Assembly (NCBI RefSeq): GCF_011742875.1
Contig: NZ_JAAQTL010000001.1
Location: 1,550,001-1,614,000, forward strand
Reading direction: 5' to 3'
From: Luteibacter yeojuensis
GTDB taxonomy: Bacteria; Pseudomonadota; Gammaproteobacteria; Xanthomonadales; Rhodanobacteraceae
Length of the DNA: 64,000 nt
Shown here: in pieces, positions 1 through 64,000 of the stretch
Position numbering within the stretch: the first letter of the stretch is position 1
Layout of the letters: each line of letters opens with the position of its first letter
Translations under genes and position numbers: made by a program
Notes under the pieces: model-generated
What the model was told of the DNA's origin: nothing
Database searches by the model: none
Seen by the model: only the letters and a program-made list of their open reading frames with translations

Positions 1-1779
1 TTCGACACCTGGCGGGAGGAACTGCTGCCGGCGCTCGATGCCGAGGGCATCCGCTTCCTCACCCGCGACGGCTGGAGCGACAAGCAACGCCGCTGGCTGC
101 AGGGCTATTTCCAGAACGAGATCATGCCGGTGCTTTCCCCGCTCGGCCTCGATCCCGCGCATCCGTTCCCGCGCATCCTCAACAAGACGCTCAATCTCGC
201 CGTGGTGCTCAAGGGCCGCGACGCGTTCGGGCGCGAGGGTCACATGGCGCTGGTGCGGGCACCGCGCTCCCTGCCGAGGATCATCCACCTCCCCGCCGAG
301 GTCTCCGGCGGCGACGGCGATTTCGTCTTCCTCGCCGAAGTGCTGCAGGCGTTCGCCGACGAGATCTTCCCCGGCTTCCAGGTCTGCGCCGCCTACCAGT
401 TCCGCGTCACGCGCAACAGCGAGCTGGTGGTCGAGGAGGCCGAGGTGGAGAACCTCGCCCGTGCGCTGAGCGAGGAACTCGCCGGTCGCGGCTACGCGCG
501 CCCCGTCCGCCTCGAGGTCGGCGCCGACTGTCCGCGCGCGATCACCGAGATGCTGATCGCGAATTTCGACCTGGAGGAAACGGACGTCTATCGCTGCGAC
601 GGCCCGGTGAACATCATCCGCGCCGGCATGATCTACGACCAGGTGGACCGCCCCGAACTGAAGTTCCCGCGTTTCACCCCGCGCCTCTCGCCCGCCTTCG
701 ACAAGGGCGTGAACGAGTTCGACGTCCTCGGCGCCCGCGACGTGCTGCTGCACCACCCCTACGAATCCTTCGCCTCGGTGGTGGAACTGCTGCGCCGCGC
801 CGTGGACGATCCGGGCGTTCTCGCCATCAAGCAGACGCTGTACCGCGCCGGCAAGGATTCGCCGCTGGTCGACCTCCTGGTGGAGGCCGCGCGCAACGGC
901 AAGGACGTCACCGTCGTGATCGAGCTGCGCGCGCGTTTCGACGAGGAGGCCAACATCGGGCTCGCGAACCGGCTGCAGGAAGCCGGCGTGCAGGTCGTCT
1001 ACGGCGTGGTGGGCTACAAGACCCACGCGAAGATGCTGCTGATCGTGCGCCGCGAAGGCGGCGGCCTGCGCCGCTACGTGCACCTGTCCACCGGCAACTA
1101 CCACCAGGGCAACAGCCGCGGCTACACCGACATCGGCCTCATGACGGCCGATCCGGAGATCGGCGAGGACATCCACAAGGTGTTCCAGCAGCTTTCGGGC
1201 CTCGGCCCGATGATCCAGCTGAAACGCCTGCTGCATTCGCCGTTCACGCTCTACACCAGCGTGATGGCCAAGATCGAGCGCGAGACGGAGCACGCACGCC
1301 ACGGGCGGCCCGGCCGCATCGTCGCCAAGCTCAACGCACTGAACGAGGCGCACGTCGTCGAAGCGCTCTACCGCGCCTCCATGGCGGGCGTGCAGATCGA
1401 CCTCATCATCCGCGGCGCGTGCACGCTGCGCCCGGGCATTCCGGGCGTGTCCGACAACATCCGCGTCCGCTCCATCGTGGGGCGCTTCCTCGAGCACAGC
1501 CGCGTCTACTGGTTCGGCAACGACGGCGCGCCCGAACTGTACTGCGCCAGCGCGGACTGGATGGAGCGAAACCTCATGCGCCGCATCGAAGTGGGCGTGC
1601 CGATCCTCCAGCCGGAACTCGCCCGCCGCGTGTACGACGAGACGCTCGACAACTACCTGCGCGACAACACGCAGGCGTGGATCCTCGGCAGCGACGGCCG
1701 CTACACGCGCAGCCACCCGGCCAGGGGCGAGGCGCCGCACGCGGCGCAGCAAGCCCTCCTCGCGGCTTACAGCGGGTGA
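1..1779 (+). CDS. ppk1: Polyphosphate kinase 1 (5' end outside window)
   Basis: Reversibly transfers the ATP gamma-phosphate to inorganic polyphosphate. The frame is open through base 1, so only the C-terminal 592 residues are visible; PPK1 is usually about 690-720 residues, so roughly the first 100 or more lie upstream. Seen: the phospho-histidine motif KTHAK (fragment His342), followed by STGNYHQGNSR, and the second conserved His in FLEHSRVYWF (about residue 499). The C-terminal PLD-like domains are complete. The stop TGA shares bases with the GTG start of the next gene, so the two are probably co-transcribed and translationally coupled. ppx lies 1.7 kb downstream, which gives a polyP synthesis and breakdown cluster. 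Confidence 0.96.
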   Translation, partial: FDTWREELLPALDAEGIRFLTRDGWSDKQRRWLQGYFQNEIMPVLSPLGLDPAHPFPRILNKTLNLAVVLKGRDAFGREGHMALVRAPRSLPRIIHLPAEVSGGDGDFVFLAEVLQAFADEIFPGFQVCAAYQFRVTRNSELVVEEAEVENLARALSEELAGRGYARPVRLEVGADCPRAITEMLIANFDLEETDVYRCDGPVNIIRAGMIYDQVDRPELKFPRFTPRLSPAFDKGVNEFDVLGARDVLLHHPYESFASVVELLRRAVDDPGVLAIKQTLYRAGKDSPLVDLLVEAARNGKDVTVVIELRARFDEEANIGLANRLQEAGVQVVYGVVGYKTHAKMLLIVRREGGGLRRYVHLSTGNYHQGNSRGYTDIGLMTADPEIGEDIHKVFQQLSGLGPMIQLKRLLHSPFTLYTSVMAKIERETEHARHGRPGRIVAKLNALNEAHVVEALYRASMAGVQIDLIIRGACTLRPGIPGVSDNIRVRSIVGRFLEHSRVYWFGNDGAPELYCASADWMERNLMRRIEVGVPILQPELARRVYDETLDNYLRDNTQAWILGSDGRYTRSHPARGEAPHAAQQALLAAYSG

Positions 1780-2921
1780 AGCGGCGCATCCTCCTCCTGT
1801 CCGTGTCCGCCGGCGCGGGCCATGTCCGCGCGGCGCAGGCGCTCGAAGCGGCGGTTGCCACGCTGGCGGAGGACGGACGCGAGGTGGAGGCCCGCCACCT
1901 GGACGTGATGGACTATGTGCCATCGAGCTTCCGGCGCATCTACGCCGATTTCTACCTGCGCCTCATCACGCGGCATCCGCAGCTGTGGGGCATGCTTTAC
2001 CGCATCACCGACGACGCCCGTCCCGAAGCGCTCACCCAGCGCATGCGGCGGACCGTCGAGCGCCTCAACACGCGGCGGCTGCGCGCCGCCATCGCGCAGT
2101 TCGCGCCGGACGCGATCGTCTGCACGCATTTCCTTCCCGCCGAGATGCTCGCACGGCAGATCCGCAAGGGACGGATCGACGTGCCGGTGTGGTTGCAGGT
2201 CACCGACTTCGACCTGCATCGCATGTGGATCATTCCGGAAATGACCGGCTACCTCGCCGCCAGCCCGGAGATCGCGCAACGCATGCGCGCCGTGGGCCTG
2301 CCCGCCGAGCGCGTGCACGCCACCGGCATCCCGGTGATGCCCGCGTTCGCCGGACCGCACGACCGGCGCGAGCTCTCGGCCGAATTCGGTTTCGACCCGG
2401 AGAAGCCGGTCTACCTCGTCATGGGCGGCGGCGCCGGGGTCGGCGGACTGGCCGAGCTTGCCGAAGCCCTGCTCTCGGCGGCCGAGGGCTTCCAGCTCGT
2501 GGTCCTTGCCGGCCGCAACGCCGCGGCACTCGAAAGGCTGCGCGCCCTCGCGTCGTCGCGCTACCCCGGCAGGCTCTTCCCGCAGGGATACACCCAGCAC
2601 GTCGACCGCCTGATGGCCTGCTGCGACCTGGCCATCACGAAGCCCGGCGGCCTCACCACCTCCGAATGCCTGGCGATGGGCCTGCCCATGATCGTCAACG
2701 CGCCCATTCCGGGCCAGGAAGAACGCAACGCCGACTACCTGCTGGAACACGGCGCGGCATGGAAGGCGATCGACGCCGTGTCGCTCGCCTGGCGTATCGG
2801 CCAGATCCAGGCGCAACCCGCGCGTCTCGCCGCCATGGCCGCGAACGCGCGTGCGATCGGGCGTCCGCACGCGGCACGCGAAGTCGTGGCCACGGTGCTC
2901 GACCAGTTGGACGGTGCATGA
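1776..2921 (+). CDS. MGDG-synthase/UgtP-like diacylglycerol glycosyltransferase
   Basis: A 381-residue GT-B glycosyltransferase of the monogalactosyldiacylglycerol synthase / processive diacylglycerol glucosyltransferase type. Seen: the N-terminal lipid-acceptor motif SAGAGHVRAAQAL, VCTHFLPAEML and VTDFDLHRMW in the N-domain, a Gly-rich MGGGAGVGG at the start of the C-domain, and the nucleotide-sugar site KPGGLTTSECLAMG followed by PIPGQEERNA. The GTG at 1776 is chosen because it overlaps the ppk1 stop and places the family motif about ten residues in; the open frame extends further up only as antisense-like sequence. Family members make glycolipids on the inner membrane. Sugar donor and product cannot be told from sequence. 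Position between ppk1 and ppx hints at a phosphate-stress role (inference). Confidence 0.85.
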   Translation: MKRRILLLSVSAGAGHVRAAQALEAAVATLAEDGREVEARHLDVMDYVPSSFRRIYADFYLRLITRHPQLWGMLYRITDDARPEALTQRMRRTVERLNTRRLRAAIAQFAPDAIVCTHFLPAEMLARQIRKGRIDVPVWLQVTDFDLHRMWIIPEMTGYLAASPEIAQRMRAVGLPAERVHATGIPVMPAFAGPHDRRELSAEFGFDPEKPVYLVMGGGAGVGGLAELAEALLSAAEGFQLVVLAGRNAAALERLRALASSRYPGRLFPQGYTQHVDRLMACCDLAITKPGGLTTSECLAMGLPMIVNAPIPGQEERNADYLLEHGAAWKAIDAVSLAWRIGQIQAQPARLAAMAANARAIGRPHAAREVVATVLDQLDGA

Positions 2922-3451
2922 GCCATTCCCCGCGTCGCCGCATCGCCGCCGTCGTCTCGACCGCCCTTTTCACGCTGCTCCTCGCCTTCTGCTTCGCCCA
3001 TGTGGAAATCGAGATCGAGGGCCCGCACGGCTGGGCCACGAGCCTGCCCACCTGGCGTATCGAGAACCACTGGCTGCTGGACCTGCTCTGGGGTGGACGG
3101 CCGATGACCGGCTACCACGCATGGGTCTTTCCCTTCATCGCCCTGTTCTTCCACTTCCCGATGGTGTTTCGCGGCTTCTGGAGCTGGCGTGCCCAGGTAC
3201 GGGCCATCGCCTGCGTGATGCTGTTCTGGGTGGCGGAGGACGGCCTGTGGTTCGTGCTGAATCCAGCCTTCGGACTGGCCCGGTTCGACCCGGCGGACGT
3301 GCCCTGGCACCGGCACTGGTGGGGACCGGCGCCCACGGATTACTGGGTCTTCGGATTCCTGTGCATCGTGTTGTTCGTTCTCTCTGCGTTGCCGAAGCCC
3401 CGCCCTGCCGTGGGAGCCGCCATAGCGGCGAGAAGCCCACGAAGCGAGTAA
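2918..3451 (+). CDS. Hypothetical inner-membrane protein, repeat-derived C-terminus
   Basis: A 177-residue protein with an N-terminal membrane segment (about residues 9-27), a Trp/His-rich stretch and further hydrophobic segments around residues 68-83, 94-110 and 146-160. I recognise no family. Its ATG overlaps the previous stop (ATGA), which suggests a third gene of the ppk1 operon. The last 15 or so codons (PAVGAAIAARSPRSE) are read through the left arm and spacer of a palindromic repeat, so the native C-terminus was probably changed when the repeat arrived. Function unknown; co-transcription with the glycosyltransferase would fit a lipid-related membrane role, but this is only context. Confidence 0.7.
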   Translation: MSHSPRRRIAAVVSTALFTLLLAFCFAHVEIEIEGPHGWATSLPTWRIENHWLLDLLWGGRPMTGYHAWVFPFIALFFHFPMVFRGFWSWRAQVRAIACVMLFWVAEDGLWFVLNPAFGLARFDPADVPWHRHWWGPAPTDYWVFGFLCIVLFVLSALPKPRPAVGAAIAARSPRSE

Positions 3452-3493
3452 GCGTTGAGGCAGTTCCCCCTCGCCGCTATAGCGGCTCCTACA
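3410..3493. repeat. Palindromic repeat element, copy a
   Basis: Two inverted arms, GTGGGAGCCGCCATAGCGG on the left and CCGCTATAGCGGCTCCTACA on the right, flank a spacer of about 36 bases. The spacer resembles, in reverse orientation, those of the copies at 53574 and 55265. The left arm and spacer are translated as the C-terminus of the upstream 177-residue protein. Confidence 0.85.
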
Positions 3494-3524
3494 CTCTCTT
3501 GCCCGGCCATGACAGAATTATCAG

Positions 3525-5042
3525 ATGGCACCCACAGGTAAATCGCAGATCAACGAAGGCGAGTTGCTCGCCGCCGTCGACCTCGGGTCCAACAGCTTCC
3601 ACATGGTGGTGGCACGCTACGAACACGGCGAGCCCCGCGTCATCGACCGCCTGCGCGACACGGTGCGCATGGCGGTAGGCCTGCGGCCCGACGGCACGCT
3701 GGATGCCGGGCACCGCGCCGCCGCGCTCGCCAGCCTCGCGCGCTTCGGCCAGCGCATCGCCGGCATTCCCGCGCTGCACGTGCGCGCCGTGGCCACCAAC
3801 ACCGTGCGCCGGCTGGCCTCGCCGCATGCCTTCCTCTCGGCGGCCGAGGCCGCCCTGGGGCATCCGGTGGAAATCGTGTCCGGCCGCGAGGAAGGCCGCC
3901 TCATCTTCCTCGGCGCGGCGCACGACCTGCCCGCGTCGCGCGACCATCGCCTGGTGATCGACATCGGCGGCGGCAGCACGGAGTTCATCGTCGGTCGCGG
4001 CACGTCGCCCATCCTCACCGAGAGTGTGCAGGTCGGCTGCATCGCCAGCACCCTGCGCTTCTTTCCCGGCGGCAAGATCACGCGCAAGCGCTGGTTGCGT
4101 GCGCGGCGCGAAATCGGCGTGCTGCTCCAGCAGTTTTCCGAGGATTACCGCGAGGCCGGCTGGGCCGATGCCTACGGGTCCTCCGGCACCGCTAAGGCGA
4201 TCGGCGCGGTGGTTCGGGCGATGAAGCTCTCCGACGACGGCATCACGCCGGAATCGCTGGTGGCGGTGCGCGAGGCGCTGATCGAGCAGGGTTCGTCGGA
4301 CGTGCTGAAGCTGCCGGGTCTTGCCGACGATCGCGCGGGCGTCTTCGCCGGCGGCGTGGCCATCTTCGAGGCCGCGTTCGAGGCCCTGGGCATCGAACGC
4401 CTGCGCGTGTCGGAGAGCTCCATGCGCGAAGGCGTGCTCTGGGACCTGATCGGACGCTCCGCCGGCACCGACCCGCGCATGGCCAGCATCGATTCCCTTG
4501 CCACCCGGTATGGCGTGGACCGCGCGCAGGCGCGCAGGGTGGAGACCACCGCCCTTGCCATCTTCGACCAGCTCGCGAAGGTATGGAAGCTCGACGACGA
4601 CGCGCGCGAATGGCTTTCCTGGGCCGCCCGCGTGCACGAGCTGGGCCTCGCCATCGCGCACAGCCAGCATCACCGCCATGGCGCCTACATCCTGCGCAAC
4701 GCCGACCTGGCCGGTTTCTCGCGGCAGGAGCAGCAGCTGCTCGCGGCCATCGTCGAGTCGCATCGCCGCAAACCGGAGAAATCCGCGATCTCGGCGCTGC
4801 CCGTGCGTTACCGCGTCCTTGCCCGCCATATCACCGCGATCCTGCGGCTGGGTGTGCTCTTCCGTCGCGCGCGTCGCGCCGAAGCCCTGCCGCGCATCCG
4901 CGTCGTGGCCACGCGCCAGCGCCTGCGCCTCTCGCTACCCGCCGACTGGCTCGACCAGCACCCGTTGACCGAGGCGGACCTGGAACAGGAGCGCGAGCCG
5001 CTGGCGGAACTGGGCCTGGAACTCGAGATCGTCACCGAATGA
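3525..5042 (+). CDS. ppx: Exopolyphosphatase, Ppx/GppA family
   Basis: Removes terminal phosphates from polyphosphate, or the 5' gamma-phosphate of pppGpp in GppA members. It has 505 residues, the usual length. Seen: the actin-like ATPase-fold phosphate loops AVDLGSNSFHM (residues 13-23) and IDIGGGSTEF, the adenosine-type motif SSGTAKAIG, and a C-terminal HD-like half (WAARVHELGLAIAHSQHHRHGAYI). The N-terminal arrangement and length favour Ppx over GppA, and linkage to ppk1 supports this, but both families overlap. A palindromic repeat separates it from the previous gene, so it may have its own promoter. Confidence 0.93.
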   Translation: MAPTGKSQINEGELLAAVDLGSNSFHMVVARYEHGEPRVIDRLRDTVRMAVGLRPDGTLDAGHRAAALASLARFGQRIAGIPALHVRAVATNTVRRLASPHAFLSAAEAALGHPVEIVSGREEGRLIFLGAAHDLPASRDHRLVIDIGGGSTEFIVGRGTSPILTESVQVGCIASTLRFFPGGKITRKRWLRARREIGVLLQQFSEDYREAGWADAYGSSGTAKAIGAVVRAMKLSDDGITPESLVAVREALIEQGSSDVLKLPGLADDRAGVFAGGVAIFEAAFEALGIERLRVSESSMREGVLWDLIGRSAGTDPRMASIDSLATRYGVDRAQARRVETTALAIFDQLAKVWKLDDDAREWLSWAARVHELGLAIAHSQHHRHGAYILRNADLAGFSRQEQQLLAAIVESHRRKPEKSAISALPVRYRVLARHITAILRLGVLFRRARRAEALPRIRVVATRQRLRLSLPADWLDQHPLTEADLEQEREPLAELGLELEIVTE

Positions 5043-5107
5043 GCGGGAACCGCCCGGCAAACGGGCGTATCATGCCGGGAATGTTCCACCGTCAAGACCA
5101 GTCATCC

Positions 5108-5824
5108 ATGCTCAGAGCCTTCGTCGCCAGCGCCCTCCTCGCCCTGCCTGTCGCCACCCTCGCACAGGCGGCCAAGCCTGCGACCCAGCCTCAGCCTCCC
5201 GCCGCCGTCGAGCACCCGCGGGTGCTCATGCACACGAGCCAGGGCGACTTCACCCTCGAGCTGTTTCCGGAGAAGGCGCCGAAGAGCGTCGCCAACTTCC
5301 TCCAGTACGTGCGCGACGGCTTCTACGACGGCACGGTGTTCCATCGCGTGGTGAACGGCTACATGGTGCAGGGCGGCCTCTACAGCCGCGACCTCACCCA
5401 ACGGCGTACCCGCGCCGCCGTCCCCAGCGAAGCCGACAACGGCCTGTCCAACCTGCGCGGCACGGTCGCCGTGGCGCGCGGCACGGACCCGAACTCGGGC
5501 ACCTCGCAGTTCTTCGTGAACCTCGTCGACAACCGGCGCCTCGACTACGTCGGCAACCAGAGCAGCCTCACCTGGGGCTTCGCGGTGTTCGGCAAGGTCG
5601 TGTCCGGCATGGAAACGATCGACAAGATCGCCGCGCTGCCCACCCGTGCGCAGGGCCCGTTCGTAGGCGACGTGCCCAATCCGCTCGTGATCATCGAATC
5701 GGCCAACGTGGTCGGCGAAGAGAAGGCCGCGCCCGCGCCCGCTTCCACCGCCGCCGCGCCCGCGAAGACCCCGGCGCCGAAAAAGGGCGAAAAGAAAGCG
5801 GCCGTGCCGTCGAAGTCCGCATGA
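5108..5824 (+). CDS. Exported cyclophilin-type peptidyl-prolyl isomerase
   Basis: Catalyses cis-trans isomerisation of prolyl bonds, here probably in the periplasm. The protein has 238 residues: signal peptide at about 1-21 (LRAFVASALLALPVATLAQA), cyclophilin domain at about 38-195 with FHRVVNGYMVQGG, NSGTSQFFVNL and a PpiA/PpiB-like core, then a low-complexity Ala/Pro/Lys tail of about 35 residues. The ATG at 5108 puts the signal peptide at the N-terminus; in-frame ATGs at 5072 and 5081 would add residues before it. The stop overlaps the lpxH start (ATGA), so the two are coupled. Confidence 0.9.
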   Translation: MLRAFVASALLALPVATLAQAAKPATQPQPPAAVEHPRVLMHTSQGDFTLELFPEKAPKSVANFLQYVRDGFYDGTVFHRVVNGYMVQGGLYSRDLTQRRTRAAVPSEADNGLSNLRGTVAVARGTDPNSGTSQFFVNLVDNRRLDYVGNQSSLTWGFAVFGKVVSGMETIDKIAALPTRAQGPFVGDVPNPLVIIESANVVGEEKAAPAPASTAAAPAKTPAPKKGEKKAAVPSKSA

Positions 5825-6546
5825 GCACGCTGCTCATCGCCGACCTGCACCTGGACGACGCACGGCCGGACATCACCGCTCTCTTCGAACGCTTTCTCGC
5901 ATCGGAGGAAGCCCGTTCGGCGACGTCTTTCTACATCCTCGGCGACCTCGTGGAAGCCTGGATCGGCGACGACGACGACGCCGAGCTGCCCGGGCGCATC
6001 GCCGCCGCGACGCGCGGCCTGCACGACGCGGGCGTGCCGGTCTATTTCATGGTCGGCAACCGCGACTTCCTGCTCGGACCGGCGTTCGCCGAGCGTGCCG
6101 GCATGATCCTGCTCGACGACGGCACCGTGCACACCATCGAAGGCGTGCCCACCCTGCTGATGCACGGCGACGTGCTCTGCACCGACGACGTGGAATACCA
6201 GGCGGTGCGCGCCCAGGTGCGCACCGAGGCATGGAAGGCGCAGATCCTGTCCATGCCGCTCGAGGCCCGCCGCTCGTTCGCCGCGAAGGCCCGTAGCGAC
6301 AGCAAGTCGCGCACGGGACGCATCGACGAAACGATCATGGACGTGAACCAGGAAGCAGTCGAAGGGGCCATGCGCACGGCCGGCGTGTACCGGCTGCTGC
6401 ACGGGCATACGCATCGTCCGGCGATCCACGACTTCACGCTCGACGGCGCACCCGCACAACGCATCGTGCTGGGCGACTGGTACGACCACGGGTCGGTGCT
6501 GGCGATCGATGGCGATCGCGTCGACCTGCGCGGCTTGACCCTGTAG
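5821..6546 (+). CDS. lpxH: UDP-2,3-diacylglucosamine diphosphatase
   Basis: Hydrolyses UDP-2,3-diacylglucosamine to lipid X and UMP, a step of lipid A synthesis at the inner membrane. It has 241 residues, the normal LpxH length. Calcineurin-like metallophosphatase motifs are all present: ADLHLD (residues 8-13), GDLVEAWIGDD, GNRDFL, HGDVLCTDD and HGHTHRP. It is translationally coupled to the cyclophilin gene by ATGA. Its TAG stop is the TAG inside the TGTAGGAGCC arm of the repeat that follows. Confidence 0.95.
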   Translation: MSTLLIADLHLDDARPDITALFERFLASEEARSATSFYILGDLVEAWIGDDDDAELPGRIAAATRGLHDAGVPVYFMVGNRDFLLGPAFAERAGMILLDDGTVHTIEGVPTLLMHGDVLCTDDVEYQAVRAQVRTEAWKAQILSMPLEARRSFAAKARSDSKSRTGRIDETIMDVNQEAVEGAMRTAGVYRLLHGHTHRPAIHDFTLDGAPAQRIVLGDWYDHGSVLAIDGDRVDLRGLTL

Positions 6547-6619
6547 GAGCCGCCATGGCGGCGAGGGCAATCTTGCCGTTGAGTCGCAAGGTTTCCTCGC
6601 CGCTATAGCGGCTCCTACA
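6542..6619. repeat. Palindromic repeat element, copy b
   Basis: Inverted arms TGTAGGAGCCGCCATGGCGG and CCGCTATAGCGGCTCCTACA around a spacer of about 35 bases. It lies between the convergent genes lpxH and the DUF455 gene and supplies the TAG stop codon of both (6544-6546 on plus; 6615-6617 read on minus). It could form a bidirectional hairpin in transcripts. Confidence 0.88.
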
Positions 6620-7424
6620 GGGTGGTCAGCCAGGTCAGTTCGGACTCCGAGAAACCAGCCGCGCGCCGGGCCTCCAGGTTGAACGGCCCGCGCAGCGAGT
6701 TGTTCATGTAATCGGCGAGCAGCCGGGCGAAGGTCGCTTCGGGGTCGATGCCGTCGCGTGCGCAGCACCAGTGGAACCAGCGGGTCCCCGCCGCGACGTG
6801 CGCGACCTCTTCGCGCAGGATGACTTCGAGGATCGCCACCGTGCGCTCGTCGCCCTGGCGACGCAGGCGCTCCATCATGCCGGGGGTGACGTCCAGGCCG
6901 CGCGCTTCCAGCACGCGCGGCACGAGGGCCATGCGCGCGGTGTCGCTGTGCGCGGTCTTCTCCGCCATTTCCCACAGGCCGTTGTGCGCGTCGAAGTCGC
7001 CGTAAGCGTGGCCGAGTTCGGCAAGGCGGGCGGACAGCATGGTGAAGTGACGCGCTTCGTCGTTGGCGCAGGAAGCCCAGTCGCGATAGTACGCATCCGG
7101 TTTGCCGCGGAAGCGGTAGACCGCGTCCCAGGCAAGGTCGATGGCGTTGAACTCGATGTGCGCGATGGCATGCACCAGCGCGGCGCGGCCCGCTTCCGTA
7201 CCGAGTCCGCGCTGCGCGAGTTCGCGCGCCGGTACGAGCCGCGGCCGCTCCGGGCGCCCGGGCAGGCCGATCGGCTGGGGCGGCGGTGAGGACGTATCCG
7301 GTGAGACGCTTCCGGCCTTGAGCGCAGCCCACGTTTCGAAGCTAAGCCTCACCTTCTCGAGCGGATCGGCGGTGTCGAGGCAGCGGCGGGCCGCTGCGTG
7401 CAGGTCATTCATGGCCGATCCCAT
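6615..7424 (-). CDS. DUF455 family ferritin-like protein
   Basis: A 269-residue DUF455 protein with a ferritin-like four-helix fold. Seen: HAIAHIEFNAIDLAWD, YRDWASCANDEARHF and ILREEVAHVAAGTRWF, in which the E and H residues in EFNAI, DEARHF and EEVAH look like a di-metal ligand set. The biochemical role of the family is not established. The start may be at 7424 (MGSAMND) or 7412 (MND). Its stop lies in the flanking palindromic repeat. A second type of palindromic repeat separates it from purF. Confidence 0.8.
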   Translation of the reverse strand: MGSAMNDLHAAARRCLDTADPLEKVRLSFETWAALKAGSVSPDTSSPPPQPIGLPGRPERPRLVPARELAQRGLGTEAGRAALVHAIAHIEFNAIDLAWDAVYRFRGKPDAYYRDWASCANDEARHFTMLSARLAELGHAYGDFDAHNGLWEMAEKTAHSDTARMALVPRVLEARGLDVTPGMMERLRRQGDERTVAILEVILREEVAHVAAGTRWFHWCCARDGIDPEATFARLLADYMNNSLRGPFNLEARRAAGFSESELTWLTTL

Positions 7425-7426
7425 GG

Positions 7427-7512
7427 GGGTGCCGCTTCAGCGGCGATGGGTGCTCGCGGCACGCTTGCCCGCTGCCGCGGGATCGCCGGCGTAGCCGGCT
7501 CCCACATCCCCA
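7427..7512. repeat. Palindromic repeat, GCCGGC variant
   Basis: Same layout as the TGTAGGAGCC family but with other cores: an arm GGTGCCGCTTCAGCGGCGA, a spacer containing GCTGCCGCGGGA, and an arm TCGCCGGCGTAGCCGGCTCC ending in CCACA. It fills the gap between purF and the DUF455 gene. Confidence 0.65.
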
Positions 7513-7521
7513 ACACAGCCG

Positions 7522-9000
7522 TCACGCGCTGCGGCGTTCGTTCTTGGCCGCGTCCGAGCGCATCGCTTCCTGCTGTTCGAGGAAACGCGCATCCACGCCG
7601 GTGACGTATTCGCCGGAGAAGCACGAGGTATCGAACTGCCGCAGGTCCTCGTTGCCGTCGGTGACCGCCCAGATGAGGTCGTCGAGATCCTGGTAGACCA
7701 GCCAGTCGGCACCGAGCGCCTTCTCCACTTCCTCCACCGTGCGGCCGGCCGCGATCAGTTCCGAGGCGGCGGGCATGTCGATGCCGTAGATGTTCGGGTA
7801 ACGCACCGGCGGCGCGGCCGAGGCGAAGTAGACGTTCTTCGCGCCCGCGTCGCGGGCCATCTGGATGATCTGCCGCGAGGTGGTGCCGCGGACGATCGAA
7901 TCGTCCACCAGCAGCACGTTCTTCTTGCGGAATTCGAGGTCGATGGCGTTGAGCTTGCGCCGCACGGATTTCACCCGCTCGCCCTGCCCCGGCATGATGA
8001 AGGTGCGGCCGATGTAACGGTTCTTCACCAGTCCTTCGCGCATGGGCACGCCCAGTGCCTGCGCCAGCGAGCTGGCCGCCGTGCGCGAGGTGTCCGGGAT
8101 GGGGATGACGGCGTCGATGCCATGGTCGGGGCCGCGTTCGCGGAGGATCTTCTCCGCCAGCTTCTCGCCCATGCGCAGGCGCGCCTTGTAGACCGAGACG
8201 TCCTCGATCATCGAATCCGGACGCGCCAGGTACACGTATTCGAAGATGCACGGCGCATGTACCGCGCCTTCGGCGCAATGTTGCGCGAGCAGTTCGCCGC
8301 CCTCGGTGATGATGACCGCCTCGCCCGGCGCGACGTCCCGCAGGCGCTTGAAGCCGAGGACGTCGAGTGCCACGGACTCGGAGGCCACCGCATATTCGCG
8401 GCCTTCCGCGGTGACCCGCTCGCCGAGTACCAGCGGACGGATGCCGTGGGGGTCGCGGAACGCGATGAGGCCATAACCCAGCACCAACGCGATGCAGGCG
8501 TAGCCGCCGCGCGCGCGCGCATGCACGCGCGACACTGCCTTGAAGACGTGCTCGTGGGTCAGGTTGCCCCGATCCTCCACCTGCAGCTCGTGCGCGAGCA
8601 CGTTGAGCAGCACTTCGGAATCGGAGTCGGTATCGATGTGGCGGCGGTCGTCCTCGAACATCTCCTTGCGCAGGGTCTCGGTGTTCACGAGGTTGCCGTT
8701 GTGCGCGAAGGCGATGCCGTAGGGCGAGTTCACGTAGAACGGCTGCGCCTCCTCGGTGCCTTCCGACCCCGCGGTGGGATAACGGCAATGGCCGATGCCG
8801 ATGCGGCCGCGCAGCTTGCTCACGCCCGCCGAATTGAAGACGTCGCGAACCAGCCCGTTGCCCTTGTGCAGGCGCAGGCGGGCGCCGTCCACGGTGGCGA
8901 TGCCGGCGGCATCCTGCCCGCGGTGTTGCAGGACGGTCAGGCCGTCATACAGAGCCGATGCCACTTCCGTGGTACCGACGATGCCGATGATTCCGCACAT
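7522..9000 (-). CDS. purF: Amidophosphoribosyltransferase
   Basis: First committed step of de novo purine synthesis: PRPP plus glutamine gives phosphoribosylamine. It has 492 residues, the normal length. The N-terminal class II glutaminase begins MCGIIGIVG, with Cys2 as nucleophile after Met removal, and continues with RGQDAAGI and HNGNLVN. The C-terminal phosphoribosyltransferase has [18 protein letters not shown] and a PxP-type helix motif IPDTSRTAA. It follows cvpA, the conserved cvpA-purF arrangement. Confidence 0.97.
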
Positions 9001-9012
9001 GGGTCTTGCCTT

Positions 9013-9648
9013 CTACGAAGAGGCCGCCGTGGTCGCGGCGGCAGGGTGAGCGTTCTGTTCTCGGGTGGGCCGCGCGGGTGTCGTGAGGTCGCGCAGTTTC
9101 ATCAATTCTTCCCGGCTGGGCAATTTCACGTCCGGCAGCTTTACATCCTTCAGCGCCGCGGGCGGATGCATGTAGTCGCGCACGTTCGCCGGCACCTGCT
9201 GACCCAGCCATGCCGCCGGCCCGGCGAACTGCGGCAGCATCGTCGATTCGCGCCACATCGGCTCGTTCGGCAACGCGGTGAAGCCCAGCAGGAACACCAC
9301 GCCACTGACGATGAGCACGCCGCGCACGAGACCGAAGAGCATCCCGAACAGGCGATCCACGCCGCCCAGCCCCGTGCCGGAGACCAGCCGCGACATCAGG
9401 AACCGGAACACGGCACCCACCAGCAGCACCGCGATGAAGCAAAGTCCGTAGCCGATCGCCACCCGCGCCGTGGGCAGCGACACGCTGTGCTCGAAATACC
9501 GCGCGACCGTGGGGCCGAACAGCCAGGCCACCCAGAAGGCGGCCACCCAGATCACGAGCGAAAGCACCTCCGAAATGAGGCCGCGCGCCAGGCCGATCAA
9601 GACCGAGATGAACAGCACGGCGAGGATGACGTAGTCGACCCAGTTCAC
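9013..9648 (-). CDS. cvpA: CvpA family membrane protein
   Basis: A 211-residue inner-membrane protein linked in other bacteria to colicin V production and envelope homeostasis. It starts MNWVDYVILAVLFISVLIG, a hallmark CvpA N-terminus, has four predicted membrane segments in the first 130 or so residues, and a soluble Pro/Lys-rich tail. It lies only 12 bases upstream of purF, so they are surely in one operon. The function of CvpA in purine metabolism is unclear. Confidence 0.92.
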   Translation of the reverse strand: MNWVDYVILAVLFISVLIGLARGLISEVLSLVIWVAAFWVAWLFGPTVARYFEHSVSLPTARVAIGYGLCFIAVLLVGAVFRFLMSRLVSGTGLGGVDRLFGMLFGLVRGVLIVSGVVFLLGFTALPNEPMWRESTMLPQFAGPAAWLGQQVPANVRDYMHPPAALKDVKLPDVKLPSREELMKLRDLTTPARPTREQNAHPAAATTAASS

Positions 9649-9690
9649 GCGATACGCTCCGGCTTGGCGACGGCTGGCAGATCCGGCCCG

Positions 9691-10704
9691 TCAGGGCGCC
9701 GGCACGACGACGCCGTCGAGGCCCACCTTGGCCTTGATCTGGTCCTTGAGCCGGACCGCATCGTCGCGCTGCGTCTGCGGCCCGGCGCGGACGCGCCAGA
9801 GCTTCGCGCCGCTGCTGGAAGCGATGCTGTCCACGTAACCCGGGATGCCGGCGCCACGCAGCTTGTCGCGCAGACGGGTCGCGTCGGCCTCGCTGCTGAC
9901 CGCCGCCACCTGAACGGCGAAGCCGCCGGCACGCGGCGGGGCGGCGGGCACGGCGGCCGGTGCCGGCGCCTTGGTGGCCGCCGGGCGAGCCGGTGCGGGC
10001 GCATCCGCCGTCTGCGTTTCCGCCTTGGACAGCAGCGTGGCGGGGGCGCCTGGCGCGGCGGCGGCGATCTTCAGGCGCGCGGCCTCCGCGGCGGCCCGCG
10101 TCTCGAAGGGTCCGGCGGTGACGCGCGTCAGCGCCTTGCCGGCCTGGTTCATGGCGGCGGTGCTCACCGGATAGCCCAGGGCCTTCACTTTCTGGACCAG
10201 CGCATCGGCCTTGCTGCGATCGGCGTAGGCGCTGAGATTGATGCTGTAGCTGCCGCGGGCGGCGGTACCGGGCGGCAAGGCCGGGGCGCTGGCGACCGGC
10301 GCGGCCGCTGCCGGCGCGGCGGCAGCGGGCTTCGGCGCGGGCGTTGCCGGCTTGGCGGCGGCCGGCGGGGTGGCGAGGTCCTCAGGGAGCGCGTCGGCGG
10401 GCTTCCGCGAGGCGATCTCCACCGAGGCCAGGCGGTTGCCGTTGCCCGGCGTCACGCTGGCGGCCGGCGCGGCGGGCTGCGCCGCCGTCGCGTTCGCGGC
10501 GGGGGCAACGGGCGTGCCGGCAGGCGCGACGTCGAGGGTACGCGTCTGCAGCTCGCGGTCGGGCGCCGGCGGGATGGCAAGGCTCACGGTCTGGTCCGCG
10601 TCGGTCTTCGGCGGCGTGCTGGAGAAGAACATCGGCACGAACAGGACCAACAGAGCGATCAGAACGGCGGCACCCAGCAGGCGTGTTTTCAAGGAAGGCT
10701 CCAT
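9691..10704 (-). CDS. SPOR-domain protein (DedD-like) with two SPOR repeats
   Basis: A bitopic protein of 337 residues. An N-terminal anchor (about 8-27, LLGAAVLIALLVLFVPMFF) is followed by a long Ala/Pro-rich linker and two SPOR modules: residues about 148-215 (GSYSINLSAY to RVTAGPF) and 262-337 (GGFAVQVAAV to WRVRAGP). SPOR domains bind denuded septal peptidoglycan, so a cell-division role like DedD is expected. The ATG at 10704 is chosen because it starts directly before the anchor and a TATAAT box lies 28 bases upstream. The position between folC and cvpA matches dedD in related genomes. Two SPOR domains in one protein is less usual. Confidence 0.88.
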   Translation of the reverse strand: MEPSLKTRLLGAAVLIALLVLFVPMFFSSTPPKTDADQTVSLAIPPAPDRELQTRTLDVAPAGTPVAPAANATAAQPAAPAASVTPGNGNRLASVEIASRKPADALPEDLATPPAAAKPATPAPKPAAAAPAAAAPVASAPALPPGTAARGSYSINLSAYADRSKADALVQKVKALGYPVSTAAMNQAGKALTRVTAGPFETRAAAEAARLKIAAAAPGAPATLLSKAETQTADAPAPARPAATKAPAPAAVPAAPPRAGGFAVQVAAVSSEADATRLRDKLRGAGIPGYVDSIASSSGAKLWRVRAGPQTQRDDAVRLKDQIKAKVGLDGVVVPAP

Positions 10705-10731
10705 ACGACCGGTGCAATGCGAATCGACGCG

Positions 10732-10737
10732 ATTATA
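10732..10737 (-). promoter_or_regulatory. Consensus -10 box before the SPOR gene
   Basis: Read on the minus strand this is a perfect TATAAT, 28 bases before the SPOR-gene ATG. No good -35 is visible; the -35 region falls at the edge of palindromic repeat copy c (10751-10833). It suggests that SPOR-cvpA-purF can be transcribed apart from folC. Confidence 0.5.
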
Positions 10738-10750
10738 CCCGGCAAAGGGG

Positions 10751-10833
10751 GTGGGAGCCGCTATGGCGGCGAGAAGCCAGCGGAGCCATGACGCGGAGAG
10801 GTACGGCCCCTCGCCGCCGCCGCGGCTCCTACC
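10751..10833. repeat. Palindromic repeat element, copy c
   Basis: Left arm GTGGGAGCCGCTATGGCGG, spacer AAGCCAGCGGAGCCATGACG and onward, right arm TCGCCGCCGCCGCGGCTCCT ending in AC. It lies between folC and the SPOR gene and provides the TAG stop of folC at 10829-10831 (minus strand). The right arm is more diverged than in other copies. Confidence 0.75.
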
Positions 10834-12115
10834 GCGGAGCCGCCAGGGCCGCGCTCGCGACGAAGAAGGAGCCGAACAGCAGCACGGTGTCGTCGGCGGT
10901 CGCCGCTTCGCGCGCGGCCGCCCAGGCGGCGGAGACATTCGGATACGGCGAGACCGCCGCGCCGGGCAACACGGCGGCGAGCGTGGCGGCCAGCGGCTCC
11001 GCCGCCAGGCCGCGCGGCGTGTCGCGATCCAACCCGGCGACGAACCAGCGGTCGATCCGCTGCCCTATCGCCTCGACGACGCCCGCCACGTCCTTGTCCG
11101 CGAGGGCGCCGTACACCGCGAGCACATGACCGCCCGAGGGTTGCGCATCCAGCCACGCCGCGAGCGCGCGCGCCGCCTGAGGGTTGTGGCCCACGTCGAC
11201 GAGAGTGCGCGGGTGTACGGCGATGCGTTGCAGGCGGCCCGCGACCTGGACGGCCGCCAACGCCGAGCGGATAGCCGCCGGCGACACGTCGAGCCTTGGG
11301 CCCAGCACGTGGATGGCGGCGATCGCCGTCGCGGCGTTCGCGAGCTGGATGGGCGCGGCCAGTGCCGGGAATGGAAGTTCCAGCACCGTGCCGTCGCGAT
11401 GAACCCACGACCATGAATCCCCTGTGGGAGCCGCTATAGCGGCTTCCACATTCGCGCTGTAGGCGATCCCTGATTGGACGAGGGTCGCGCCGATGGCGCG
11501 CAGTGCCTCGAGCAGCCCTTCCGGCGGATTCGCTTCGCCGACGATCGCCGGGCGCCCCGCCCTGGCGATGCCCGCCTTCTCTCGGCCGATGCTGTCGCGG
11601 TCGTTGCCCAGCCAGTCCTGGTGATCGAGATCGACCGTCGTCACGACGGCGACGTCCGCATCGACGATGTTCACGGCGTCCAGCCGCCCGCCAAGGCCGA
11701 CCTCGAGGATCGCCACGTCGAGTGCCGCGCGCGCCATCAGGTCCAGCGCCGCCAGGGTGCCGAACTCGAAATACGTCTGGGGAGTGCCGCCGCGCGCGGC
11801 CTCGATGCGCTCGAACGACGCGACCAGCGCGTCGTCCTCGACATCCTCGCCGTCGATCCTGATCCGCTCGTTGTAGCGGAGCAGGTGCGGCGAGGTATAG
11901 CAACCCGTGCGGTAGCCGGCGGCGCGCAGCATGCCTTCAAGCAGGGCCACGGTGGAGCCCTTGCCGTTCGTGCCGCCGACCGTGATCACGATGGGGGCGG
12001 GGCGCGGCGCACCCATGGCCTCCCACACGCTGCGCACCCGCTCGAGACCGAGTTCGATATCGCGCGGGTGCGTACGTTCCTGGTACGCCAGCCACTCGCC
12101 CAGCGTGCGGGTCAT
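10829..12115 (-). CDS. folC: Bifunctional dihydrofolate/folylpolyglutamate synthase
   Basis: Adds glutamate to dihydropteroate and to folates. It has 428 residues. The P-loop GGTNGKGST is at residues 47-55; LEVGLGGRLDAVN and VDLDHQDWLG are Mur-ligase-type metal and ATP-site motifs; GHNPQAARAL lies in the C-domain. The start at 12115 gives the canonical N-terminus MTRTLGEWLAYQE. Residues 222-231 (NVEAAIAAPT) are encoded by a complete 28-base palindromic repeat and form an extra loop where other FolC proteins are shorter, yet the frame stays open. The ATA codon for Ile227 is out of character in this GC-rich gene. The stop comes from another repeat copy. Confidence 0.95.
   Translation of the reverse strand: MTRTLGEWLAYQERTHPRDIELGLERVRSVWEAMGAPRPAPIVITVGGTNGKGSTVALLEGMLRAAGYRTGCYTSPHLLRYNERIRIDGEDVEDDALVASFERIEAARGGTPQTYFEFGTLAALDLMARAALDVAILEVGLGGRLDAVNIVDADVAVVTTVDLDHQDWLGNDRDSIGREKAGIARAGRPAIVGEANPPEGLLEALRAIGATLVQSGIAYSANVEAAIAAPTGDSWSWVHRDGTVLELPFPALAAPIQLANAATAIAAIHVLGPRLDVSPAAIRSALAAVQVAGRLQRIAVHPRTLVDVGHNPQAARALAAWLDAQPSGGHVLAVYGALADKDVAGVVEAIGQRIDRWFVAGLDRDTPRGLAAEPLAATLAAVLPGAAVSPYPNVSAAWAAAREAATADDTVLLFGSFFVASAALAAPR
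11423..11450. repeat. In-frame palindromic repeat inside folC
   Basis: A 28-base near-perfect palindrome: left half TGTGGGAGCCGCTA, right half TAGCGGCTTCCACA, with a single mismatch. The core is the same as that of the intergenic repeats. It is translated as part of FolC (residues 222-231) on the minus strand. Confidence 0.9.
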
Positions 12116-12119
12116 GCGA

Positions 12120-13439
<1,320 letters not shown>

Positions 13440-13458
13440 TCAGATAAAGATGCGATGT

Positions 13459-14328
13459 TTAGCGCTGACGGCCGGGACCGTCGTTGAGGTAGCGCAGGAA
13501 TTCGGAATCGGGCTTCAGCACGAACGTGCCCTTGCCGTCGGCGAAGGCCTTACGGTAAGCCGCCAGGCTGCGATAGAACGCGAAGAACTCGGGATCCTGG
13601 CTATAGGCCTGGGCGTAGATGGCGGCTGCCTGCGCATCGCCGTCGCCCTTCACCTTCGTGGCCTCGCGGTTGGCGTCGGCCAGCAGCACCAGCTTCTGGC
13701 GGTCGGCGTCCGCGCGGATCGTCTCGGCGCTTTCCTTGCCCGTGTAACGCAGTTCGTTCGCGAGCTGCAGGCGCTCGGCGCGCATGCGTTTGTAGACCGA
13801 GCCGCTGACCTCGTCGGGCAGGTCGATGCGCTTGATCCGCACGTCGACCACGGCGATGCCGAGGTTCTTGCGCGCCGCGAGGTCGGTCTGATGGCGCACG
13901 CGCTCGGTAATGTCCTTGCGGCCCCCGGCGATGAGGTCCTCGAGCGGACGCGCGTTGAACTCGTAGCGCAACGCGTCCTTCACGATGGGCGTGAGGCGCT
14001 GGACGGCCTGCACCACCTCGCCCGACGTGGCGCGGTAATACGCGGCATTGTCGGCGATGCGCCACTTCACGTAGAAGTCGACGTTGACGCTCTTCTTCTC
14101 CAGCGTGAAGTAACGCTCGGGCTGGGCGTCCAGGCCGAGGATGCGGTTGTCGAAGCGCATGACCTGCTGCACGACGGGAATCTTGAAATGCAGGCCGGGC
14201 TTGTAGTCCGCGCGCACGATGCGGCCGAACTGGAGCAGCAGCGCGTTCTCGCCTTCCTTCACCACGAAGGCGCTGTTGAACCCGAGGAGGACCAGGGCGA
14301 CGATGACGATGCCGGTAACGAACTTCAC
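13459..14328 (-). CDS. hflC: Protease modulator HflC
   Basis: SPFH/prohibitin-type protein that with HflK forms a membrane complex regulating FtsH. It has 289 residues: an N-terminal membrane anchor (residues 3-20, FVTGIVIVALVLLGFNSA), then SPFH domain (VVKEGENALLLQFGRIV) and a long helical region with KRMRAERLQLANELRYTGKE and ADANREATKVKGDGDAQAA. It starts with GTG, overlapping the hflK stop (GTGA), so production of the two subunits is coupled. Confidence 0.95.
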   Translation of the reverse strand: MKFVTGIVIVALVLLGFNSAFVVKEGENALLLQFGRIVRADYKPGLHFKIPVVQQVMRFDNRILGLDAQPERYFTLEKKSVNVDFYVKWRIADNAAYYRATSGEVVQAVQRLTPIVKDALRYEFNARPLEDLIAGGRKDITERVRHQTDLAARKNLGIAVVDVRIKRIDLPDEVSGSVYKRMRAERLQLANELRYTGKESAETIRADADRQKLVLLADANREATKVKGDGDAQAAAIYAQAYSQDPEFFAFYRSLAAYRKAFADGKGTFVLKPDSEFLRYLNDGPGRQR

Positions 14329-15458
14329 TGGGCACTCCCCTGCGACGGATTCGGATTGGCGTCCGTCGTCGCGGACTGGACGACCGTGCCGATGCCCGGC
14401 ACGTTACGCACGGCGCCGTTGTTCGGCTCGACCGGCAACTGGATGATGTTCTTGCCGTTGCTGCCGTCGATCACCTTCGGATTGCCTGCCATCACGTCCT
14501 CGACGGTTTCCAGCCACAGGCGGCGGCGGGTGACCTCCGGCGCGGCACGGTATTCCTTCAGCAGCAGGTTGAAGCGCGCGACGTCGCCGTTGGCGCGCGC
14601 GATGCGCTCCACGCGCTGGGCGTCGGCTTCGGCGGCGATGCGCGCGGCATCGCCCCGGGCCACCGGGACCACCTGGCTCTCGTAGGCGCGGGCCTTGTTC
14701 TCTTCGCTCTGCTTGTCTTCGCGCGCGGCGTTCACGTCGTCGAAGGCGTCCTTCACTTCCTTCGGCGGCGAGACGTTCTGGAAGCTCACGCCCGTGACCA
14801 GGATGCCGGCGTCGTACTTGTCGAGCGTGGCCTGGAGGATGTCGCGGGTCTGCTGCTGAAGCGTCTCCTTCGCGGCCGGCGCGACACCGGCGGCGGGCGC
14901 CTGGTCCGGCGCGGGGGTGTCGACGCCCGGCGTGGTCAGGATGTTGTCCATGATGTTGGCGCCGACCACGGAACGCACCGCGGCTTCGGCCGCGTTGTGG
15001 ATGGTGTTCTCTTCGCGGTCGGCGTTGGAATAGAGGAACTTCCGTGCATCCGATACCTGGTACTGCACGTTGAAGTCGATCGCGATGATGTTCTCGTCGC
15101 GGGTGAGCATCGAGACGTTGTCCGACACCGAGCGCACCTGGGTGGTCTCGACCTTGGTCACGGTTTCGACGGGGCTCGGCGCCTTCAGGTGGAAGCCCGG
15201 CGGCAGGATTCGCGAGAACTGGCCGAAGCGCAGCACCACGCCCACCTGACGGGCGTCGATCACGGTGTAGCTGGACACCAGCAGCCACGCCAGGACGAAG
15301 ACGAGCACCACGGCGATGATGCCGCCGCTGCCTGCGCCGAAGCGGCCGAAACGGGCCCTGAGGCTCTTGAGCACGCTGTCGAGATCGGGCTTGCGCCCAC
15401 TCGACCGGTTGCGGTTCCAGGGGTCCTTCTGGCCGTTGCCGGGTTCGTTCCAAGCCAT
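14325..15458 (-). CDS. hflK: Protease modulator HflK
   Basis: Partner of HflC in the FtsH-associated periplasm-facing complex. It has 377 residues: a cytoplasmic Gly/Asn/Arg-rich leader typical of HflK (MAWNEPGNGQKDPW), one membrane segment at about residues 49-67, then SPFH domain and coiled-coil. A Pro/Ala-rich insertion (TPAPDQAPAAGVAPAA) interrupts the SPFH domain around residue 205, apparently lineage-specific. The start at 15458 is set by the conserved MAWNEPG N-terminus. A gap of 110 bases to hflX leaves room for a promoter. Confidence 0.95.
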   Translation of the reverse strand: MAWNEPGNGQKDPWNRNRSSGRKPDLDSVLKSLRARFGRFGAGSGGIIAVVLVFVLAWLLVSSYTVIDARQVGVVLRFGQFSRILPPGFHLKAPSPVETVTKVETTQVRSVSDNVSMLTRDENIIAIDFNVQYQVSDARKFLYSNADREENTIHNAAEAAVRSVVGANIMDNILTTPGVDTPAPDQAPAAGVAPAAKETLQQQTRDILQATLDKYDAGILVTGVSFQNVSPPKEVKDAFDDVNAAREDKQSEENKARAYESQVVPVARGDAARIAAEADAQRVERIARANGDVARFNLLLKEYRAAPEVTRRRLWLETVEDVMAGNPKVIDGSNGKNIIQLPVEPNNGAVRNVPGIGTVVQSATTDANPNPSQGSAQ

Positions 15459-15544
15459 GGGCGGCAGTCTCCTTCTCCGGAACGGAGGGTGTGGGTGGCG
15501 TGAGAGCCTTTGGGGAAGCGCCGATGGGGCACGCAAACACCCAA

Positions 15545-15550
15545 ATTCTA
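15545..15550 (-). promoter_or_regulatory. Possible -10 box for hflK-hflC
   Basis: Minus-strand TAGAAT preceded by TG at the extended -10 position (TGATAGAAT). It lies about 87 bases before the hflK start, in the only sizeable gap of the hfq-hflX-hflK run. No convincing -35 is present. Confidence 0.3.
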
Positions 15551-15568
15551 TCAGATGGCCATTCGCTC

Positions 15569-16867
15569 CTACAGGGCCGGCTCGATCAGTTCCCGCAAGG
15601 CACCGGCATGGACATCGTCGCCCAGCAGTGGCGCGAGGACCGAGCGCGGCGCGTCGATATCGAGGTGCCAGCCGTGCTCGTCGATCGCCTCGCCGGCGAT
15701 GGCACCCGCCGCCTTCAGCCGCGCATGGAGGCGGCCGGCACTGAGAGGAAGCTCAAGACCGGCCCGGATGCGTTCTCCGCCAAGGAGTTCGCCCAGCGCT
15801 TCCCGCAGGCCGTCGAGCCCCTCGCCCGTGGCGGCGGAGAGCCAGACCTGGCGCGGCTTGCCGTCGTCGCCGCGGTCGACGCGGGGCGCGGCGTCCGCGA
15901 GGTCGATCTTGTTCATGACCGAGAGCTGCGGCACGTCCCCTGCGCCGATCTCCTCGAGCACCGAATTCACCACACGCGCCAGCAGTTCGCGCTCCTCGTC
16001 GGCGGCGTCGCTGACGTGGATGAGGAGGTCCGCGTCGCGGGCCTCGGCCAGCGTCGCGCGGAAGGCTGCGACCAGGTCATGCGGCAATTCGCGGATGAAA
16101 CCGACCGTGTCGGCCACGACCGCCGGCCCGCAGGCGAGTCCGTCGATCTTGCGCACCGTGGGATCCAGCGTGGCGAACAGCTGGTCCGCCGCGTACACAC
16201 CGCCGGTGGTCAGCGCGTTGAAAAGGGTGGATTTGCCCGCGTTGGTATAGCCGACCAGGGCCACCCGCGGCACGGTGTTGCGCAGCCGCGCCCGGCGCTG
16301 CTGGTCGCGCTGCACGCCGACTTTGCCGAGGCGCTTCGTCAGCATCTTCACCCGCTCGGCGAGCAGGCGGCGGTCGGTTTCCAGCTGGGTTTCGCCCGGG
16401 CCGCGGTTGCCGATGGCACCGCCGCGCTGGGCGTCGAGATGGGTCCAGCCGCGCACCAGGCGCGTGGCCAGGTGTTTCAGCTGGGCCAGCTCCACTTCCA
16501 GTTTGCCTTCGTGGGAACGGGCGCGCTGGGCGAAGATGTCCAGGATGAGGCCCGCGCGATCCACCACGCGTGCCTTCAGGTGTTTTTCGAGGTTGCGCTC
16601 CTGCACGGGGCTGAGCTCGTGGTCGACGAGGACCAGATCGGCCTCGAGGGCGCGCACGGCCTCGGCGACCTCGTCGGCCTTGCCGCTGCCGATGTAGAAA
16701 CGCGGATTGGGCACGTCCACGCGCGCCGGGATGCTGGCAAGGATCTCGGCGCCCGCCGAGGTCACCAGCTCGGCGAACTCCTCGCCGCGACGGATCGCAT
16801 CGCCTTCGCCGCGGGAATGCGGCAGCACCAGCACGGCGCGATCGCCTTTCTTTTGTCTATCGAACAC
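15569..16867 (-). CDS. hflX: Ribosome-associated GTPase HflX
   Basis: GTPase that splits stalled or stressed 70S ribosomes. It has 432 residues: N-terminal HflX domain with VDHELSPVQERNLEKHL, a coiled linker with RGPGETQLETDRR, then the G domain with GYTNAGKSTLFN (G1), LDPTVR (G2 region), DTVGFI (G3) and NKIDL (G4), and a short C-terminal domain. The stop TAG lies within a TGTAGGAGC half-repeat. It is downstream of hfq, as in Escherichia coli. Confidence 0.96.
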   Translation of the reverse strand: MFDRQKKGDRAVLVLPHSRGEGDAIRRGEEFAELVTSAGAEILASIPARVDVPNPRFYIGSGKADEVAEAVRALEADLVLVDHELSPVQERNLEKHLKARVVDRAGLILDIFAQRARSHEGKLEVELAQLKHLATRLVRGWTHLDAQRGGAIGNRGPGETQLETDRRLLAERVKMLTKRLGKVGVQRDQQRRARLRNTVPRVALVGYTNAGKSTLFNALTTGGVYAADQLFATLDPTVRKIDGLACGPAVVADTVGFIRELPHDLVAAFRATLAEARDADLLIHVSDAADEERELLARVVNSVLEEIGAGDVPQLSVMNKIDLADAAPRVDRGDDGKPRQVWLSAATGEGLDGLREALGELLGGERIRAGLELPLSAGRLHARLKAAGAIAGEAIDEHGWHLDIDAPRSVLAPLLGDDVHAGALRELIEPAL

Positions 16868-16960
16868 TTAGGGGAATGACCTCATGTGGAATAACGATGC
16901 GCGCGGCCCGGGGGCACGCGCGCATCCGAGGTCACTATATGGGATTCCGCCGATGGCCCC

Positions 16961-17221
16961 TCAACCCTCGCCGTCGCCCGACGATGCCTCGCCATGGTTC
17001 TCGTGACCGCCGACCCGCACGTTGCGGCTCGGGACCACCGTGGAGATGGCGTGCTTGTACACCATCTGGCTCACCTGGTTGCGCAGCAGCACCACGAACT
17101 GGTCGAACGACTCGATGGTGCCCTGCAACTTGATGCCGTTCACCAGGTAGATGGCGACCGGCACGCGCTCGCGGCGCAGTGCGTTCAGAAATGGATCCTG
17201 CAACGATTGCCCTTTGGACAT
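16961..17221 (-). CDS. hfq: RNA chaperone Hfq
   Basis: Sm-like hexameric chaperone for sRNA-mRNA pairing. It has 86 residues: Sm1 ([27 protein letters not shown]) and Sm2 ([13 protein letters not shown]) are fully conserved, including Gln8, the RRER rim patch and the YKHA proximal-site motif. The short acidic tail is [15 protein letters not shown]. It sits between miaA and hflX. Confidence 0.98.
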
Positions 17222-17331
17222 TCTTCTTCTCCCCTACGCTACTCGTACGGGTCCGGGTAAAAAAACGCCATGCGGCGCCCCGGCCCAAGTGCCCGGAATC
17301 TTAACTGCTTTTAAATGCCCGCTGGAAGCCA

Positions 17332-18291
17332 CTACCGTGACGGCATCGGCATTCCAACGAACTGCTCCACCGCGCGTTCGGCCTCGGGCAACGGATCCCC
17401 CCGGTCCGGGTCGAACGTTCGGGCGTCCATCTCGCTTCGCAGCCAGGTGACCTGGCGCTTGGCGAGTTGACGAGTGGCATAGATACCACGGTTGCGGAAC
17501 TCCGTGGCATCGCCTTCACATTCGAGGTAGTCCCACGCCTGCCGGTAGCCCACCGCGCGTATCGCGGGCAGGTCGGCGTGAAGGTCCCCGCGGGCGCGCA
17601 GTGCGCGCACCTCGTCGAGGAAGCCGGCGGCCAGCATGGCGTCGAAACGCCGTTCGATGCGCTCGTGGAGTACGCGCCGGTCCCCGGGCAGGAGCGCCAG
17701 CTTCAGCACGCGCCACGGGAAGCGGACGGCGCTGCCGCCCTGCTGCAGCTCGCTCAACGGCCGCCCCGTCAGCTCCATCACTTCGAGCGCGCGCTGGATC
17801 CGTTGGGTGTCGCCCGGCCGAATCCGCTCACCCGCCGCCGGATCGAGCGCGGTCATGCGCGCATGCAGCGCCTCCCAGCCGATGACCGATGCCTCGGTGG
17901 CCAGCCGCGCGCGCAACGCCGGATCCGCATCGGGGAGATCGGAGAGGCCGCGTTGCAGCGCACGGAAATACAGTCCGGTGCCACCGACCAGCAACGGCAC
18001 CCTGCCCTCCGCCGAAATCCGCTCCATCGCCGCGACGGCGTCCTCGCGGAACTCGGCGGCCGAATAAGGCTGCGCGGGATCGCGGATGTCGACGAGCGCA
18101 TGCGGATAGCGCGCGAGCGTGGCCGCATCCGGTTTCGCCGATCCGATGTCGAGCCCGCGATAGACGAGCGCCGAATCGACGCTGACGAGGCCGAGGGGGA
18201 ACCGATCGGCCAACGCGCAGGCGAGCGCCGTCTTGCCCGAGGCGGTCGGGCCCATCAGGAAGATGGCGAGAGGGCGGCGGTCGATGCTCAT
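17332..18291 (-). CDS. miaA: tRNA dimethylallyltransferase
   Basis: Adds the dimethylallyl group to A37 of tRNAs that read UNN codons. It has 319 residues. Seen: the P-loop [11 protein letters not shown] (about residues 14-24), [18 protein letters not shown], the DMAPP/tRNA-binding stretch [14 protein letters not shown], and [12 protein letters not shown]. The start at 18291 (MSIDRRPLA) gives the normal N-terminus; a longer frame would run into the repeat block. In many gammaproteobacteria mutL lies just upstream; here it is absent and a DnaA-box-like repeat block takes its place. Confidence 0.96.
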
Positions 18292-18330
18292 TGCGGCCGC
18301 AAGATTACGGTGGTGGGCACGCGTTGACCA

Positions 18331-18419
18331 GCGTAACGCAAGTACATGTCGCACAAGGTGCAAGCGGAGTTGTCCACATGCTTATGCAGCGCGTATCCAC
18401 ATCGGCTGTGGATATCGTG
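18331..18419. repeat. DnaA-box-like direct repeat, unit 1
   Basis: Contains GTAACGCAAGTACATGTCGC followed by three 9-mers close to the DnaA box TTATCCACA: TTGTCCACA at 18370-18378, GTATCCACA at 18393-18401, and TGTGGATAT (inverted) at 18407-18415. The last two form a perfect inverted repeat TATCCACA-5 bases-TGTGGATA. CTTATGCAGCGCG between the boxes is shared with the other units. Confidence 0.75.
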
Positions 18420-18460
18420 CGGACACGCCGCCAGTGCCGCCCTGGGCAATTCATAAGCAG

Positions 18461-18548
18461 TGCAACGCAAGTACGCGTCGCACAAGGTCGAAACGAAGTT
18501 GTCCACACGCTTATGCAGCGCGTATCCACACCGGCTGTGGATATCGCG
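18461..18548. repeat. DnaA-box-like direct repeat, unit 2
   Basis: Same layout as unit 1, 129 bases further on: ACGCAAGTACGCGTCGCACA, then TTGTCCACA at 18499-18507, GTATCCACA at 18522-18530 and inverted TGTGGATAT at 18536-18544. Spacing between the boxes is the same as in unit 1. Confidence 0.75.
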
Positions 18549-18574
18549 AACACGCTGGCGCGTTTGTGACCAAC

Positions 18575-18658
18575 GCAACGCAAGTGCGCGTCGCGTAACG
18601 GTGGAACGGAGTTGTCCACATGCTTATGCAGCGGGTATCCACACGAGCTGTGGATAGG
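18575..18658. repeat. DnaA-box-like direct repeat, unit 3
   Basis: Third and slightly diverged unit, 113 bases after unit 2: TTGTCCACA at 18612-18620, GTATCCACA at 18635-18643 and inverted TGTGGATAG at 18649-18657. The 9-mers and their spacing are kept while the surrounding sequence has drifted, which suggests selection on the boxes. Confidence 0.75.
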
Positions 18659-18750
18659 ATGGTCTTGATGAGTGATCCTTGCGACTCGACGACTGCTGGC
18701 TGTTCCAGCCACGGCCCAGGCGCCGAGTGCGAGGTCGACGACGGGGGCGA

Positions 18751-20904
18751 TTACTTTGAAGGCACGCCCAGTTCGCGCAACAAAGCCGGCGATGGATAGA
18801 CCTTGTCGACCAGCCAGCGCATGTAGCGCATGTCGACATGGATGGCGCGCTTGTAGCGCGGGTCGTACATCCAGCTGGCGCTGACCGCTTCCCAGTTGCT
18901 GTCGAAATTCAGGCCCACCAGTTCGCCCTTCGCGTCGAGCACCGGCGAGCCCGAGTTGCCGCCCGTGGTATCGAGGTTGCTCAGGAAGTCCACCGGCATG
19001 GCACCCGTCTTCGGATCGGCGTAGCCGGCGAAATCGCCCTTGTGGATGGCGTCCAGCAGCGGCTTCGGCGCGTCGAACGGTGCCATGCCCGTGTTCTTCT
19101 CGACGATGCCGGCCACCGTGGTGAGCGGCGCATAGGTGACGGCGTCGCGTGCCATCAGCGGCGTAACCTTGCCATAGCTCACCCGCAGCGTGGCGTTCGC
19201 ATCGGGATAGACCGCCTTGCCCTGCTTCTCGCGATACGCGATCAGCGCCTGCATGTAGGACGGACGCAGGCGAAGCAGGTCGCCTTCGCGCGCCTTGCGT
19301 TCGTCCTCGATGCGCAGCAGCGCCGGCCGGAGCGTGCGGGCCGCCACGAGCAGCGGATCCTTGCTCGCCGCCGCCTCGGCCGGCGCTGCGTCGAACAGAC
19401 GCGTGCGCTCGGCCTCGTCGCCGAACTTCGTTCCCGCGTAGATGCGGTCCAGCGCCTTCGCCAGTTCGGCCGGCGAGCGGCCGAAGACCTTGTCCACCTC
19501 GGGCAGGCGCCCGGCATCGGGCAGCTTCTGGTAGCGCAGCATCATCGACGCGATCAGCGCCTTTTCGACCGCGGGGTCGTAGCGCCGCTGGATCTGCTTC
19601 AGCTGACTTCGGATCAGTTCCTCATCGCGCTCCTGGTAGCCCGTTTCGCGCTCGGCGTCGGCCTTCGGCCGTTCGACCGAGAGCCGGTCCACCGCCAGGG
19701 CGCCCTTCATCAGCTGCGTCTGCGACGAAAGGAGACCCACGAGAAGGTCGCGCTCGCGGACGTCCTTCCCCTGAGCGATGAGCGCCAGGACCTGGTCGAT
19801 CGCCGGCCTCAACGTCTTGCCGTCCGGTTGCGTGGCGAGCCACGCGAGCATCGCGGCCTCGTCGTCGCGGCGCACGGCAACGGCGTCGCTGCGCCGGAGG
19901 CCCTCCAACTCGCCGCTGAAGCGCTTGATGCCGTTCTTCAGCGATTGAAGCTGCGAGGCGTAACGGATACCGGCCTCCTTGTCGTCCTTGCCCTTGGCCT
20001 CGATCACGTCCTGCAAGGCCTTCAGCACCTCCACCGCGGTGGGCAGGCGCCATTCCACCTGGTCGGCGAACTCCGCCGCCGTGCGGTGGCGGTACGTGAT
20101 GCCCGGATAACCCGCCAGCATCACGAAATCGCCTTCGGTCACGCCCCCGGTAGCAAGCTTCAGGTGCGACGGCGGGTGGTAAGGCTTGTTGTCCGGGGAG
20201 TAATCGGCCGGCTTGCCGTCCGGGCCCACATAAGCACGGAGGATGGTGAAGTCGCCGGCATGGCGCGGCCAGACGAAATTGTCGACCTCGTCGCCGTAAT
20301 TGCCGATGGCACGCGGCGGCGCGTAGACGAGCCGCAGGTCGCGCAGCTCGAGTTGCTTCACCAGGTAGAAGTCTCGCCCATAGAACATGTTCGCGACGCT
20401 GCACCGGATGCCGGCCTCGGTCTCGCACTCCGCGACCAGCACCTTGCTGGCCGCGTCCAGCGCGTCGTAGTACGCCTTGCCCGTCTTGCCCCGCGCGGCT
20501 GCCAGGATCCGGTCCGTGACCTTGTCGAAGCCGACCGTGACCCGCAGGCGGTAGTCCGGATTGGCGGGAAGCTCGCCCGCGCGGTCGGCGGCGACGTACC
20601 CGTTCGCGATCAGGTCGCGGTCCGGCCTCGAGTTGTACTGGATGACGCCGAAAGCCACGTGGTGGTTGGTCACGACCAGCCCGTCGGCCGAGACGAAGGA
20701 ACCCGTCCCGCCGCCGATCCGGACCACCGCGTTCAGCGGCGCCCGGGTGAGGTCGGCGAGGTCCTTGGGGTCGCCCCGGAAGCCCGCCTCCTTGAGATTC
20801 TTCGCCAGACCGGGGAGCTGCGACGGCAGCCACATGCCCTCGTCGGCCTTCGCGTCCAGCGCCAGCGCCATGGCGGCTCCCAGCATCATCGAGTGGATTC
20901 GCAT
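18751..20904 (-). CDS. S46 family dipeptidyl-peptidase (DPP7/DPP11 type)
   Basis: Exported serine exopeptidase that releases dipeptides from oligopeptide N-termini in the periplasm. It has 717 residues, the family length. Signal peptide about 1-20 (RIHSMMLGAAMALALDAKA). Catalytic triad regions: TNHHVAFG (His81/82), GDEVDNFVWPRHAGDF (Asp) and GGNSGSPV (Ser651). At the position 18 residues after the catalytic Ser, where DPP11 has Arg and DPP7 has Gly, this protein has Ser669, so acidic P1 preference is not expected (family knowledge plus inference). The start at 20904 fits the signal peptide. Confidence 0.93.
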   Translation of the reverse strand: MRIHSMMLGAAMALALDAKADEGMWLPSQLPGLAKNLKEAGFRGDPKDLADLTRAPLNAVVRIGGGTGSFVSADGLVVTNHHVAFGVIQYNSRPDRDLIANGYVAADRAGELPANPDYRLRVTVGFDKVTDRILAAARGKTGKAYYDALDAASKVLVAECETEAGIRCSVANMFYGRDFYLVKQLELRDLRLVYAPPRAIGNYGDEVDNFVWPRHAGDFTILRAYVGPDGKPADYSPDNKPYHPPSHLKLATGGVTEGDFVMLAGYPGITYRHRTAAEFADQVEWRLPTAVEVLKALQDVIEAKGKDDKEAGIRYASQLQSLKNGIKRFSGELEGLRRSDAVAVRRDDEAAMLAWLATQPDGKTLRPAIDQVLALIAQGKDVRERDLLVGLLSSQTQLMKGALAVDRLSVERPKADAERETGYQERDEELIRSQLKQIQRRYDPAVEKALIASMMLRYQKLPDAGRLPEVDKVFGRSPAELAKALDRIYAGTKFGDEAERTRLFDAAPAEAAASKDPLLVAARTLRPALLRIEDERKAREGDLLRLRPSYMQALIAYREKQGKAVYPDANATLRVSYGKVTPLMARDAVTYAPLTTVAGIVEKNTGMAPFDAPKPLLDAIHKGDFAGYADPKTGAMPVDFLSNLDTTGGNSGSPVLDAKGELVGLNFDSNWEAVSASWMYDPRYKRAIHVDMRYMRWLVDKVYPSPALLRELGVPSK

Positions 20905-21061
20905 GTTCGTTGCCCCTGCAGGTCGTGCGGCGGTCGCAAGAAAAAACGTTCCGACCATAGAGGGGGCCGGCGCGGCTGGCAATGGCCGCCGGCTGCGGGG
21001 CGCGGGCTGGCCCGTGGGGAAGCCCGCCGCGGGCCCTTCGCGCGTCGCCGCGCTTCCCACC

Positions 21062-21067
21062 TATAAT
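21062..21067 (+). promoter_or_regulatory. Consensus -10 box for tdh
   Basis: Perfect TATAAT, 52 bases before the tdh ATG, in the divergent gap between the peptidase gene and tdh. No clear -35. It lies right after a GC-rich inverted pair of the GTGGGAAGC...GCTTCCCAC type (about 20997-21060). Confidence 0.5.
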
Positions 21068-21119
21068 GCGGAATTCGGTCCGCGCCGCGGACCCTCCCCG
21101 CCCGGAACCCAAGAGCCCC

Positions 21120-22154
21120 ATGCAGCAGACGATGAAGGCGCTGGTCAAGCGCAAGCCAGAACAAGGCATCTGGATGGAAGAAGTGCCGGTGCCGCAGGTC
21201 GGCCCGAACGAAGTCCTTATCAAGATCGAGAAGACCGCCATCTGCGGTACCGATCTGCACATCTACAAGTGGGACGAATGGTCCCAGCGCACGATCAAGC
21301 CCGGCCTCACCATCGGCCACGAATTCGTCGGCCGCATCGCCGAAATCGGCCCGGGCGTCACCGGCTACAAGATCGGCGACCGCGTGTCCGCCGAAGGCCA
21401 CATCGTGTGCGGCCACTGCCGCAACTGCCGCGCCGGCCGCCAGCACCTGTGCCCGAACACCTTCGGCATCGGCGTGAACCGCAACGGCGCGTTCGCCGAG
21501 TACATGACCATGCCGGCCTCCAACCTGTGGCCGATCCCGGACCAGATCCCCTCCGAGCTGGCCGCCTTCTTCGACCCGTACGGCAACGCCGCGCATTGCG
21601 CGCTCGAGTTCGACCTGATCGGCGAGGACGTGCTCATCACCGGCGCGGGCCCCATCGGCATCATCGCCGCCGGCATCGCCAAGCACGTGGGCGCGCGCAA
21701 CGTCGTGGTCACCGACGTCAACGATTACCGTCTGAAGCTGGCCGCCGACATGGGCGCCACGCGCGTGGTGAACGTCGCCAACCAGCCGCTCAAGGACGTG
21801 GTGAAGGACCTGCACATCGAGGGCTTCGACGTGGGCCTGGAAATGAGCGGCAATCCGCGCGCCTTCGGCGACATGCTCGACTGCATGTACCACGGCGGCA
21901 AGATCGCCATGCTCGGCATCATGCCGCGCGGTGCCGGCATCGACTGGGACAAGGTGATCTTCAAGGGCCTCACCCTGCAGGGCATCTACGGCCGCCGCAT
22001 GTACGAGACCTGGTACAAGATGACTCAGATGGTTCTCACCGGCTTCCCGCTGCAGAAGGTGCTCACGCACCAGATCGCCATCGACGATTTCCAGAAGGGC
22101 TTCGACCTGATGGACGCCGGCCAGTGCGGCAAGGTCGTCTGCTCCTGGACCTGA
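21120..22154 (+). CDS. tdh: L-threonine 3-dehydrogenase
   Basis: NAD-dependent oxidation of threonine to 2-amino-3-ketobutyrate. It has 344 residues, the standard length of the zinc-dependent medium-chain dehydrogenase. Seen: catalytic zinc site ICGTDLH and GHEFVG, structural zinc loop [15 protein letters not shown], Rossmann motif [13 protein letters not shown], and the threonine dehydrogenase-specific [14 protein letters not shown]. The ATG at 21120 is the conserved start. The next enzyme, kbl, is separated from it by the DUF748 gene. Confidence 0.97.
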
Positions 22155-22254
22155 TGCGGGCCGCCTGAACCGGCTTGCCTGATCCGCCCCTCCGACGGCT
22201 TTCCCGGCGAGTACACTCCGCCGGGGAATCCGGATTGTCCGAGGAGTTGGCGGC

Positions 22255-25200
22255 ATGGAAACACGCAAGACCAGGGGCAGGCTTTACCTGGACCGGGGCC
22301 GGGAACGCGCCCTGGTTCTTTACCGGTCGCGGCGCACCCGCCGGATCGTCGCCGGCGTCCTGATCGCGCTGGTCGCCTTCGGCCTGCTCGGCTTCTTCGC
22401 CGCTCCGCCCCTGATCCGCTCGCAGGTCGAATCCCGTGCCGGCGCGGCCTTGGGGCGCCCGGTAACGGTGGGAGGACTCTCCCTCAATCCGTTTACCCTG
22501 AAGCTCACCGTCGAGCGCCTGCACATCGGGGAAGCGGACGGCAAGACACCCTTCGTGGACGTGGACAGGATCACGGCGAACGCCTCGTGGGCGTCGCTTT
22601 TCCGCGCCGCGCCAATCCTCGATGCGCTCGAGGTGAACGGGCCGAAGGTGCGCCTGCAACGAACCGCGCCGCAACGCTTCAACTTCTCCGACATCCTCGA
22701 CCGGCTCGCGTCGGGACCGGCCGCACCCGACGAGGGGCCGGCGCGCTTCGCCGTCTCCAATATCGCCGTCCACGGCGGCCGGGTCGACTTCGACGACCGC
22801 GTGCTCGACGCCACGCACCGCCTCGACCGGATCGAACTCGGCATTCCCTTCCTCGCCAGCCTGCCCAGCGCCACCGACATCTATGTCCGGCCGCTGCTCG
22901 CGATGAACGTGGATGGCAGCCCGCTCCGCGTCGACGGCCAGACCAAGCCGTTCGCCGGCAGCCACGAATCGTTGGTCAGCTTCCACCTCGACCACCTGGA
23001 CCTGCCCCGTTACCTCGGCTTCGCGCCCACGCCGCTTCCGGTCGCTGTACCCAGCGGCAAGTTGTCCGGACGGCTGGACCTGCGTTTCACGATGACGGAC
23101 GCCAGGCCGCAGGTGATCCTTAGCGGGCGCCTCGCCGTCGACGACCTGAAGATCGCCGAGAAAGGCGGCGCCTCCATCCTCACGCTGGGTCACGGCGACG
23201 CCGCCCTTACCGCGATCGAACCGCTGACCTCGCGCTACCGCCTGGGAACCGTCGCACTCGACCGTTTCGGCGTGCGTTACGCGCGACTGCCCGGCGGACG
23301 CAGCAACTTCGACGCGCTCACCGGAGGACCATCCGCGCCCCCGCCGCCGCCGGACGCGAAACCGACCGATGTGCGCATCGACGCGCTCGTCCTGAAGGAT
23401 GCGCGCATCGAATACGCCGACCTCGCGGCACCCGCGCCGGCACGGCTGCTGCTCGAAGGCGTGCAGGGCAGCATCCGCGGCCTGAGCACCGTGGCCGCCC
23501 CCGTGGCGAACCTCGACCTCGCCGCACACATGGCGGGCGGCAAGGTCGCCACGAAGGGCACGCTGGACCTCGCCGCCAGCCGCTATGCCGGCACGCTGTC
23601 GATGACGAACGTGTCGCTCGCCGACCTGGTGCCGCTGGCACCGCCGCCGCTCGATGCCGACATCGCCGGCGGGAGCCTGGGCGCGAACGGCGAACTCGCG
23701 CTCGACTGGCACGAGGCAGCCACCGTGAAGATCGCCAGGGCGCAGGCGAACGTGGACGGCTTCCGCCTCGTCCCGCGTCACGGGCGTGCCGCTCCGGTGA
23801 CCTGGACGTCGATGAAGGCGTCGATCGCCCTCGTCGACCTCGCCACCAGCGAGGCACGCCTCGACAGCCTTTCGCTCGACGGCCTCGCGCTGGACCTGCG
23901 TCGCCTCGCCGACGGCAGCTTCGACCTCGCCCACGTGATGATGCCGACGCCGGCGGCGAAGACCTCAGGGCCGCCCACGCCCGCGTGGCGATGGAGCATC
24001 GGGCACGTCGGCCTCGGCGACGGCACGCTGACGCTGCGCGACCCGAAAATACGGCGCCGGGCCGGCAGCATCGAACTCAAGGCCACGGCGTTCGGCATCG
24101 ACGGCCTGTCCGACGACATGAAGAAGCCGGTGACGCTCGACCTGAAGGGTACGCTCGGCAAGGGAACGTTCGCCGTCACCGGCAAGGTGCGGCCGCAGCC
24201 CCTCGACGCGCAGCTGGTCGTGAAGGCGAAGCAACTCAACGTGGCGCCGTTGCAGGCGCTGGTCACCGTGCCCCTGAACGTGCGCATCGCCAGCGGACTG
24301 CTGAGCCTCGACGGCCGCGTTCGCTACGAGGACCGCGGCGCGGCGCCTGCGCGTATCGCCTACCGCGGCGAAGCCACGCTGGGCCGCGTGCGCGTGCTGG
24401 ACAAGGTGACCGATGCCGACTTCCTCCGCTGGAATTCGCTCAGTGCGTCCCGCATGGCGATCCGCCTGGGCGAGGACGTGCCCCACGTCGACATCGGCGG
24501 CCTCGCGCTCGACGACTTCTATGCACGCGTGATCATCAACGCCAACGGACGCACGAACCTGCAGGACGTCGTCGCCAGCCCGGAAGCGCCGGGTGCGGTC
24601 TCGGTGACCGAGGCGCGGGACGCGTCCACGCCGGCACCGGCGCCCGCTCCCGCGGCGACAGCCGCGTCCCCCGCTGTCGCCGCGGGCCCGGCGGCGGACA
24701 TCCAGATCGGCCAGGTGTCCCTGACCAGGGGTCATCTCAACTACACGGACAACTTCATCAAGCCCAACTACACCGCCGACGTGACCGAGCTCACCGGCAA
24801 GATCGGCGCGTTCGGAACGACCGGCGGCGCCGCGCCCGCGGAGTTGACCGTGCAGGGCCAGCTCGACGGCAACGCGCCCGTGGACATCCGCGGCACCGTG
24901 AACCCGCTGACACCCGTGGCGTTCCTCGACATCACGGCCAAGGCCGACGGCATCCAGCTCGCCAACCTCTCGCCCTACTCCGGGAAGTACGCCGGCTACC
25001 CGATCACGAAGGGCCGCCTCAACGTCGACGTCCACTACCTGCTCGACCAGCGCAAGCTCACCGCGGACAACCACATCTTCATCGACCAGCTCACCTTCGG
25101 CGACCGCATCGAGGGACCCGGGATCAGCCACCTCCCGGTGAAGCTCGCCGTGGCCCTGCTGAAGGACAGCCAGGGGCGCATCGACGTGCACGTTCCCGTC

Positions 25201-25866
25201 AGCGGCTCGCTCGACGATCCGCAGTTCAGCGTCGGCGGGCTGGTCTGGCGCGCCATCGGCAACCTCATCGTGAAGGCGGTGACCTCGCCGTTCAGGCTGC
25301 TGGCCTCCGTGGGCGGCGGCGGTGGGCGCCAGGACCTCGGCTACATCGAATTCGCGCCCGGCTCCGCCGTGCTCGACGCCGACGGGCAGGCGAAGCTGGC
25401 CGAGATCGTGAAAGTGCTGGCGGAGAAACCCTCGATCAGCCTCGACATCGTCGGCCGCGTCGACCCGGAAAAGGACGAAACCGGCCTGCGCAAGGTCATG
25501 GTCGACGACCTCGTCCACCAGGAGCAGGTCAACGCGAAAGACGACGACACGACGCCGCCGACGGACGAGGAACGTGAGAAGTATCTCGAACGCGCCTATC
25601 GGCACGCCTCGTTTCCCAAACCGAAGAACGTGATCGGACTGTCAAAGTCACTGCCGCCCGACGAGATGCGCGCACTCATGGAGGCCAACATGCCGGTGGA
25701 TGCCGATGCCTTGCGTCATCTCGCGGAGCGGCGCGCGGGAGCCGTACAGCAGTGGCTACAGGGGAAGGTGGACGATAAACGCGTGTTCGTCGTGGCGCCG
25801 AAGACCGATGCCAAGGGGATCGACGACGGTGGCAAGACGACACGCGTGGATTTCGGCCTGCACTGA
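22255..25866 (+). CDS. DUF748 / AsmA-like envelope protein, 1203 residues
   Basis: A large protein of the AsmA/TamB-related DUF748 family: an inner-membrane anchor at about residues 29-49 (TRRIVAGVLIALVAFGLLGF), then long beta-rich repeats on the periplasmic side, a Pro/Ala-rich linker (about 785-815), and a C-terminal OmpA-like stretch (GYIEFAPGSAVLDADGQAKL near 1025). Family members are thought to move or organise lipids between the two membranes; substrate unknown. It starts with ATG after GAGGAG spaced for initiation. It sits between tdh and kbl, which normally adjoin, so the location looks like an insertion into that operon. Confidence 0.85.
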   Translation: METRKTRGRLYLDRGRERALVLYRSRRTRRIVAGVLIALVAFGLLGFFAAPPLIRSQVESRAGAALGRPVTVGGLSLNPFTLKLTVERLHIGEADGKTPFVDVDRITANASWASLFRAAPILDALEVNGPKVRLQRTAPQRFNFSDILDRLASGPAAPDEGPARFAVSNIAVHGGRVDFDDRVLDATHRLDRIELGIPFLASLPSATDIYVRPLLAMNVDGSPLRVDGQTKPFAGSHESLVSFHLDHLDLPRYLGFAPTPLPVAVPSGKLSGRLDLRFTMTDARPQVILSGRLAVDDLKIAEKGGASILTLGHGDAALTAIEPLTSRYRLGTVALDRFGVRYARLPGGRSNFDALTGGPSAPPPPPDAKPTDVRIDALVLKDARIEYADLAAPAPARLLLEGVQGSIRGLSTVAAPVANLDLAAHMAGGKVATKGTLDLAASRYAGTLSMTNVSLADLVPLAPPPLDADIAGGSLGANGELALDWHEAATVKIARAQANVDGFRLVPRHGRAAPVTWTSMKASIALVDLATSEARLDSLSLDGLALDLRRLADGSFDLAHVMMPTPAAKTSGPPTPAWRWSIGHVGLGDGTLTLRDPKIRRRAGSIELKATAFGIDGLSDDMKKPVTLDLKGTLGKGTFAVTGKVRPQPLDAQLVVKAKQLNVAPLQALVTVPLNVRIASGLLSLDGRVRYEDRGAAPARIAYRGEATLGRVRVLDKVTDADFLRWNSLSASRMAIRLGEDVPHVDIGGLALDDFYARVIINANGRTNLQDVVASPEAPGAVSVTEARDASTPAPAPAPAATAASPAVAAGPAADIQIGQVSLTRGHLNYTDNFIKPNYTADVTELTGKIGAFGTTGGAAPAELTVQGQLDGNAPVDIRGTVNPLTPVAFLDITAKADGIQLANLSPYSGKYAGYPITKGRLNVDVHYLLDQRKLTADNHIFIDQLTFGDRIEGPGISHLPVKLAVALLKDSQGRIDVHVPVSGSLDDPQFSVGGLVWRAIGNLIVKAVTSPFRLLASVGGGGGRQDLGYIEFAPGSAVLDADGQAKLAEIVKVLAEKPSISLDIVGRVDPEKDETGLRKVMVDDLVHQEQVNAKDDDTTPPTDEEREKYLERAYRHASFPKPKNVIGLSKSLPPDEMRALMEANMPVDADALRHLAERRAGAVQQWLQGKVDDKRVFVVAPKTDAKGIDDGGKTTRVDFGLH

Positions 25867-25942
25867 GACGGGACGTCCAGGTTTTCTCATCCGGGGAAAG
25901 GTCCCACAATAGGAGTCTTCCTATATACAAGGCCTCCCCGAC

Positions 25943-27142
25943 ATGTCCTATCCCGGCCAGACCCGCTTCGCCAGCGAGCTCGACGCTATCCGCGAGCAGG
26001 GCCTGTTCAAGAACGAACGGGTCATCGTCTCGCCGCAATCGGCCGAGATCGAGCTGGAAGGAGGCCGCAAGGTCCTCAACTTCTGCGCGAACAACTACCT
26101 CGGCCTGGCCGATCACCCCGACGTGATCCAGGCCGCCAAGGAGGCCCTGGACACGCACGGCTTCGGCATGGCCAGCGTGCGCTTCATCTGCGGCACGCAG
26201 GACCTGCACAAGGCGCTCGAACGGAAGATCGCCGAGTTCTTCGGCACCGAGGACACCATCCTCTACGCCGCCTGCTTCGACGCCAACGGCGGCCTCTTCG
26301 AACCGCTGCTGGGCGAGGAGGATGCGGTCATCTCGGACGCGCTGAACCATGCGTCGATCATCGACGGCATCCGCCTGTGCAAGGCCAAGCGCTTCCGTTA
26401 CGCGAACTGCGACATGGCCGACCTCGAGGCCCAGCTGCAGGCCGCCGACGCCGCCGGCGCGCGCACCAAGCTCATCACCACCGACGGCGCGTTCTCGATG
26501 GACGGCTTCGTCGCCCCGCTCGACGAGATCACCGCGCTGGCGCGCAAGTACGGCGCGCTCGTGCACATCGACGAATGCCACTGCACCGGCTTCCTCGGCG
26601 AGACCGGCCGCGGTTCCGCCGAGCTGCACGGCGTGATGGACAAGATCGACATCTTCACCGGCACCTTGGGCAAGGCGCTCGGTGGCGCGCTGGGCGGCTT
26701 CACCACGGGGCGCCGCGAAGTGATCGAGATGCTGCGCCAGCGCTCGCGCCCGTACCTGTTCTCGAACTCGCTGCCGCCCCACGTGGTTGCGGCGGGCATC
26801 AAGGTGTTCGACATGCTCGCCGCCGCCGGCGAACTCCGCGAGAAGGTGAAGGAGAACACCCGCTACTTCCGCGAGAAAATGACCGAGGCCGGCTTCGACA
26901 TCCGTCCCGGCCAGCATCCGATCGTCCCGGTGATGATCTACGACGCCAAGCAGGCGCAGGCCATGGCGGCCGAATTGCTCGAGGAAGGCATCTACGTGAC
27001 GGGCTTCTTCTTCCCTGTCGTCCCGCAGGGCAAGGCGCGCATCCGCACGCAGATGAGCGCGGCGCATACGCGCGAGCACCTCGACCGTGCCATCGCGGCG
27101 TTCACCAAGGTCGGCAGGAAACTCGGCATCCTGAAAGCCTAA
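25943..27142 (+). CDS. kbl: Glycine C-acetyltransferase (2-amino-3-ketobutyrate CoA ligase)
   Basis: PLP enzyme that cleaves 2-amino-3-ketobutyrate with CoA to glycine and acetyl-CoA, completing threonine breakdown after Tdh. It has 399 residues. Seen: [39 protein letters not shown] (PLP-ring Asp/His region) and the Schiff-base lysine in [13 protein letters not shown]. Its TAA stop overlaps by three bases the stop of the convergent pseudouridine synthase gene. Confidence 0.97.
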
Positions 27143-27876
27143 CGCCGGCGCAGCGCCGACACCTCGTCCGCGCCCAGGTACCGCCACTGGCCCTTCGGCA
27201 ATTCGCCAAGGGCCAGATCGCCGATGGCCACCCGCACCAGCCGCAACACGTCGAAGCCCAGGGCCGCCAGCAACCGTCGGATATGCCGGTTGCGGCCCTC
27301 TTCCAGCACGACCGCCAGCCAGGCGTTGCGCTCGCCCTGGCGCAGCAGCGTGGCCGCCGTGGCACGCAACGGCTCGCCGGCCTCGACGACGCCTTCGAGC
27401 ATGGCGGCGATCGTCGCCTCGTCGGGCCTGCCGGCGACCTGCACATGATAGGTCTTCGGCACGTGCGTCACGGGATCGGTGATGCCCGCCGCCCACGCGG
27501 TGTCGTTGGTCAGCAGCAGCAGGCCTTCGCTCGCCTTGTCGAGTCTCCCGACGGGGCCGAGCCAGGGCAACCCGGCGCCTTCGAGCAGCGAATACACGGT
27601 ATCGCGTCCCCGCTCGTCCGCGGCGGACACGACGATGCCGCGGGGTTTGTTCATGGCGATGTAGACCGGGGCGGCGGCGTGCGCCGACTCCCCGTCCATC
27701 TCGATCCGCTCGTGACCCGCGATGGGAAATTCAGGGTCGCGGACGAGGCGCCCGTCGACGCGCACCCGCCCTTCCCTCACCAGCCGCTCACCCTGGCTGC
27801 GCGAACAGATACCGCGCTTCGACAGCACGCGGGCGAGGCCGTAGACAGGAGTGGAGGAGCGGCGCGGAGGAGGCAT
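27139..27876 (-). CDS. RNA pseudouridine synthase, RsuA/RluB/RluE type
   Basis: Isomerises a uridine in ribosomal RNA. It has 245 residues: N-terminal S4 RNA-binding domain ([20 protein letters not shown] and onward, about residues 14-60), then catalytic domain with the active Asp in [16 protein letters not shown] and the conserved [14 protein letters not shown]. The start at 27876 (MPPPRRSS) is preferred because the upstream extension reads across the terminator. Which RNA site it modifies cannot be read from sequence. Tail-to-tail with kbl. Confidence 0.9.
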
Positions 27877-27888
27877 GCGGGACAGGAT

Positions 27889-27919
27889 AAAAAAAACGGC
27901 ATGCCGGAGCATGCCGTTT
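27889..27919 (-). terminator. Rho-independent terminator after the NlpC/P60 gene
   Basis: On the minus strand an 11-bp stem, AAACGGCATGC with its complement GCATGCCGTTT around a 4-base loop, is followed by a run of T. It ends transcription of the NlpC/P60 gene before the pseudouridine synthase start. Confidence 0.88.
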
Positions 27920-27944
27920 CGGAAATATGCGTTGGAGGTGACCG

Positions 27945-28640
27945 TCAGATCTTGGCGATGCCTTCGGGACGCTTGGCGCCGACGAAGTGCTTGGCCCAGT
28001 AAGCCTCGTTGAGGCTGTCGACGCGGACCGTCTTGCCCGCCGACGGCGAGTGGATGAACTGACCGTTGTCGATGTAGATGCCGACATGCGAGATGGCCTT
28101 GCCGCGAGTGCGGAAGAACACCAGGTCGCCCGTCTTCATTTCGTTGCGCTTGACCTTCAGGCCGGCGAGGAACTGGCTGGCGGAGTTGGTCGGGAGATCG
28201 AGGCCGATGCTGTGCAGGAACACGTAGCGGACGAAACCGCTGCAGTCGAACCCGGTGGACGGTTTGCGGCCGCCGCGGTGGTAGCGGATGTCGCGGAGCT
28301 TCATGGCGAAGGCGAGAAGCGCCTCGCGGGCGTGGCCGTCGACGTGGCCGGCCAGCTTGTCGGTGGCGGCGGCGACGAGGCTGTCACCGTCGTCGTCGGA
28401 GGCCGCGCCGTCATCGGAGGCGGCGGTATCGGCCGCCTTCGGCGCGGCGATCGTAGCGATATCGGAAACGGTGGACTGGGCCAGCGCGGTGGCCGGGGCG
28501 AACACCGGCAGGTCCGTGAGAAGGAGCGTGGCGGACTGATCAAGACCCTGTGGAGCGGTGATCGTGTCGGCGATGGCGGGTGTTACGGCGGCGATACAGC
28601 AGGAGGCTAACGCGAGAGCGGTCAGTCGCTTTAAATACAT
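27945..28640 (-). CDS. NlpC/P60 (C40) cell-wall hydrolase
   Basis: Probable murein endopeptidase of 231 residues. Signal peptide about 1-24 (KRLTALALASCCIAAVTPAIA), a low-complexity Asp/Ala-rich linker, then the NlpC/P60 domain at about 105-228 with catalytic Cys in FDCSGFVRYVF, His in AISHVGIYID and a third polar residue in FIHSPSAG. It has its own terminator and a 257-base upstream region, so it looks monocistronic. Confidence 0.9.
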   Translation of the reverse strand: MYLKRLTALALASCCIAAVTPAIADTITAPQGLDQSATLLLTDLPVFAPATALAQSTVSDIATIAAPKAADTAASDDGAASDDDGDSLVAAATDKLAGHVDGHAREALLAFAMKLRDIRYHRGGRKPSTGFDCSGFVRYVFLHSIGLDLPTNSASQFLAGLKVKRNEMKTGDLVFFRTRGKAISHVGIYIDNGQFIHSPSAGKTVRVDSLNEAYWAKHFVGAKRPEGIAKI

Positions 28641-28897
28641 GAGCGAAAAGGCCTATTCATCGTGAGGTTAAGCCGCCGTGAAGGTGAGACGACCGTGAAC
28701 GAGCGGTGAAGTTACCAAACCGCCTCCCCCTAGTTGTTGGCATAAAGTTAAAAACGACCATTCCTAGGAAAGATTCAGACTAGTCGCAAAGAAATGCGGC
28801 TTTTCGGCCAAAAACCTGAACAGGTTTAGGCACTTGCCTTCACATTCGTGAGGACTGACGGATAGCCCGCAAGGCCTCCGGCCGCGAATCGCAGCGG
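28641..28897. other. Upstream region of the NlpC/P60 gene
   Basis: 257 gene-free bases, notably AT-rich for this genome around 28735-28800 (TTGGCATAAAGTTAAAAACG). The NlpC/P60 promoter probably lies here; no exact -35/-10 pair is clear to me. The terminator of the yggS-type gene is at its far end. Confidence 0.5.
28812..28827 (-). terminator. Possible terminator after the YggS-type gene
   Basis: Perfect inverted repeat AAACCTG-AA-CAGGTTT. On the minus strand it is followed by T residues (CAGGTTTTTGG), 70 bases past the end of the PLP-protein gene. The two-base loop means that the outer pairs must do the work; it could instead be an operator. Confidence 0.4.
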
Positions 28898-29602
28898 TCA
28901 GACCTTGTAGGATCTTGCCCCGAAGATGGCCGAGCCGATCCGCAGCTCGGTACTGCCTTCGGCAATAGCGAGAGCGTAATCCCCGCTCATGCCCATGGAG
29001 AGGCGATCCACCGCGTGGCCAGCCTCGCGGGCCCTGTCACGCAGACGATACAGGGTGCGGAAGCACGCTCTCACCCGCTCCTCGTCCTCGCTCGCCTCGG
29101 CGAGCGTCATCAGTCCGCGCAGGCGCAGCGAGTGGAAGGCCTTCAGTTCGTCGAGGAACGGGAGCAGGTCGGCGGGGGATATCCCCGATTTCGTTTCCTC
29201 CGGCGAGGTTTTTACCTGCACGAGCACGTCGATCGCACGGCCGCGCGCCTGCAACGCCTTGTCCAGGGCCACGGCGAGGTCGGGGCGGTCGAGCGACTGA
29301 ACCTCGCTGGCGTAGGTCGCGACCACCTTCGCCTTATTCGTCTGCAGGTGGCCGATGACCACCCATTCCAGGTTTTCCCCGGCTAGCGCCGTTGCCTTCG
29401 CCTGGATCTCCTGTGCCTTGTTCTCCCCGAAACGACGCAAGCCCAGACCGACGGCCTCGCGCACGATATCCACGCCGAAGGTCTTGCTGACGGGAAGCAG
29501 GACGACCTCCGCCGGATCGCGTCCCGCCTGGCGGCAGGCATCGGCCATCGACGCCCGCACGGCAGCGAGCCGCCCCGCCAGCGTCGAGACGTCGAAGGTC
29601 AT
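28898..29602 (-). CDS. yggS: YggS family PLP homeostasis protein
   Basis: PLP-binding, non-catalytic protein (PLPBP/PROSC family) involved in vitamin B6 and amino-acid balance. It has 234 residues: the PLP lysine in LLPVSKTFG, FGENKAQEI, HLQTNKAK, and the phosphate-binding LSMGMSGDYALAIAEGSTELRIGSAIFG. It starts at 29602, overlapping the stop of the M20 peptidase gene (ATGA), so the pair is co-translated. Confidence 0.95.
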   Translation of the reverse strand: MTFDVSTLAGRLAAVRASMADACRQAGRDPAEVVLLPVSKTFGVDIVREAVGLGLRRFGENKAQEIQAKATALAGENLEWVVIGHLQTNKAKVVATYASEVQSLDRPDLAVALDKALQARGRAIDVLVQVKTSPEETKSGISPADLLPFLDELKAFHSLRLRGLMTLAEASEDEERVRACFRTLYRLRDRAREAGHAVDRLSMGMSGDYALAIAEGSTELRIGSAIFGARSYKV

Positions 29603-31041
29603 GCCTTCGACGCTTCCTGGAAGTGGCGTGCCACCACGTCGGCCACCACCATGCTCACGCGCTTGCCGGTGGGGATGTGCAGGAATTCGTTCGGCCCATG
29701 CGCATTCGAGTGCGGACCGAGCACGCCCGTGATGAGGAACTGCGCCTGCGGGAATTTCTCCCCCAGCATGCCCATGAACGGAATGCTGCCACCCTCGCCC
29801 ATGTACGCGGCCGGTGCGCCGAAATAATGCTCGGAGGCCTTCGCCACCGCTTCCTCCAGCCATGGCGAGAGCGCCGGCGCGTTCCAGCCGCTGCCGTCCT
29901 TCTCGAGGTCGAAGGTGACCTTCGCGCCGTACGGCGGGTCCTTCTCCAGCAGCTGCTTCAGGAACTTGCCCGCCTGTGCACCGGAAAGCGTCGGCGGCAC
30001 GCGCAGGCTGAGCTTCACCGAGGTCTTCGGACGCAGCACGTTGCCCGCGCTGTCCAGCGGCGGCATGCCGCCCACGCCGGTGACGGCGAGCTGCGGGCGC
30101 CATGTGCGGTTGAGCACCAGTTCGGCCAGGTCGTCGGTGACGGGCTTCATGCCGTCCACGAAGGGGAACTTATCGTAGACCGCGGTGCCGAGCACCTCGG
30201 CCGAACGCCGCGCCTGCTCCATGCGCTGCGGCGGGATCTCGACGTACAGTTCCTTCGGCAGGATGCTGCCCGTCTTCGCGTCTTCCAGGCGGCCGAGGAT
30301 GTCGCGGAGGATGCGGAAGCTCGACGGCACCACGCCGGACGCGTCGCCGGAATGCACGCCCTCTTCCAGCACCTGCACGGTGAGGTTGCCGCCGGTCATG
30401 CCGCGCAGCGACGTGGTGAGCCAGAGCTGGTCGTAATTGCCGCAGCCGGAGTCGAGGCACACGACGAGTGCCGGATTGCCGATGCGGTCGGCGAGGTGGT
30501 CGACGTAGTACGGCAGATCGTAGCTGCCCGACTCCTCGCAGGCCTCGATGAGGATCACGCAGCGCGCGTGCGGCAAGCCCTGGTCGCGCAGCGCGAGCAG
30601 CGCGGCGAGCGAACCGAAGATGGCATAGCCGTCGTCGGCGCCGCCGCGACCGTAAAGCTTGTCGCCCTTGATCACCGGCGTCCACGGACCGAGGTCGTCC
30701 GCCCAACCCGTCATCTCCGGCTGCTTGTCGAGGTGGCCGTAAAGGACGACGGTTTCGTCCGTGCCCTTGCCCTGCACGCCCTGCGCGGGTACGTCGATGT
30801 AGATGAGCGGCGTGCGCCCTTCCAGCCGCACGACCTCCAGCGAGGCACCCTCGAACGCGGTCAGCTTGGAACGCGCCCAGGTCTCCATGAGCGCCACCGC
30901 CTGGTCCATGTAGCCATGCTCGCGCCACTGCGCGTCGAACATCGGCGACTTGTTCGGGATGCGGATGTACTCGACGAGTTGCGGGACGATTTCCGCGTCC
31001 CAGAGGCCGCTGACGAAAGAGGAAATGCGGGAGGTATCCAT
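29599..31041 (-). CDS. M20 family dipeptidase
   Basis: Metallo-dipeptidase of the carnosinase/CNDP-like M20 group, 480 residues, no signal peptide visible. Metal-site motifs: VVLYGHLDKQPE (His and Asp), GRGGADDGYA (bridging Asp), IEACEESGSYD (catalytic Glu and ligand Glu), CLDSGCGNYD and a C-terminal NAHGPNEFLH. The start at 31041 (MDTSRISSFV) fits the family. Translationally coupled with yggS. Confidence 0.92.
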   Translation of the reverse strand: MDTSRISSFVSGLWDAEIVPQLVEYIRIPNKSPMFDAQWREHGYMDQAVALMETWARSKLTAFEGASLEVVRLEGRTPLIYIDVPAQGVQGKGTDETVVLYGHLDKQPEMTGWADDLGPWTPVIKGDKLYGRGGADDGYAIFGSLAALLALRDQGLPHARCVILIEACEESGSYDLPYYVDHLADRIGNPALVVCLDSGCGNYDQLWLTTSLRGMTGGNLTVQVLEEGVHSGDASGVVPSSFRILRDILGRLEDAKTGSILPKELYVEIPPQRMEQARRSAEVLGTAVYDKFPFVDGMKPVTDDLAELVLNRTWRPQLAVTGVGGMPPLDSAGNVLRPKTSVKLSLRVPPTLSGAQAGKFLKQLLEKDPPYGAKVTFDLEKDGSGWNAPALSPWLEEAVAKASEHYFGAPAAYMGEGGSIPFMGMLGEKFPQAQFLITGVLGPHSNAHGPNEFLHIPTGKRVSMVVADVVARHFQEASKA

Positions 31042-31233
31042 GGCTGGCCACGCTCGTTGGTCAAAGGCCGATTGTAACAGCGACGACGGTGAGGCCCGCT
31101 GCGGTGTGGGAAAACGCAGGCCTTTCGCGCCGATAACGACGCACACGGCGTCCCTCCGGGCACCGGTATGCGCGCCGCGCAGCGCATTCCAGAGTGCGCC
31201 TGCGCCATCCGGCGTTCCTGAAGGAGAACCATC

Positions 31234-31551
31234 TTGAACCGCACTCTCGTCGCCCTCGCCTGCCTCCTGCTTGCGCCACTGGCGTCCGCCTCCACGCCGG
31301 TGAACATCAACACCGCCGATGCCGCCACGCTGGCCCAGTCGCTCGACGGCGTCGGCATGGCGAAGGCCCAGGCCATCGTGGCGTGGCGCGAAACGAACGG
31401 CGCCTTCGAATCCGCCGACCAGCTGACCCAGGTGAAGGGCATCGGCAGCTCCCTCGTCGACCGCAACCGCGAGGCCATCCAGGTGGACGGCGGAAAGCCG
31501 GCGAAGAGGGCGAAGGCCGCCCGCCGGGGCAAAGCCGGCGAGGAGGATTGA
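31234..31551 (+). CDS. ComEA-like helix-hairpin-helix protein
   Basis: A 105-residue exported protein: signal peptide about 1-19 (NRTLVALACLLLAPLASA), then a ComEA-type double helix-hairpin-helix DNA-binding domain (VNINTADAATLAQSLDGVG to VKGIGSSLVDRN) and a basic tail (KRAKAARRGK). ComEA proteins bind incoming DNA in the periplasm during transformation. The start is TTG at 31234, decided by AAGGAG at 31221-31226 with good spacing and by the signal peptide. Confidence 0.85.
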   Translation: MNRTLVALACLLLAPLASASTPVNINTADAATLAQSLDGVGMAKAQAIVAWRETNGAFESADQLTQVKGIGSSLVDRNREAIQVDGGKPAKRAKAARRGKAGEED

Positions 31552-31581
31552 ACCGCAGGGCGAAAGCGCTACACTCGCGCC

Positions 31582-31614
31582 CCATGCCGGGGACGCACTT
31601 GCGTCCCCGCATGG
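31582..31614. repeat. Strong palindrome before the SET gene
   Basis: CCATGC, an extra C, then GGGGACGCA-CT-TGCGTCCCC and GCATGG: fifteen complementary pairs over 33 bases. It lies 31 bases downstream of the comEA-like stop and 20 bases before the chosen SET-gene ATG, and includes two other in-frame ATGs. It may be a transcript hairpin or an operator. No T-run follows. Confidence 0.6.
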
Positions 31615-31634
31615 AACAGGGGCTTGATGAAGCA

Positions 31635-32096
31635 ATGATCCTGCCGCGTTACCGCATCGCCGATTCCGCCATCCCCGGCGCCGGCAAGGGCCTGTTCGTC
31701 GACGAATTCGTGACGGCGGGACGCATCGTGACGGCGCCCGACCAGATCGACCGCACCCACAGCTGGGCCGAGATCCTGGCCTCTCCCGCGCTATCCGCCG
31801 ACCTCCACGCCGCCGCCCGCTGGTTCGAGGACCGCTACACCGTCTCGCCCGAGTGGCCGGACGAGTGCTATGTGAACCATAGCTTCGAGCCCACCGGGCT
31901 CTGGCACCTGGGGTTCATCTTCGCCGCGAAGGACCTCGCCCAAGGCACTGAAATCACTGTGGATTACCGGCACCTTCTCGCTCCCGGCCAGGACGAGAGC
32001 TTCCATGACGCCGCCACTGGTGAGAAAATAACCGGCTTGTCCTGGCAGGAAAGCCTCGCGCGGAGCACACGCGCCCTGGCTCTCCTCCTGGGCTGA
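31635..32096 (+). CDS. SET-domain protein
   Basis: A 153-residue SET-domain protein, the fold of lysine methyltransferases. Seen: the N-terminal RYRIADSAIPGAGKGLFV, the pseudoknot motifs VNHSFEPTG (equivalent of NHSxxPN) and GTEITVDYRHL (equivalent of the D-Y motif). Bacterial members are mostly uncharacterised and the target is unknown. In-frame ATGs at 31584 and 31611 also exist; I prefer 31635 because it places the SET motif at the usual distance and the earlier ones lie inside a hairpin. Confidence 0.8.
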   Translation: MILPRYRIADSAIPGAGKGLFVDEFVTAGRIVTAPDQIDRTHSWAEILASPALSADLHAAARWFEDRYTVSPEWPDECYVNHSFEPTGLWHLGFIFAAKDLAQGTEITVDYRHLLAPGQDESFHDAATGEKITGLSWQESLARSTRALALLLG

Positions 32097-32111
32097 CACC
32101 TGGTCACTTCG

Positions 32112-32654
32112 ATGGCAATTGCAGACATCCCCGTCCTGGAAACGCCGCGCCTGCGGCTCACCGCCCTTACCGAACGCCACTTCGACGATTACGCGGCCAT
32201 GCTCGCGGACGCCGACAGCACGCGTTGGATCGGTGACGGCCAGCCGCTGGATCGCATGAATGCCTGGCGGTCGATGGCGATGCTGCTCGGCCACTGGGCG
32301 CTGCGTGGATGCGGGATGTGGGCCATCGAACTGAAGGACACCGGCGAATTCATCGGCCGCGCGGGCCTGATGAAGCCCGAAGGCTGGCCCGACCTCGAGT
32401 TGGGCTGGATGCTCAAGCCCGAGCACCGCCATCACGGTTATGCCACCGAGGCGGGCGAGGCGATCCTGGACTACGCGTGGAAACAGATGCACGCGCAGCG
32501 CGTCATCAGCCTGGTGCGCATCGGCAACGAAGCCTCCGACCACGTCGCCGAGCGCCTCGGCGGCGAACACATCGACAACATCGACTTCCTCGGCGGCGCG
32601 ACCCACCTGTTCGCGTACTACCCGCCGCACCGGGCCGTCCGTCGCGCGGGCTGA
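32112..32654 (+). CDS. GNAT acetyltransferase, RimJ/RimL-like
   Basis: A 180-residue N-acetyltransferase starting with the RimJ/RimL-type ETPRLRLTALTERHFDDYAAM. The acetyl-CoA loop region reads LGWMLKPEHRHHGYATEAGEA (Q/RxxGxA-type). It probably acetylates a protein N-terminus or a small molecule; the substrate cannot be inferred. Fifteen bases follow the SET gene, so it may share its transcript. Confidence 0.85.
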   Translation: MAIADIPVLETPRLRLTALTERHFDDYAAMLADADSTRWIGDGQPLDRMNAWRSMAMLLGHWALRGCGMWAIELKDTGEFIGRAGLMKPEGWPDLELGWMLKPEHRHHGYATEAGEAILDYAWKQMHAQRVISLVRIGNEASDHVAERLGGEHIDNIDFLGGATHLFAYYPPHRAVRRAG

Positions 32655-32687
32655 CCGAGGCTCGTTCGACTGCGGAAAACAAGGATG

Positions 32688-33599
32688 TCATAGGGCCGGC
32701 GCGAAATCGCTGCGACGACGGCGATGCGTCCCCACCGCCACGAGTCCCGCCAACGCCAGCAGGCGCGCGGTACGCATCCAGGCCACCACGACCACGCCTA
32801 TCTGCACGATGAGAATGCCGAGCGGCAGGCCGCCGCCGACACTCGCCGTGTGACCGCGCCATGAGGCGATGGCCACGAGCAGCGCGCCTCCGGCCAGGGT
32901 GATGACGAGATAGACGAACAGCGTCGCGAACGGCCGGCGGACCAACAGCATGACGCCCCGGCCCAGTGCGCGGAAAGCGGACCGCAATCCGATATCCGCG
33001 ATGAACTGCGCGCGCGCCGATTCCACGATCGCCTGCGCGATCACGAAAAACAGCACCGCCACGGCCAGCGCGCCATGGCGGTAGCCGTCCGCGGTCGACG
33101 CCAGCAGCGCCGCATCGATCTTGTCATCGGCGAATGAAGACGCCCCGTAGGCCGCGGCGACGAACAATCCATACGGAATCAGGGCAAGGATCGACAGCCG
33201 CAGCATGCGCCCGTATTCGGCGGCGCCGCCCTGGAGCAATCCAGCGAATCCGAGTGTGCGATGGGCGCGCCCGCCGGCCACGATCATGCCGGCGAGGAAC
33301 GGTGCGGTGAGAAGGGTCAGCAGCATGCCGGCGACGTAGGCCATCCCGGTCCACCCATGGTCGTCATGCAAGGCCGCGAGCACGTCGCCGAACAGGAGGC
33401 CGTCGAAATTCGCGGCCCAGGCGTCCGCGTGCACGGCATGTCCCAGCAGGTCGTCGAGCATCCGCCACAGCGGCAGCGCGATCACCATCGTCGGCAGCAG
33501 CGTGACGAAGATCCACAACAGCATCAACCGCCATTGCAGCGCCGCGATGCTGCCGCGTCCGATGGCCGCGAAGGAAGAACGTCGTTGCTGGCCGTTCAT
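32688..33599 (-). CDS. Polytopic membrane protein, unknown family
   Basis: A 303-residue integral membrane protein with about five or six hydrophobic segments (for example residues 25-43, 81-103, 133-152, 174-190, 224-243 and 256-273). The cytoplasmic N-terminus is basic (QQRRSSFAAIGRG). It resembles BPSS1780-type membrane proteins in layout, but I cannot assign it firmly. The ATG at 33599 overlaps the stop of the M1 peptidase gene, so it is translated from the same message. Confidence 0.7.
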   Translation of the reverse strand: MNGQQRRSSFAAIGRGSIAALQWRLMLLWIFVTLLPTMVIALPLWRMLDDLLGHAVHADAWAANFDGLLFGDVLAALHDDHGWTGMAYVAGMLLTLLTAPFLAGMIVAGGRAHRTLGFAGLLQGGAAEYGRMLRLSILALIPYGLFVAAAYGASSFADDKIDAALLASTADGYRHGALAVAVLFFVIAQAIVESARAQFIADIGLRSAFRALGRGVMLLVRRPFATLFVYLVITLAGGALLVAIASWRGHTASVGGGLPLGILIVQIGVVVVAWMRTARLLALAGLVAVGTHRRRRSDFAPAL

Positions 33600-35827
33600 A
33601 GCGTCCCCAGGAGCGCGTAGATACCTTGCAGGAGAGCGGCGAAATCCGCCCCCCATCGATTCGATGCGGCGTGGTTCGCCTCCACCGTGCGGCTATCGTT
33701 GAGCTTGTTCGAGTCGAGGTAGATCTTCCGCTCGGGATCCAGTTCGGCGGACGCCGCCTTCACCGGCTTGACGAACGCGAAGCGCGCCCAGCGACGATCG
33801 TCGTCCCAGCGCACGGTCTCCACGGAGCCGTCCATGAAGGTCACCTTGAGCGTCTGCGGCACGGGCGACGCGTCGCGCCGTACCGTCACGATCGTTTTCC
33901 AGGGGAACGGTCCGGTGCCCGGCTTCGCGTCGGGATGCGCCTTCTTCCAGGCATCGCGCTGCTTCTCGATCGCCTCGTCGTTGTCCTCGGAACTCAGTTC
34001 CTCGCGATGGCCGTCCTTCACGCGGGTACCCGCGAGCGGCAGTACTTCCTCGCTGACGATGTCGCTCACGCGGTCGTCGATGCGTTCGGTACCGTAGACG
34101 TACTGGTCGAACACCTGCGCCACCACCTCCGGCTTGCCGGAGACCGCGGCGAGCGTGGCCTGCAAGTCCCCGATGCCCGGATGACGGAAATGCCACGTGG
34201 CGTAGTACTGGCGGAAGGCCTTCTCGGTGACCTCCTTGCCGAGGCGCTCCTCCAGGTCGTGCATCGCCGTGGCGGTGCGCGAGTAGACCGTGCCGTAGTC
34301 GGCGCTGGACAGGCGGTCCCACGCGTTCTGTCCGAGCGGATCGGATGGATGTCGCAACGTCCCCGTCATGCGCTCGAGCATGAAGGCGTCGAGCGGCGGT
34401 TCCACGCCGAAGAACTGCAAGAGCGGCTTCGTGAGATACACCTTCTGCCCGCGCTCGCGGAGCATGCGATCGTCCCAGTACTCGTTGAGCCCCTCGTCGA
34501 GCATCGGTTCCTCGAACTCGTTCGACGCGAGCAGGCCATAGAAATACCCGTGCCCGAACTCGTGGATCGTGACGAAATCCAACAGGTACTCATCCAGCGT
34601 CTTCGGCTTCACTTTGACGAAGCTTTCGGCCGTGAAGAAAGTCGGATACTCCATGCCGCCCGCCTCCGACGCATTGAACGGCGGGACCACGGCGGTCAGC
34701 GTCTTGTAGGGATACGGTCCCAGCGTGCCGGAGAAATAGGCAAGCGAGTCGATGGACGCCTTGAGCACCGGCTTCGCGCTGGCCTCGTATTCGGGCGGAT
34801 AGACCACCCGCACCTTCACCCGCGGACTCCCCGGCCCCGTGTACTCGCCATCGAGCGTCTTGTAGCCCGGAGCTGCCATCCACGCGAAGTCGTGCACGTC
34901 GCCCTGGATGAAGTGCCAGGTAAGGTCATTGCCCTCGGGCGTGGGATCGCCCTGTTGTTCACCGACGGCGGCAACCAGGTAATCCTTCGGCGCGGTCACC
35001 CGCACGTCGTATTCGCCGAAGTCGGCGTAGAACTCGCTGTTGAAATGGAACTCGTGCACGTTCCACCGCGGTTCGGCGGCACCGCGCTCGCCAGGCAGCT
35101 CGAGCACGCCGATCTTCGGGAACCACTGACCCACCATGTGGAACTTGCCGACGTAGCCCGTGCGAATGATGACCCGCGGCAATTGGCTGTGGAAGTTCAT
35201 GTCGAGCGTGACACTGCCGCCCGCGGGCACCGGCTGCGCAAGATCCACGCGCACCACGGTGTGGTCCGTCTGGGGACCGCCATCGGGATGCACGTAACGC
35301 CATTTGAGCGCCGCGCCATCCTGTTCGACGTTGCCCAGGTCGATGTAACCCCACTCGCCCTTCTTCACCGGCGCGATACCGCGCGACCCCCCATGCGCGG
35401 CCAGGAGGCGCCGCTCGGTGAAGAACGTACTGCCCTCCCCCTCGAAGGCATTGAGGTAAAGATGCAGGAACACCGCCGACACGGGCCGGTCGCTGCGATT
35501 GCGCCAGGTAAGTTGTTGCTGGCCGTCGACCGTGTGCTTCACCGGATCGAGCCGCGCCTGGATGCGATAAGACACCACGCGATCGGAGAGCGTGGCTTCG
35601 CTTCCCGTACGCGGTCCACCCCATGCCGTCGGGGCACTTGGCACGCGGACAAATCCGGCATGCGGCAAGGCGAAGGGAATCTCGGCGGGCGGGGCCTCCG
35701 AGGTGGGCGCCACCGCCGGTGCTGCCGATGCTGCCGGTGCGGGAGCGTCCTGCGCCCATGCGCCGCCGGCACATAGCAGCACACTGGCCACTGTCGAACG
35801 AACGATTCTGGCTGCCTCTCGGCGCAT
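33596..35827 (-). CDS. Exported M1 family metallopeptidase
   Basis: Zinc aminopeptidase-like enzyme, 743 residues. Signal peptide about 1-26, then a Pro/Ala-rich stretch, beta-rich N-domain, and the gluzincin core with HEFGH at about 422-426 and the third ligand Glu in LDEGLNEYW. GGMEYPTFF corresponds to the GAMEN substrate loop. Start: an ATG at 35836 lies directly against AGGGGAGG; the in-frame ATG at 35827 has that Shine-Dalgarno nine bases away and is preferred. The downstream membrane protein overlaps its stop. Confidence 0.9.
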   Translation of the reverse strand: MRREAARIVRSTVASVLLCAGGAWAQDAPAPAASAAPAVAPTSEAPPAEIPFALPHAGFVRVPSAPTAWGGPRTGSEATLSDRVVSYRIQARLDPVKHTVDGQQQLTWRNRSDRPVSAVFLHLYLNAFEGEGSTFFTERRLLAAHGGSRGIAPVKKGEWGYIDLGNVEQDGAALKWRYVHPDGGPQTDHTVVRVDLAQPVPAGGSVTLDMNFHSQLPRVIIRTGYVGKFHMVGQWFPKIGVLELPGERGAAEPRWNVHEFHFNSEFYADFGEYDVRVTAPKDYLVAAVGEQQGDPTPEGNDLTWHFIQGDVHDFAWMAAPGYKTLDGEYTGPGSPRVKVRVVYPPEYEASAKPVLKASIDSLAYFSGTLGPYPYKTLTAVVPPFNASEAGGMEYPTFFTAESFVKVKPKTLDEYLLDFVTIHEFGHGYFYGLLASNEFEEPMLDEGLNEYWDDRMLRERGQKVYLTKPLLQFFGVEPPLDAFMLERMTGTLRHPSDPLGQNAWDRLSSADYGTVYSRTATAMHDLEERLGKEVTEKAFRQYYATWHFRHPGIGDLQATLAAVSGKPEVVAQVFDQYVYGTERIDDRVSDIVSEEVLPLAGTRVKDGHREELSSEDNDEAIEKQRDAWKKAHPDAKPGTGPFPWKTIVTVRRDASPVPQTLKVTFMDGSVETVRWDDDRRWARFAFVKPVKAASAELDPERKIYLDSNKLNDSRTVEANHAASNRWGADFAALLQGIYALLGTL

Positions 35828-35940
35828 CGGTTCCATCCTCCCCTAGAAGCGAACGAGATTGCGTCGCCGGGGGCGTAGCCGATATAGGCCAGAGGTCACG
35901 GTTCGACGGGGGCGATGGAGGAGCGAGCATGGGGTGCCGG

Positions 35941-36801
35941 CTAACCGGCGAAAGCGTTCTCGCGCATCCATTTGGTGAGGATCCACTTTTCGCCGGCGAG
36001 CACCGGGGCGCCGCCATGCAGGGACAGCGGGTCCAGTGAGCCGTCGGGGGCCGTGTATTCAAAGTACAGGGCCTGTCCGCGACGAGGCACGTAACTGAAG
36101 TCGATCCGCGGGAAGATCGTTTCGCCGCCGGCCTCCACATCGTCGAGGTACATGATCAGCGTGGAAACGCGCTGGCCGCCATGGCGCAGGTGCGGCTCGC
36201 TACCCGGATCGTCGGGCGGGAAGAAATCGAAGTGCGGCACGTATTCGGCGCCGACGCCATAACGCATCGCCTGCAGCCCTTCGCCATGTTCCCCGTCCAT
36301 GCCCATGACGGCAGCGGCGCGCGCGTCGATGCGGGCGATGAGTTCGGTTTCGCCCCGGCCGAAGTTCGCGCCTTCGCTCGTGCGGATGTCCTGCACCACG
36401 CCGACACCGGTGCCGGGATTGACCACCTGCGAGCGCGCGAGCCGCGTCCGCGCCAGCTCGCGGAGCATGAAGCATTCGTCCGCATCGAGCACGTTGTCCA
36501 GCAAGGCGATGGTCGGACGCGACACGCGCACGAGGACACGGATATCGCGGTCGCCAGCATGCAGGACGTGCCCCTCGGCGAGCCTGCTCGTGAACGCCGC
36601 CGCCGTCGTCGCCGCAGGGGACGCGACAGGTACTGCGGAACCGAATACCGCATCCGCGATGGCGTCCCTGGCGGCACGCTCGTCGAAGCGGTTTTCCTTC
36701 ATGGTGGCGAGCAGTTCGGCCGGCGGATGGCCGGCGGCGAGGGCTTCGCCGATCCAGCGATGCCAATCGGGGGTAACCTTCGTGTGCAGGCGAGTCTCCA
36801 T
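35941..36801 (-). CDS. 2OG-Fe(II) oxygenase, prolyl 4-hydroxylase-like
   Basis: A 286-residue protein with a C-terminal prolyl-4-hydroxylase alpha-subunit-type domain (about 105-286). Iron ligands: HFDFF (His-x-Asp) and the distal His in LSLHGGAPV; the 2-oxoglutarate lysine is in AGEKWILTKW. The N-terminal about 60 residues (TPDWHRWIGEALAAGHPPAELLATM region) form a helical module seen in other proteobacterial members. Substrate unknown. The start METRLH at 36801 is chosen because the longer frame overlaps the divergent DUF3224 gene. Confidence 0.85.
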   Translation of the reverse strand: METRLHTKVTPDWHRWIGEALAAGHPPAELLATMKENRFDERAARDAIADAVFGSAVPVASPAATTAAAFTSRLAEGHVLHAGDRDIRVLVRVSRPTIALLDNVLDADECFMLRELARTRLARSQVVNPGTGVGVVQDIRTSEGANFGRGETELIARIDARAAAVMGMDGEHGEGLQAMRYGVGAEYVPHFDFFPPDDPGSEPHLRHGGQRVSTLIMYLDDVEAGGETIFPRIDFSYVPRRGQALYFEYTAPDGSLDPLSLHGGAPVLAGEKWILTKWMRENAFAG

Positions 36802-36841
36802 CGCAGCCATCCTAAGCCACGCCAACGTCCGCGGGTACCCC

Positions 36842-37243
36842 ATGTCCAGTCATGCCAAAGGTCCGTTCCAAGTCACCCTCACCCCTGCCGGTGCGCCCGA
36901 CGAGGGCGACGGTTCCTCCCTCGGTGCGCTGACCATCGCCAAGGTCTTCCACGGCGACCTGGAAGGCACGTCGAGGGGCACGATGCTCACCGCATCGAGC
37001 ACCGGCACGCCCGGTTCCGCCGCCTATGTGGCGGTCGAGCGGGTCGATGGCGTTCTCGGCGGGAAACACGGCAGTTTTTCCCTCGTCCATCGCGGCGTCA
37101 TGTCGGGCGCCGGGCGCGATCTGGTCATAACGATCGTCCCGGACTCGGGGGCGGGCGAACTGACAGGTATCTCGGGCAGCATGACGATCGCGATCGCCGA
37201 AGGCGGCGCGCACAGCTACGAACTGAGCTACACGCTGCCCTGA
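36842..37243 (+). CDS. DUF3224 family protein
   Basis: A 133-residue beta-barrel-like DUF3224 protein: [11 protein letters not shown] at the start, [31 protein letters not shown] and [11 protein letters not shown]. The family resembles allene-oxide-cyclase-like barrels and has no assigned reaction. The gene overlaps the convergent GIY-YIG gene by 16 bases at the 3' end. Confidence 0.82.
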
Positions 37244-37482
37244 TCCCCGGCCAGCCACGCGAGCTTCTTCGACTTCGGCAGGCGCTTCACCGCATGCTCC
37301 GCCTTCGACGCCGCGGAGCGATCGGCGAAGGCGCGCGAACCGAGCAGGCGCACGGGTGGATTCGCTCGCGTATAGCGGGCGCCCTTCCCCGCCACATGCG
37401 CGGCATAGCGTGCCTCGAGGTCGTTGGTGATGCCGGCGTACCAGGCGCCATTCCGGCATTCGATGAGATAGACGCACCACAT
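37228..37482 (-). CDS. GIY-YIG nuclease-domain protein (YhbQ-like)
   Basis: An 84-residue single-domain GIY-YIG protein: [27 protein letters not shown] carries the two Tyr-based motifs and the catalytic Arg; a Glu lies in [10 protein letters not shown]. Such small proteins are structure-selective nucleases or DNA-repair accessories. Its 3' end overlaps the DUF3224 gene and its start is back-to-back with the PLP protein gene. Confidence 0.85.
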
Positions 37483-37510
37483 GGCGCAAAGCCTAACCGA
37501 TGATGTGCCG

Positions 37511-38575
37511 ATGAATACGACTTACAACCTCGCGGTGAACTTGCCGCTGCGCGCGGAAACCGCGGCGATGCTCGGCGCGGCGCTCGGCGCGATGACGGTG
37601 AAGGCCGACGATCTGGGCTACCCGGATCCGGCGGGCTCCCTCGCCGTCAGGCGATCGATCGCCCGGTGGCTGGAGCAAGCGTGCGGCTACGGCCCCCTGG
37701 ACCCTGCCCTCATGGTGCTGACGAACGGCGCGCGCCACGCGCTCGGCCTGGCGCTTCGACAGGCCGGTCCGCCGGCGGCGGTGCTGGTGGAAGAACGGAC
37801 CTACCAGGGTTTCCGCGCACTGGCCGACGGCATGGGCATCCGTTGCGTCGACGTTGCCATGGACGAGCAAGGCATGCGCCCCGACGCATTATTGGAAGCG
37901 CAGGAACGCAGCGGTGCCGCCGCGGTCTACGTCCAGCCCACGCTGCACAATCCCTCCACGATCACCATGCCGTTCTCCCGCCGCATGGAAATCGCCGCCG
38001 TGGCCGGCATGCGCGAACTGACGATCATCGAGGGCGACGTCTATGCGCCGCTGGCCTGGCACGGTCGCGACGCGGTGCCACCCTTCGCCGTCCTCGCGCA
38101 GGGCCGCACCCTGAATGCGGGTGGCATCGGCAAGATCCTCGGTCCGGGATTGCGGATCGGCTGGCTGCTGCATCCGGAGGCAGGCGCGCAGGAACGCAGC
38201 AGCGCCGTCATCCAGCGGGAGCAGGACGGATTGCCGACGCTCTTGCCGTCCGTGGTCGCGCGCTGGATGGAGGACGGCACGGCCCAGGCGCGGTTGGGGC
38301 AACTCGCGGCGGCCATGGCGCAGCGTGCCGGGATGGCGCGGCGCATCGTCGGCCCGGGACTCGTCACCTCGGCCGCGAGCCTGCATGCCTGGTTGCCCTG
38401 CACCCAATCGGCGGCGCTGGAACGGCGCCTCCTCGCGCGCGGCGTTCGCGTCGCCGCCGGCGCGGGGTTCGTCGGCGCGGGGGCCGATGCCGGCGGCATC
38501 CGCCTTGCCCTCGGTGCCGAGGAAAGCCTCGAACGGCTCGAGGACGGGCTCCGCATCGTGGCGGAGGAGCGCTGA
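37511..38575 (+). CDS. PLP fold-type I protein resembling a MocR domain without HTH
   Basis: A 354-residue aminotransferase-fold protein. [48 protein letters not shown] and the PLP-lysine motif [16 protein letters not shown] all match the C-terminal domain of MocR/GntR regulators, yet the N-terminal winged helix is missing and nothing upstream encodes one. It may be a stand-alone transaminase or a regulator that lost its DNA-binding part. An in-frame ATG at 37481 would overlap the GIY-YIG gene; 37511 gives the family N-terminus. Confidence 0.75.
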
Positions 38576-38578
38576 GGC

Positions 38579-39397
38579 TCAGTCCTTCTTCGCGGCCGTC
38601 AGCTTCTCCAGCGCCTTGCCGACCGCCGCGAAAGCGAACGCACCGGTGACGTGCGTCGCCGCGCCCAGGCCACCGCCGCAGTCGAGCTTGAGCGCATCGG
38701 CACCCGGCGGACGCACGCCGCAGACGCTGCCGTCCGCCTGCGGATACTGCACGTTCTGCAACGAATACACCGCGGAGACGCCGAAGAAGCGGTCTGGATT
38801 GCGCGGGAAGCCATGTTCCTGGCGGAGCTTCTTGCGGATCATGCTGAGCATCGCGTCGTGCTCCGTGCGCGAAAGGTCGCGCACGCGGACCTGGGTGGGA
38901 TCCGTGCGGCCGCCCGCGGCGCCCACGGTGACCAGGGGCAGCTTGCGTCGGCGGCACCAGACGATCGTCTCCAGCTTTACCTTCAGCGCATCGCAGGCGT
39001 CGATCACGACGTCGTAATGGCGATCCAGCAGATCGTCGAGGGTGGACGGCGTGAGGAAACGCTCGATGGCCTCGAGCCGGATCGTCGGGCTCACGGCGTG
39101 CATGCGCTCCGCCATGACGCCGACCTTCGGCTTGCCGTACTGCCCGTCCAGCGCGTGCAGCTGGCGGTTCGTGTTGGACAGGCAGACATCGTCGCCGTCG
39201 ATCAGGGTAAGCCGGCCGATGCCGCTGCGGGCCAGGGCCTCGGCGGCCCAGGAGCCCACGCCGCCCACGCCGATGACGCAGACGTGCGCATGCGCCAGCC
39301 GGTCGAGGCTGCCACGGCCATACAGGCGTTCGATGCCGGCGAAACGTTCGGCCTGGGCCGTGCTCACGGAAAACTCGCTGGAAACAGGGGCGTCCAT
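38579..39397 (-). CDS. tcdA: tRNA threonylcarbamoyladenosine dehydratase
   Basis: E1-like enzyme that cyclises t6A37 to ct6A in tRNA using ATP. It has 272 residues: Rossmann ATP-binding GVGGVGSWAAEALARSGIG, DGDDVCLSNTNRQ, the Arg/Lys/Asp set typical of ThiF-like proteins, and VIDACDALKVK. The C-terminal hydrophobic region (GAFAFAAVGKALEKL) matches TcdA. Divergent from the cytochrome c'-like gene. Confidence 0.93.
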   Translation of the reverse strand: MDAPVSSEFSVSTAQAERFAGIERLYGRGSLDRLAHAHVCVIGVGGVGSWAAEALARSGIGRLTLIDGDDVCLSNTNRQLHALDGQYGKPKVGVMAERMHAVSPTIRLEAIERFLTPSTLDDLLDRHYDVVIDACDALKVKLETIVWCRRRKLPLVTVGAAGGRTDPTQVRVRDLSRTEHDAMLSMIRKKLRQEHGFPRNPDRFFGVSAVYSLQNVQYPQADGSVCGVRPPGADALKLDCGGGLGAATHVTGAFAFAAVGKALEKLTAAKKD

Positions 39398-39462
39398 TGT
39401 CTCATATCGAAAAATTGTAGCTGTGGGCTATGCTGACGCCCTCGTGCTGCGATGGACCCCCG

Positions 39463-39852
39463 ATGCGCCCGCTGCTTCTCGTCATTCTTGGCCTCGTCGT
39501 GGGCGCGATGGGCGCCACGTTCGCCCTTTCGGCGCTGCGCCAGGGCACGCCATTCCACCGGGGCGTGATGGCCGTGATGCAGCACCACATGGGGGTTCTG
39601 CGCAGCAATGTGCGGGCCAGGCAGTGCGATGCCAAGGCCACGGCGAACCGCTTCTCGCGAATGCGCCAGGCGGCCGGCGATCTGCGCGAAGCCTTTCCCG
39701 ACATGGACGCATCCTTTTACGAGGCGGCCGGCCGGCTCGACCAGGCCCTCGACGGTGCGGCGGCGACGGCGCCCGCCACCTGCGAGGCGCTTGCCCGGGC
39801 GGTCGCCCCCGTCGGCGAGGCCTGCCAGGCCTGCCATCGCCAGTACCGATGA
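39463..39852 (+). CDS. Exported cytochrome c'-like protein
   Basis: A 129-residue protein: N-terminal membrane segment or uncleaved signal (about 3-24, PLLLVILGLVVGAMGATFAL), a helical domain, and a C-terminal haem-binding CQACH (Cys121-Cys124-His125). The layout of an early Met (VMAVM or HHM near 38-43) and a late CxxCH is that of the cytochrome c' four-helix bundle, a family that binds NO, CO or O2 or moves electrons. The protein faces the periplasm. Its stop overlaps the sensor-kinase ATG (ATGA), so the two are translated together, hinting at a link between haem chemistry and the sensor (inference). Confidence 0.72.
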   Translation: MRPLLLVILGLVVGAMGATFALSALRQGTPFHRGVMAVMQHHMGVLRSNVRARQCDAKATANRFSRMRQAAGDLREAFPDMDASFYEAAGRLDQALDGAAATAPATCEALARAVAPVGEACQACHRQYR

Positions 39853-41228
39853 ACGTCGCGGATCCGCACAAGCCGGCGCGCCCGCGTCAATTCTTCCGCA
39901 TGCAGCTATGGCTGCTTCTGCGGGCGTTCGCGCGCTTCGAAACCACCATGTTCCTGCGCACGCGGTACTCGCAGCCGAAGATGGTGGCGATCGGTGTCGT
40001 GGGCAGCTTCTGCCTCGCGGTGTACTACCCGGTCTGGGCGTATCTCTTTCCCCAGCCGTATGAAAATCTGCCGATGCGGCTGGTCTGCAGCGCCACCTTC
40101 ATTCCGCTGGCGTTGCTGCCGTGGTGGCCACGCCGCCTGCGCACCCACCTGCCGACCTACTGGTATTTCGCGATGACGGTGGCGATGCCGTTCTTCGTGG
40201 GCTACATGACGCTGCGCAACGCCACGCCCGCATGGCTGATGACCCATCTCGCCTGCGTGATGCTGCTGATGATGCTGTTCGACATTGCCAGCTTCCTCGT
40301 GGTGTTCAGCATCGGCAGCCTGCTGGCCGGGCTGGTGTTCGCCCTCTCCCCCGAGGCGCACCTGCAGACGCGGACGATGCTCGAATACATCCCCCTCCTC
40401 TTGTTCGGCATGGTCGGCGGCGCCACCTGCACCGTCTCCTCGAACATGGCCGAGCAGTCGCGCATCGACGCGCTCACCGCCGCCTCGAACAACATCGCCC
40501 ACGAACTGCGCACGCCGCTGGGCTCCCTGCGCATCGCCGCGCGCGCCGTGGCCCGTTTCATGCCGGACCTGATCCGCAGCCACCGGCTGGCCGAGCATGA
40601 AGGGCTGGCCGTACCCGAGGTGCGGGCGCAGAACCTGCACGCGCTGGAGCGCAGCATCGGCGTGATGGAGCGCGAGGTCACCTACGCCAACACCATCATC
40701 GACATGCTGCTGCTCTCGGCCCGGCCGATCGGCGAGGTGCCCCTGACGCTGCTGGCCGCGCGCGAGTGCGTGGAACAGGCGCTTCGGCGGTTTCCCTACG
40801 GTTCACGGGCGGAGCGCGAACGTATCACCCTGTCGCCCACGGGCGATTTCCCCCTCCTGGGCGAGGAAGCGCTGGTGGTCCACATCCTGTTCAACCTGCT
40901 GCGCAACGCCCTCTTCCATACCGACCGGGCCGGCAAGGGCGACATCCAGGTGTTCGTCGAGCCCGGCGAACAGGCCAACCGGATCCGCGTCCACGACACC
41001 GGTCCGGGGATTCCCCCGGACGTGGTGCCCCGGATCTTCAACCGCTTCTATTCCTACGCCAGCGACAGCGCAGGGGCCGGTACCGTGACCGGCCTGGGAA
41101 TAGGACTCGCTTTTTGTCGCGCGGCGATGGAGCATATGGGCGGTGGCATCGCATGCCGTACCAATCTGGGCGAATTCACGGAGTTCACCCTCACCTTCCC
41201 GCATCCGGAGACCGGGGACCGGCAGTGA
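39849..41228 (+). CDS. lqsS: CqsS/LqsS-like six-TM sensor histidine kinase
   Basis: Membrane histidine kinase of 459 residues. Six hydrophobic segments in residues about 46-195 form the sensor region, which carries RYSQPKMVAIGVVGSF, YYPVWAYLFPQPYENLPMRL and related features that match the CAI-1-sensing domain of CqsS-type kinases. Then H-box NNIAHELRTPLGS (His218), N-box FNLLRNALFH, G1 DTGPGIPPD, F-box FNRFYSY and G2 GLGIGLAF. Unlike Vibrio CqsS there is no attached receiver; the receiver is the next gene, as for Legionella LqsS. By analogy it should switch between kinase and phosphatase when an alpha-hydroxyketone binds. It is coupled to the genes on both sides. The symbol follows Legionella naming. 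Confidence 0.88.
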   Translation: MNVADPHKPARPRQFFRMQLWLLLRAFARFETTMFLRTRYSQPKMVAIGVVGSFCLAVYYPVWAYLFPQPYENLPMRLVCSATFIPLALLPWWPRRLRTHLPTYWYFAMTVAMPFFVGYMTLRNATPAWLMTHLACVMLLMMLFDIASFLVVFSIGSLLAGLVFALSPEAHLQTRTMLEYIPLLLFGMVGGATCTVSSNMAEQSRIDALTAASNNIAHELRTPLGSLRIAARAVARFMPDLIRSHRLAEHEGLAVPEVRAQNLHALERSIGVMEREVTYANTIIDMLLLSARPIGEVPLTLLAARECVEQALRRFPYGSRAERERITLSPTGDFPLLGEEALVVHILFNLLRNALFHTDRAGKGDIQVFVEPGEQANRIRVHDTGPGIPPDVVPRIFNRFYSYASDSAGAGTVTGLGIGLAFCRAAMEHMGGGIACRTNLGEFTEFTLTFPHPETGDRQ

Positions 41229-42265
41229 TGACGTTGAGCTCGCAGGGCGATATCCAGCCTTTCCATTTCCCGACCACCACGGTGCTCGTCGACGACCACG
41301 AGGAGTACCTCGAGGTCGTGCCGTTGCTGCTCGACCCGATGATGCGCGTGCGCACGTTCAGTTCGCCACGCAGCGCCCTCGCCACGCTCGGCAACAACGG
41401 CAGCCGCCCCGTGCCCGGCGGCGGCTGGCTGTACCGCTGGAAGGACCGCCCCTCCGAGACGCAGGAGCTGGTGGCGCTCGACATCGACTCCATCCACCGG
41501 GTGGTGTACGACCCCGAGCGCTTCGCCGAGATTTCGGTGGTCGTGGTGGACCAGGCCATGCCGGAGATGGACGGCATCACCTTCTGCAAGCGCCTGCCCA
41601 ACCCGCATATCGGCAAGATCCTCCTCACCGGCCGCGCCGACGACGCGACGGCGATCGACGCCTTCAACTCGGGCGTGATCGACCGCTTCATCCGCAAGAA
41701 CGATCCCGCCGCCATCGAGAAGCTGCAGACGGCGATCACCGAGCTCCAGCACCGCTATTTCGAGCGCGCCAGCGCGTTCGTGGCCGAGACCCTGGCCCTG
41801 GGCAATTTCCGCTTCCTGCGCGACCCCGCCTTCCGCGAGGTGCTGCAATCGGTCACGGCCACTTTCCAGCCTGTGGAGTGCTACGTCCACTGCAATCCCA
41901 CCGGCCTCCTGCTGGTGGATGCCTGGGGTATCGGGCGTTTTCTCCTCGTCCAGACGGACGAGGACCTCCGCACCCACTATGAAATTGCGGCAGATCTGGG
42001 CGCGCCGCCGGCCGTGCTGGAGGCGCTGCGCAGGGGTACAGCCCTGCCCTGGTTCAATTCGCGCGACGGCTTCTACCACAAGGGCGTGGCGGACCCGGAG
42101 TCGCAGCTCCACGCGGCCACCGCGGTCTCCGGCGAGCAGTGGTATTACTACGCCCTCATCGACGATGTGCAGCGTTTCCGTCTGCAGCACGTCAAGTCCT
42201 ACCGTGCCTGGCTGCGCGAGCAGGACCTCAGTCTGGCCGCCGACAGCAGGTCGCGGTTCATCTGA
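41228..42265 (+). CDS. lqsR: LqsR-like response regulator with unusual output domain
   Basis: A 345-residue response regulator. The receiver (about 16-165) has acidic pocket DD at 22-23, phospho-acceptor Asp108 in VVVVDQAMPEMDG, Thr134 in LLTGRA and Lys157. An insertion of about 45 residues between the first helix and the Asp108 strand (residues 55-100) sets it apart from normal receivers. The C-terminal half (about 165-345) has no HTH, GGDEF, EAL or HD motif that I can see; it includes FRDPAFREVLQ, CYVHCNPTGLLLVDAWG and WYYYALIDDVQRFRLQH. LqsR of Legionella has a similar layout (family knowledge). The start overlaps the kinase stop (TGATG). Confidence 0.82.
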   Translation: MTLSSQGDIQPFHFPTTTVLVDDHEEYLEVVPLLLDPMMRVRTFSSPRSALATLGNNGSRPVPGGGWLYRWKDRPSETQELVALDIDSIHRVVYDPERFAEISVVVVDQAMPEMDGITFCKRLPNPHIGKILLTGRADDATAIDAFNSGVIDRFIRKNDPAAIEKLQTAITELQHRYFERASAFVAETLALGNFRFLRDPAFREVLQSVTATFQPVECYVHCNPTGLLLVDAWGIGRFLLVQTDEDLRTHYEIAADLGAPPAVLEALRRGTALPWFNSRDGFYHKGVADPESQLHAATAVSGEQWYYYALIDDVQRFRLQHVKSYRAWLREQDLSLAADSRSRFI

Positions 42266-42540
42266 CCGCTCTCAAGGCTTCGCGATTCCCAAGCAAGCGC
42301 ACCACCCGTTCCGGACCCTCCGGTGCGCAAGGTTCGCGTTGCCTGGAAAAAACTCGTTCGGACGACACGGTCCGCACAACGTCTCTCTGTTAATGGCTTG
42401 AGGGGCGGGGGTCCCACGGGACTCCCGGCAATGCCCTCCCTCCCGATTACGCGCCTGCCAGGGCGAGGCCGGCGCGCGCGCCGTCACGACTGGCGGTGGC
42501 GCGGATTCGCCCGTCCCTTGACCAGAGAGAGAGATGATCC
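42266..42540. promoter_or_regulatory. Leader/promoter region of the autoinducer synthase gene
   Basis: 275 gene-free bases between the response regulator and the synthase. Seen: GCGCACC/GGTGCGC inverted arms (42297-42303 and 42322-42328), a short A-run at 42347-42352, CGGAC-6 bases-GTCCG near 42359, a hairpin GGGGGTCCC-AC-GGGACTCCC at 42407-42426, and GAGAGAGA as ribosome-binding sequence just before 42541. A separate promoter or RNA-level control of synthase expression is likely. No exact -35/-10 pair found. Confidence 0.5.
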
Positions 42541-43806
42541 ATGGAAAACGTTTCCATCCTGCACCCGATCGCCAAGGCACCGGCACTCCCGGACTTCGTC
42601 ACGCGTAGGGTCGACCGATTTCACAACGAACGCGTGGCCGTCGATTGGGGCGGACGTCACATTTTGAGGGGACGGCGTCCAGGCGCCGGCGACCTCATGC
42701 TGCAGAGCAACGACTACCTCGCCATCGCCGGCCATGCGGCCATCGTGGAGGCCCAGCGGGAGGCCCTGGCGCGAGGCGGGCTCGGCATGATGATGTCCGC
42801 GCTGTTCCAGCAGGACGAAGGCCAGCCGCTGCATCGCGTCGAGGCCGAACTGGCCCGGGCCGTCGGCAGCGAGGACGGCATCCTCGCCCAGTCGGGCTTC
42901 GCCGCCAACGTGGGCCTGATCCAGTCCATCGCCGGGGAGCGCGTGCCGGTGTACATCGACATGCTCGCCCACGCCTCTCTCTGGGAGGGTATCCGCAGTG
43001 CGGGCGCCAAGGCCGTATCGGTCCTGCACAACGATATGGCCCACCTGGAGCGGCAGGTGCTGCGCAACGGTCCGGGCGTCATCGTCGTCGACGCCGTGTA
43101 CAGCACCAACGGCAGCCTCGCACCGCTCGTGGAGATCGCCGACATCGCACAGGCCCAAGGCTGCGTGCTGGTGGTGGACGAATCCCATTCGCTCGGCACG
43201 CACGGCCAACGCGGCGAGGGCCTCGTCGCCGCCCTGGGCCTCAACGACCGCGTGCACTTCGTGACCGCCAGCCTGGCGAAGGCCTATTGCTCGCGCGCGG
43301 GCTTCATCGCATGCACCACCCGCTTCAAGGATTATTTCGGCTGCGAGGCGTTGCCCGCGATCTTCAGTTCCTCGCTGCTGCCGCACGAACTGGCCGGTCT
43401 CTCCGCGTCGCATCGGGTCATCCAGACGGAGGGCTGGCGGCGCCAGCGCCTGCGCGCGGTCACCCGCCACGTCCGCGGCGAGCTTGCCGCCATGGGGTAT
43501 CCCATCGGCGACGGCACCGAGCAGATCGTCGCCTTCGAGGCCGGGCAGGAGATCCTCACCGGCCGGGTGCGCGACGTTATGGAACGGCACGGCGTGTTCG
43601 GCTCGGTGTTCAGCGCGCCGGCGACGACGGTCAGTCGCTCGCTCCTGCGCCTCACGCTCAACGCGGGAATGAGCGATACCGACGTGGAGCGGCTGCTGGA
43701 GGTGTGCCGCCAGGCGCGCGACGAGATGGACCTGGACGCCTGGAGCGCCTCGCGGCGGGCGCAGCGCGACGCGGGCCGGCAGCCGGTATCGGCCGAAGTG
43801 GCGTGA
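42541..43806 (+). CDS. cqsA: Alpha-hydroxyketone autoinducer synthase, CqsA/LqsA family
   Basis: PLP-dependent acyltransferase of 421 residues. CqsA-type enzymes join an acyl-CoA to an amino-acid-derived unit to make CAI-1/LAI-1-type (alpha-hydroxy- or amino-) ketone signals. Seen: LMLQSNDYLAIAGH, AHASLWEGIRSA, VIVVDAVYSTNG, VVDESHSLGTHG (PLP Asp213, His216), the Schiff-base lysine in TASLAKAYCSRAG (Lys247), PAIFSSSLLPHE and HGVFGSVFSAPATT. These last motifs differ from kbl, also in this window, and match CqsA as I remember it. Located directly after a CqsS/LqsS-type kinase and its regulator. The exact acyl chain and signal cannot be read from sequence. Confidence 0.9.
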   Translation: MENVSILHPIAKAPALPDFVTRRVDRFHNERVAVDWGGRHILRGRRPGAGDLMLQSNDYLAIAGHAAIVEAQREALARGGLGMMMSALFQQDEGQPLHRVEAELARAVGSEDGILAQSGFAANVGLIQSIAGERVPVYIDMLAHASLWEGIRSAGAKAVSVLHNDMAHLERQVLRNGPGVIVVDAVYSTNGSLAPLVEIADIAQAQGCVLVVDESHSLGTHGQRGEGLVAALGLNDRVHFVTASLAKAYCSRAGFIACTTRFKDYFGCEALPAIFSSSLLPHELAGLSASHRVIQTEGWRRQRLRAVTRHVRGELAAMGYPIGDGTEQIVAFEAGQEILTGRVRDVMERHGVFGSVFSAPATTVSRSLLRLTLNAGMSDTDVERLLEVCRQARDEMDLDAWSASRRAQRDAGRQPVSAEVA

Positions 43807-43824
43807 GGAACGGCGCGGGCGCGC

Positions 43825-44130
43825 TCAACGCAAGGAGACGCGCCCGCGCAGGATGTCCCGGAACATCGCCCAATCGCCCATCAGGCTGTAGACCGGGTGT
43901 CGGAACGTGGCGGGCCGGTTCTTCTCGAAGACGAAATGGCCGACCCACGCGAAACCGTAACCGCCGACCAGGGCCAGCAGCAGCCACCACGGTTCTCCCG
44001 TGGCGACGAGCATGCCCAGGGCAAACAGCACGACCCAGCTCCCGGCGAAATGCATTCGGCGGCAACGGACGTCCGCGTGCTCGCCCAGGTAGTAAGGATA
44101 GAACTCGCGAAAACTGCCGAAGCCTGCCAT
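43825..44130 (-). CDS. DUF962 / Mpo1-like membrane protein
   Basis: A 101-residue protein with two hydrophobic segments (about 33-44 and 49-63) and the DUF962 hallmarks FREFYPYYLGEHADVRCRRMHFAGS and GYGFAWVGHFVFEKNRPATFRHPVYSLMGDWAMF, with conserved His residues. The yeast relative Mpo1 is an iron-dependent dioxygenase for alpha-oxidation of 2-hydroxy fatty acids; whether the bacterial proteins share that reaction is not known to me. It is convergent with the autoinducer synthase, 18 bases from its stop. Confidence 0.82.
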   Translation of the reverse strand: MAGFGSFREFYPYYLGEHADVRCRRMHFAGSWVVLFALGMLVATGEPWWLLLALVGGYGFAWVGHFVFEKNRPATFRHPVYSLMGDWAMFRDILRGRVSLR

Positions 44131-44143
44131 ACGGCCCTCCCCG

Positions 44144-45013
44144 TCAATGATCGGGCAGCGGGATCCGCTCGTACTCGTCGCCGGGTACCAGCGGAAACCG
44201 CCCCGCGGCCCAGTCAGCCTTCGCCGTTTCGATCAGTTCCGGCGAGCTGGCCACGAAATTCCACCACAGATGGCGCTCGCCATCGAGCGGGGCGCCGCCG
44301 AACAGCATCACCAGCGAAGGCTCCAGTGCCTCGAGCACCGGCGGCGGTCCGTCGTGCGCCACCGCCATGTCGAGCGCGCCGAGGTCCAGGCCGTCGAGGC
44401 GAGCGGCGCCCTGCACGACGTAGGCGCCCCACTCCGCATGTTCCTCCGGCATGGCGAGGCGCGCGCCGGCCTCCAGGCGGGCCTCGACGAAGAACATGGG
44501 CGAGAACACGCGCACGGGCGAAGTCGCGCCGAACGCCTGCCCGGCGATCACCACCATCCGGGCGCCGTCCCGCTCCACCCGGGGCAGCTCGGCGGCGGCA
44601 TGGTGATGGAACTCCGGCTCCACGGCCTCGTGCGACTTCGGCAGGGCGACCCATACCTGGATGCCATGCAGGCTCGCATGGTGATGACGCGCGTCGGGCG
44701 GCGTTCGCTCGGAATGCACGATGCCCCGACCCGCGGTCATCCAGTTCACGTCGCCCGGATGGATGTCCACGGCGCTGCCGAGGCTGTCGCGATGGCGGAT
44801 CACCCCGTCGAACAGCCAGGTGACGGTGGCGAGGCCGATATGCGGATGCGGGCGCACGTCGAGCCCGGCATCGTCGTCGAAGGCCGCCGGGCCCATCTGG
44901 TCGAAGAAGACGAAGGGGCCGACATGGCGGGCCTTCAGGTGCGGCAGCATGCGCCGGACGACGAATCCGCCGCCGAGGTCGCGCTGCTTGCCGTCTATGG
45001 GAATAAGGGTCAT
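44144..45013 (-). CDS. Pirin family protein
   Basis: A 289-residue bicupin. N-cupin metal ligands: RPHPHIGLATVTW (His, His), then His and Glu in GIVHSERTP. VGPFVFFDQMGP and LHGIQVWVALP are typical of pirins. Bacterial pirins act as quercetinases or bind metabolic enzymes; the role here is unknown. Stand-alone gene behind the DUF962 gene with a 13-base gap. Confidence 0.92.
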   Translation of the reverse strand: MTLIPIDGKQRDLGGGFVVRRMLPHLKARHVGPFVFFDQMGPAAFDDDAGLDVRPHPHIGLATVTWLFDGVIRHRDSLGSAVDIHPGDVNWMTAGRGIVHSERTPPDARHHHASLHGIQVWVALPKSHEAVEPEFHHHAAAELPRVERDGARMVVIAGQAFGATSPVRVFSPMFFVEARLEAGARLAMPEEHAEWGAYVVQGAARLDGLDLGALDMAVAHDGPPPVLEALEPSLVMLFGGAPLDGERHLWWNFVASSPELIETAKADWAAGRFPLVPGDEYERIPLPDH

Positions 45014-45089
45014 GACCGGGCTCCGTACGATGCACTAAGCGTAGCAAACGCTCATGCGGCCCGATGGCACGAATATGCCTCGCGCAAGC

Positions 45090-45122
45090 AAAACTCCCCC
45101 GGCGCGCGAAGCGCCGAAGGAG
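45090..45122 (-). terminator. Rho-independent terminator after the first cold-shock gene
   Basis: Minus strand: 12-bp stem CTCCTTCGGCGC / GCGCCGGGGGAG with loop TTCGC (two G-T pairs), followed by TTTT. About 50 bases past the cold-shock stop codon. Confidence 0.75.
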
Positions 45123-45170
45123 CGGAAGTCAGGCAAGAACGGGACGGCGCGAGCCGGCCCTCCCCAAGCA

Positions 45171-45374
45171 TTACTTCGGAACGACGTTATCCGCCTGCGG
45201 GCCCTTCTGGCCCTGGGTCACGGTGTATTCCACCTTCTGACCTTCCTGCAACGACTTGAAGCCATTGCCCTGTATCGAGCGGAAATGCACGAATACGTCG
45301 GGGCCGCCCTCATCCTGAGTAATGAAGCCAAAGCCCTTGGCGTCGTTGAACCACTTCACGGTACCTGTTGCCAT
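45171..45374 (-). CDS. Cold-shock protein, CspA family (copy 1)
   Basis: A 67-residue single cold-shock domain: [15 protein letters not shown] (RNP1) and DVFVHFRSI (RNP2). Such proteins bind single-stranded RNA or DNA and melt mRNA structure. The ATG at 45374 gives the exact family length. It has its own terminator and a leader of about 140 bases. Confidence 0.95.
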
Positions 45375-45696
45375 CACACACACCTCTATCCAACACACGA
45401 AAACCCGGCTCGCGAGCCGGCGACTTACTGGGCATGCTGGACCGGGTGAGGCGATGGAGCGCAACAACTGCTCGCTTACATCGGGTCACTCTCGTGACCG
45501 CGCAGACACAGTAGCGAGGATCATAACCACATTTTCCCAAACTTCTGTAGGGGAACGCCTACATAAGACGGTTTTTTGACGCCGATCACGCCGAAATACG
45601 TGAAGAAAGCGCGATGGGGTGATTTTTCTTGCCGATAATGCCCCGCGAAAATAGGAGTCGCCCATTTACGTCAGTGCGAACGTAACTAACGAGGAC
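45375..45696 (-). promoter_or_regulatory. Long leader and promoter of cold-shock copy 1
   Basis: Gene-free. Read on minus: a -10-like TATGAT (plus 45520-45525), then about 140 bases of leader. The leader carries a perfect 16-base palindrome CCGGCTCGCGAGCCGG (45405-45420) near the start codon, and blocks also present before copy 2 (plus-strand CATCGGGTCA at 45479-45488 and ACACAGT followed by a GCG block). Long structured leaders are typical of cspA-type temperature control. The rest, up to the terminator at 45697, is AT-rich. Confidence 0.55.
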
Positions 45697-45731
45697 AAAA
45701 AAAGCCGGGCGTCGCCGCCCGGCTTCTTTTT
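45697..45731 (-). terminator. Terminator after cold-shock copy 2 (possibly bidirectional)
   Basis: Stem AGCCGGGCG / CGCCCGGCT with loop TCGC, flanked by seven A on the left and TTCTTTTT on the right. It ends the copy 2 transcript (minus) 24 bases after its stop. Confidence 0.9.
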
Positions 45732-45754
45732 GCAAAGCTGGTCCGGAGGGCCGA

Positions 45755-45964
45755 TCAGGCCTTCTGGACTTCCTCAGCCTGCAGACCCTTCTGGCCGTTC
45801 ACGACCTTGAAGGAGACCTTCTCGCCTTCGGCGAGGGACTTGAAGCCGTTGCCCTGGATGGCGCGGAAGTGAACGAACACATCCGGGCCGTTCTCACGGG
45901 AAATGAAGCCGAAGCCCTTGGCATCGTTGAACCACTTTACGGTGCCGATCTCACGATCCGACAT
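45755..45964 (-). CDS. Cold-shock protein, CspA family (copy 2)
   Basis: A 69-residue cold-shock domain protein with [17 protein letters not shown] and [17 protein letters not shown], very similar to copy 1. Both RNA-binding motifs are intact. Separate terminator and leader, so the pair are independent tandem transcription units, probably from a duplication that included the promoter. Confidence 0.95.
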
Positions 45965-46269
45965 AGAAACACTCCAATACGATTTACGAATGAAACCAGC
46001 GACTTGAAACAAGTCGCTGCATTACTGGTGTGCAAGGAAACGCGAGGAGCGAAGCGATGTGGCGGATCCGTGATCAGCGGCATCGGGTCAACGTAACTCT
46101 ATGACCCCGGCAAACACAGTGCGCGGACTATACCTGTACCGGTGGGAAATAGCGATGGGGCACGCTGACATCGCTTTCACTCCTTCCTGGCCCATGCTTG
46201 CGCCGCGTCGCATCGATGCTGCGACTTTGGCTACCATCCGTTCACGCTCGCCAAGGGGGACCCGCACCC
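45965..46269. promoter_or_regulatory. Divergent region: cold-shock copy 2 leader and lipoprotein promoter
   Basis: 305 gene-free bases. On minus, TATAGT (plus 46127-46132) is the likely -10 of copy 2, giving a leader of about 155 bases. CATCGGGTCA at 46081-46090 and AAACACAGTGCGCGGA just after match blocks before copy 1. On plus, the last 40 bases lead to the lipoprotein gene with AAGGGGGA as ribosome-binding sequence. Confidence 0.55.
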
Positions 46270-46734
46270 ATGAACCGTTCCATGACCCGCCTCATTCCCA
46301 TCCTCGCCGGCGCGCTTGCGCTCGCCGCCTGCTCGGATCACAAGACCCGCCCCGATACCGCCACTGGCCGCACCGCGACGACGACAACGACGACAACCAG
46401 CGCGCCGGCGAATAGGTCCTCGACGAGCACCACGACCCCCGCTCCCCGGTCGGGCAGCAAGAAAGAGGCCGCCCTGCCCGAGAACACCGGCATCGCGGCA
46501 TGCGACGAATACCTCGCGAGCTATAAGAGTTGCCACCTGGCCGCCGGGGTCTATGCCCGCGACCAGATCGAAAACCGCTACGAGCTGATGCGCACCAGCC
46601 TCCTCCGCCAGTCGCAGGATCCGGACATGCGCGGCCAGTTGGACGCGCGTTGCACGTCGCTGGCGAACCAGCTGAAGGAAGCCCTTCACGGGAAATCCTG
46701 CGCGGACGTCCCGGCCCCCGCTTCCACGCGCTGA
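46270..46734 (+). CDS. Hypothetical lipoprotein
   Basis: A 154-residue protein with a lipoprotein signal: LIPILAGALALAACSDH, lipobox LAAC with the lipidated Cys about residue 20. A Thr/Ser/Pro-rich linker (about 30-62) follows and then a helical domain with four Cys (ACDEYLASYKSCHLAAG, ARCTSLANQL, GKSCADV) that could make two disulfides. No family recognised. The start at 46270 is set by the signal and the upstream AAGGGGGA. Confidence 0.8.
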   Translation: MNRSMTRLIPILAGALALAACSDHKTRPDTATGRTATTTTTTTSAPANRSSTSTTTPAPRSGSKKEAALPENTGIAACDEYLASYKSCHLAAGVYARDQIENRYELMRTSLLRQSQDPDMRGQLDARCTSLANQLKEALHGKSCADVPAPASTR

Positions 46735-48003
46735 TCAGGCGGTCACCGCCTTTCCCACCAGCCGGGCCAGCTCGCGCGGCTGGCTCCGCTCGATGGCAAC
46801 GCGCGGCGTGCCGTGCCATGCCGCGCACTCGTCGATCGCGCCGGCGATCCCCTCGACGAGGGCCGGCGTGACGGCCACCCCCTCTTCCAGCCAGATCCCC
46901 AGCACCTGGAACAGCTCGGCCTGTCGATGCGCCTTCGCATCCAGACGGCCTACCAGCCGGCCGCGATGCAGGATGGGCAAGGCGTAGTAGCCGTACTTCC
47001 GCTTCGCCGCCGGCGTATAGCACTCGATGGTGTATTCGAAGCCGAAGAGGTCCAGCGCCCGCGCGCGGTCCCACACCACCGGGTCGAAGGGCGAGAGCAA
47101 CGTGGTTCGGGTGGCGCGCAGTCCGTTCCTCGCGGCCTCCGCGAGCAGCGCCGCATGGTCGCGGTGCGCATAGGCCGGTGCGTCCCAGCCGTCCACCGAC
47201 ACCTCGACGAGGCGGCCTTCGGCGACCAGCGGCTCGAGCTCCTCGTCGGTCACCCGCGGTCGGAGCCGGAAGTAGTCGGCGATCCAGCGTGCCTTTGCGA
47301 TGCCGAGCGCGCGCACGCTTTCCACGATGAAATACCGGCGGACCGCGGCTTCGTCCAACGCGCCGGGAGGCGGCGGTTCGGGCCATCGTCCCGTCACCCG
47401 TTCGGCGAGGTCGTACACGCGCTGGAAGCGCTCGCGCCGTGCCACCATCAACCGGCCCAGGGCAAACCACGCCTCGAGCCAGCGCTTCTCGGGTTTCCAG
47501 CCCCACCATCCTTTCGTCCCCGGGGTGTCGCGCTCGAAATCAGCGGCCCGCAGCGGCCCTTCCTCGCGGATTCGTTCGAGCAGGGCGTCCATGTCCGCGC
47601 GGGCTTCCGCGTGCGTGCGTTCGGCCATCTTGTGCGCCCAATGACCGGCCCTGCCCGCGCGGTAATCGCGGTGGTAACGGTACTGTGCGACGGGCACGAA
47701 GCAGGCCTCGTGTGCCCAGCACTCCGCAACGAGGCCTTCCGCCAGGGACTCGTCCAGCCACTCGTTGCGATAGGTGCCCAGGCGCGAGAACAGCGTCATG
47801 TACGGGCTGCGCGCGACGACGTTGATGGTGTCGATCTGCAGCATGCCCATGCGCGCGATCGCGCTCGCCACGTCGGCCTTGCGTGCCTTGCGCGGTGCCC
47901 GCCTGAGCAATCCTTGCGCGGCGAGGTGCATCAGCTGCGCCGACCGTGGCGAAAGACGAAGCACGCCGCCCGTGGAGGGCGCGTCGGATACGCGTGACGG
48001 CAC
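46735..48003 (-). CDS. YcaQ/AlkZ-like DNA glycosylase
   Basis: A 422-residue winged-helix protein of the HTH_42 family, which includes AlkZ and YcaQ glycosylases that unhook interstrand crosslinks and remove bulky lesions. Seen: the catalytic QxD-type motif in LQIDTINVVARSPYMTLFSRLG, ECWAHEACFVP, LLSPFDPVVWDRARALDLFGFEY and ARAKRKYGYYALPIL-like segment PAAKRKYGYYALPIL. Normal length for the YcaQ group. It lies tail-to-tail against the lipoprotein gene. Confidence 0.87.
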   Translation of the reverse strand: MPSRVSDAPSTGGVLRLSPRSAQLMHLAAQGLLRRAPRKARKADVASAIARMGMLQIDTINVVARSPYMTLFSRLGTYRNEWLDESLAEGLVAECWAHEACFVPVAQYRYHRDYRAGRAGHWAHKMAERTHAEARADMDALLERIREEGPLRAADFERDTPGTKGWWGWKPEKRWLEAWFALGRLMVARRERFQRVYDLAERVTGRWPEPPPPGALDEAAVRRYFIVESVRALGIAKARWIADYFRLRPRVTDEELEPLVAEGRLVEVSVDGWDAPAYAHRDHAALLAEAARNGLRATRTTLLSPFDPVVWDRARALDLFGFEYTIECYTPAAKRKYGYYALPILHRGRLVGRLDAKAHRQAELFQVLGIWLEEGVAVTPALVEGIAGAIDECAAWHGTPRVAIERSQPRELARLVGKAVTA

Positions 48004-48093
48004 GGTAGAGGCCTTTTCGCAATTGGGCCGCCATTAAATCGCTCCTTGATAGCGTCGGCAACGATCAACCACGAAACGAAAGGAGGCCTCTCC

Positions 48094-48663
48094 ATGAAGA
48101 AGCAAGTTCGCGCCGTCGCGATCGGCGCATCGCTGCTGCTGGCAGGCGCGGCATTCGCCCAGGTTCCGCCGCCCACCGGCCAGGTCCCGCCTCCGCCACC
48201 GGGCGAGGCCACGCCGCCTCCGCCCCCGTCGCCGGGGGCGATGCCACCGCCGGCACCGGGCCAGACGATGCCGCCGACCGCGCAGCCCCCCGCTCCGGGC
48301 ATGCCGCCGACCGCGAACGAAGCACTGCCTCCGCCGCCTCCGCCGCCGGCCGCTCCCGCCGCCCCGACAGCACCCATGCCACCGGCGCCGGGAGCGGAAA
48401 TGGGCACCACCGGCGCAACGATGGCCACGCCGCAAGGCGAGGTCACCGTGAACAGCGCTCCCGCACCGGCGAAGCCGGCGGGGCCGGCGCCGGATTTCGC
48501 GACGCTTTCCGGAGGCAAGGGCTCGATTTCCGCCGACCAGGCCTCCGCGTATCCGCTGCTCGCCAACGACTTCCAATACGCGGACAGCAACCGCGACGGA
48601 CGTATCTCCAAGGGCGAGTACCAGAAATGGGTCGCCAAGTCGGGCGCGCCTTCCAGCCCATAA
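48094..48663 (+). CDS. Exported proline-rich EF-hand protein
   Basis: A 189-residue protein: signal peptide about 1-23 (KKQVRAVAIGASLLLAGAAFA), a very Pro/Ala-rich region (about 24-130) with runs of five to eight prolines, and a C-terminal EF-hand loop DSNRDGRISKGEY (about 165-177) with Asp/Asn/Asp/Arg/Ser/Glu at the calcium positions. A single visible loop suggests pairing or dimerisation. The start at 48094 is set by AAAGGAGG at 48079-48086. The polyproline runs should make translation dependent on EF-P or EfpL; an efpL gene is at 56209. Confidence 0.8.
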   Translation: MKKQVRAVAIGASLLLAGAAFAQVPPPTGQVPPPPPGEATPPPPPSPGAMPPPAPGQTMPPTAQPPAPGMPPTANEALPPPPPPPAAPAAPTAPMPPAPGAEMGTTGATMATPQGEVTVNSAPAPAKPAGPAPDFATLSGGKGSISADQASAYPLLANDFQYADSNRDGRISKGEYQKWVAKSGAPSSP

Positions 48664-48692
48664 CGAGAACGCCGGCTCGACCGGCCCACGCC

Positions 48693-48720
48693 GTGGGAAG
48701 CCCGTTCGCGGGCTTCCCAC
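48693..48720 (+). terminator. Hairpin after the EF-hand gene
   Basis: Perfect 11-bp stem GTGGGAAGCCC / GGGCTTCCCAC around a 6-base loop, followed by CTTTC. It lies 30 bases past the stop. Weak T-run, so a terminator is likely but not certain; it also resembles a GTGGGAAGCCCG...-type repeat seen near 21000. Confidence 0.5.
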
Positions 48721-48767
48721 CTTTCGCGAAGCTGAACGCTGCACGTTTTCCCGACGATTCGCACCGC

Positions 48768-48773
48768 TACACT
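48768..48773 (+). promoter_or_regulatory. Possible -10 box before phospholipase
   Basis: TACACT, 43 bases before the ATG, with GTTTTC 17 bases further upstream as a poor -35. The same CGCTACACTC context occurs before the ACMSD gene (58993) and near 31570, suggesting a common promoter form in this genome. Confidence 0.3.
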
Positions 48774-48816
48774 CCCTGGCTTACCGTTTTGGACGGCCCG
48801 CAGGGAGTCACCCACC

Positions 48817-49884
48817 ATGAAGCCATTCCGCGCCGCCGGCGCCCTCGGCGCCTACGCGTGCCTGCATGCGGGCATCGTGCTTGCGCAGAATCCGAGCCCC
48901 TTGGACATCCGCGCCTGCTCGGCGATCGAGACCGACTCGCAGCGCCTGCTCTGCTACGACAAGGCGGTAGGCCGAGACCGGCTGCCGCAGGCCGCGAAGA
49001 AGGAAGACCCCAACGCGAATTCGGTCAGCGTGGACCTGGCGACGCGCAACTCGCGCGACGTCGCGCGTCCGCTGTCGCTGCTCGACAGCCGCTGGGAGCT
49101 TTCCCCGGAATCGAAGCTGGGCACGTTCAACCTGCGCGGGTACAAGCCCACGTACGCACTGCCCTTCTTCGGTGCCTCGAAGCAGAACACGCGGCCGCAT
49201 AGCCCCGCTCCCGACCATACGGTGACCACGCCGCAGCAGCTCGACGACGTGGAGGCCAAGTTCCAGATCAGCCTGAAGACCAAGGTGGCCGAGAACCTGT
49301 TCGACGACAACGGCGACCTGTGGGTGGGTTACACGCAATCCTCCCGCTGGCAGGTCTACAACAGCGACCATTCGCGGCCCTTCCGTGAGACGAACTACGA
49401 GCCCGAGGTCATGCTCGCGTTCAACACGCATTACCAGGTCTTCGGCTGGACGGGGCGCCTCGCCGGCATCGGCGTCAACCACCAGTCCAACGGCCGTGCC
49501 GATCCGCTGTCGCGCAGCTGGAACCGCGTGATCGCCGATATCGGCCTGGAGCGCGAAGGCTGGACGATCATGCTGCGTCCGTGGTGGCGCATTCCCGAGA
49601 ACCGCAAGGACGACGACAACCCGGACATCCAGGACTACATGGGGCGCGGCGAGATCCAGATCGTGCACGAGGTGGGCAGGCAGGAATTCGGCCTGACCGC
49701 ACGGCATTCGTTCCGTGCCGGCGACCGTTCGCACGGCTCGCTGCGCGGCACGTGGAGTTTTCCCGTGGCCGGCAACCTGCGCGGTTACCTGGAGATCTTC
49801 AACGGGTACGGTGAAAGCCTGATCGACTACAACCACCGCGCCACTTATCTTGGCCTGGGTGTGTCGTTACTCGATTGGTATTAA
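48817..49884 (+). CDS. pldA: Outer-membrane phospholipase A1
   Basis: OMPLA-family beta-barrel esterase that hydrolyses phospholipids in the outer membrane when lipid asymmetry is lost. It has 355 residues: signal peptide about 1-23, a periplasmic N-terminal segment with two Cys (ACSAIETDSQRLLCYD), then the barrel. The catalytic motif GVNHQSNGRADPLSRSWNR has His-x-Ser and the following Arg/Asn, as in PldA. The protein ends in an aromatic residue (LLDWY), as expected for a BAM substrate. Confidence 0.93.
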   Translation: MKPFRAAGALGAYACLHAGIVLAQNPSPLDIRACSAIETDSQRLLCYDKAVGRDRLPQAAKKEDPNANSVSVDLATRNSRDVARPLSLLDSRWELSPESKLGTFNLRGYKPTYALPFFGASKQNTRPHSPAPDHTVTTPQQLDDVEAKFQISLKTKVAENLFDDNGDLWVGYTQSSRWQVYNSDHSRPFRETNYEPEVMLAFNTHYQVFGWTGRLAGIGVNHQSNGRADPLSRSWNRVIADIGLEREGWTIMLRPWWRIPENRKDDDNPDIQDYMGRGEIQIVHEVGRQEFGLTARHSFRAGDRSHGSLRGTWSFPVAGNLRGYLEIFNGYGESLIDYNHRATYLGLGVSLLDWY

Positions 49885-49888
49885 GAAG

Positions 49889-49970
49889 CGAAATCGCTGG
49901 GCCCCTGCCTGCGCAGGGGCGACGCACCACGGTCGTTCCCGCGCAGACGGGAACCCAGTGACTTGAGCGA
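49889..49970. repeat. Compound inverted-repeat element
   Basis: Two inner hairpins, CCCCTGC-CTGC-GCAGGGG and GTTCCCG-CGCAGA-CGGGAAC, flanked by outer partly complementary ends TCGCTGGG and CCCAGTGA. It lies between the convergent pldA and slyD genes. It differs from the TGTAGGAGCC family. Confidence 0.65.
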
Positions 49971-49978
49971 GGCAAGCG

Positions 49979-50461
49979 TCAGTGGTGATGGCCGCCTTCG
50001 CCGTGCACGTGGCCATGCGACAGCTCTTCGTCGGTAGCTTCGCGCACGTTGGTGATCTCGACGGCGAAATGCAGCGTCTGGCCCGCGAGCGGATGGTTGC
50101 CGTCGACGGTGACATTGTCGCCCTCGATCTTGCTCACGGTGACGTTGATGCTGCCCTGGTCGTTGCGGCCCTGGAACTGCATGCCCGGCTGGAGGTCTTC
50201 CACGCCCTGAAACGCGGCCCGCGGCACGACCTGGATCAGCTCCTGGTGGCGCGGACCGTAGCCCTCTTCCGGTGCGACGTCGACCTTGAACTGGTCGCCC
50301 GCCGAACGGCCTTCCAGCGCCTTCTCGAGGCCCGGAACGATATGGCCTTCGCCATGGATATAGGCCAGCGGTTCACGGCCTTCCGAACTGTCGATGACGT
50401 TGCCCTGGTCGTCGGTCAGCGTGTAGTGGAAGGAAACGGCGTGACGATTGGCGATCTGCAT
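49979..50461 (-). CDS. slyD: FKBP-type prolyl isomerase SlyD
   Basis: Cytoplasmic prolyl isomerase, chaperone and nickel-binding protein. It has 160 residues: FKBP domain (VSFHYTLTDDQGNVIDSSEG, GEGHIVPGLEKALEG), inserted-flap chaperone domain (EEGYGPRHQELIQVVPRAAF, KIEGDNVTVDGNHPLAGQ), and a short His-rich metal tail HGHVHGEGGHHH. The tail is shorter than in Escherichia coli. The start at 50461 is the conserved MQIANRH. Confidence 0.93.
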   Translation of the reverse strand: MQIANRHAVSFHYTLTDDQGNVIDSSEGREPLAYIHGEGHIVPGLEKALEGRSAGDQFKVDVAPEEGYGPRHQELIQVVPRAAFQGVEDLQPGMQFQGRNDQGSINVTVSKIEGDNVTVDGNHPLAGQTLHFAVEITNVREATDEELSHGHVHGEGGHHH

Positions 50462-50651
50462 GGAATTCTCGCTTTGGAGGGGGATCGGGAAAGACAGGAA
50501 ACGCCCTTCCGGGCCTCCAAGGCTAGGCGACCCGCTCCCGTACTGCAAATCACGGGGCGTTCGCGATGCTGCGTTGCAACCCGCCGGAGGGCTACGATCT
50601 GCTAGTTTTCCCGCTTTTCCCCTTTCCCTCCGTTACCGTGCCGGGAGCCGC

Positions 50652-52649
50652 ATGTTCGACTGCATTCTGATCGCCAACCGTGGCGAGATCGCCTGCCGCG
50701 TGATCCGGACCTGCCGCCGCCTGGGCATTCGCACCGTGGCCGTGTATTCCACCGCCGACGCGGGAGCGCAGCACGTGCGCCTGGCCGACGAAGCCTGGCC
50801 TATCGGCGGTCCGCGTCCGGCGGAGTCCTACCTGCGCGGCGACGCGATCATCGAGGTGGCGAAGCGCAGCGGTGCGCAGGCGATCCACCCCGGGTACGGT
50901 TTCCTCTCCGAGAACACCGATTTCGCGCGGGCCTGCGCCGAAGCCGGCATCGTCTTCATCGGGCCGCGCCCCGAAAGCATCGACGCCATGGGCTCGAAAG
51001 CGGCGGCGAAAGCCCTGATGGAACGCCACGTCGTGCCCCTCGTTCCCGGCTATCACGGCGAGGACCAGGATCCCGCGCACCTCGCCGCCGAGGCCGCCCG
51101 CACCGGTTTCCCGCTCATGATCAAGGCGGCGGCGGGTGGTGGGGGCAAGGGCATGCGCATCGTGCGCGACGCGGCCGGCTTCGCCGACGCGCTGGCTTCG
51201 GCACAGCGCGAGGCGGCGAACGCCTTCGGCGACACGCGCGTGATCCTCGAGCGCTACGTCGAGCATCCGCGGCACATCGAATTCCAGGTGTTCGGCGACA
51301 CGCACGGCAACGTCATCCACCTCAACGAGCGCGAGTGCTCGGCCCAGCGCCGTTACCAGAAGGTACTGGAGGAAACGCCGTCGCCCTTCCTCGACGAGAC
51401 CCGCCGCGCGCGCATGGGTGCCGCCGCGGTCGCCGCGGCGCGGGCCGTGGATTACGTCGGCGCGGGCACGGTCGAGTTCATCGTGGGCCAGGACGGCGAA
51501 TTCTTCTTCATGGAAATGAACACCCGCCTGCAGGTGGAGCATCCCGTCACCGAGGAGACGCTCGGGCTCGACCTCGTCGAGTGGCAGCTGCGCGTGGCCT
51601 CGGGCGAGCCGCTGCCGATGACGCAGGGCGACGTCCGCGCCCAGGGCCACGCGATCGAGGTACGGCTGTACGCGGAAGATCCCGAAGCCAACTTCCTGCC
51701 GGGATCGGGTCGTCTCGTCTCGCTCACCCTGCCGGCGCCGTCGAAACACGTGCGGCTGGACGGTGGCGTCGTCGCCGGCGACACCGTCACGATCTTCTAC
51801 GATCCGATGATCGCGAAGCTCATCGTGTACGACCGCGACCGCACGCAAGCCCTCGAACGCCTGCGCGAGGCGCTTGCGCAGACGGACATCGTCGGACCGA
51901 AATCCAACGTGGCCTTCCTCGAACGGCTGGTGCGTCATCCCATCGTGGTCGAAGGCCGCATCGACACCGGCTACCTCGATCGCCACCTCGACGAGTTCCT
52001 GGTGGGCGCCGCCGAGGCCGCCGACCTCGACCGCTTCGCCGCCGCGACGGCCATGCTCCTCGCCGACGAAGCCTCGCCGCGCAACGGTGCCGGCGATCCG
52101 CATTCCCCCTGGGGCAACTCGGACGCATGGCGCCTCGGCCATCCCGGCAAGCGCGTCGTGGCGCTGCTGGAAGGCGGCCGCCGCCACGAGATCGATGCGC
52201 ATGGCCATGACGGCGACTACGTGCTGCATCTCGGTACCGGCAGCGCATGCACCGTCGCGGGTGCGCGATGCGATGGCGGCGTCCTCTCCGCCCGTTTCGA
52301 CGAACACGCCCGGCGCGTGCCGCTGTCGCTCCACGACGGCCGCGTCCGCCTGCACGACGCGCAGGGCCGCCGCTGGACGTTCGAGCGCGCCCCCGCTTTC
52401 GCGTGGGAAGGCGAGGAATCCTCCGGCGCGAAGCAGTTGGTCGCGCCGATGCCGGGCCGCATCGTGCTCGTCCGCGCCGCGGCGGGCGACGTCGTCGAGG
52501 AAGGCCAGGAACTGCTGGTGATGGAAGCGATGAAGATGGAGCTCGCCTTGAAGGCGCCGCGCGCCGGCACCATCGAATCCGTATCGGCTGCGCAAGGCGA
52601 CTTCGTGGACGCCGACACCGTCCTCGTCCGCTTCGCCGACATGGCCTGA
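50652..52649 (+). CDS. liuD: Methylcrotonoyl-CoA carboxylase alpha subunit (biotin carboxylase + BCCP)
   Basis: Biotin-dependent subunit of 3-methylcrotonyl-CoA carboxylase (leucine degradation); the same fold serves propionyl- and acetyl-CoA carboxylases. It has 665 residues: biotin carboxylase N-domain (LIANRGEIACRVIRTCRRLG), ATP-grasp (KAAAGGGGKGMRIV, RHIEFQVFGD), EMNTRLQVEHPVTE, and a C-terminal biotinyl domain with the biotin Lys in EAMKMEL and a preceding PMPGRIV. The next gene, HMG-CoA lyase, acts later in the same pathway, which favours the methylcrotonyl substrate. The beta subunit is not nearby. Confidence 0.88.
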   Translation: MFDCILIANRGEIACRVIRTCRRLGIRTVAVYSTADAGAQHVRLADEAWPIGGPRPAESYLRGDAIIEVAKRSGAQAIHPGYGFLSENTDFARACAEAGIVFIGPRPESIDAMGSKAAAKALMERHVVPLVPGYHGEDQDPAHLAAEAARTGFPLMIKAAAGGGGKGMRIVRDAAGFADALASAQREAANAFGDTRVILERYVEHPRHIEFQVFGDTHGNVIHLNERECSAQRRYQKVLEETPSPFLDETRRARMGAAAVAAARAVDYVGAGTVEFIVGQDGEFFFMEMNTRLQVEHPVTEETLGLDLVEWQLRVASGEPLPMTQGDVRAQGHAIEVRLYAEDPEANFLPGSGRLVSLTLPAPSKHVRLDGGVVAGDTVTIFYDPMIAKLIVYDRDRTQALERLREALAQTDIVGPKSNVAFLERLVRHPIVVEGRIDTGYLDRHLDEFLVGAAEAADLDRFAAATAMLLADEASPRNGAGDPHSPWGNSDAWRLGHPGKRVVALLEGGRRHEIDAHGHDGDYVLHLGTGSACTVAGARCDGGVLSARFDEHARRVPLSLHDGRVRLHDAQGRRWTFERAPAFAWEGEESSGAKQLVAPMPGRIVLVRAAAGDVVEEGQELLVMEAMKMELALKAPRAGTIESVSAAQGDFVDADTVLVRFADMA

Positions 52650-52660
52650 CCGGAGTCCGC

Positions 52661-53560
52661 ATGAACGCTTCCAACCACGTCCGCATCGTCGAAGTCGGCC
52701 CCCGCGACGGCCTGCAGAACGAAAAGGCCATGCTGCCCGCCGCGGTGAAGATCGAGCTCATCGACCGCCTGTCCGACACGGGCCTATCCACCATCGAGGC
52801 CACCAGCTTCGTCAGCCCCCGGTGGGTGCCGCAACTGGCCGATGCCGCCGAGGTCTTCCGTGCCATCCGCAAGGCGCCCGGCGTCGCGTATCCCGTTCTC
52901 GTGCCCAACCTGCAGGGCTACGAGCGCGCGCGGGAAGTGGGCGCCACCGACGTGGCCGTCTTCACCGCCGCCTCGGAAGCGTTCAACCGTAAGAACGTCA
53001 ATGCCTCGATCGACGAGTCGATCGATCGCTTCGTCCCCGTGCTCGAGCGCGCCCGCGCCGATGGGGTGGCCGTGCGCGGCTACGTCTCGACGGTGCTCGG
53101 CTGCCCGTACCAGGGCGACGTACCGGTCGCGGACGTGGTGCGCGTGGCGCGCCGCCTGCACGAACTCGGCTGTCGCGAGGTGTCGCTGGGCGACACGATC
53201 GGCGTCGGTACGCCGGCGAAGGCCCGCGCCATGCTGCGCGCGGTCGCGGCCGAGGTACCGATGGATGCCCTGGCCGTCCATTTCCACGACACCTACGGGC
53301 AGGCCCTCGCCAACATCCTCGCCTGCCTCGAGGAAGGGGTGCGCGTGGTGGACAGCGCCGTCTCCGGCACCGGCGGCTGCCCCTATGCGAAGGGCGCGAC
53401 GGGGAACGTCGCGAGCGAGGACGTCGTGTACATGCTCCACGGCATGGGCATGACCACCGGCGTGGACCTCGACCGCCTGGTGGAAACGGGCGCGTGGCTG
53501 GCCGGACAGCTCGGCAAGGCGACCGCCAGCCGCGTCACCCAGGCGCGCACCGCCGCCTGA
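52661..53560 (+). CDS. liuE: Hydroxymethylglutaryl-CoA lyase
   Basis: Cleaves HMG-CoA to acetyl-CoA and acetoacetate, the last step of leucine breakdown. It has 299 residues, the normal length. Seen: VEVGPRDGLQNEK (catalytic Arg/Asp), EATSFVSPRWVPQ, GCREVSLGDTIGVG, VHFHDTYGQALAN and the signature loop SGTGGCPYAKGATGN with the active Cys. It starts 12 bases after liuD, in the same operon. Confidence 0.95.
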   Translation: MNASNHVRIVEVGPRDGLQNEKAMLPAAVKIELIDRLSDTGLSTIEATSFVSPRWVPQLADAAEVFRAIRKAPGVAYPVLVPNLQGYERAREVGATDVAVFTAASEAFNRKNVNASIDESIDRFVPVLERARADGVAVRGYVSTVLGCPYQGDVPVADVVRVARRLHELGCREVSLGDTIGVGTPAKARAMLRAVAAEVPMDALAVHFHDTYGQALANILACLEEGVRVVDSAVSGTGGCPYAKGATGNVASEDVVYMLHGMGMTTGVDLDRLVETGAWLAGQLGKATASRVTQARTAA

Positions 53561-53573
53561 GTCCCGCCCTTCG

Positions 53574-53699
53574 CCTGCAGGAGCCGCCATGGCGGCGGGT
53601 GGAACTTACCTCGCCGCTTCATCACTCCGTTGGCTTCTCGCCGCTGTAGCGGCTCCCACAGTTACGGCTAGCCCCCTACCGCCGTAGCGGCTCCTACAC
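53574..53699. repeat. Palindromic repeat element, copy g, plus extra half
   Basis: Arm CTGCAGGAGCCGCCATGGCG, spacer GGAACTTACCTCGCCGCTTC and onward, arm TCGCCGCTGTAGCGGCTCCC ending in ACAG, followed 15 bases later by a third arm TACCGCCGTAGCGGCTCCTA (to 53699). The spacer matches the copy at 55265. It follows liuE and fills the gap to the GNAT genes. Confidence 0.85.
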
Positions 53700-53740
53700 A
53701 AAGCATGACGCGGACTCTTGTCCATGGCAGCATCAGCGCC

Positions 53741-54712
53741 ATGCCTGCCGACTACCTCATCCGCCCCATCGAATCGCGCGACGATGCCGACATCGCCGCG
53801 GTCATCCGCACCGTCATGCCCGAGTTCGGTGCCGACGGCCCCGGCTTCGCGATCCACGACGTCGAGGTCGACACGATGTCGACCGCTTATTCGCGGCCGC
53901 GCACGGCGTATTTCGTCGTCGAGATGAACGGGCGCGCGGTCGGTGGCGGCGGCATGGCGCCGCTGGAAGGCGGCGACGAAGAAACCTGCGAACTGCGCAA
54001 GATGTATTTCCTGCCCGAGGCGCGCGGCACGGGCGCGGCGTCGCAGTTGCTGCGCCGCTGCCTCGACGCCGCGCGGCGTGCGGGATTCTCGCGCTGCTAC
54101 CTGGAAACCCTCACCGGCATGGATGCGGCGCAGACGCTCTACCTGCGCCATGGCTTCACCCGCATCGACGCGCCGATGGGCGGCACCGGGCATTTCAGCT
54201 GCGATCGCTTTTTCCTGCGCCACCTCAACGACGGCGACCTCATCGTGCCGCCCTCGCCGCCCTCGCTGGTGTTCGCCATCGACGATCCCGGCCGGCCGGA
54301 TATCCTGCCGCTGATCGAACAGCTGCACGGCTACCTCTCCGACCTCGACCGGCACCTTCCACCGCCCTCCGTCAGCGTGGAGAGCCTGCGCCAGCCGCAC
54401 ACGACCTTCATGACCGCACGCGTGGACGGCACCCCGCTGGCCTGCGGCGCGGGGGTGGACCACGGCGACTACGTCGAACTCAAGTACATGTACGTCTTGC
54501 CCGCCTGCCGCGGCATGGGCCTGGGCAAGCAGATGCTCGAGGCGCTCGAACGACAGGTGCGCTCCACCGGCGGCAAGATGGTCAAGCTCGAGACCGGCAC
54601 CGCGCAGACCGAATCGATCGAACTCTACGAGCGCGCCGGTTACCGCCGCTGCCGCCCGTTCGGCGAGCACCGGGTCAGCGCCTCGAGCATCTGCATGGAG
54701 AAAGCGCTGTGA
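53741..54712 (+). CDS. Double-GNAT acetyltransferase
   Basis: A 323-residue protein made of two GNAT domains: residues about 5-160 (ELRKMYFLPEARGTGAASQLLRRCLD as the acetyl-CoA region) and about 180-323 (ELKYMYVLPACRGMGLGKQMLEALE). Such fusions often keep catalysis in one half. Substrate unknown. The ATG at 53741 gives the domain start; an ATG at 53705 would add 12 residues. Its stop overlaps the GTG of the next GNAT gene. Confidence 0.85.
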   Translation: MPADYLIRPIESRDDADIAAVIRTVMPEFGADGPGFAIHDVEVDTMSTAYSRPRTAYFVVEMNGRAVGGGGMAPLEGGDEETCELRKMYFLPEARGTGAASQLLRRCLDAARRAGFSRCYLETLTGMDAAQTLYLRHGFTRIDAPMGGTGHFSCDRFFLRHLNDGDLIVPPSPPSLVFAIDDPGRPDILPLIEQLHGYLSDLDRHLPPPSVSVESLRQPHTTFMTARVDGTPLACGAGVDHGDYVELKYMYVLPACRGMGLGKQMLEALERQVRSTGGKMVKLETGTAQTESIELYERAGYRRCRPFGEHRVSASSICMEKAL

Positions 54713-55269
54713 TCCGTGTCGCCGTCGAGGCCGACGCAGCCGCCTGCCATGCGATCTACGCGCCGGTCGTCGAGACCAGCGCGATCACCTTCGAAACGGA
54801 ACTCCCCGGCGAGGAAGCGATGGCCCGGCGCATCCGCGCACGACTCGCCACCCACCCCTGGCTGGTCTGGGAGGAACGCGGGGACGTCCTCGCTTACGCG
54901 TACGGCGGCCGCTTCCGCGAGCGTGCCGCGTACGACTGGGTCGCCGAGACATCGATCTACGTGCACGAGAAGGCGCGCCGCCGCGGCATCGCCCGGCGTC
55001 TCTACGGCACCCTGCTCGAGGCCATGCGGCTGCAGGGTATAAACCAGGCCGTCGGTGTCATCACCCTTCCGGGCGACACCAGCGTGGCCATGCACGAAGC
55101 CCTGGGCTTCGCGGCCGCCGGCGTGTGGCCGAAAGCCGGCTACAAGCTCGGCCGCTGGTGGGACGTCGGTGTATGGAGCCTGTTCCTGTCGGAACCGGCC
55201 AATCCGCCGTCCCCGGTGATCCCCTTCGCGGAACTGGCGACGTCGGCGGAACTGCGGGCGCTGTTGTAG
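54709..55269 (+). CDS. GNAT acetyltransferase, phosphinothricin/methionine-sulfoximine type
   Basis: A 186-residue GNAT: IRVAVEADAAACHAIYAPVVETSAITFETE is the usual start of phosphinothricin-acetyltransferase-like proteins, YAYGGRFRERAAYDWVAETSIYV and KARRRGIARRLYGTLLEAM (acetyl-CoA loop) follow, then GDTSVAMHEALGF. It begins with GTG inside the previous stop and ends at the TAG of a repeat arm. The family often acetylates L-methionine sulfoximine or sulfone; this has not been shown here. Confidence 0.85.
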   Translation: MIRVAVEADAAACHAIYAPVVETSAITFETELPGEEAMARRIRARLATHPWLVWEERGDVLAYAYGGRFRERAAYDWVAETSIYVHEKARRRGIARRLYGTLLEAMRLQGINQAVGVITLPGDTSVAMHEALGFAAAGVWPKAGYKLGRWWDVGVWSLFLSEPANPPSPVIPFAELATSAELRALL

Positions 55270-55349
55270 GAGCCGCTATAGCGGCGAGGGGAACTTACCT
55301 CACCGTTTCGTCGCTCCGTTGGCTTCTCGCCGCTATAGCGGCTCCTACA
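55265..55349. repeat. Palindromic repeat element, copy h
   Basis: Arms TGTAGGAGCCGCTATAGCGG and CCGCTATAGCGGCTCCTACA around a spacer GGGGAACTTACCTCACCGTT and onward. It is the cleanest copy in the window. The first arm supplies the stop of the upstream GNAT gene. Confidence 0.9.
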
Positions 55350-55410
55350 GGACCGCGACACGCCTCCGGAGGTAAGATGGGCCTCTTTGCCATTCGCTAG
55401 CGGAGTTTCC

Positions 55411-56178
55411 ATGCAGCTCGAGCAGGTCAGGGCCGTCATCACCGGCGGCGCATCCGGTCTGGGTCACGCGGTCGCCCAGCGACTCGTCGCCGCCGGCGCC
55501 AAGGTCGCCCTCTTCGACGTCAACGAGGAAAAAGGTCAGGCCGCGGTGGCCGCGCTCGGCGCCAACGCCTCCTTCCATCGCACCGACGTGACGTCCGAGG
55601 AAGGCGTCGCCGCCAACGTCGCGGCCGCGAGCCAGGCGATGGGCGGCCTGAACGCCGTGGTGAACTGCGCCGGCATCCTCGGCGCCGGCCGCGTGCTCGG
55701 CAAGGAAGGCCCGATGCCGCTGGCGAATTTCTCGACCACCGTCATGGTGAACCTGATCGGCAGCTTCAACGTCGCCAAGGCCGCGGCCCAGCTCATGCAG
55801 TCCAACACTGCGGGCGAAGACGGCGAACGCGGCGTCATCGTGAATACCGCCTCGGTCGCCGCCTATGAAGGCCAGATCGGCCAGGCCGCTTATTCCGCCT
55901 CGAAGGGTGGCGTGGTAGGCATGACGCTGCCGATGGCGCGCGAACTCGCCCGCTTCGGCATCCGCGTCAACACCATCGCGCCCGGCATCTTCTGGACGCC
56001 GATGGTCGACAGCATGTCGCCGCAGGTGCAGGAATCCCTGTCGGCCTCCATCCCGTTCCCCTCGCGCCTGGGCAAGCCGGAGGAGTTCGCCGACATGGTG
56101 GCCTTCATCCTCGCCAGCCGCTACATCAACGGCGAGACGATCCGCCTCGACGGTGCCGTCCGTCTCGCGCCGAAGTAA
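55411..56178 (+). CDS. SDR dehydrogenase, 3-hydroxyacyl-CoA dehydrogenase type-2-like
   Basis: A 255-residue short-chain dehydrogenase: NAD motif TGGASGLGHAVAQRL, DVTSEEG, NCAGILGAG, catalytic Ser in NTASVAAYEG and YSASK (Tyr-x-x-x-Lys), followed by PGIFWTPMV. Sequence pattern and length match the HSD17B10-like 3-hydroxyacyl-CoA/2-methyl-3-hydroxybutyryl-CoA dehydrogenases of branched-chain amino acid or fatty-acid breakdown. The ATG at 55411 follows GGAG. Confidence 0.87.
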   Translation: MQLEQVRAVITGGASGLGHAVAQRLVAAGAKVALFDVNEEKGQAAVAALGANASFHRTDVTSEEGVAANVAAASQAMGGLNAVVNCAGILGAGRVLGKEGPMPLANFSTTVMVNLIGSFNVAKAAAQLMQSNTAGEDGERGVIVNTASVAAYEGQIGQAAYSASKGGVVGMTLPMARELARFGIRVNTIAPGIFWTPMVDSMSPQVQESLSASIPFPSRLGKPEEFADMVAFILASRYINGETIRLDGAVRLAPK

Positions 56179-56208
56179 TCCAACCCCACGACACGAAGTC
56201 GCACAGTC

Positions 56209-56775
56209 ATGAAAGCATCCGAAGTCAAGAAGGGTAACGTCGTCGAAAACGAAGGCACGGTGTACCAGGTCCGCGACATCGAACGCAGTGCGCCCACGGC
56301 GCGCGGCGGCAATGTGACCTTCCGGTTCACCCTGTATTCGATTCCCGGCAACCGCAAGTTCGACCTGAGCCTGCGCGCCGACGACGACCTGAAGGAAGTC
56401 GAACTCAGTCGCCGCCAGGCCAAGTTCTCTTACATGGACGGCGACGCGTTCGTCTTCATGGACGACGAGGACTACACCCAGTACACCCTGGGCCCCGAAG
56501 TCATCGGCGACAACGCCGGTTACATCGTGGAAGACCTCGAGGGTTACTACGTGCAGGTGATCGACGACGCTCCGGTGGGCCTCCAGGTCCCGACCTCGGT
56601 GGTCCTCACCGTGACCGACACCGCGCCGGAACTCAAGGGCGCCAGCGCCACCAAGCGCACCAAGCCGGCGACGCTGAGCACCGGCATCGAAGTGCAGGTG
56701 CCGGAGTACATCACCACCGGAGAGAAAGTCACGGTGAACACCGTGACGGGCGAGTTCTCGGGCCGGGCCTCGTAA
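56209..56775 (+). CDS. yeiP: Elongation factor P-like protein EfpL (YeiP)
   Basis: EF-P paralogue that relieves ribosome stalling at proline-containing motifs. It has 188 residues in three domains. The KOW-like domain tip reads [12 protein letters not shown] with Arg32 where EF-P has its modified Lys or Arg, so no hydroxylysyl or rhamnosyl modification is needed. [22 protein letters not shown] and the C-terminal [17 protein letters not shown] are family hallmarks. It follows the SDR gene by 30 bases. Confidence 0.95.
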
Positions 56776-56844
56776 GCGCACCGCACGGGACATTCCCCAC
56801 CCCGGCCTTTCGGATGCCAGGGACAGGCGATTTACGGCAGAATC

Positions 56845-56867
56845 GAGGGCTCACAGGACGAGCCCTC
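56845..56867 (+). promoter_or_regulatory. Hairpin at the FUSC gene ribosome-binding region
   Basis: Perfect inverted repeat GAGGGCTC-7 bases-GAGCCCTC, ending 7 bases before the FUSC ATG and without a clear free Shine-Dalgarno sequence. It may be an operator or may limit translation initiation. Confidence 0.45.
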
Positions 56868-56874
56868 CGACACC

Positions 56875-58944
56875 ATGAGCAACGGCTACTCGCTCCGCGC
56901 CAGCGTCATCGGCACGCTGATCCGGACGAAACGACCCGACGTCCCGTTGCGGGTCGCGCTGCGCAATACCGCGGCGGTGGTGCTGCCGCTCGCCATCGGA
57001 CTCCTGCTCGGCTATCCGCAGGTGGGCATCGGCATCGCGGCGGGTGCGCTGGACACGATGTTCTCGGACCAGCCCGGCCCCTACCAGCAACGCCTCAGCC
57101 GCCTGTTCCTCGCCGCGCTGGCCGCGGGTGCCGCCTCGCTGGTGGGCTTCCTCATCGGCGACTGGGTGCTGCCCATGTCGCTGGCCTGCGCCGTCTGCGG
57201 TTTCCTTGGCGGCTTGCTGGTGGTCTTCGGCCCCGACATCGCGCGCGTGGGCATGACCAGCATGCTGCTGCTCGTGATCACCGCCGCCACCCCCACCGAC
57301 CTGCGGGGCGCCTTCGCGGGCGGTGCCCTGATCTTCGCTGGCGGCATGCTGCTCGCCGCGTTCTCCATCGCGGCATGGCCCCTGCAACGCTACCGGCCCG
57401 AGCGTACGGCCCTCGCCACCGTCTACCGCGGCCTGGCCGTGCTGGCGCGCAAGCAACAGCACGATGGCGAGGCGCCCGCCCTCACCGATGCCATGGACGC
57501 CTTGCAGACCACGCTGCTCGGCCGCCACCATGCCCGCGGCCGTGCCATGGAAGCTTTCCGCGTGCTGCTGGAACTCGCCGAGCGCATCCGTCTCGAACTC
57601 GTGGCGATGGAAGTCCTGGAGACGGCCCGCGACGGCATGGGCGAGATGTTCCGCAACGATGCCGCCCGCGTGCTGGCCGCCACCGCCGACGCGCTGGACG
57701 CCGCCGAACCACCGCAGCGCGCGGCACGCGCGCTCGCCACCCTGCAGGCCAGCGAACGCGCCCTGCTCGCCGGCGGCGCGGCCTTTGGAATGGGGGCGCA
57801 CATCCAGGCGTTGTCCGGCCAGCTCGCCGCCGTGGTGCGCAACACCCACTGGGCCGGCTCGCGTGGCGAAGAGCGCGCCCAGCGCGCGGAAACCTCCCTG
57901 CCCGACACCCTGCGCAGCGCGTCCGCCCTGTCCACGCTGCGCGCCAACCTCACGCCGCATTCGGTGGCCTTCCGCCACGCCGTGCGCTGCGCGGTGGTGC
58001 TCACCCTCGCCTTCGCCCTTTCGCGCTACTTCGCGCTGCCGCACGGTTACTGGCTGCCGATGACGGCGGCGATCGTCCTGCGTCCCGATTTCGCCGCCAC
58101 CTTCAATTTCGGCCTGTTGCGCGTCGTGGGCACCATGCTCGGCCTCATGCTCACCACGCTCATCCTGAGGCTGACGCCGGACCTGGTGTGGGCCCACGTG
58201 GCGGCGATGAGCGTGCTCTGCGTGGCTTTCCGCTACCTGGCGGGCGCGCATTACGGTATCGCGGTGGCCGCATTGACCGGCACCGTGGTCGTGCTGCTCT
58301 CGTTCGAGGGCGTGGACCCGTTCTCGGCCATGTCCGACCGCATGCTCAACACGGCGCTAGGCAGCGGCCTCGCCCTGCTCGCCTACCTGCTGTGGCCCAC
58401 GTGGGAACGTCACCGCGCGCGCAGCGCGCTCTCGGACATGCTCTGCGCGTACGCCGATTACCTGGAATCGCTGGTCGGCCCGGCCGACAGCCGCACCCGC
58501 CACGAGGTACGCGCCGCCACGCGCACGGCGCGCACCAACGCCCAGGCATCGCTGGACCGCATGGTGGCGGAGCCGGGTACGCCGCCCGTGCTGCGCGAGC
58601 TTGCGGAGACGCTGTACGCGAACGGCAACCGTCTCGCCCGTACCGCGATGGCGCTGGAGTCGCTGATCGACGTGGGCGAGGTCCCCGAGACATGGCGTCA
58701 GGTCGGCGCCTTCATCCATGAGGCGTCCACCGCGCTGCGCGCGCAGGCGGGGGCGCTGACGCGCACCGAAGCCGTGGCGATGCCACCGGGGCTGCGCGAG
58801 CACCAGCGGGCACTCGTCACCGCGCTCGACCGAAACAAGGACCGCGACTTCGTCGATGCGGTCTCGCGCCTGACGGATCGCCTGACCGACAACGTCGACA
58901 CGATCGCGCACGTCGTGAACCGCCGCTCCACGGCGCCGGCCTGA
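56875..58944 (+). CDS. FUSC family membrane protein (YccS-like exporter)
   Basis: A 689-residue inner-membrane protein with two blocks of membrane segments (about 30-165 and 385-510) and large cytoplasmic parts after each, the layout of the FUSC/YccS/AaeB group of aromatic-acid and fusaric-acid-type exporters. LRVALRNTAAVVLPLAIG, AAGALDTMFSDQPGPYQQRL and LPMTAAIVLRPDFAATFNFGLLRVVGTMLG are family motifs. No membrane-fusion partner gene adjoins. Substrate unknown. Confidence 0.87.
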   Translation: MSNGYSLRASVIGTLIRTKRPDVPLRVALRNTAAVVLPLAIGLLLGYPQVGIGIAAGALDTMFSDQPGPYQQRLSRLFLAALAAGAASLVGFLIGDWVLPMSLACAVCGFLGGLLVVFGPDIARVGMTSMLLLVITAATPTDLRGAFAGGALIFAGGMLLAAFSIAAWPLQRYRPERTALATVYRGLAVLARKQQHDGEAPALTDAMDALQTTLLGRHHARGRAMEAFRVLLELAERIRLELVAMEVLETARDGMGEMFRNDAARVLAATADALDAAEPPQRAARALATLQASERALLAGGAAFGMGAHIQALSGQLAAVVRNTHWAGSRGEERAQRAETSLPDTLRSASALSTLRANLTPHSVAFRHAVRCAVVLTLAFALSRYFALPHGYWLPMTAAIVLRPDFAATFNFGLLRVVGTMLGLMLTTLILRLTPDLVWAHVAAMSVLCVAFRYLAGAHYGIAVAALTGTVVVLLSFEGVDPFSAMSDRMLNTALGSGLALLAYLLWPTWERHRARSALSDMLCAYADYLESLVGPADSRTRHEVRAATRTARTNAQASLDRMVAEPGTPPVLRELAETLYANGNRLARTAMALESLIDVGEVPETWRQVGAFIHEASTALRAQAGALTRTEAVAMPPGLREHQRALVTALDRNKDRDFVDAVSRLTDRLTDNVDTIAHVVNRRSTAPA

Positions 58945-58992
58945 CGGCCGGCCCTTGCTGCACCGCGAGAGGTCCCTTCACGGACACGGCGC

Positions 58993-58998
58993 TACACT
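58993..58998 (+). promoter_or_regulatory. Possible -10 box before ACMSD gene
   Basis: TACACT in the context GCGCTACACTCG, 7 bases before the ATG at 59006. Such closeness would mean a leaderless or very short-leader message, or a chance match. No -35 visible. Confidence 0.25.
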
Positions 58999-59005
58999 CG
59001 ACGCC

Positions 59006-60031
59006 ATGCTCAAGATCGACACCCACGCGCATATCCTGCCTCGTGACTGGCCCGATCTCGCCGCCCGCTATGGCGACGAGCGCTTTCCCGTGATGACCCA
59101 TTCCAGCGGCCACCACCGGATCTACAAGGACGGGAAGTTCTTCCGCGAGGTCTGGGAGTCTGCCTTCGACGCCGAACACCGCATCGCCGACTACGCCCGC
59201 TTCGGCGTCGGCGTGCAGGTGGTGTCCACGGTACCGGTGATGTTCTCGTACTGGGCCAAGGGCTACCAGGCGCTCGAATTGCACACCCATCTCAACGACG
59301 CCATGGCGACCGTGTGCGAGGCGCACCCGCGCCACTACGCCGGCATCGGCACCGTGCCGCTGCAATCGCCCTCGCTCGCGATCCGCGAGATGGAACGCTG
59401 CATCGGCGAACTCGGCCTGCAGGGCGTGCAAATCGGCTCGCATTGCAACGCCTGGAACCTCGACGCGGCGGAACTGTTCCCGTTCTTCGAGGCGGCCGCC
59501 GATCTCGGCGCGGCGATCCTCGTGCACCCCTGGGACATGATGGGTGCCGACACGATGCCCAAGTACTGGCTGCCCTGGCTTGTCGGCATGCCCGCGGAAC
59601 AGTCGCGCGCCGCTTGCGCGCTGATCTTCGGCGGTGTGCTCGAGCGCCTGCCTTCGCTCAGGGTCATGCTGGCCCACGGCGGCGGCAGCTTCCCGTATTC
59701 GATCGGGCGCATCGAGCACGGTTTCCGCATGCGTCCCGACCTCGTCGCCACCGACAACGCACGCAATCCGCGCGAGTACATGTCGCGGCTCTACTTCGAT
59801 TCCTGCGTGCACGACGACGCGGCGCTGCGCTACCTCCTCGCCACCGCGGGAAGCGATCGCGTGATGCTCGGCACCGATTACCCCTTCCCGCTCGGCGAGC
59901 AGGAGCCCGGCAGCGGCATCGAGGCGCTCGGCCTCGACGAAAGGGAACGCGCGCGGCTCTTCCATGGCACCGCACTGGAGTGGCTGGGCGTGCCCATGTC
60001 ACGGTTCCAGCCGGTCGCCGCCGTGGCGTGA
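59006..60031 (+). CDS. 2-amino-3-carboxymuconate-6-semialdehyde decarboxylase (ACMSD)
   Basis: Zinc amidohydrolase-fold decarboxylase of the kynurenine pathway that diverts ACMS from quinolinate towards 2-aminomuconate. It has 341 residues. Metal-site motifs: KIDTHAHILP (His-x-His near the start), HPWDMMG, the metal His in LAHGGGSFPYSIGRI and the Asp in GTDYPFP; VQIGSHCNAWNL and MPKYWLPWLVGMPAEQ are ACMSD hallmarks. Kynureninase lies two genes downstream. The start at 59006 gives the family N-terminus. Confidence 0.93.
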   Translation: MLKIDTHAHILPRDWPDLAARYGDERFPVMTHSSGHHRIYKDGKFFREVWESAFDAEHRIADYARFGVGVQVVSTVPVMFSYWAKGYQALELHTHLNDAMATVCEAHPRHYAGIGTVPLQSPSLAIREMERCIGELGLQGVQIGSHCNAWNLDAAELFPFFEAAADLGAAILVHPWDMMGADTMPKYWLPWLVGMPAEQSRAACALIFGGVLERLPSLRVMLAHGGGSFPYSIGRIEHGFRMRPDLVATDNARNPREYMSRLYFDSCVHDDAALRYLLATAGSDRVMLGTDYPFPLGEQEPGSGIEALGLDERERARLFHGTALEWLGVPMSRFQPVAAVA

Positions 60032-60118
60032 ACCAGGTCCCACCATCCGGCCACGTCCGCTGTGCCAGAATGCCGCCGTTGCGCGGCGTCGCCGCGCCCT
60101 CCAAGGGGATCTCCGATC

Positions 60119-60616
60119 GTGAACCGCCTGCCTCGCCTCTTCCTCACCGCCATGCTCCTTGCCAGCCCCGCGGTCGGCGCCACCGACGTCTCGATGATGG
60201 ATGGCGCCATCCGCTTCGCGGTGCCCGACCAGTGGGTGCCGATCATGCAGTCGGCAGGCGAGAAGGAGACCCAGGTATTCCAGGTGCCCGGCGCGAGCGC
60301 CACGGACGCCACGCTCGCACGCGTGACCGTCACCGCGCAGAAGGTGCCCAACCTCAACGGCTTCCAGCAGTTCGCGGGCAACCTGCGCAGCCATGCCACG
60401 TCGCTGACGGAATACGCGCCCGCGAAGGCCTCGTCGCCGACCGAGAATGTCTATACCGCCAAGGAAGGGACGGTGAAGCTGCAATACTTCGAGCGCTACT
60501 TCTACAGCGACGGTTACGCGATCCAGCTGCGCTGCATCCGCCCGGCCGACGATGCGCGCTTCGGCGCGACCTTCGACAAGGGCTGTGCCGAGGTGGCCGC
60601 CCGCATGCCTTCGTGA
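60119..60616 (+). CDS. Exported hypothetical protein between ACMSD and kynU
   Basis: A 165-residue protein: signal peptide about 1-21 (NRLPRLFLTAMLLASPAVGA) and a beta-rich domain (GAIRFAVPDQWVPIMQSAGEKE, VTVTAQKVPNLNGFQQFAGN, YFERYFYSDGYAIQLRCIRP) that resembles stress-response or DcrB-type exported domains in layout, but I cannot assign it. It starts with GTG at 60119 after AAGGGGA. It sits inside the kynurenine cluster, 87 bases after ACMSD and 16 before kynU. Confidence 0.75.
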   Translation: MNRLPRLFLTAMLLASPAVGATDVSMMDGAIRFAVPDQWVPIMQSAGEKETQVFQVPGASATDATLARVTVTAQKVPNLNGFQQFAGNLRSHATSLTEYAPAKASSPTENVYTAKEGTVKLQYFERYFYSDGYAIQLRCIRPADDARFGATFDKGCAEVAARMPS

Positions 60617-60632
60617 CCCCAGGATTTTCCAG

Positions 60633-61904
60633 ATGACCGCTTTCGAAGCGACGCGCGCATGGGCGGAAGCCCAGGACGCCGCCGACCCGCTGCGTGCCTT
60701 CCGCGACGAGTTCCACATCCCCGCGCACGCAGGCGCCGACACGCTGTACTTCTGCGGCAACTCGCTCGGGTTACAGCCGAAGGGCGTGAGGGCCGCCATC
60801 GAAGCGGAGCTTTCCGACTGGGCCGAGCTGGCGGTCGAGGCCCACTTCCGCGGCCGCCTGCCGTGGATGCACTACCACGAGTACGTGCGCGACGCGATGG
60901 CCGAGGTGGTCGGCGCGCGACCGCACGAAGTGGTGGCGATGAATTCGCTCGGCGCGAACCTGCACCTCATGATGGTCAGCTTCTACCGGCCGACCGCGGA
61001 GCGTTCCGCGATCCTCATGGAGGCGGGGGCGTTCCCGACCGACCGCTACGCACTGGAGTCCCAGGTCCGCTTCCACGGATTCGATCCGTCGCGCGACCTC
61101 ATCGAACTGCAGCCCGACGGGCCCGGCGGCACGTTGTCGATGACCGCCATCGAGCGAGCCATCGCCGAACACGGTCATCGCGTGGCGCTGATCCTCCTGC
61201 CGGGCGTGCAGTACCGCACGGGCCAGGTGTTCGACCTCGAGGCGATCGTACGGCTCGGTCATGCGCAAGGCTGCGTCGTGGGCTTCGACCTCGCCCATGC
61301 CGTGGGCAACCTGCCCCTGGCCCTGCACGATGCCGGCCCCGACTTCGCGGTGTGGTGCACGTACAAGTACCTCAACGCGGGTCCCGGTGCCGTTGCGGGT
61401 GCCTTCGTGCATGAGCGCCACGCGCGCGCCGACCTGCCCCGCTTCGCGGGCTGGTGGGGCCACGACAAGAGCACGCGCTTCCAGATGGGCCCGCACTTCA
61501 GCCCCACGCCCGGCGCGGACGGCTGGCAGCTCTCCAATCCGCCTATCCTCGCGCTGGCGCCGCTGCGTGCGTCGCTGAACGTGTTCACGCGCTCGGGGAT
61601 GGCCCGTCTCGTCGAAAAGAGCCGCCGCCTCACCGCGTACCTCGACTGGCTCATCCGCACGCGGCTCGACGACACGCTGGACATCGTGACGCCGGACGAT
61701 CCGACCCAACGCGGGGCGCAGCTGTCCATTCGCGTTCGCGCGGGGCGCGACGCTGGCCGTTCACTGTTCGAACACCTCGAACGCCATGGCGTCATCGGCG
61801 ACTGGCGCGAGCCGGACGTGATCCGGCTGTCGCCCGTGCCGTTGTACAACCGGTATGCGGATTGCTTCGGGGCGGTGGAAGCGATCGAAGCCTGGGTACG
61901 TTGA
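60633..61904 (+). CDS. kynU: Kynureninase
   Basis: PLP hydrolase that cleaves kynurenine (or 3-hydroxykynurenine) to anthranilate (or 3-hydroxyanthranilate) and alanine. It has 423 residues. Seen: LYFCGNSLGLQPKGV, MNSLGANLHLMMVSFYRP, AFPTDRYALESQ, GFDLAHAVGNLPL (PLP Asp), the Schiff-base Lys in CTYKYLNAGPGAVAG, and GWWGHDKSTRFQM. With ACMSD upstream it belongs to a tryptophan/kynurenine degradation unit; the 3-hydroxyanthranilate dioxygenase and monooxygenase are not in this window. Confidence 0.96.
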   Translation: MTAFEATRAWAEAQDAADPLRAFRDEFHIPAHAGADTLYFCGNSLGLQPKGVRAAIEAELSDWAELAVEAHFRGRLPWMHYHEYVRDAMAEVVGARPHEVVAMNSLGANLHLMMVSFYRPTAERSAILMEAGAFPTDRYALESQVRFHGFDPSRDLIELQPDGPGGTLSMTAIERAIAEHGHRVALILLPGVQYRTGQVFDLEAIVRLGHAQGCVVGFDLAHAVGNLPLALHDAGPDFAVWCTYKYLNAGPGAVAGAFVHERHARADLPRFAGWWGHDKSTRFQMGPHFSPTPGADGWQLSNPPILALAPLRASLNVFTRSGMARLVEKSRRLTAYLDWLIRTRLDDTLDIVTPDDPTQRGAQLSIRVRAGRDAGRSLFEHLERHGVIGDWREPDVIRLSPVPLYNRYADCFGAVEAIEAWVR

Positions 61905-61923
61905 AGCCGGCTCCCGCAACGGC

Positions 61924-63216
61924 TTAGCGAAGCGACGACAGGCGCGCGCGCAGCGTGTCCAGCATCAGGTCGTTGCCTGCGCCCGGCGACGTGCGCGCGG
62001 CCAGGCTCGACTCCGGCGTGCGGCCCTCGCCCGCCGAGGCCGCCGTTTCCGCCGCCGCACGATAGGCGTCGCGAAACGGCACGCCGGCCACGGCCTGCTC
62101 GATGGCCACATCGGTGGCGTACATGGCCGGTTCGATCGCGGCGCGCATCGCGTCCGCCTTCCACTCGAGGCGGGCCAGCATGTCCGGAAGGAGCTCGAGG
62201 GCGCCGAGGCCCATGGAAAAACCATGGAACAGCGAGCCCTTGGAGAACTGGAGATCGCGCTGGTAGCCGGAAGGCAACGAGAGCAGTTGCTCCACCTCGG
62301 TGCGCGCCGCCGCGACGCTGGCATAGCTCGCGCGCAACAGCTCGACGACATCCGGATTGCGCTTGTTCGGCATGATCGATGAGCCGGTGGTGTACTCCGC
62401 CGGCAGCGTCACGAAACCGAATTCGGCCGTGGTGAACAACGACAGGTCCCATGCCAGCCTGCGCGTATCGAGCAAGGCGGTGCCTACCGCGTCCAACGCC
62501 GCCATCTCGAACTTGCCGCGCGAGAGCTGGGCGTAGATGGGCGAGACCTGCATGCGGCCGAAGCCCAGCGCGGCCGTCGTATGCGCGCGGTCGAGCGCGA
62601 CGTTCACGCCGTAACCCGCCGCCGTGCCAAGTGGATTGGCGTCGATCAGTGCCAGGGCCTGGCGAGCGCGCAGCACATTGTCGATGAAGGCCTCGGCGAA
62701 TGCCGCGAACCACATGCCCGTGGAAGACACCACCGCGCGCTGGATATGCGTATAGCCCGGCATCGGCAACGCGTCTCCGGCGGCGCGCTCCAGGCAGACT
62801 TCCGCCACGCGGCGGCACAGGGCTTCCAGCGTCGCCAGTTTGTCCTTGAGCCACAAGCGCGTCGCCACGAGGACCTGGTCGTTGCGGCTGCGCCCCGTGT
62901 GCACGCGGCGGCCGGCATCGCCAAGGCGCTCCGTCAGGCGGGCCTCGATCGCGGAGTGACCGTCCTCGAAGCGTTCGTCGAGCACGAAGGCGCCGCTCGT
63001 GAAATCGGCTGCCAGTGCGTTCAGCTCGCGCAACAGGGCATCGCGCTCATCGGCCGAGACCACGCCGATGTTGGCGAGGCCTCCGACGTGTGCCTTGCTC
63101 GCCACGATGTCGTGCAGGAAGAACTCGCGGTCGAGCACCACGTCGTTGCCGGCAAGGAAGCGCATGATGCGCGCGTCGACCTGGGTATCGGATTTCTGCC
63201 AGAGCGGCTGGGTCAT
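61924..63216 (-). CDS. argH: Argininosuccinate lyase
   Basis: Last step of arginine synthesis: argininosuccinate to arginine and fumarate. It has 430 residues, slightly shorter than the usual 455-470. Seen: [50 protein letters not shown] (catalytic region) and the fumarase/aspartase-superfamily signature [15 protein letters not shown]. It lies 16 bases after argC in the same direction. Confidence 0.96.
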
Positions 63217-63232
63217 GATGGGGTCCTACCGC

Positions 63233-64000
<768 letters not shown>

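What the first reader, a model, noticed from the sequence alone, without database searches (positions are those of the whole stretch)
39463..43806. Complete alpha-hydroxyketone quorum-sensing locus (Cqs/Lqs/Jqs type) in a Xanthomonadales-like genome
Four genes in one direction: cytochrome c'-like, six-TM histidine kinase, LqsR-like regulator and CqsA-type synthase. The first three are joined by ATGA or TGATG overlaps. The synthase carries CqsA-specific blocks (AHASLWEG, VDESHSLGTHG, PAIFSSSLLPHE, HGVFGSVFSAPATT) and the kinase has a CqsS-like sensor segment ending in PQPYENLPMRL. Established knowledge: AHK systems are known from Vibrio (CqsA/CqsS), Legionella (LqsA/S/R) and Janthinobacterium (JqsA/S/R); this order is known as DSF/Rpf signallers. 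The gene order sensor-regulator-synthase with a haem protein in front is, to my knowledge, not a described arrangement.
Basis: partly seen in the sequence, partly recalled or inferred. Interest (0 to 1): 0.9.

Follow-up and report, generated by a model that had tools for sequence, protein, structure and literature searches.

The report
Luteibacter alpha-hydroxyketone quorum-sensing gene cluster
A soil bacterium of the genus Luteibacter carries the sensor, regulator and synthase of a known chemical signalling system; the haem protein gene in front is probably an older neighbour, and two related genera have kept the sensor pair but no synthase.

Summary
In detail: window 39849-43806 holds an intact histidine kinase, response regulator and synthase on one strand, with a cytochrome c'-like gene (39463-39852) in front. 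The synthase is an alpha-hydroxyketone (AHK) synthase: NCBIfam NF005526 538.9 bits (cut-off 428), V. cholerae CqsA 336.6 bits against 138 for the next enzyme, inside the AHK clade of a tree. The regulator matches Legionella LqsR over its full length (6SY9). The sensor resembles CqsS. The synthase passes the cut-off in 34 of 233 Rhodanobacteraceae genomes, 23 of 23 in this genus.

The haem gene is probably not part of the system. It occurs in 207 of 233 family genomes. In 15 of 20 loci that I picked from genomes without such a synthase it lies within 160 bases of the Mpo1-like (DUF962) gene, with no room for the trio. Ten genomes of two genera keep sensor and regulator in that slot without a synthase. 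Their kinase motifs are intact, but a ligand-pocket Phe that all 26 synthase-linked sensors share is Leu or Met. New member of a known kind, with a testable evolutionary twist. Function is inferred; no signal has been measured.

The parts
39463..39852 (+). membrane-anchored cytochrome c'/c-556-like protein, 129 aa (CQACH haem motif); resident neighbour, probably not a dedicated part of the system
   Evidence: Pfam Cytochrom_C_2 35.1 bits, cut-off 26.5; AF2 model pLDDT 89.0, one N-terminal helix plus four-helix bundle; top PDB folds cytochromes c', though none at E <= 0.001; profile hits in 207 of 233 family genomes
39849..41228 (+). LqsS/CqsS-type sensor histidine kinase, 459 aa, no receiver domain found
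   Evidence: HATPase_c 80.3 bits; HisKA 23.3 bits, below its cut-off of 26.9; sensor-only profile of the family hits Vibrio and Vibrio-like CqsS-type kinases at 106-115 bits; W129, T132, F186, C194 align with V. cholerae W104, S107, F162, C170
41228..42265 (+). LqsR-family response regulator, 345 aa (D108 phospho-acceptor, D22/D23, T134, K157)
   Evidence: phmmer to LqsR 6SY9 167.5 bits over residues 9-334; AF2 model pLDDT 91.8, Foldseek to 6SY9 E 4.6e-28; receiver residues invariant in 56 aligned sequences
42266..42540 (+). leader between regulator and synthase; possible stem-loop at 42451-42475 with core GGGCGAGG at 42461-42468
   Evidence: core 72-87 nt upstream of cqsA in 13 of 13 Luteibacter loci looked at; 87.7% of stem cells paired, mixed controls
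42541..43806 (+). CqsA/LqsA-type alpha-hydroxyketone synthase, 421 aa (PLP lysine K247)
   Evidence: NCBIfam NF005526 538.9 bits, cut-off 428; V. cholerae CqsA 336.6 bits; tree; pocket mapping
38579..39397 (-). flanking TcdA-like gene, left border of the locus
   Evidence: NF011696 TcdA 300.2 bits, just under its cut-off of 304; within 750 bases of the cytochrome gene in 18 of 20 loci examined in genomes without a CqsA above the cut-off
43825..44130 (-). flanking Mpo1-like gene (PF06127, DUF962 by recall), right border of the slot
   Evidence: PF06127 132.3 bits; within 160 bases of the cytochrome gene in 15 of 20 such loci

Best explanation
A complete AHK quorum-sensing system of the Lqs/Jqs type. 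Inferred mechanism: CqsA condenses a medium-chain acyl-CoA with an amino-acid-derived substrate (S-adenosylmethionine in Vibrio) into an AHK-type signal. The membrane kinase binds it and changes the phosphorylation of the LqsR-type regulator at D108, whose output domain (described in print as diguanylate-cyclase-like) acts by a step that is still unknown. The trio sits in one slot of a TcdA-like / cytochrome c' / Mpo1-like / pirin locus. The cytochrome is a neighbour that may be co-transcribed but is not required by the system. Shown here: homology, intact catalytic residues, conserved linkage, slot. Inferred: signal, binding, phosphotransfer, regulon.
For: Synthase over the curated cut-off and inside the AHK clade with SH-aLRT 100, with this genome's own Kbl (TIGR01822 731.8 bits) and a second related enzyme (L003) in the outgroup. 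PLP lysine K236 and pocket residues H30, F79, I263, F264, P348, A349 of V. cholerae CqsA kept. LqsR match over full length. Sensor-domain similarity to CqsS; W104 and F162 equivalents kept, and the C170 equivalent is Cys as in V. cholerae. Kinase, regulator and synthase lie together in each family genome where the contig allowed a look, except G225, where the cluster is split between contigs. Ligand-pocket change where the synthase is missing suggests that sensor and synthase are matched.
Against: No signal, binding or phosphotransfer has been measured. S107, Ser in 19 of 19 sensors outside the family, is Thr here, and pocket residues V32, F257 and C346 differ (L42, C268, S358), so the ligand may not be a known AHK. 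The PhcX paper says that no diguanylate cyclase activity was detected for LqsR (PMC10653808, passages), so the output step is unknown.
Confidence: 0.88

Rival explanations
1. The cytochrome c' is a dedicated haem/redox or NO co-sensor that tunes the AHK kinase, so the four genes form one haem-linked quorum-sensing unit.
For: Cytochrome in front of the kinase in 31 of 33 assessable family genomes with the synthase; membrane anchor and cytochrome c' fold; an accessory haem-binding protein acting on a membrane-embedded redox sensor (SenS) is described in PMC8396549 (passages); NO signalling and Lqs are linked in Legionella (PMC11237717, passages).
Against: The same gene rings in 207 of 233 family genomes, most of them without the synthase; in 20 such loci the Met, extra Cys pair and CXXCH are there by eye. 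The trio exists without it in G107 and G139. No cytochrome hit in 25 of 25 loci outside the family, 20 of which have a kinase of this type in view.
Confidence: 0.1
2. The synthase is a housekeeping alpha-oxoamine synthase (Kbl, BioF, serine palmitoyltransferase or ALAS) next to an unrelated two-component pair.
For: Same fold family; Pfam only says Aminotran_1_2.
Against: Kbl is a separate gene at window 25943-27142 (TIGR01822 731.8 bits, cut-off 493; NF005526 only 178), and a further related enzyme (L003, type not tested, beside a biotin-synthase-like ORF by recall) is elsewhere; both fall in the outgroup. NF005526 is far over its cut-off here while the bioF, Kbl, serine palmitoyltransferase and ALAS models are below theirs; linkage to LqsS/LqsR-type genes.
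Confidence: 0.03
3. The cluster is an AHK system in which the synthase now makes, and the kinase senses, a variant ligand outside CAI-1/LAI-1. (A refinement of the best explanation, not exclusive of it.)
For: Thr at S107 in 24 of 24 aligned Luteibacter, Pinirhizobacter and Oleiagrimonas rows, Ser in 19 of 19 outside the family; gatekeeper F160/F162/F166 positions read L184/F186/G190 (read off the alignment); CqsA F257 to Cys, V32 to Leu, C346 to Ser.
Against: W104, F162 and C170 equivalents are as in V. cholerae; Cys at 170 goes with relaxed C10/C8 tail acceptance there (PMC3376566 section 11).
Confidence: 0.35

Closest known systems
Jqs system of Janthinobacterium sp. HH01 (JqsA/JqsS/JqsR), PMC3566124
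   Same: AHK-type synthase, sensor kinase and LqsR-type regulator in one cluster of a non-pathogen (passages)
   Different: Betaproteobacterium. Direct comparison with HH01 was not made, as its record was not fetched
Lqs system of Legionella pneumophila, PMC3376566 and PMC5289986
   Same: LqsR-family regulator with full-length match; sensor of the same class
   Different: Cluster lqsA-lqsR-hdeD-lqsS with hdeD in it (passages); S111 in place of W104, and S114 where Luteibacter has Thr (section 11)
Cqs system of Vibrio
   Same: CqsA at 336.6 bits; sensor-domain similarity; W104, F162 and C170 equivalents
   Different: In the 8 Vibrio or Vibrio-like (f194, name inferred) loci the kinase ORFs are 681-729 aa, no LqsR hit lies beside them, and synthase and kinase converge
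PhcX of Ralstonia (LqsR family), PMC10653808
   Same: LqsR-family regulator that can persist without lqsA (passages)
   Different: There the regulator is linked to the Phc system; here ten genomes keep kinase and regulator together in the original slot

Membership tests
AHK autoinducer synthase (CqsA/LqsA/JqsA) | scores above the curated family cut-off and above sister enzymes | tested here: met
   538.9 bits, cut-off 428; bioF 229.6, cut-off 426.45
AHK autoinducer synthase (CqsA/LqsA/JqsA) | falls in the AHK clade, not with Kbl and other oxoamine synthases | tested here: met
   43 AHK rows on one side of a branch with SH-aLRT 100 against 17 outgroup rows (quick method, long branches flagged)
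AHK autoinducer synthase (CqsA/LqsA/JqsA) | PLP lysine and acyl-pocket residues of V. cholerae CqsA | tested here: met
   K236 kept; 6 of 9 pocket residues identical, V32L, F257C, C346S (pocket list from PMC3285556 passages)
AHK autoinducer synthase (CqsA/LqsA/JqsA) | makes an AHK or amino-enone signal | not testable with these tools
   needs LC-MS
CqsS/LqsS sensor kinase | sensor domain homologous to CqsS | tested here: met
   family sensor-only profile finds 19 of 19 kinases of AHK loci outside the family; 106-115 bits for the 7 Vibrio or Vibrio-like ones, 34 bits for the weakest
CqsS/LqsS sensor kinase | six transmembrane helices | tested here: inconclusive
   hydropathy scan passed its threshold at four places; alignment with CqsS consistent with six
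CqsS/LqsS sensor kinase | W104 and F162 ligand-contact equivalents | tested here: met
   W129 and F186; the third such position, S107, a specificity residue, is Thr in this genus
LqsR response regulator | full-length match and receiver residues | tested here: met
LqsR response regulator | phosphorylated by the cognate kinase | not testable with these tools
   needs a phosphotransfer assay
Cytochrome c' (class II c-type) | C-terminal CXXCH and four-helix bundle | tested here: met
   Pfam hit and motif; model and fold search (no Foldseek match at E <= 0.001, and helical bundles match easily)
Cytochrome c' (class II c-type) | high-spin, five-coordinate, NO-binding haem | not testable with these tools
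   an invariant Met36 may be a sixth ligand, as in c-556 (recalled); needs spectroscopy

The most novel reading that the evidence does not exclude
Two Rhodanobacteraceae genera descend from an ancestor with the full AHK system, lost the synthase once, and kept the sensor-regulator pair in the same slot with an intact kinase but a rebuilt ligand pocket (F162 to Leu/Met, S107 to Ala/Ile, 170 to Ala). They would be AHK receptor solos that listen to others or to a new ligand, a natural experiment on how a quorum-sensing receptor changes once its own signal is gone.
Probability: 0.4. Interest if true: 0.65.

Novelty: new member of a known kind. Interest (0 to 1): 0.5.

Why it matters
It adds a genus in which all 23 genomes held carry an AHK synthase, useful for finding what LqsR-type regulators do. 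Within one family and one slot there are full systems with Cys, Phe or Ser at the tail-length position, receptor-only systems and empty sites. That makes ligand specificity and the loss of a signal testable by comparison and by simple gene exchange.
Full report
What is there. On the + strand the window has a cytochrome c'-like gene (39463-39852), a histidine kinase (39849-41228), a response regulator (41228-42265) and a PLP enzyme (42541-43806), all open and intact. The window is G000:C1:1550001-1614000. Other genus names used below for coded genomes (g25 Tahibacter, g18 Mizugakiibacter, g20 Pinirhizobacter, G142 in g19 Oleiagrimonas) are likewise inferred from equal contig lengths. g7 and g12 could not be named. 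Family code f194 is called Vibrio-like from its place in the trees, not from a name.

Synthase. NCBIfam names it an AHK autoinducer synthase with 538.9 bits against a cut-off of 428; the sister models (bioF, glycine C-acetyltransferase, serine palmitoyltransferase, ALAS) are below theirs. In the PDB sequences V. cholerae CqsA scores 336.6 bits and the next enzyme 138. In a tree of 60 rows, 43 AHK-type rows are one side of a branch with support 100, opposite 17 outgroup rows that include this genome's own Kbl (checked) and one further related enzyme, L003; all 18 Rhodanobacteraceae rows form one group (99) (quick method, several long branches flagged). The PLP lysine K236 and six of nine acyl-pocket residues of V. 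cholerae CqsA are kept; V32, F257 and C346 are Leu, Cys and Ser (the pocket list is from PMC3285556, passages read).

Regulator. The best PDB sequence match is Legionella LqsR 6SY9, 167.5 bits over residues 9-334; the next, 31.6 bits, covers the receiver only. A model (pLDDT 91.8) matches 6SY9 at E 4.6e-28; the next row has E 1.4e-8, and the other rows shown cover part of the model or fit with large rmsd. D22, D23, D108, T134 and K157 are invariant in 56 sequences. The literature calls the output domain diguanylate-cyclase-like but without detected activity (PMC10653808, passages), so the output is open.

Sensor. A profile made from the sensor part of seven family kinases finds 19 of 19 kinases taken from AHK loci outside the family, the 7 Vibrio or Vibrio-like ones at 106-115 bits, the weakest at 34 bits. 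By alignment V. cholerae W104, S107, F162 and C170 correspond to W129, T132, F186 and C194; the register is checked by V. harveyi F175, which falls at residue 175 of the V. campbellii ORF. C170 sets tail length in Vibrio (PMC3285556, passages; PMC3376566 section 11). In the family, 24 of 24 aligned Luteibacter, Pinirhizobacter and Oleiagrimonas rows (the window included) have Cys, 6 of 6 Tahibacter have Phe and 2 of 2 Mizugakiibacter have Ser (some named and coded rows are the same genomes, so the count of independent sensors is smaller). At 107 the first group has Thr, the other eight Ser, and 19 of 19 sensors outside the family Ser. W104 is kept in 18 of those 19. This predicts a relaxed C10-like tail in Luteibacter, a shorter one in Tahibacter, and a changed head-group contact in Luteibacter.

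Distribution. Over the family's genomes, NF005526 passes its cut-off in 34 of 233: 23 of 23 in this genus, g18 2 of 2, g19 1 of 5, g20 1 of 1, g25 7 of 8 (the eighth, G230, has a fragment) (its control of 14 genomes passed the cut-off in 0). In an order sample 28 of 398, all in this family; in a class sample 8 of 369; in a phylum sample 16 of 398; each sample includes the window's own genome. In the protein search (120 best of 3346 listed) NCBI names label Luteibacter, Tahibacter, Oleiagrimonas and Mizugakiibacter proteins as AHK-type synthases.

Receptor-only clade. The regulator is found in 49 of 233 family genomes at E up to 1e-40: 35 with a synthase or its fragment, 10 without one above the cut-off (g7 4 of 4, g12 6 of 6) and 4 distant copies (35-36% identity). 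All ten have kinase and regulator between cytochrome and Mpo1-like gene; in the g7 loci there is a further 1.8 kb before the Mpo1-like gene, which in L231 holds a 574-aa ORF (the other three were not read there). H, N and G boxes are intact, but F162 is Leu or Met in 10 of 10, S107 Ala or Ile, and 170 Ala, while F162 is Phe in all 19 outside sensors and all 7 family representatives. In a kinase-plus-regulator tree of 37 rows the ten are one clade (100) within the full systems: joined with the Luteibacter, Pinirhizobacter and Oleiagrimonas group (100), with Mizugakiibacter (86) and Tahibacter outside. The simplest reading is one loss of the synthase. Caveats: quick tree with long outgroup branches, one event, and exchange between genera through the flanks is not excluded.

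Gene order. In 8 loci outside the family with both kinase and regulator, the pair converges on the synthase in 6, diverges in 1 and is co-directional in 1 (L154). The family's co-directional order is thus uncommon in this small sample but not unique.

Leader. Between regulator and synthase the sequence is poorly conserved except for a possible stem-loop with an invariant GGGCGAGG, 72-87 nt before the synthase in the 13 of 13 Luteibacter loci looked at; the Pinirhizobacter row lacks that exact core. On 12 sequences 87.7% of stem cells pair (shuffles 83.5, sd 1.5, none as high), 8 cells change on both sides (shuffles 3.9, none as high), the covariation score is 0.266 (0.193, none as high), and slid versions pair at 58.5% or less. 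Against it: the number of pairs with a two-sided change (3) is reached by 188 of 500 shuffles and the number of pair types by 309 of 500; one of the nine pairs fails in 5 of 10 sequences; and the stem was drawn from these sequences. The window's copy is the only exact match to its pattern in the genome; the six others have three mismatches, the reversed control has one match. It may be a control element of synthase expression, or an operator.

Verdict. A real, conserved AHK quorum-sensing system in a genus where I found no printed work on it; new member of a known kind. The best reason to look further is the single-slot series of full, receptor-only and empty states with matching pocket changes.

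Noticed in passing
window 42451-42475 (core 42461-42468): Possible stem-loop with invariant GGGCGAGG in the leader of the synthase, 13 of 13 Luteibacter loci looked at; covariation controls are mixed; unique exact match in the genome.
   Followed up: partly
L125:7974-9188 (G109) and L124:7947-9227 (G119): Two Luteibacter genomes carry a second, solitary AHK-type synthase over the family cut-off (470.4 and 482.7 bits) without kinase or regulator hit nearby; both branch within the family clade on long branches.
   Followed up: partly
L250, L251, L252 (G060, G155, G088); also G059: Distant LqsS/LqsR-like pairs (about 35% identity) in genomes without a synthase above the cut-off. Three were read; L250 has a SNase-like and L251 a RecJ-like gene nearby, perhaps a mobile block. 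Pocket residues W/T/F/C in two, W/Y/F/C in one.
   Followed up: partly
L120 and L205 (G225): In one Tahibacter genome the cluster is split inside the regulator gene over two contigs, with unrelated genes at one side: rearrangement, insertion or assembly break.
   Followed up: partly
window 25943-27142: Kbl (glycine C-acetyltransferase, TIGR01822 731.8 bits) gene in the same window, a paralogue that served as internal outgroup.
   Followed up: yes
protein search list (P0049, P0072, P0095): AHK-type synthases of this family type carry names of Bacillus, Paenarthrobacter and Microbacterium in NCBI, probably mislabelled or contaminated assemblies.
   Followed up: no
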